Shown: in pieces, positions 1-21,753 of the stretch
Layout: each line of letters starts with the position of its first letter
Numbering within the stretch: the stretch's first letter is position 1
Origin: Pigoraptor vietnamica
Lineage: Eukaryota; Opisthokonta; Filasterea
Length of the DNA stretch: 21,753 nt
NCBI GenBank assembly: GCA_943704525.1
Contig: CALSCQ010003206.1
Span: forward strand, 1 to 21,753
Direction of reading: 5' to 3'
The notes under the pieces: model-generated
Seen by the model: only the letters and a program-made list of their open reading frames with translations
What the model was told of the DNA's origin: nothing
The model's database searches: none
Translations under genes and position numbers: made by a program

Positions 1-19
1 GGGGGGGGGGGGGGGGGGG
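1..19. repeat. Poly-G run at left edge
   Basis: Nineteen consecutive G residues open the window, inside the truncated last visible intron of the KCTD9-like gene. It may be a genuine homopolymer or an assembly-end artefact. Confidence 0.9.
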
Positions 20-2074
20 TGCGTGTGTCCAACATTATAACAAGCATACCTTCCATGCTGACGGCGAGGCGCCGCGCGGGGTCCTCAAAGTCGCACTTGC
101 GGATGCTTGCGCCGGTCAAATTCGCGCGGCAAAACGACGATCCCTGCAGCTTTGCGCCCTGTGCGTGCGCATAACAGCGGCATAAGTCAGCGCGAGCGAC
201 AAACTACAAGGGCGTGCTCACAGCCAATTTCGAAAACTGCACGCACGTTTGGCATTGAGAGTACACATTGGAGTGTACGCACAACGACAGGGCAAAGGAG
301 GCACATGCATAGACATACGCACGCAAGCACACAATAGCGTCATCGACCCACGTCCAGCTTGGCGCCGCTCAAGTCCGCGCCGTCAAAGCGGCAGCGCTCG
401 AGATTACACATGGAGAGATCAGCGTTTCTCAGCATGGCCATATTGAAGTTGATGTTGCGGAGGTCCAGCCGAGAGAGATCGGCGCACTCAAAGTTCATCG
501 CCTACGAGTGCGTGCACGTGTGTGCGGTAAAAGGAAGCAGTGTGACAAGGGGTTCGAAATTGCATGCGAGCGACCGACTCCCTCGCTCACTCACTCACAC
601 ACATGCACACATACACACACACACGCACACACACACACACACACACACAACACACACACACACACACACACAAACAAACAGTTCAACATATCCTCCTCCT
701 CTCCCTCTCCGCCTCATCCTCGCGCGCACCTGGCAGCGAATGCCCTCGGAAGACCCCGTCATCAGCAAGGCCTTCATCAGTTTGCGACGACCAAGCGGCT
801 TCTCTTCGTCGGGAATGGGCGTGCGCATCTGTCGCGAAATGAGGGACAACATGAGCACCTGTCCAATGGCTGGCTGTGTGACGCCTGTGTGGTAGTGCGG
901 ATGACTGCAATCTCTCTCGTGTGTACGGGCGTGTGTGGTAAGAGTACGTTGTGGGCGTCGTGCTCGTTTGCATACCTTGATAATCGCTTCGACTCCTTCT
1001 ATCGCACTCTCAATGTTGAAAAACCGCGCCTCCTCAAGCACGCCTGTCAGCACTTCGTGAGTAACGGGCCGTTCAAACGCCCCGTCGCCACTCGTGTGTG
1101 CGAATGCGCGTGTGTGTATGTTCGTCCATCGTGCGTGTGGGTGTGCTGTATGCATGTTTTGCGTGACTCAGGCGCACTGACCCTCCGGGTTGATGCCCTC
1201 GTTGAGTATGAGCCGGCCATGGCGAAGAAAGTTCAGCAGCGGCTCAAAGTACTCGGGAGACCGATCGATGAGAAAGGCGCCGTTGTGGTCGACGGCGCTG
1301 TGCCACGCGTCTGCAGCCACAGCATGAGTGAGTTTGAGTGTGCGTGCGTGCGTGTGTGTGTGAATGTGTGTTTATGTGGGCGTGGTGTGTGTGTGTGCGT
1401 GCGTGCTTGTGTGCGTGTGCGTGCGGTGTGTATGTGTGTTTATGTGGGTGTGGGGGGTGTGCGTGTGTGCGTGTGTGCGCGTGTGTGTGTGGGTGCGTGT
1501 GAGTGTGTGCGTGTGTTTGTGTATGTGTGGGTGGGTGGGTGGGTGTGAGTGTGCTTTGAGGACGGAAGAACGTGTGCGATCGTATGAGAGAGGACGGCTG
1601 TGCGTCTTTTGTGTGGTAGTCGGTGCACGTACCATTGGAAAACATGCGCGCAAGCATTGAATTGGGGTCGCGGCAGAGAGTAGTCCTGCAGCATAAAGGG
1701 TAAACGCATACTCAACTGGCCACACAACAGCTCATGCTCACCACCACCACGTGTAAGGGACAACATGGACAGCACTAAGGGACAAAAGGACAGCCCTGAG
1801 CAAGGACAGCACTAGGGGACAGCAAGGGTACTAAGGGACAAAAGGACAGCGCTGAGGGACAAAAGGACAGCACACGCACCTTGTTGTCGAGAACAGCTTG
1901 CCGCCCACATTAAGTGTGACCCAGTCTGTCTGCCGCTCGCCTGCCGAGCCTGTCGTGAAAACGGTGAGCAACGAATTGCGGAAAAATGAGCTCACGCAGT
2001 CAACGAAACTCACATGGCACAGTGTGCACGAGCGCCTTTGAGTGCGCGCTCTCATCGCTCCTCGCGCCGTCCAT
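1..2074 (-). CDS. KCTD9: KCTD9-like BTB/pentapeptide-repeat protein, 3' end missing
   Basis: Eight exons can be joined with consistent phase on the minus strand: 2074-2014, 1949-1880, 1685-1633, 1310-1182, 1043-976, 858-730 (or starting at 873), 501-352 and 143-50. The gene then runs into an intron at the window edge. The roughly 251 residues begin with a short leader, then a T1-type BTB domain (WVTLNVGGKLFSTTR, later AFLIDRSPEYFEPLLNFLRH and VLEEARFFNIES). A linker follows, then pentapeptide repeats of the A(D/N)Lxx type (ADLSRLDLRNINF, ADLSGAKLD, ANLTGASIRKCDFED). This domain order and spacing match KCTD9, whose family acts as Cullin-3 ubiquitin-ligase adaptors. The ATG at 2074 was chosen because it splices in phase through a GTGAGT donor into the BTB exon. 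The ubiquitin-like N-terminal domain of animal KCTD9 is not visible. All introns are GT-AG, and several are filled with CA or TG repeats. Confidence 0.88.
594..676. repeat. (CA)n microsatellite in KCTD9-like intron 6
   Basis: A nearly pure CA tract on the plus strand, with a few interruptions, lies inside the intron at 502-729. In the sense of the transcript it reads UG-rich. Six-frame translation gives spurious His/Thr-rich or Cys/Val-rich ORFs here. Confidence 0.95.
1330..1556. repeat. Long TG-rich tract in KCTD9-like intron 3
   Basis: About 225 bases of imperfect TG/GCGTG repeat on the plus strand fill most of the intron at 1311-1632. In the sense of the transcript it is CA-rich, and so complementary to the UG-rich tract of intron 6. 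Confidence 0.93.
1757..1872. repeat. Degenerate short tandem repeats, GGGACAAAAGGACAGC type
   Basis: Several imperfect copies of a GGGACAAAAGGACAGC-like unit, followed by CCTGAG, GCTGAG or ACTAG variants, occur in the intron at 1686-1879 of the KCTD9-like gene. No coding potential is apparent. Confidence 0.8.
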
Positions 2075-2741
2075 TGCTGAAGACGGCAAAGTCGCTTTCG
2101 ACGGCAGTGGCAGAGGGTGGTGTGCGTATGTGTGCTGATGATGAGCGTGTACGTTGAAACACTTGTGTGTGTGTGTGTGACTCAAGCTTGAAAAGCCACA
2201 CACAGTGCACAAATGTACTAACACGTAATTTCTCTCAATTGTAAATAAATACAATAAGCAATAATTGTGATGTGTGCCAAATAAAGTATTACAGGCGAAT
2301 TGTACTTGTATTTCCATACATTTTCTTCCATAATCAACTCCTAGCAATGCAAAATGGGAGTGATGACGCGTCTGGAGCCGAGGCCAAGATCTCAACGAAC
2401 ACATTGTCGTTGCTTTCTTGCAAATCGAGGCGCAAATGTCGGTATTCCTTAGAGTTCCGAGTCCACCTGCTTTCCTTCATTGTGGGCTAAAACGACTGCA
2501 ATCCCAACACGCGCTTTGGTCCACGTTGGCTGTCGAAACAGGGCTTGGGGCTTACAGACTTCACGTTGGCACTCTCAGTGCTTCGTGATGCCAGTGCAAC
2601 GCAAAGTGGGCATCCCAAAAAGAAGGCACGAGGAAGTGAATTGAAGCGCAAATGTATGCCGGCACACAGAGAAACGCAGCACGCGACGACGCGACGTCAA
2701 AAACGCTGTTGCATCAGACCCCTCACACGGTCCATCCAGAT
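2075..2741. other. Spacer between V-ATPase B and KCTD9-like genes
   Basis: Both neighbours are on the minus strand, so this stretch holds the 3' UTR of the V-ATPase gene and the promoter and 5' UTR of the KCTD9-like gene. It includes an AT-rich part at about 2220-2345 and a short TG tract at about 2164-2180. An open frame continues upstream of the KCTD9-like ATG to 2404, but its sequence is low-complexity and I recognise no domain in it. Confidence 0.6.
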
Positions 2742-5293
<2,552 letters not shown>

Positions 5294-5912
5294 TTTTCCC
5301 TATGGGTTTGATTTCGACGGCAACTCCGCACGTTGCGCGAGCGTCGTCCCAACGTCAATAAACTACCGACCACAGCTGTGACAAGATTTACTCGAAGTGA
5401 GAAAGTGCCAATATGAACACGCGACGGGGGGGAGACGCACGACACACACACACACTGCAGTCACACCGCATACACACACGCGCGACGTAAGCCGTGCGCG
5501 CAGCAAAATCGCACACTAAACTGGCATCAGTGACGCACCCACACACACACACACCACACCACACACACACACACACACACATGGGCCCACAGTCAAGCCA
5601 TAGAGAAGAAAATTGTGGGCTAGGGTGGGGGTCAATTTCTTTATTACATCACAAATATTACGGCACTTCGTTTTTGGTACATTTTCCATAGTGAGCGCCC
5701 GTTATTTTGCAAGCGCGGATCACGAGCCGTCATAATTGGGAAGAGTTTTCCGGGATTATTCCGCGTCAATTCTTGTTACGGCACGCCACGAGCGTATTGT
5801 TACTGAGCCCTTGGTGCGCACACCTTCACCACGACATCTCTACACTTCGGCGCACGACAAAAGTCAGCCTTTGGCCTTTGCTTTGTAAACGTTGTCACAT
5901 GAATTTGTAAGG
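5294..5912. promoter_or_regulatory. Divergent intergenic region between V-ATPase B and CIA2 genes
   Basis: About 620 bases separate the two divergent start codons, so both promoters must lie here or nearby. The stretch contains a CA microsatellite at about 5538-5580 and less GC-rich sequence at about 5630-5780. I see no TATA box I would defend and no further gene. Confidence 0.55.
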
Positions 5913-6824
5913 ATGGATAACGTGAACCCCACTATATATGAGGCCAGTGCGGCGCGCCCTGTGACCGCGAGCGAGGAGGATGAAGGCGTGTACGACCCCG
6001 TCGATCGACGCGAAATCTTCGATATCCGCTTGCCTTCTTGCGCGCGTGTGTGTTGCCAGAGTGTGGGCTTAAAGACAGACGTATTCCCTTGACTGCGAAT
6101 GTGCGCACATCTCATCAGGTGCATCAACGACCCCGAGCACCCGCTGACGCTCGAAGAGCTGAAAGTGGCGCAGGAAGCGCACATTGAAGTCGACGACGAC
6201 CAGAATTTTGTGCGCGTGCAGTTCACGCCGACGATTCCTCACTGCAGCATGGCCACCCTTATCGGGCTGTGCATCCGCGTCAAGCTGTTGCGGTGCCTTC
6301 CGGAGAGGTTCAAGGTGAGTGTGCAAGCGAACACACAAACGGCATACCTTTGCCTGGTGGCAGCGGACTGTGAGCACGAATGGTAAAAAAATTGCCCCTG
6401 TTTGCGATGGGATTCGAACTTACAACTCACCTCCTTGTGTGCAGATTGATGTGTCTATCCGGCCGGGGACGCACGCGTCTGAAGAAGCCGGTGCGTGGCA
6501 TCTCTTGCGTTGCTGTTGTTGCCGTGCAGTGGAACCGCCTCTCGGTTTGGAGGGAAAATGCGGTTGGATCATCCATACCCTGTGTTTGTTTACTCTACTC
6601 CACTCGAAACACTGTGATCGCCTGTGATTCCCCCCTGCGATCCCCTGCTGCAGAGTTGTTATCCAAAACTCGTTGTGTGGTGTTATGTTCATGTTCGTGT
6701 TTTTTGTTCCTTCGCCACTACAGTAAACAAGCAATTAAACGACAAGGAGCGAGTGGCGGCTGCTCTCGAGAACGGTCATCTCCTGGAGGTCGTCAACCAG
6801 TGCTTATCGTCCAAGTCCGCGTAA
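5913..6824 (+). CDS. CIAO2B: CIA2/MIP18-family cytosolic Fe-S cluster assembly protein
   Basis: Four exons (5913-6021, 6109-6314, 6445-6490, 6724-6824) give 153 aa, close to the family's usual length. The family forms the CIA targeting complex with CIA1 and MMS19. That complex delivers [4Fe-4S] clusters to cytosolic and nuclear enzymes such as DNA polymerases and helicases. Signatures include REIFD-LIR at the first junction, [29 protein letters not shown] with the conserved reactive cysteine at residue 82, [34 protein letters not shown], and a short SSKSA tail. Introns 2 and 3 are GT-AG. Intron 1 is AT-AC, of the minor spliceosome type (separate entry). The TAA stop overlaps a good GTAAG donor, which leaves room for an alternative longer C-terminus. 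Confidence 0.95.
6022..6108 (+). other. U12-type AT-AC intron in the CIA2 gene
   Basis: The 87-base intron starts ATATCCGCTT, near the minor-class 5' consensus ATATCCTT, and ends GCGCAC. TCCCTTGACT at 6085-6094 matches the U12 branch consensus TTCCTTRACY with one mismatch. Its presumed branch A at 6092 is 16 bases from the 3' end, inside the normal window. Splicing here joins G to AT CTC ATC AGG and restores the invariant D-L-I-R of the family. No GT-AG pair nearby does this without inserting or losing residues. Confidence 0.88.
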
Positions 6825-6960
6825 GCCTCTGCGCGTCTGCGTGCTTGCGTGGCGTTGCGTAAGCTGCGGCGTGTGCATGTCGCGCGTGCGTGCGTTCCCG
6901 GGCAACTCGTAATGTACATATCCGATTTTCTCTCCTCCGTTTTTGCTTCCATGAGCATTG

Positions 6961-6994
<34 letters not shown>

Positions 6995-7245
6995 GTGAAT
7001 GCTGTGCGCGTTTTTGTTTGTTTTACGTTATATATTTACAGCGCTGGCCTGTTTGAGGAGGGCACCTTCAATCGAGGTGCCACTCCCGGCCTGCCACATT
7101 CTTTTCGGTTCTGCACGCAGGGGGAAAAAAAAATAACGACGAAAGCGAAAACGCCGCGAGCGCAACGCGACCTGCAAGGCCTCGCTGCCCGTCGAGTTCA
7201 GCCAGTGACGCTCGTCGGGCCCGTGCCTTCCCTTCGTTCCCTTCT
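6825..7245 (+). other. CIA2 3' region with possible alternative last exon (7042-7249)
   Basis: If the GTAAGC at 6821 is used as a donor and TTTACAG ending at 7041 as the acceptor, the CIA2 frame would skip its TAA. It would then continue for 68 codons to a TAG at 7247-7249. The added residues (GLFEEGTFNRGATPG and onward, Arg/Lys-rich later) resemble nothing I know. The family normally ends at the upstream stop. I read this as 3' UTR, possibly with an intron, unless transcript data say otherwise. Confidence 0.3.
6962..6993. repeat. (CT)n microsatellite, possible polypyrimidine tract
   Basis: About 15 CT dinucleotides lie downstream of the CIA2 stop and upstream of an intron-like 3' end (TTTGTTTTACG, then TATATTTACAG ending at 7041). 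The tract could serve as the pyrimidine tract of a terminal or 3' UTR intron. Confidence 0.85.
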
Positions 7246-7589
7246 CTAGTGAGTGCGCTCCTCAAACGGGATCTTGTGGCTCTCGTTGAGGCTGTGGGGA
7301 ATGAAGAAGTAGTTGGGCTTGTCCTTCTGGTTCAGCCAGGGGAAGGGGTTCGAGGAGTGCTTCCAGCTGCATGGCAAAGGAGGCAGAACGGTAAGCAACG
7401 TGCTCGACTGGAGGAGAGTTATGCTGTTTTGCGCGCAGCGAAAGGGCTGAGTACTCACACAATGTCGGGCTGGCGGGCGGTGTGGATGAGCATGCTCGAG
7501 GCAATGAAGAGGGCGCCGCCGACGATGCCAATAAGAGGGTAGGCCTCCTTGGGCACGTAGTTGCGGAAGAACATCGACGCCGAAACCAT
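7246..7589 (-). CDS. NDUFA4: NDUFA4/MLRQ-like small respiratory-chain subunit
   Basis: Two exons on the minus strand (7589-7459 and 7366-7246) join in phase 2 through a GTGAGT donor and a GCAG acceptor, giving 83 aa. A hydrophobic single-span helix at about residues 17-37 (AYPLIGIVGGALFIASSMLI) follows a short basic and aromatic start. Next come QPDIVW and NPFPWLN, which parallel the NPDVxW and NPxPWN blocks of NDUFA4, and a C-terminal FEERTH reminiscent of its KKERPDF end. NDUFA4 (MLRQ/B12D family) is a mitochondrial inner-membrane protein, first assigned to complex I and now considered a cytochrome c oxidase subunit. The gene converges on CIA2 from the other strand. A plant-type B12D annotation is the main alternative. 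Confidence 0.87.
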
Positions 7590-8030
7590 TTTCGAGGTTG
7601 GAGTTGGCTTTTGCTTGCTTGCTGAGCGGGCTGTTGAGTTGGAAACTCGAGTGTCTGTTGCAATGCTGGAGGGAGCCGGCCGTCCGTCTTTTATAGGGGA
7701 TGATGTGTGTGGGGTGTGTGCGTGTGAGTCCCTGTTGTTGTGCGACAGCGCGACGACTGTGAGGATTCGCGGCGTCGTATTGTCTGGGAGTGCCGTTTCC
7801 AGCCGGGTGTTGCCAGCCGGCTCGCACCATCATAGCGTCAAAACTGCGATTGCGAACTTTCGCAAATCAGAGTAATCTCTACTATTAGTTTATATTTCTT
7901 CACGTAATGTATGTGCATGTTTTCATAATTCATTATTTAAGTATTTGATGTATTAGCTATACAAATTTAGATACATTGTCTCTTGGTCGATAATTTCACT
8001 CTGAAAGGTAACCGTCATCGAATTCTTGAT
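7590..8030. promoter_or_regulatory. Upstream region of the NDUFA4-like gene, with AT-rich block
   Basis: No gene is evident. Sequence at about 7865-8030 is clearly AT-rich against the GC-rich surroundings. The promoter of the minus-strand NDUFA4-like gene should lie in the first few hundred bases. ORFs on either strand here show no recognisable motif. Confidence 0.45.
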
Positions 8031-9229
8031 GACTTTGCCACTCGCGGTGCTCACACTTGACACACGGGCACACGCCTCGTACCTTCCGGGAGATACCCTT
8101 CGTTCTTGCAAACGTGCACGCACCACATGCCACTCACACTCTCCCGCACACTCTCACACTCTGCCCAACCGCGCCCCTCAAATTACGCCAAATGTAACAC
8201 CCGAAAGGTTTCTGGCGTCCCGCGTCCGAGTTCACCTCACAGGTGGTGTGTTGCGTGCCGTGTCCCACACTGCTATGCGCTTTCGGTCGTGGCCTCTTCG
8301 TCAGTGCATCTTCATCGCCCTCTGTTCAATTAAAACCACAAGATTTTTGTATTATATTCTCCATCACACTTGAATATTTCTGCACCGTCCATGTCGGGTT
8401 CAGTGTCCATATTTCTCCGGCCAAGAGAATGCCGTAATGATGTAGATGACTGCACGACAAGCGATTCGTTAGCGAAATCCAGCCGCGTGAGTACGCGCAG
8501 AAACTGGCCCTCCGTCTCGATTCTCTTGTCACGTACAGTGCCGGCCTGACCCGCCATCGCCCGTGCTCGGCTGGCTTCGACAATTCGGAACACGCGTGCG
8601 ACCGTGGCCTTCCAGCTGCTGCTGAGCGGGATCGACAGTGGCGCGCGAATTGTTGCGAGCGGAAACCTCCCCGACACAGAGAATCGCATACGACGCAGGC
8701 CCAAAGCGACGCAGCGCAATTCGGGTATTGGTTTCAACGTGGAGCCGATTCTCATTCATAGCGCTGGCGTCACACAGCCGGCCTTGTTGCTCCGAACGAC
8801 GCGTAGAGGCCGGGGCGCAAGACGGCCAGCACAGCCCTCCGGAGGCGACCTCGCGCGCGACGATTCGGATGCCGGCGCTTATCGCTGACTGAAACCGGCG
8901 CCGGGTGAAAGGCGGCAACCTGTCGAACTTTGAGCCTGCCCAACGCTACCACTTCAGTTCTCGTCAAATGTTGGCCAGCGCCGATTTAATTCACAATAAT
9001 TCTGGACTTCAGTTGTTATGCCTGAGAGCTGCCGCCGGACTGCTCGAACGTTCTGGCGGCCGGCGGATACGCCGATTGGACATTTAGCCGTAGCTCAGTA
9101 TCAACCATGTTGCGCCCGAATCGTCGGCAGGCCCTGGTCAACAACTTTCGAACCCCAGCACACGTTTCAGGTCACTCGCGGGGCCTCATACGGCAGAAAA
9201 ATCGAAGCCGAACTTTTGCACAAAGCGGT

Positions 9230-9255
9230 CATATATATATATATATATATATATA
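9230..9255. repeat. (TA)n microsatellite
   Basis: About 12 TA dinucleotides stand in a spacer that is otherwise GC-rich. Confidence 0.95.
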
Positions 9256-10105
9256 CGTGGCTGCGTGTAATGGCGTCCCCAGGCACAAAAGGCGCACACA
9301 AACGACACTGACACCGCGAAACTGACGCCGAGCATGAAACGAACGCCAGACTGTCATAGTGAGCCGTGGGTAGTGTCAATGACAGCAGCCACTGCATTTA
9401 GACGGTTCGCAGCTGTCAGTCAGTCGGTCCGGCCGGTGGCCGCCCGGCTGCGGCTGCGGCTGCTGGCTGGAGTGCATACCGAAGTAGGGCTCGCGGAACG
9501 GAATCAGTTACCAGTTAGCCGTCGCTTCCACTCGACCGGCCGGGGTACGGTCAGACGCAGTAGATGTCATGGCCGGTCGTCGCTGTTCCGACAGTTAGTC
9601 AGCGGAGTCTGTTGCGCCGCCCGTATTGATCACGGCATGGGTTCAGCACGGGGGCCACGTGAATTCCGCCGAGCGCTTGGCCGTGCAGTGACTGTCGTGT
9701 GCATCACTTTCCCTCAAGCTGACGGACGTGTGAGCGGCCGAATTCCATGCTCAGCTAAGCGCGTGCGACAGGTGCGCACGGCAGACCGCGGAGTGACGTG
9801 GAGGGAGTGCGAAGATCTGGACAGAGGCCGGGGCGGCCCGGGCACTGGGCGCCGCCGATCTGGCCGGCAGTGGAAGCCGGCGCCGCCTGAGCCGCAGCAC
9901 AGAATTCGGATGGAAGAACTCGCGTGTGTCCCGCCATGCGCGCGTCGACACCAGCTTGCCGGCGTTGACTGAGACCCATTACACGATGAAGCGGTCGCCT
10001 GTGCACACTTCTGCCCGCGCGCGCGCGAACGTTGGTGCAACAGTGCCAGTCGCCTGTCCTTATCCAATTGGAACTCGAAAGTGTCTTTGACAGATTCAGA
10101 GAAAT

Positions 10106-10140
10106 GAAAAGGGAAAAGGAAAGAAAAAGAAAGAAAAAGG
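10106..10140. repeat. Homopurine tract
   Basis: Thirty-five consecutive A/G residues (AAAAGG and AAAGAAAAAG units), followed shortly by a run of A at about 10153-10164. This is simple sequence in a gene-poor region. Confidence 0.85.
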
Positions 10141-10640
10141 TGGCAACTCGGTAAAAAAAAAAAACGCGGAAACATTAATCCGTTGACAGTTAGACGGAAT
10201 TCATGCGCCGCCCGAAAAATCCTCGTCTGTCTCCGTCTTTCCCCAGAACTCCAAAATTGATTTTCCCGCCTTCGCCACTCCGTTCTCACATGCACTTACG
10301 GCCACACACACAAAACTGAAGACGGCGGCGCCGAATGTGAGAAGGGCCGTATGCCGCACTCGTAGTCATGGCTACGGTGCAGTACCGCTATGTCCTTGAA
10401 GGACGCCCCGTCGCGTCCATTTCAAAGTTGTTGTTGAAGCGCGCCGCAACAGGGTGTAACGCCTAACCATCCAGCTCGTTTCGGCGACCGTGCCATGAGG
10501 ACGCGCGTGTACGTGTAGGGGCCGTTCGAGTCACCACTGACACTCCGATCCGGACAGCGCGGCGCTGATGTTTCTGTCCGTGCGAGAGAGTCAGTCCGCG
10601 CTCACCAGCTGTCGTTTTTTCGTCTTCAGTCGCAAAATGT

Positions 10641-10753
10641 CACGGAGGCGTTCAATTAAAGCACTTTCGCGTGCGGTGGCCCGGCGGGAACAAGGCAACG
10701 CCGACGGACAGCTACAACTTGGGCTCATGCAGTGTACTATGGACGACAACTGA
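10641..10753 (+). pseudogene. Possible Sel1-repeat-like fragment
   Basis: A short plus-strand frame ends in REQGNADGQLQLGLM before a stop at 10751-10753. It fits the core of a Sel1 repeat (A..G.A.AQ..LG..Y). It is only about half a repeat, and I find no continuation in any frame nearby. It could be a decayed piece of a Sel1 gene like the one at 13519-16237, or chance. Confidence 0.2.
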
Positions 10754-10775
10754 AGTGATACTTTTCGGCCGCTGA

Positions 10776-10893
10776 TGCGACTCCCATCCCATCCATAAAG
10801 GGCGCCTTTTACGCTCAAGAGCCGTTATGCGAGTTTGCGACTCCCATCCCATCCATGAAGGGCGCCTTTTTACGCTCAAGAGTTATGCGAGTT
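10776..10893. repeat. 60-bp tandem duplication
   Basis: Two copies begin TGCGACTCCCATCCCATCC, at 10776-10835 and 10836-10893. They differ by a few substitutions and small indels. No coding potential is conserved between them. Confidence 0.93.
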
Positions 10894-11008
10894 GTTTCGT
10901 GTATGAATGCCTGGCCTGTTTCCTGTCAGCGACTGTCGCTTCATTCATTAATGGCGCCTGATTGCTGTTACGCGACACTTGCTTCGTTTATGGAACGCGC
11001 AGCACCAT

Positions 11009-11098
11009 GCACGAGCGCCCATCTCCACGCACGAGCGCCCATCTCCTTGCACGAGCGCACAGCGACACGCCGGCCGCACGAGCGCACAGCGACACGTA
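11009..11098. repeat. 20-bp direct repeats starting GCACGAGCGC
   Basis: The unit GCACGAGCGC starts at 11009, 11029 and 11049 (20-base spacing) and again at 11076. The first two copies continue CCATCTCC and the last two continue ACAGCGACACG. The copies abut, so this is a minisatellite and not a spacer-repeat array. Confidence 0.9.
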
Positions 11099-11107
11099 CA
11101 AGCGGGT

Positions 11108-11119
11108 GGGGGGGGGGGG
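11108..11119. repeat. G homopolymer
   Basis: Twelve consecutive G residues in the gene-poor stretch. Confidence 0.9.
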
Positions 11120-11622
11120 ATTGATGTTCGTGTGTCCGACTGTGCAGCAGCAGAAAATTGAACGGGGTGGTATGTGTCAGTCGTGATGGCGTTGACTCTG
11201 GGTTCTTGACCAGCCACTGACTCGGCTAGTGAGGGCGAGCGATGTATTCCAGTACCAGTCAGCCGGCGCACTTTGTGACTGACTCCGCGTCCAACGAAAT
11301 TGATGTAGTCTGCGACAAACGCTTTTGCGTTGATGACAACGGGCAGATGCATAGGCCCACGCACGCATGCCGGCAAATGCACACTCGCGTACACGTAACA
11401 CACAGCGAACGAACAGAACGCAGTTGATTGACACCGTCACGTGTAACACTCGGAGTTACTCCCTAAGGCACGCGTGTCAGAATATTTGGCAGCGGTTGAC
11501 AGGTCCGCGTCAGCGTTCCACGTCCCGTCTTTACAGTTCACGGCAAGCGCAGGGCACGCGTGGGGAGCCGCGGCGAAGATTCCTTAGAGCTTTATGTGCC
11601 GGCTGGCTGATGTGGGGCTACG

Positions 11623-13351
11623 ATGGGCGGCGACGTGAATCTGCTGTGTCGTCCGCGATTCTCTTATGCCGTCGTTATCTTTTCCGTAGTTGCCGTTTGC
11701 TTCCTCTTCGCCGTCTACACACTCCTGGGACCCTCTGTGAGAGTGAAGTCTTCGTACTGCGTGGGCGCGGCGGAATGCGGTGCGCAGAGCTCCGAAGAGC
11801 TCGATGTAATTGAGGATTTGCCGTCCGGCATCGTGAGCACGCCGACGCCGGCCGGCCCGGCTGTCGGAGAGGGACGGCCTCAGGCTCCGGCGCCGGTCGT
11901 GTGCGAGGCGCGACAGTCGTGTAACGAGTTGCTTCTCTTCCCCAACGAGCGCTGCGGCGTGTTTGTCGTCCCTGGTGCCGTGGAGGGCGAGGAACCTGGG
12001 ACCTATCGCTCGCGTATCGCGGCAAATCTGCCTCGCTGCGTGCGGGGAGACGAGGAGGGGCGGTGGCTGGTCCAGTGTCCCCCACCACCGGTGCCGGGCA
12101 GCAACGTGTCGGACGTGCGCGCGTGCGACTGGAAATCGGCGGTGTGGCAGCCATTCAAATGCAGCCTCGTAGATCCGACCGTCGAAGAGGCGCGCTCGTG
12201 CTTGGAGTCGGTCGTGCTCGTTGCGTTCGGGGACTCGACGCTGCGCAACATTCTCAACGCCACGCTGGACGTCGCCGGCATCGATGGCATCGGGAATGAG
12301 CAGAGCCACGATTACTGGGACTGCGGTCTTGGAGAGGAGGGCAACGCCATCGTGTTCTTTCTCTACAATTCGCGCTGCTTCCACGACTCGACGCAGGGCG
12401 TAAACGACACGATTTGTCTCGACTTTCGCGTCCTGTTTCAGGAAATGGTCGAGCGCATGGATGCGCGCATTGCGAACAGCACGCGTGAGAGGCACGCCGC
12501 GCATCCACGCAGGCTCGTGTTCTTCGTGGGCGGTCTTCACGTCGACAGGCCGCTGCACGCATACGTGGAAGCATTCGCGCAAAACGACACCACCTTATCT
12601 CGGTGGGCCAAGGCGTTGGGGTACGAAACGGCCGGCGATTCGTCGTCGAGGCCGCGGATTATCCTCAAGTCGCGCTCTCTCGTCGCCAGGAACCGTCCGC
12701 CCGAGCTGCAGTATAGCGTGAACGCGGACCTGAAGGCCATGGTCGACGCGCAGCCGCCGAATGCAACCGTGCACGCGAGCCTACTCGATGTTATGCAGGT
12801 GAGGAAGCGACCGCGCGACCTTCATGATCATGCTTTTAGTTCCTCGCCCGTGTTCTTGTTTGTGTCAATGGCGCCGGTCCGAGGCAGGCGCGCCGGCCAC
12901 TGTTACTGTTACTGTAGTCACAGTGTGCCTGTAGTCGACTGCTTGGCGGCCCGTCACTTTTCAGTTGACGGCTTCCTGCGCTTAGTTGGCTGCCTGTCTG
13001 AATTCTGCTGTGAGCCACTGCGACCGACTGTGGGTTTGCCGAGTGATGTAGCTGTCTTAGCTTCGTGTTCAGTTTGTCAGTTGTGATTGTCCTTTCTTGA
13101 ACAAGCTACCGTCGAGTACATCTCGATCGCCGCACCTCTTGTGCCCTCGGTATCATACTAACGGGATGTGGTCATGTCGGTGCTCTGCCGGGCAGATTCA
13201 CCACGGGGTCGAACATCTTCGCAAGGTCGACGCGTGCATGTGCCATTTTACTGGCAACGACCCGCGCATGCCGCCAGGCCATCGTGTGGGGGTGCCGGTC
13301 GACCGCGAAACGGGCCGCGTCTTGTTAACACTACTCTGCCCCTCTCTTTAA
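11623..13351 (+). CDS. PC-esterase/NXPE-like type II membrane protein
   Basis: Two exons (11623-12798 and 13196-13351) give 443 aa. A short cytosolic N-terminus is followed by one hydrophobic span at about residues 14-36, typical of a Golgi signal anchor. The rest should be lumenal. It carries several N-glycosylation sequons (NVS, two NAT, two NDT, NST) and many cysteines. The key block is VVLVAFGDSTLRNILNATL, with the GDS nucleophile motif at residues 203-205, preceded by WQPFKC. Exon 2 ends with DPRMPPGHRVGVPV and LLTLLC, like the HPPxHVxGxxxNxLLxxxC end of NXPE and related PC-esterases. Members acetylate or modify glycans, but the substrate here cannot be read. The expected His just before PP appears to be Met. 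The intron has a TACTAAC branch site at 13156-13162. Confidence 0.8.
12799..13195 (+). other. Intron of the PC-esterase-like gene
   Basis: This is the longest intron in the window (397 bases), with a GTGAGG donor and a GGGCAG acceptor. A perfect TACTAAC branch-point sequence at 13156-13162 lies about 34 bases before the acceptor. Removing it joins DVMQ to IHHGVEHL in phase 0. Confidence 0.8.
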
Positions 13352-13518
13352 TTGAAGAACATGTTGGTATAAACTGGGCATTCAGTTGGTCACTCTCTGA
13401 GTTGCACTTCCGCGTAACTGGATACTACATGGACTTCACCTTACGCTCGGGAGGTGTTTAACGTAATCGTCGCACGCCTTTACTCACACCTAAACTGACT
13501 GACTCGACTTCAAGAACA

Positions 13519-16237
13519 TCAGAGAGTCCACAAGACCGAGGCTGCCTTCTCGTCCCCAGCCTCTGCCGCACGCCTGAGCAGCTCATTGCCACGCTGCTCA
13601 TCCATTGCCATCCCAAACCCGCCCAAGTAGCACTTCCCGAGCAGCGCGACTGTCTCCGCGGTCGGGAGGTGGTAGTCGACGACCCTCTTCAGCCACTTGA
13701 ACGATTCTGTCACGTCCCTTTCGACGCCGTCGCCCACGCCCAGAATTGTCGAGAGCCGCTCCATCGCCTCCAGGTCGTTCAGTTCGGCCGCCTTCCGCCA
13801 GAGGCGCACGGCGCGCGCAATGTCCTTCTTCACGCCATCTCCTTGCTCCAGCGTAGTAGCGGCAGCGCACAGCGCGCCCGTGTGCCCCGCCTCGCCCGCG
13901 CGCTCAAGCCAGACGAGGCCCTCTGCCACGTTCTGTTTCACACCGCAAAACCCCTCGCACAGCATCATGCCATAGGAGAACATTGCTTCTGGCCCGCTCC
14001 GCCTCACACCAACCTGTAACCGAGGGCCATACGTCGGGCTCCAGGACGCCCTTATTGTGCAACATCACGAGCGCCTTCTGCGCGTCAACGTTGCCGCCCT
14101 CCGCCATCAGCAGCAACCAGCGGACAATTGCCCGCACATCCTTGCAGTTCTTGCCCTTCGTGGCGGCAGCCGACAGATGTTGACCGTAGAATCGAATTGC
14201 CTCGCCGTCGCCACGCGATGCAGCCGCAAAGCGCTCCGCGTCACTCCATCCATCAAACCGAGGGTTCACACAATCGAGCATGTTCGCGATGTTGTCCGCC
14301 TCCGCGTGCCCCGAGAACCGCCGACTCGCGCACAAGGCGCCGCACCTCGTCCAAGTTCTTCGGCAGAACGCCCGCTACGCCCGTCAGGTGCAGGCACCCG
14401 TACAGGAGCATGCCGGTGGGATCCCGCATCGCCGACGAACGCCTCACAAGCTCGACAGCCTCTTCCGGCCCCGACGTGTGCCGCATCCAGGTTTGTCGGA
14501 TCGCCACAAAATTTTTGTAGAGATTGAAGCTCGCCGGCAAAATTTTCTCGGTACGGCTGGCATACAGCGCGTACAGCACATTGCACGAGGCGGCGTGACC
14601 TGCGGCCGCGGCGTGGCGTAGGCGGCGCATTCCCTCGGCCACGTCCTGTCGAAAGCCATTGCCTAAGAGACGTTGCAACCCCTCTGCGTGCAGGGCCGCG
14701 AGGTCCACAGTTGCTGGCTGCACGTCGGCTGTAGGAGCTCGCACGGGCGAAGTAGGGCTTCCCTCGGGCGGGTAAGACCTGTCGCCCAAGAACTGAAGGC
14801 ACTCCGGCGGCATCTGCGAAGGCGAGGCCAAAAATTCAGCCGCACCCACGTCCCCAGCTTCCGCCGCACGCCGCATCAGCGCCATGCCGCGCTGAGCGTC
14901 CTTCGCCACACCCTTGCCGAAGATGTACGCCGCCCCGAGCATCCTGACCGTCTTCGCGTCCTGGCCGGTGATAGTCGACCACCTTCTTCAGCCACGCGAA
15001 CGCTTCGGCCTCGTTCCTCTCGACGCCGCACAACGCCACCGAGAGCACGGACGCGAGCCCTCCCATCGCCTCAGAGTCGTTCAAGTCGGCGGCCTTTCGC
15101 AAGTGACGCACGGAGCGCGCCAAGTCCTGTTTCCCGCCCTTCATCATGAGGACGGTCGCGGCGGTCGTGAGGGCCTTTGTGTGCCCCGCCTCGCCAGCGC
15201 GCTCAAGCCAGACGAGGCCCTCAGCCTCGTCCAGCTCTGCGCCGCGCGACCCCTCGCACAGCATCAGCCCGTAGCTGTACTGGTCCAGCCGATCCCCTTC
15301 CATCGCCTCCAACCGATGCCACTGGGTAACGGCCGGCTCGACGTCCTTGTCCAAAGCGCCCATGTCGTGCAGCCGCACGAGCGCCCTCTGCGCCGCACGG
15401 TCACCGCGCTCCTCCGCCGCCCACTTCAGCCAGAGCACTCCCTCCCGCACGCGGTCGTTCCCCTTTTCCTCGGCGAGTTGCTCCAGTCGCAAGCCGTAGC
15501 ACCGAATCGCATCCGCGTCACCGCGCACCGCAGCCGCGTAAACGTCGTCGACGCTCATTCCGTTGAAAGGAGTCTGCGTATACTCCATCTCCCTCACCAC
15601 GTGAGTCGAAAACTCGTGCCCGAGAGCGGCCGACTCGTGTACCATGCGAATACCTTCGACGCGAACCTTCGTGAGGATACCCGGCACGCCCTTCGTAAGC
15701 AGCGTTCCGTAGATGAGCAGGCCCACCGGATCCCGCACCTCCGCCGATTGCCTCGCGAGCGCCACCGCCTCGTTATTAAGCTCCTTCAGCAGTTCCTCAC
15801 TCCGGCACGGCATCTTCGTTGACTTGCAGGTCGAGTAACAGCGCCGCAAGCGTGTTGCACGAGGGTATGTGGCCAGCAGCCGCGGCACGGCGAAGAATGC
15901 GAATACCCGCGGACATGTCCTTGCGAATTCCGTGGCCGTTAACGAGTTGCACCCCATGGGCGTGCAGCGCGGCGAGGTCAACCACCGGCGCCGACTCTGT
16001 CGCTGGATGCGCGTTAACACTTGAAACGCTTGTTAGAAACGAAGCACCGCCCTTCGCGTCGGTGGAAACACAACGAGCGCTCAGCGACGAATGGGAGCGC
16101 GCGAACCCCACGAAAGCAGGAGTGCGATGCGCAGTCGCGTGGAACGGAGGGACGTCGAGGGCGACAAGCGACGACCGCGTGTTACCGACGCGCCGCAGGG
16201 GCACGGCGCGCGCCGCCCTCAGACACAGCCGCAGCAT
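13519..16237 (-). CDS. Sel1-repeat protein, duplicated halves, four frame breaks
   Basis: Five overlapping minus-strand frames (16237-15797, then to 14836, 14253, 13904 and 13519) read as one protein if a single base is skipped at each of four points. The total, 2719 minus 4 bases, is exactly 905 codons. The N-terminus (MLRLCLRAARAVPLRRVG) is rich in Arg, Ala and Ser without acidic residues, as in mitochondrial targeting peptides. The rest is Sel1-like repeats (for example EGLVWLERAGEAGHTKAL, RGMALMRRAAEAGDVGAAEF), alpha-helical solenoids that usually scaffold protein complexes. Two homologous halves start at VVDLAALHAHGV (15985) and VDLAALHAEGL (14708). The gene has no introns, unlike its neighbours. 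It may be a functional gene with sequence errors, a young pseudogene or a retrocopy. The stop is TGA at 13519-13521. Confidence 0.75.
13522..14708 (-). repeat. Sel1 gene, unit 2 of the internal duplication
   Basis: About 1.19 kb encoding VDLAALHAEG, MRDPTGMLLYGCLHL, SYGMMLCEGF, AEGLVWLERAGEAGHTGAL and ending RRAAEAGDEKAASVLWTL. It is diverged from unit 1 by many substitutions, so the duplication is not recent. Confidence 0.85.
14829..15985 (-). repeat. Sel1 gene, unit 1 of the internal duplication
   Basis: About 1.16 kb encoding VDLAALHAHG, then VRDPVGLLIYGTLL, SYGLMLCEG, AEGLVWLERAGEAGHTKAL and ending RRAAEAGDVGAAEF. Each block recurs in the same order in unit 2, at protein level. Confidence 0.85.
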
Positions 16238-16854
16238 TGTTGATGCGACCGAGTAGAGCTCTCTTCGACGAACAAAGCGGACTCGCGAGCTGTTGTGCTG
16301 TGTTTTCTACGCGTGTGTTTCTGTTTTCCCACCCATTTTTTTTGGTCGTCGGGTGGTCCTGTTACTGCGCCGCAAAAATCAACAGAACACTCGTGTTGTC
16401 CAACCCTCACCCTATGCTAAACGCCAAGTGACGAAAGGTTATCTTGCTGACGCGCACACAACGTGTCGCTGCCATTCCTTCGCTCCAAGTCCAATGACAC
16501 ACGTCAAACGTCGCTTCCGTCGCGGCCATGTGGGCGACCATGAGGACGCAATTGCTTGGCGTGTGTTGGTGTTAACGCGAACTGAAGGGTCAGTGCGAAG
16601 GGCAAATGGCCGCCATTAACGAAGTGAGTCCTATGTTTGTTGCTGTTAAGCGACCCTCCTCCTTGGTTCCAGCCACATTGTCTCGATGGGCTAACCTCGA
16701 GTGCTCTTCGTGTGCGATCTCTCCGTTTTTCTCTCCTCTTTTGCGAACTGAGCGACTTCAGCCGCATCATCCCACAATAACTTCATACCCCTTTGACTCG
16801 TAGCTGTGGTCGGCGGACCCTCGTGCGTTTGCGCATGTCCTCCCAGCACGCACA
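16238..16854. promoter_or_regulatory. Divergent region between Sel1 gene and helicase gene
   Basis: About 617 bases lie between the two divergent start codons, so both promoters probably lie here. I see pyrimidine-rich stretches (about 16715-16745) and a T run near 16336, but no clear core promoter element and no gene. Confidence 0.5.
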
Positions 16855-19800
16855 ATGGCCAACCCGCCGTTTGCGCCGCCGGCGTGGCAGTGGCCCCCGC
16901 ACCCAGTGCGCGCCCCACTCCCCCTTCCCCTTCCGCCGGGCCTCGAGCACATCAGGCCAGCACCTGCGCTACAATGGCAGCCTGTGTGGAGGGCTCCTTG
17001 GGCAGTGCCGTACCCCGCGCCGCTCGGGCTGCCACCGGGGCTGTTTCCGCAGGGAATGATGCCTCCCGTGCGGCCGATGCGACCCCCGTTCCCGTGGAGG
17101 GACACGGGGGATGCACCCGGCCAAGCGTCCGCTGTCCACGTAACGGGCGGTGGCGGCGGCCCCACGGGTGCCCCGTCGCGCAAGGGTGCGCGCGCAAATG
17201 CCGACGCATTTCGTGCGGCAATCGCTCGCCTTGACCGTGCGTTTGCGTCGTCGATAGCGGAGGTACGTTGTGAGCAGCCCTCATACTGCACAATGTGCTT
17301 CTCTAGGGAAAGATCACGTTGGGACGCTGTGTTGTGCTTGTTAACACGCGCTCTTGCGTCTGTCAGGGTGACAAGGCCCTTGGTCAGTTCGCGGCTGCGG
17401 AGGCGGACCATTTCGCGCTGCACTTGCGCGCGGACACCCACGAGACGGTGTTGGGCAATGACCTCGACTTTGGCCGGTTCGAAGCAGGCGCGACAACAGA
17501 TCCTGTCCTCAAGACACTGCGCGTGTACAACACGAGCGAACAGGCGCGTTCCATCGTCGGCGTCTTCTACTTCCCGCAGCCCGACGAGATTTCGCTCCAC
17601 CTGGAAAACTTCGGCATGTCGCGCACGCGGCCGCACGCGTACACCCCTTCGAAAGACGAGCCCGTGCAGGTGCGGCCGAGGAGCGTCTTGGAGCTCCGCA
17701 TTGTGTGCAGGGCGAGCACGGCCGAGGGCCTCAAGCGCGTCCACGTGTTTGTCGCCTTCGACAACGGCCTTATTCTGTCACGGAAGGTGCTGGCGCTCAT
17801 GGCAAAGCCCGCTGTGAACGGGAAGAAGTCACTCGACCCGCGAGCGGCGGAGTACGGTGAGTAGCATGTGCGCGGAGCTGCGTAGACATGGTTGTGGCTG
17901 TCTGGAACTCCCTAATCTCTCCTTCTTGCAGTGCCGCAACGTGCGCAGACAGGCACGGCGATTCACACGCACGTAGCTGGCGAACCGCCCCCAGTTGCGA
18001 TGCCGCCCGGCCCGACGTCTGCTGCTGCGTCCAGTGCCGAAAGCCTGCGCGAAAGTCTGCGACGCTTGAAGACTCTTTCGCCGGAGACTTATTACCAGCA
18101 CTTTTCCACGCTCGTGGAAGCCGAAGGTAGTCTCGTCCTTCTGTCGACTTCTCTCCCTGTGTGTGTGTGTTCGTCGCATTGCTCATCCGCATCGTCGGTT
18201 GTTCCGTGAGCTTTCCATTCGATGATTCTGATGCGCTTGCAGACTTTCAGATGCGCCGCGACATCCGCGCGTACGATATCCCTTCGGCCGAGCTGCGCAA
18301 GGATCCCGCGAGGTACGCCAGCGCGCGCGTTGTATGTTGTGCGTAGCATCGTGTTGTGGTGTGCGTACGACGGGCACTTGTCTGTTGGCACTGCGGTGGG
18401 CGCATTCTTCATCCCCTGTGTCTTACGGTGCGCTCGTTCAGGGTGTCGCTATACACGCTCCACGTGCCGGGTCTACTTGAGTCGCGCCCACCGATTGGAT
18501 ACGGCGACTTGGTGTACCTTTTCAGCGAGGGCGTTGCCTTTGACGCATACGTGCACGCGTGAGTGCGGCGGAGATGTGCATGTTGCCAGTTGTGGTCCAC
18601 GGCAGTGCGTTGTGATTCACTAATGGCGCAGTTGTGTGTGTGTGTGTGTGTCTGTGTCTGTGTTGTGTTTGGGTGCTAGTGAGCGCAGCGTGTGTGCTTG
18701 CGTGATGAATTTGTGTCGGTGTTGACGTCTGTAGATCGTCTCACGCTCACTTGCAACATTCCAAGCACCAAACACACACATACGCACACACCCATACACA
18801 GAGACATCTCATTCCATCACTTCCTTTGGCACAGGGTCGATCGCAAGAAGGAGATGGTGTGGCTTTCCGTCGGGAGCGGCCACCTGAGACCGGCGTCCGA
18901 CAGCACGTACTACGTCCAGTTCACCGTCAACCATCAGGCGATGTATGAAGTGAAGCGGGCGCTGTCTTTTGCGTCCCCACTCCTCACTTCGCAGTTCGCG
19001 TTCCTGCGGCGGCGTCTGTTTCCCACTGCGGCGGACTTCACGGGCACGTGGAGGAACGGCCTTCGCCTTCACATCGACCCGCCCTTTCCGTTCGACTGGG
19101 ACCAGCGAAAGGCGATACAGGCGATCGTCTATTGGGAAGCCCATCTCCCGCTTGACGGCGCCCCCTTTGTGCTGCACGGCCCGCCGGGCACGGGCAAGAC
19201 GTGTGTGATTGTGGAGACAGTTGCGCAGGCGAGTGCGCGTTTTTACTTTTGTGTTCTTTCTGGGACTCCGTCCGCCGCCGCACTTTAGCCTAATGGCTCG
19301 GCGCATCTTGACCACTTGCGCAGATACTGCTGAAGAAACCCGACGCACGCATTCTCGTCGCGGCGCCCAGCAATGCCGCTGCGGACGTTCTCTGCGCGCG
19401 TCTCGCGACGCGGTTGAAAAGCGAGATCTCGCAGTCGGTGGGCCATGATGCGCGAGATCTTTGGTTTGAATGGTGTGTGGTAGGAGAGCGAGACTGTTAA
19501 CACTGCGTCTATTGCGCAGCCGCGCATGCTATTCCGGCTCAATTCGCACACGCGGTTCATCCAAGAAGTGCCACGCCAGCTTTTGGCCTTCTGCCACATC
19601 GACAACAGCAGCGGATTCTTTGCCGCGCCTCCGCTGGACGACCTGCAGGGGTGGGTTCGTGAGGCCTGCTGTTGTTCGTTCTCGTGCCAGTGGTTTCGTG
19701 AGGCCTGCCGTTGTTCGTTCTCGTGCCATGCCGTCTCACGCGGTACCCAATCGCAGGCGGCGCGTCGTCGTTTCCACGTGCGTCTCTGCGGGCCTTCTCG

Positions 19801-21136
19801 TGAACGCGGGGATCGACTTCCACCACTTTGCATTCATCTTCGTGGACGAGTGCGCGCAGGCAACTGAGCCCGAGGCCCTCGTGCCGCTGTCGCTTGCGGG
19901 TCCCAGCTGCCGCGTCGTCCTGTCCGGCGATCACAGCCAGCTTGGGCCGTCCATTCGGAGCAACGTGTGTATCTCGCTCGGCCTTGGAATGTCTCTCCAA
20001 GAGCGCATCATGCGGCGTTACGTGGCGTTTGAGCACGAGGCGAACGGGAACGTCCACTGCCCGCATATGCGCCTGAGCACAAACTTCCGCTCGCACGGCC
20101 CCATGTTGTCTGTCCCTTCGGCGCTCTTCTACGGCGGCGAGATTGAGGTTGCGCCCGACGCCGACGACGTCGCGCCGCTCCCGTGGCTTCCCAACCCGCG
20201 CTTTCCGCTCGTCTTCTATGCTGTTCAGGGCGAGGACATCCCGATGGGCAGCTCGGTCGTCTCGTACAGCAATCCAATCGAGGCGCTACTGATCGCCGAT
20301 ATCGTCGAGCGCGTGTACGAGAGTTTTGGCAACGCGGGAGATACAGCGGGGCCTCACGACGGGCGCGACGACGTCTCCGGCGTGGCTACGGGGGACGTCG
20401 TTGCGCATGGACGGTCTCAGGAGCGGCTGCTGCAGTCGGACATTGGCGTCATCAGTCCCTTCCGCGCGCAGGTCAAGCTCATCCGTCAACTGCTGCGCAA
20501 CCGGTCGCTCTCCGGGGTGGATGTGGGCACCGTCGAGGACTATCAGGTGGGACCCCGATGCATCCGCGTCGCCGTCTTGCGGAATGGGTGTGCGTGTGTG
20601 CTGGACTCACCATGCGAGTTTGTCCCCAGGGGCAAGAGCGCAAGATCGTCGTCGTTTCGACGGTGCGGTCGCACGGCACGTGGCTGGCGTATGACCGGAG
20701 GAGTGGGATGGGACTCCTCAACAACTCGAAGCGCTTCAACGTCGCAATCACACGCGCGCGCTCCCTTCTCATCGCCGTCGGGAACCCCGCCATCCTCGCG
20801 CTGGACGCGAACTGGCGCGCTTTCCTCTCGCACTGCGCGGGGCACGGGTCTGTCATGGGAGCGGCGCCCTCGGGCATTCTCGACTCGTGTGCCAAGCACG
20901 CCACGCCCAACGAGGGGCGCGCGCTTCTGAGGGCTATTGAGAAGAAGCAGGCTGACGCGGCCGCGATGTCGACGCTTGCGCCCTCGCGCTGCCTGGGGGC
21001 TGCGGCGGAGGGTGAGGACGAGGCCATTCTCACCCCGGATGACGAGGACGCGGACGCCGGTTTCGACGACGACGGATGGACTGGCATGGGCGCGTCGGTC
21101 TATGCAGACGACAAGGAGTGGCGCTACGTGCTCTGA
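16855..21136 (+). CDS. MOV10: MOV10/SDE3-type superfamily 1 RNA helicase
   Basis: Ten exons join in phase: 16855-17262, 17367-17856, 17932-18126, 18243-18312, 18442-18558, 18835-19228, 19324-19437, 19520-19650, 19757-20546 and 20630-21136, giving 1071 aa (human MOV10 has 1003). The first 80 residues are Pro-rich and look disordered. A beta-rich N-terminal region includes YTLHVPGLLESRP. The two RecA-like domains carry Walker A GPPGTGKT (542-549), APSNAAADVL, Walker B VDECAQATEPEAL (669 onward), LSGDHSQLGPSI, TNFRSHGPML, VEDYQGQERKIVVVSTVRS and SKRFNVAITRAR. The C-terminus is acidic (DDEDADAGFDDDGW). MOV10 relatives unwind RNA 5' to 3' and act in RNA silencing, retroelement control and mRNA decay. 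Walker B reads DEC, not the DEAG of MOV10. Intron 6 is GC-AG; the others are GT-AG. Confidence 0.95.
19229..19323 (+). other. GC-AG intron in the helicase gene
   Basis: The intron begins GCGAGT after TTGCGCAG and ends TTGCGCAG before ATACTG, joining VETVAQ to ILLKKPDARILVAAPSN exactly as helicase homology requires. The nearest GT (in GCGAGTGCG) would put the next exon out of frame. Confidence 0.85.
19656..19728. repeat. 39-bp-period tandem duplication in helicase intron 8
   Basis: Two 34-base copies starting TTCGTGAGGCCTGC lie at 19656-19689 and 19695-19728. They have one visible mismatch and sit in the intron at 19651-19756. Confidence 0.93.
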
Positions 21137-21231
21137 GAGTGCGCCAGGAAGTAAACTGGCAGTTGTATATACACTTGTGTCACTGTGACAGTTGTCGTGT
21201 CGTTTGTATTCTCGCGTCACCGGCGGCTGCT
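21137..21231. other. Convergent 3' spacer
   Basis: Only 95 bases separate the helicase stop from the stop of the minus-strand HExxH gene. A short near-palindrome, TGTCAC-T-GTGACA, lies at about 21178-21190. I see no further feature. Confidence 0.5.
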
Positions 21232-21666
21232 CTACTGCACGCCGCGTGGGTCGATGGGAAGGCCGAGCGCAGCCATCGCCGCGACAAAGCGCGGGAGATA
21301 GCGCTCGGAATACGACTTGAAATACGAGGCGAAAACCTGGACGTTCTCGATGAGATTGGTGGCCTCAAACGGTCAAAGCGCACAGCGGCGACGAGGAGTG
21401 GGCCGAGGGCCACCTCGCAACACCTCGCAACACCTCGCACACGCACACGCGGCAGTGCATGGCAGTGACGAGGAGTGGCCGAGAAAACCTTGCAGACGCA
21501 CACGCTGCAGCAGTTCATGGAGAGACATGGTGCGTGGGACCTCACCTGATCATGGGGCGACACGAAATTGTGCGATAGCTCATGCGAAAATGTGAAGAAC
21601 CAGAAGATGTAGGCGCCTTGCTGGGCAGTCACGGTGCCGTCGGGCGCTGCATGGTGTGTGTGTGTT

Positions 21667-21753
<87 letters not shown>
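21232..21753 (-). CDS. C-terminal exons of a protein with an HExxH motif
   Basis: Two minus-strand exons are visible, 21646-21546 and 21363-21232 (stop TAG at 21232-21234), joined in phase 0 by a GTGAGG donor and a GAG acceptor. They encode about 76 residues. The first exon has a hydrophobic run (AYIFWFFTF) leading straight into SHELSHNFVSPHDQ, an HExxH metal-binding motif. The second has ENVQVFASYFKSYSERYLP and ends GLPIDPRGVQ. HELxHNxVxxHxxEH-like ends are, from memory, a feature of the large sacsin-like HSP90-ATPase-fold proteins with a DUF3684-type region. That assignment is an inference from a short piece. The gene continues past the right edge through a TG/CA repeat intron. Confidence 0.65.
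21653..21753. repeat. (TG)n microsatellite at right edge
   Basis: About 100 bases of almost pure TG run to the window end, inside an intron of the minus-strand HExxH gene. The assembly probably stopped here. Confidence 0.95.

What the first reader, a model, noticed from the sequence alone, without database searches (positions are those of the whole stretch)
6022..6108. Minor-spliceosome (U12-type) AT-AC intron in the CIA2 gene
Sequence shows ATATCC at the 5' end, AC at the 3' end and TCCCTTGACT with the presumed branch A 16 bases upstream. These are three independent U12 hallmarks, and splicing restores the conserved D-LIR. Major-class introns cannot restore it. The organism would therefore keep U11, U12, U4atac and U6atac snRNAs, a patchily distributed trait that also narrows its identity.
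Basis: partly seen in the sequence, partly recalled or inferred. Interest (0 to 1): 0.7.

Follow-up and report, generated by a model that had tools for sequence, protein, structure and literature searches.

The report
AT-AC minor intron with shifted code
A gene for iron-sulphur protein assembly carries a rare AT-AC intron that looks made for the cell's second, minor splicing machine, and in this organism the recognition sequence of such introns appears to have shifted together with one of that machine's RNAs.

Summary
Window 6022-6108 (ATATCC...AC, branch site TTCCCTTGAC) interrupts CIA2 (5913-6824). Removing it restores REIFDLIR; none of 47 local frame-keeping GT/GC-AG alternatives does. The same genome holds U12, U6atac and U4atac snRNAs above Rfam cut-offs. 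U11 was not found.

The surprise is the 5' splice site: ATATCCGC, not the usual RTATCCTT. A genome search leaving +7/+8 free gave 18 places, 13 with +7G. Eight of the 13 give a known protein across the junction; none of the other five does above a cut-off as called, and one of those lies inside a real ATATCCGC intron. GT-AG minor introns with GTATCCGC also occur. U6atac has changed in the matching place: AAAGGA at 11-16 became AGCCGA. C13 can pair +7G and G12 +8C/T, but C14 cannot pair +6C, and computed helices are weak. I read this as a natural rewriting of the minor-intron 5' splice-site code, with U6atac changed alongside. U11 and RNA evidence are missing.

The parts
5913..6021 (+). CIA2 (MIP18/FAM96B-type) exon 1, ATG to phase-1 junction
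   Evidence: spliced translation; PDB match 6tbl E 1.1e-66 for the whole product
6022..6108 (+). U12-type AT-AC intron 1, 87 nt
6022..6029 (+). divergent minor 5' splice site ATATCCGC (usual RTATCCTT)
   Evidence: usual rule from PMC2846911
6084..6093 (+). branch-site motif TTCCCTTGAC, branch A at 6092, 16 nt before the intron end
   Evidence: the U12 snRNA of this genome keeps GAGTAAGGA
6109..6314 (+). CIA2 exon 2
6315..6444 (+). major-type GT-AG intron 2 (GTGAGT...CAG)
6445..6490 (+). CIA2 exon 3
6491..6723 (+). major-type GT-AG intron 3 (GTGCGT...CAG)
6724..6824 (+). CIA2 exon 4 with stop TAA 6822-6824

Best explanation
Intron 6022-6108 is removed by a U12-dependent (minor) spliceosome whose 5' splice-site code has shifted. 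In this lineage minor introns begin ATATCCGY or GTATCCGY instead of RTATCCTT. U12 recognises the unchanged branch site. U11 with its proteins is presumed to recognise the first six bases. When U6atac replaces U11, its changed segment (AGCCGA at 11-16 in place of AAAGGA) can pair C13 with +7G and G12 with +8C or +8T. Shown: the intron, the three snRNAs, the ATATCCGY/GTATCCGY class in several conserved genes, and the U6atac change. Inferred: that splicing occurs, that the U6atac change and the intron change compensate each other, and everything about U11.
For: Machinery: U12, U6atac and U4atac are present, one copy reported of each (counts are lower bounds). U4atac and U6atac segments form an intermolecular duplex of -31.1 kcal/mol. 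All three genes share a GTCCCAYAAG box about 66-72 nt upstream, and its core TCCCAYAAG also led to this genome's U2 and U4. Class: where +7/+8 were left free, 13 of 18 places have +7G (binomial p 3.0e-4 at background 0.30). At +8 these 13 have C in 10, T in 2, A in 1. Homology: products of all 18 places were scanned (L023 only in corrected form). Eight of the 13 have a strong match spanning the junction: FKBP, lysine methyltransferase, sedlin, IPP transferase, Rad51, PI3K adaptor domain and CIA2 over Pfam cut-offs, and mercaptopyruvate sulphurtransferase by PDB sequence, E 2.5e-23. Of the five without +7G none spans above a cut-off as called, and one (L023) lies inside a 183-nt ATATCCGC intron whose spliced product gives an AAA domain across the junction. 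GT-AG forms with GTATCCGC sit in SRPK, urocanase and Urb2 genes. U6atac differs from the Rfam consensus in its first 28 positions only at 12, 13 and 14. Human U6atac GG14/15CC suppresses 5' splice-site CC5/6GG (PMC4980772 passages), which sets the register.
Against: C14 of U6atac faces +6C, a mismatch. Computed helices: with the CIA2 site AUAUCCGCUU -4.6 kcal/mol, better than a classical U6atac (-3.3); but with AUAUCCGUCC only -1.0 and with GUAUCCGCCC only -2.5, both weaker than a classical U6atac (-3.3 each). A site AUAUCGGCUU would pair far better (-10.8). My genome patterns for introns all required CC at +5/+6, so introns of that kind were not surveyed genome-wide. In loci already held, with +5/+6 free but +7/+8 fixed as GY, 22 of 30 candidates had CC and none CG, but most of those loci had been fetched by CC patterns. 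U11 was not found in five searches. Five of the 13 +7G places have no junction-spanning match. No transcript data are available.
Confidence: 0.68

Rival explanations
1. A U12-type AT-AC intron with a changed 5' site whose +7/+8 letters have nothing to do with U6atac pairing. Recognition rests on U11, U11-48K and the branch site.
For: +1 to +6 and the branch core are classical; PMC3584512 passages say the first three nucleotides are read by U11-48K; U6atac C14 does not pair with +6C, and the helices with AUAUCCGUCC and GUAUCCGCCC are weaker than with a classical U6atac.
Against: +7 is G in 13 of 18 places not selected for it and +8 is C or T in 12 of those 13, which is a new consensus and not decay; U6atac is changed at 12-14 only within its first 28 positions, two of which face +7 and +8.
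Confidence: 0.26
2. A major-class GT-AG or GC-AG intron lies nearby and the protein differs slightly at D-LIR.
For: 47 frame-keeping alternatives exist, for example 6050-6118 (GT-AG) and 6032-6118 (GC-AG), which keep CINDPEHP.
Against: None of the 47 gives IFDLIR, which matches galla-2 exactly; the same intron class restores seven other protein families elsewhere.
Confidence: 0.03
3. The snRNA genes belong to a contaminant and the intron class to something else.
For: The assembly is unnamed and in 1,395 contigs.
Against: Shared upstream box in U12, U4atac and U6atac, whose core also led to U2 and U4; G+C of the snRNA loci 0.57-0.63 is close to the window's 0.585.
Confidence: 0.03

Closest known systems
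U12-type AT-AC introns of human, plants and oomycetes
   Same: AT-AC ends, 5' box beginning ATATCC, branch motif close to the 3' end, U12/U4atac/U6atac snRNAs in the genome
   Different: +7/+8 are GC or GT where the published rule is RTATCCTT (PMC2846911, section 11 read)
Physarum polycephalum minor spliceosomal system (Larue, Elias and Roy 2021)
   Same: a lineage-specific transformation of minor splice-site motifs
   Different: known to me only from its title and citing passages and recall; there over 20,000 minor introns with divergent types; I have not seen its 5' consensus or U6atac
Blastocystis minor introns (PMC5608401 passages; PMC10639083 section 24)
   Same: AT-AC-rich minor introns in a protist
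   Different: those have a median of 39 nt and all four snRNAs were found; the introns here were found in length-limited searches, mostly 66-97 nt, one of 183 nt, and U11 is missing
Laboratory suppressor system U6atac GG14/15CC with 5' site CC5/6GG (PMC4980772 passages)
   Same: U6atac and 5' splice site changed together in the same helix
   Different: engineered in mammalian cells at 14/15 and +5/+6, with U11 changed as well; here natural, at 12/13 and +7/+8, with 14 left mismatched and U11 unknown

Membership tests
U12-type (minor) intron | AT-AC or GT-AG ends with RTATCC at +1 to +6 | tested here: met
   ATATCC...AC at 6022-6108
U12-type (minor) intron | TT at +7/+8 (RTATCCTT rule, PMC2846911) | tested here: not met
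   GC at 6028-6029; genome-wide +7G in 13 of 18 places. I therefore call it a variant; membership rests on the other features and on the snRNAs
U12-type (minor) intron | branch motif like TTCCTTRAC (recalled consensus) shortly before the 3' end | tested here: met
   TCCCTTGAC at 6085-6093, 8 of 9 letters, branch A 16 nt before the end
U12-type (minor) intron | junction shown by RNA | not testable with these tools
   no transcript reads available; protein homology only
Minor spliceosome in the same genome | U12 snRNA | tested here: met
   73.8 bits, cut-off 53
Minor spliceosome in the same genome | U6atac snRNA | tested here: met
   81.4 bits, cut-off 33
Minor spliceosome in the same genome | U4atac snRNA | tested here: met
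   64.0 bits, cut-off 53
Minor spliceosome in the same genome | U11 snRNA | tested here: inconclusive
   no Rfam match at E up to 1, 39 of 1,226 candidates scored; no accepted candidate among promoter-box patterns
Minor spliceosome in the same genome | U11/U12 proteins (65K, 48K, 35K and others) | not tested

The most novel reading that the evidence does not exclude
The minor spliceosome of this organism has rewritten its 5' splice-site code. U6atac letters 12-14 changed from AAG to GCC while the minor introns moved from RTATCCTT to RTATCCGY, and U11 has either changed to match or been replaced. It would be a natural counterpart of the laboratory U6atac/5' splice-site suppressor experiments.
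Probability: 0.57. Interest if true: 0.78.

Novelty: new variant of a known kind. Interest (0 to 1): 0.62.

Why it matters
The minor 5' splice site is known for its high conservation (PMC3584512 passage), so it is unclear how such a code could change: the introns and the snRNA would have to move together. A genome with a recurrent new consensus and a U6atac altered opposite it would be a natural case of that change, and it can be tested by swapping two or three letters in an snRNA. If true, it also suggests (inference) that surveys scoring introns with a human-like RTATCCTT matrix may under-count minor introns in such lineages.

Tried and rejected
Major-class alternatives in CIA2 were enumerated locally: 47 keep the frame, none restores IFDLIR. 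Chance was rejected on the reversed-pattern controls (22 rows against 3; 31 against 9).

U11: the Rfam model gave nothing at E up to 1. Patterns from the shared upstream box to a predicted 5' end or Sm site: one search gave 14 rows against 9 in the control, one search gave 2 against 5 (one of the two, L082, was not looked at), one search gave 2 against 1 (U12 and U4atac only), one search gave 10 against 0. Of those 10, four are U12, U4atac, U2 and U4, one is L071, and five look like chance. L071 carries the box, an Sm-like stretch and a 3' stem-loop; I considered it as U11 and did not accept it, because nothing near its likely 5' end matches ATATCCGC well. My Rfam scan covered only part of it, since I took coordinates on the wrong strand; the whole locus had been scanned without a match.

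V-ATPase B in the window is closest to 'brain isoform' chains among PDB entries, which does not place it.

The idea that the changed U6atac pairs better with every new site was tested and held only for the CIA2-like site.

Homology scans, misses included: one search held 10 products, held 8, held 9. Of the 13 +7G places, five have no match spanning the junction (L009, L010, L016, L020, L021); L010 has weak matches, one on each side. For L012 (Rad51) the upstream exon is only 8 nt, so the match before the junction is under three residues. Of the five places without +7G, L005 and L025 gave nothing; L017 and L018 gave matches across the junction only below the families' cut-offs (Morc6_S5 E 0.0028; Sensor E 0.021, PRIMA1 E 0.03), and L018 a C2 domain downstream of it; L023 was scanned only with its upstream ATATCCGC start. 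One or two readings per place were scanned. Of the 19 places that were not already, I scanned seven (L026, L027, L030, L035, L038, L042, L050); three span (L038 and L042 by Pfam, L030 by PDB sequence only); 12 were not scanned.

Full report
What is there. The window lies in a 32.5-Mb assembly of 1,395 contigs, species not given; its genes are eukaryotic. At 5913-6824 on the + strand is a four-exon gene for CIA2 (MIP18/FAM96B family). Its product of 153 aa matches MIP18 family protein galla-2 (PDB 6tbl, E 1.1e-66) over residues 2-151. Introns 2 and 3 are ordinary GT-AG introns; intron 1 (6022-6108) begins ATATCCGC and ends GCGCAC. The branch motif TTCCCTTGAC sits at 6084-6093.

Why the junction is right. 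Reading through meets a stop. Splicing at 6021/6109 restores [16 protein letters not shown], which aligns without a gap to REIFDLIRNINDPEHP. Among 47 GT-AG or GC-AG introns in a local enumeration that would also keep the frame, none gives IFDLIR. On letters alone the junction could slide by up to two bases, because AT stands at both ends; the AT-AC choice is the one that matches known minor introns.

The machinery. The same genome contains U12 (L001, 73.8 bits), U6atac (L002, 81.4) and U4atac (L003, 64.0), each above its Rfam cut-off, one match reported for each (the tool says counts are lower bounds). The U12 branch-binding stretch GAGTAAGGA is present. Segments of U4atac and U6atac pair with each other at -31.1 kcal/mol. 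All three genes carry GTCCCAYAAG about 66-72 bases upstream. A search from the core of this box plus an Sm-like site gave 10 rows, 0 in the control; they include U12 and U4atac, and U2 and U4 by Rfam, which ties them to one genome. U11 was sought five ways and not found.

The shifted 5' site. The published rule for minor introns is RTATCCTT (PMC2846911, section 11 read). A pattern that fixed ATATCC, the branch core and AC but left +7/+8 free gave 22 rows, 18 distinct places. Thirteen have +7G (p 3.0e-4), and at +8 these have C in ten, T in two, A in one. Only one of the 18 has TT (L025), and its product matched no Pfam family. All 18 were translated and scanned. Eight of the 13 +7G places give a known protein across the junction: L004 FKBP, L006 lysine methyltransferase, L008 sedlin, L011 IPP transferase, L012 Rad51 (upstream exon only 8 nt), L014 PI3K adaptor domain and L024 CIA2 over Pfam cut-offs (CIA2), and L007 mercaptopyruvate sulphurtransferase by PDB sequence (its Pfam match is below the cut-off). 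The other five +7G places (L009, L010, L016, L020, L021) have none that spans. Of the five places without +7G none spans above a cut-off as called; L017 and L018 have sub-threshold matches that do. L023 turned out to be an inner look-alike of a 183-nt intron that begins ATATCCGC and whose product gives an AAA domain across the junction.

GT-AG members. The pattern TATCCGY...CCTTRAC gave 31 places, 9 for the reversed control. Of the 19 not already, seven were scanned and three span a family: SRPK kinase (L030, PDB sequence, no Pfam match), urocanase (L042) and Urb2 (L038). L035 seems to carry two such introns in one gene, by reading frame only.

The matching change in U6atac. Against the Rfam consensus, the first 28 positions of this U6atac differ only at 12, 13 and 14: AAAGGA at 11-16 reads AGCCGA. 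In mammalian cells U6atac GG14/15CC, together with U11 GG6/7CC, suppresses the 5' splice-site change CC5/6GG (PMC4980772 passages). By antiparallel pairing, 14 then faces +6, 13 faces +7 and 12 faces +8. C13 can therefore pair with the new +7G, and G12 with either C or T at +8, which is what is mostly seen. C14 does not pair with +6C. The computed helix is -4.6 kcal/mol for AUAUCCGCUU (CIA2) against -0.9 for AUAUCCUUUU, and a classical U6atac would give -3.3 for the CIA2 site. But it is only -1.0 for AUAUCCGUCC and -2.5 for GUAUCCGCCC, both weaker than with a classical U6atac (-3.3 each), and -10.8 for a hypothetical AUAUCGGCUU. This is the weak point of the model. My genome patterns required CC at +5/+6, so ATATCGGY introns were not surveyed; in loci held, with +5/+6 free and +7/+8 fixed as GY, none of 30 candidates had CG, against 0 candidates in the reversed control, but most loci had been chosen for CC.

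Mechanism and judgement. I conclude that the intron is spliced by a minor spliceosome and that this lineage uses RTATCCGY as its minor 5' site, with U6atac changed alongside. The intron identity is close to certain (about 0.95); the joint statement with U6atac co-evolution is about 0.68; U11 is open. Review passages say U11 does not pair with the first three intron bases, that U11-48K reads them, and that U6atac replaces U11 (PMC3584512). One possible reason that +6C stays while U6atac C14 cannot pair with it is that U11 holds +4 to +6 and U6atac now contributes at +4, +5, +7 and +8; this is inference.

Novelty. I searched the held literature for minor introns in protists, for U6atac and splice-site co-change, and for the string ATATCCGC. 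Several answers list only part of the papers found, 10 of 443 are listed, none with the string. I read passages or sections of PMC10639083, PMC2846911, PMC5608401, PMC3584512, PMC4980772, PMC10228655 and PMC8329584. I saw no report of this 5' site or of a natural U6atac change at 12-14. The nearest is the Physarum system, which I know only from citing passages and recall. PMC10639083 remarks that Cyanophora may have a transformed minor machinery. Most subscription papers are not in the library, so an earlier report cannot be excluded.

Noticed in passing
L059 1435-1508 (-) and L064 about 1425-1508 (-): Two box-plus-TATATAAGG genes whose transcripts look like Y RNAs (GGTCCGG...GGGTTATC...CTCGACCG, T-run). 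L059 matches the nematode sRNA family RF01656, 41.4 bits over a cut-off of 38; L064 has no Rfam match over a cut-off. Y RNAs outside animals and bacteria would be unusual (recalled; PMC4726728 start of abstract seen).
   Followed up: partly
L071, reverse strand, from about 1560 of the reversed locus: An unidentified small-RNA-like gene with the same upstream box, an Sm-like stretch, a strong 3' hairpin and a T-run; no Rfam match.
   Followed up: partly
upstream of U12, U4atac, U6atac, U2, U4 (L001, L003, L002, L073, L070): Shared promoter box TCCCAYAAG about 64-72 bases upstream, resembling the Dictyostelium DUSE and plant USE boxes (recalled).
   Followed up: partly
L035, 1303-1445 and 1500-1594: Apparently two GT-AG minor introns with GTATCCG in one gene, by reading frame only.
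   Followed up: partly
window 2742-5299, - strand: Multi-exon V-ATPase subunit B gene; exons joined by eye match 'brain isoform' subunit B, E 2e-279.
   Followed up: partly
window 13519-16306, - strand: Several open frames with what look by eye like Sel1-type repeats in the ORF list; not scanned.
   Followed up: no
window 5428-5582 and other places: Runs of CA-type microsatellite in intergenic DNA.
   Followed up: no
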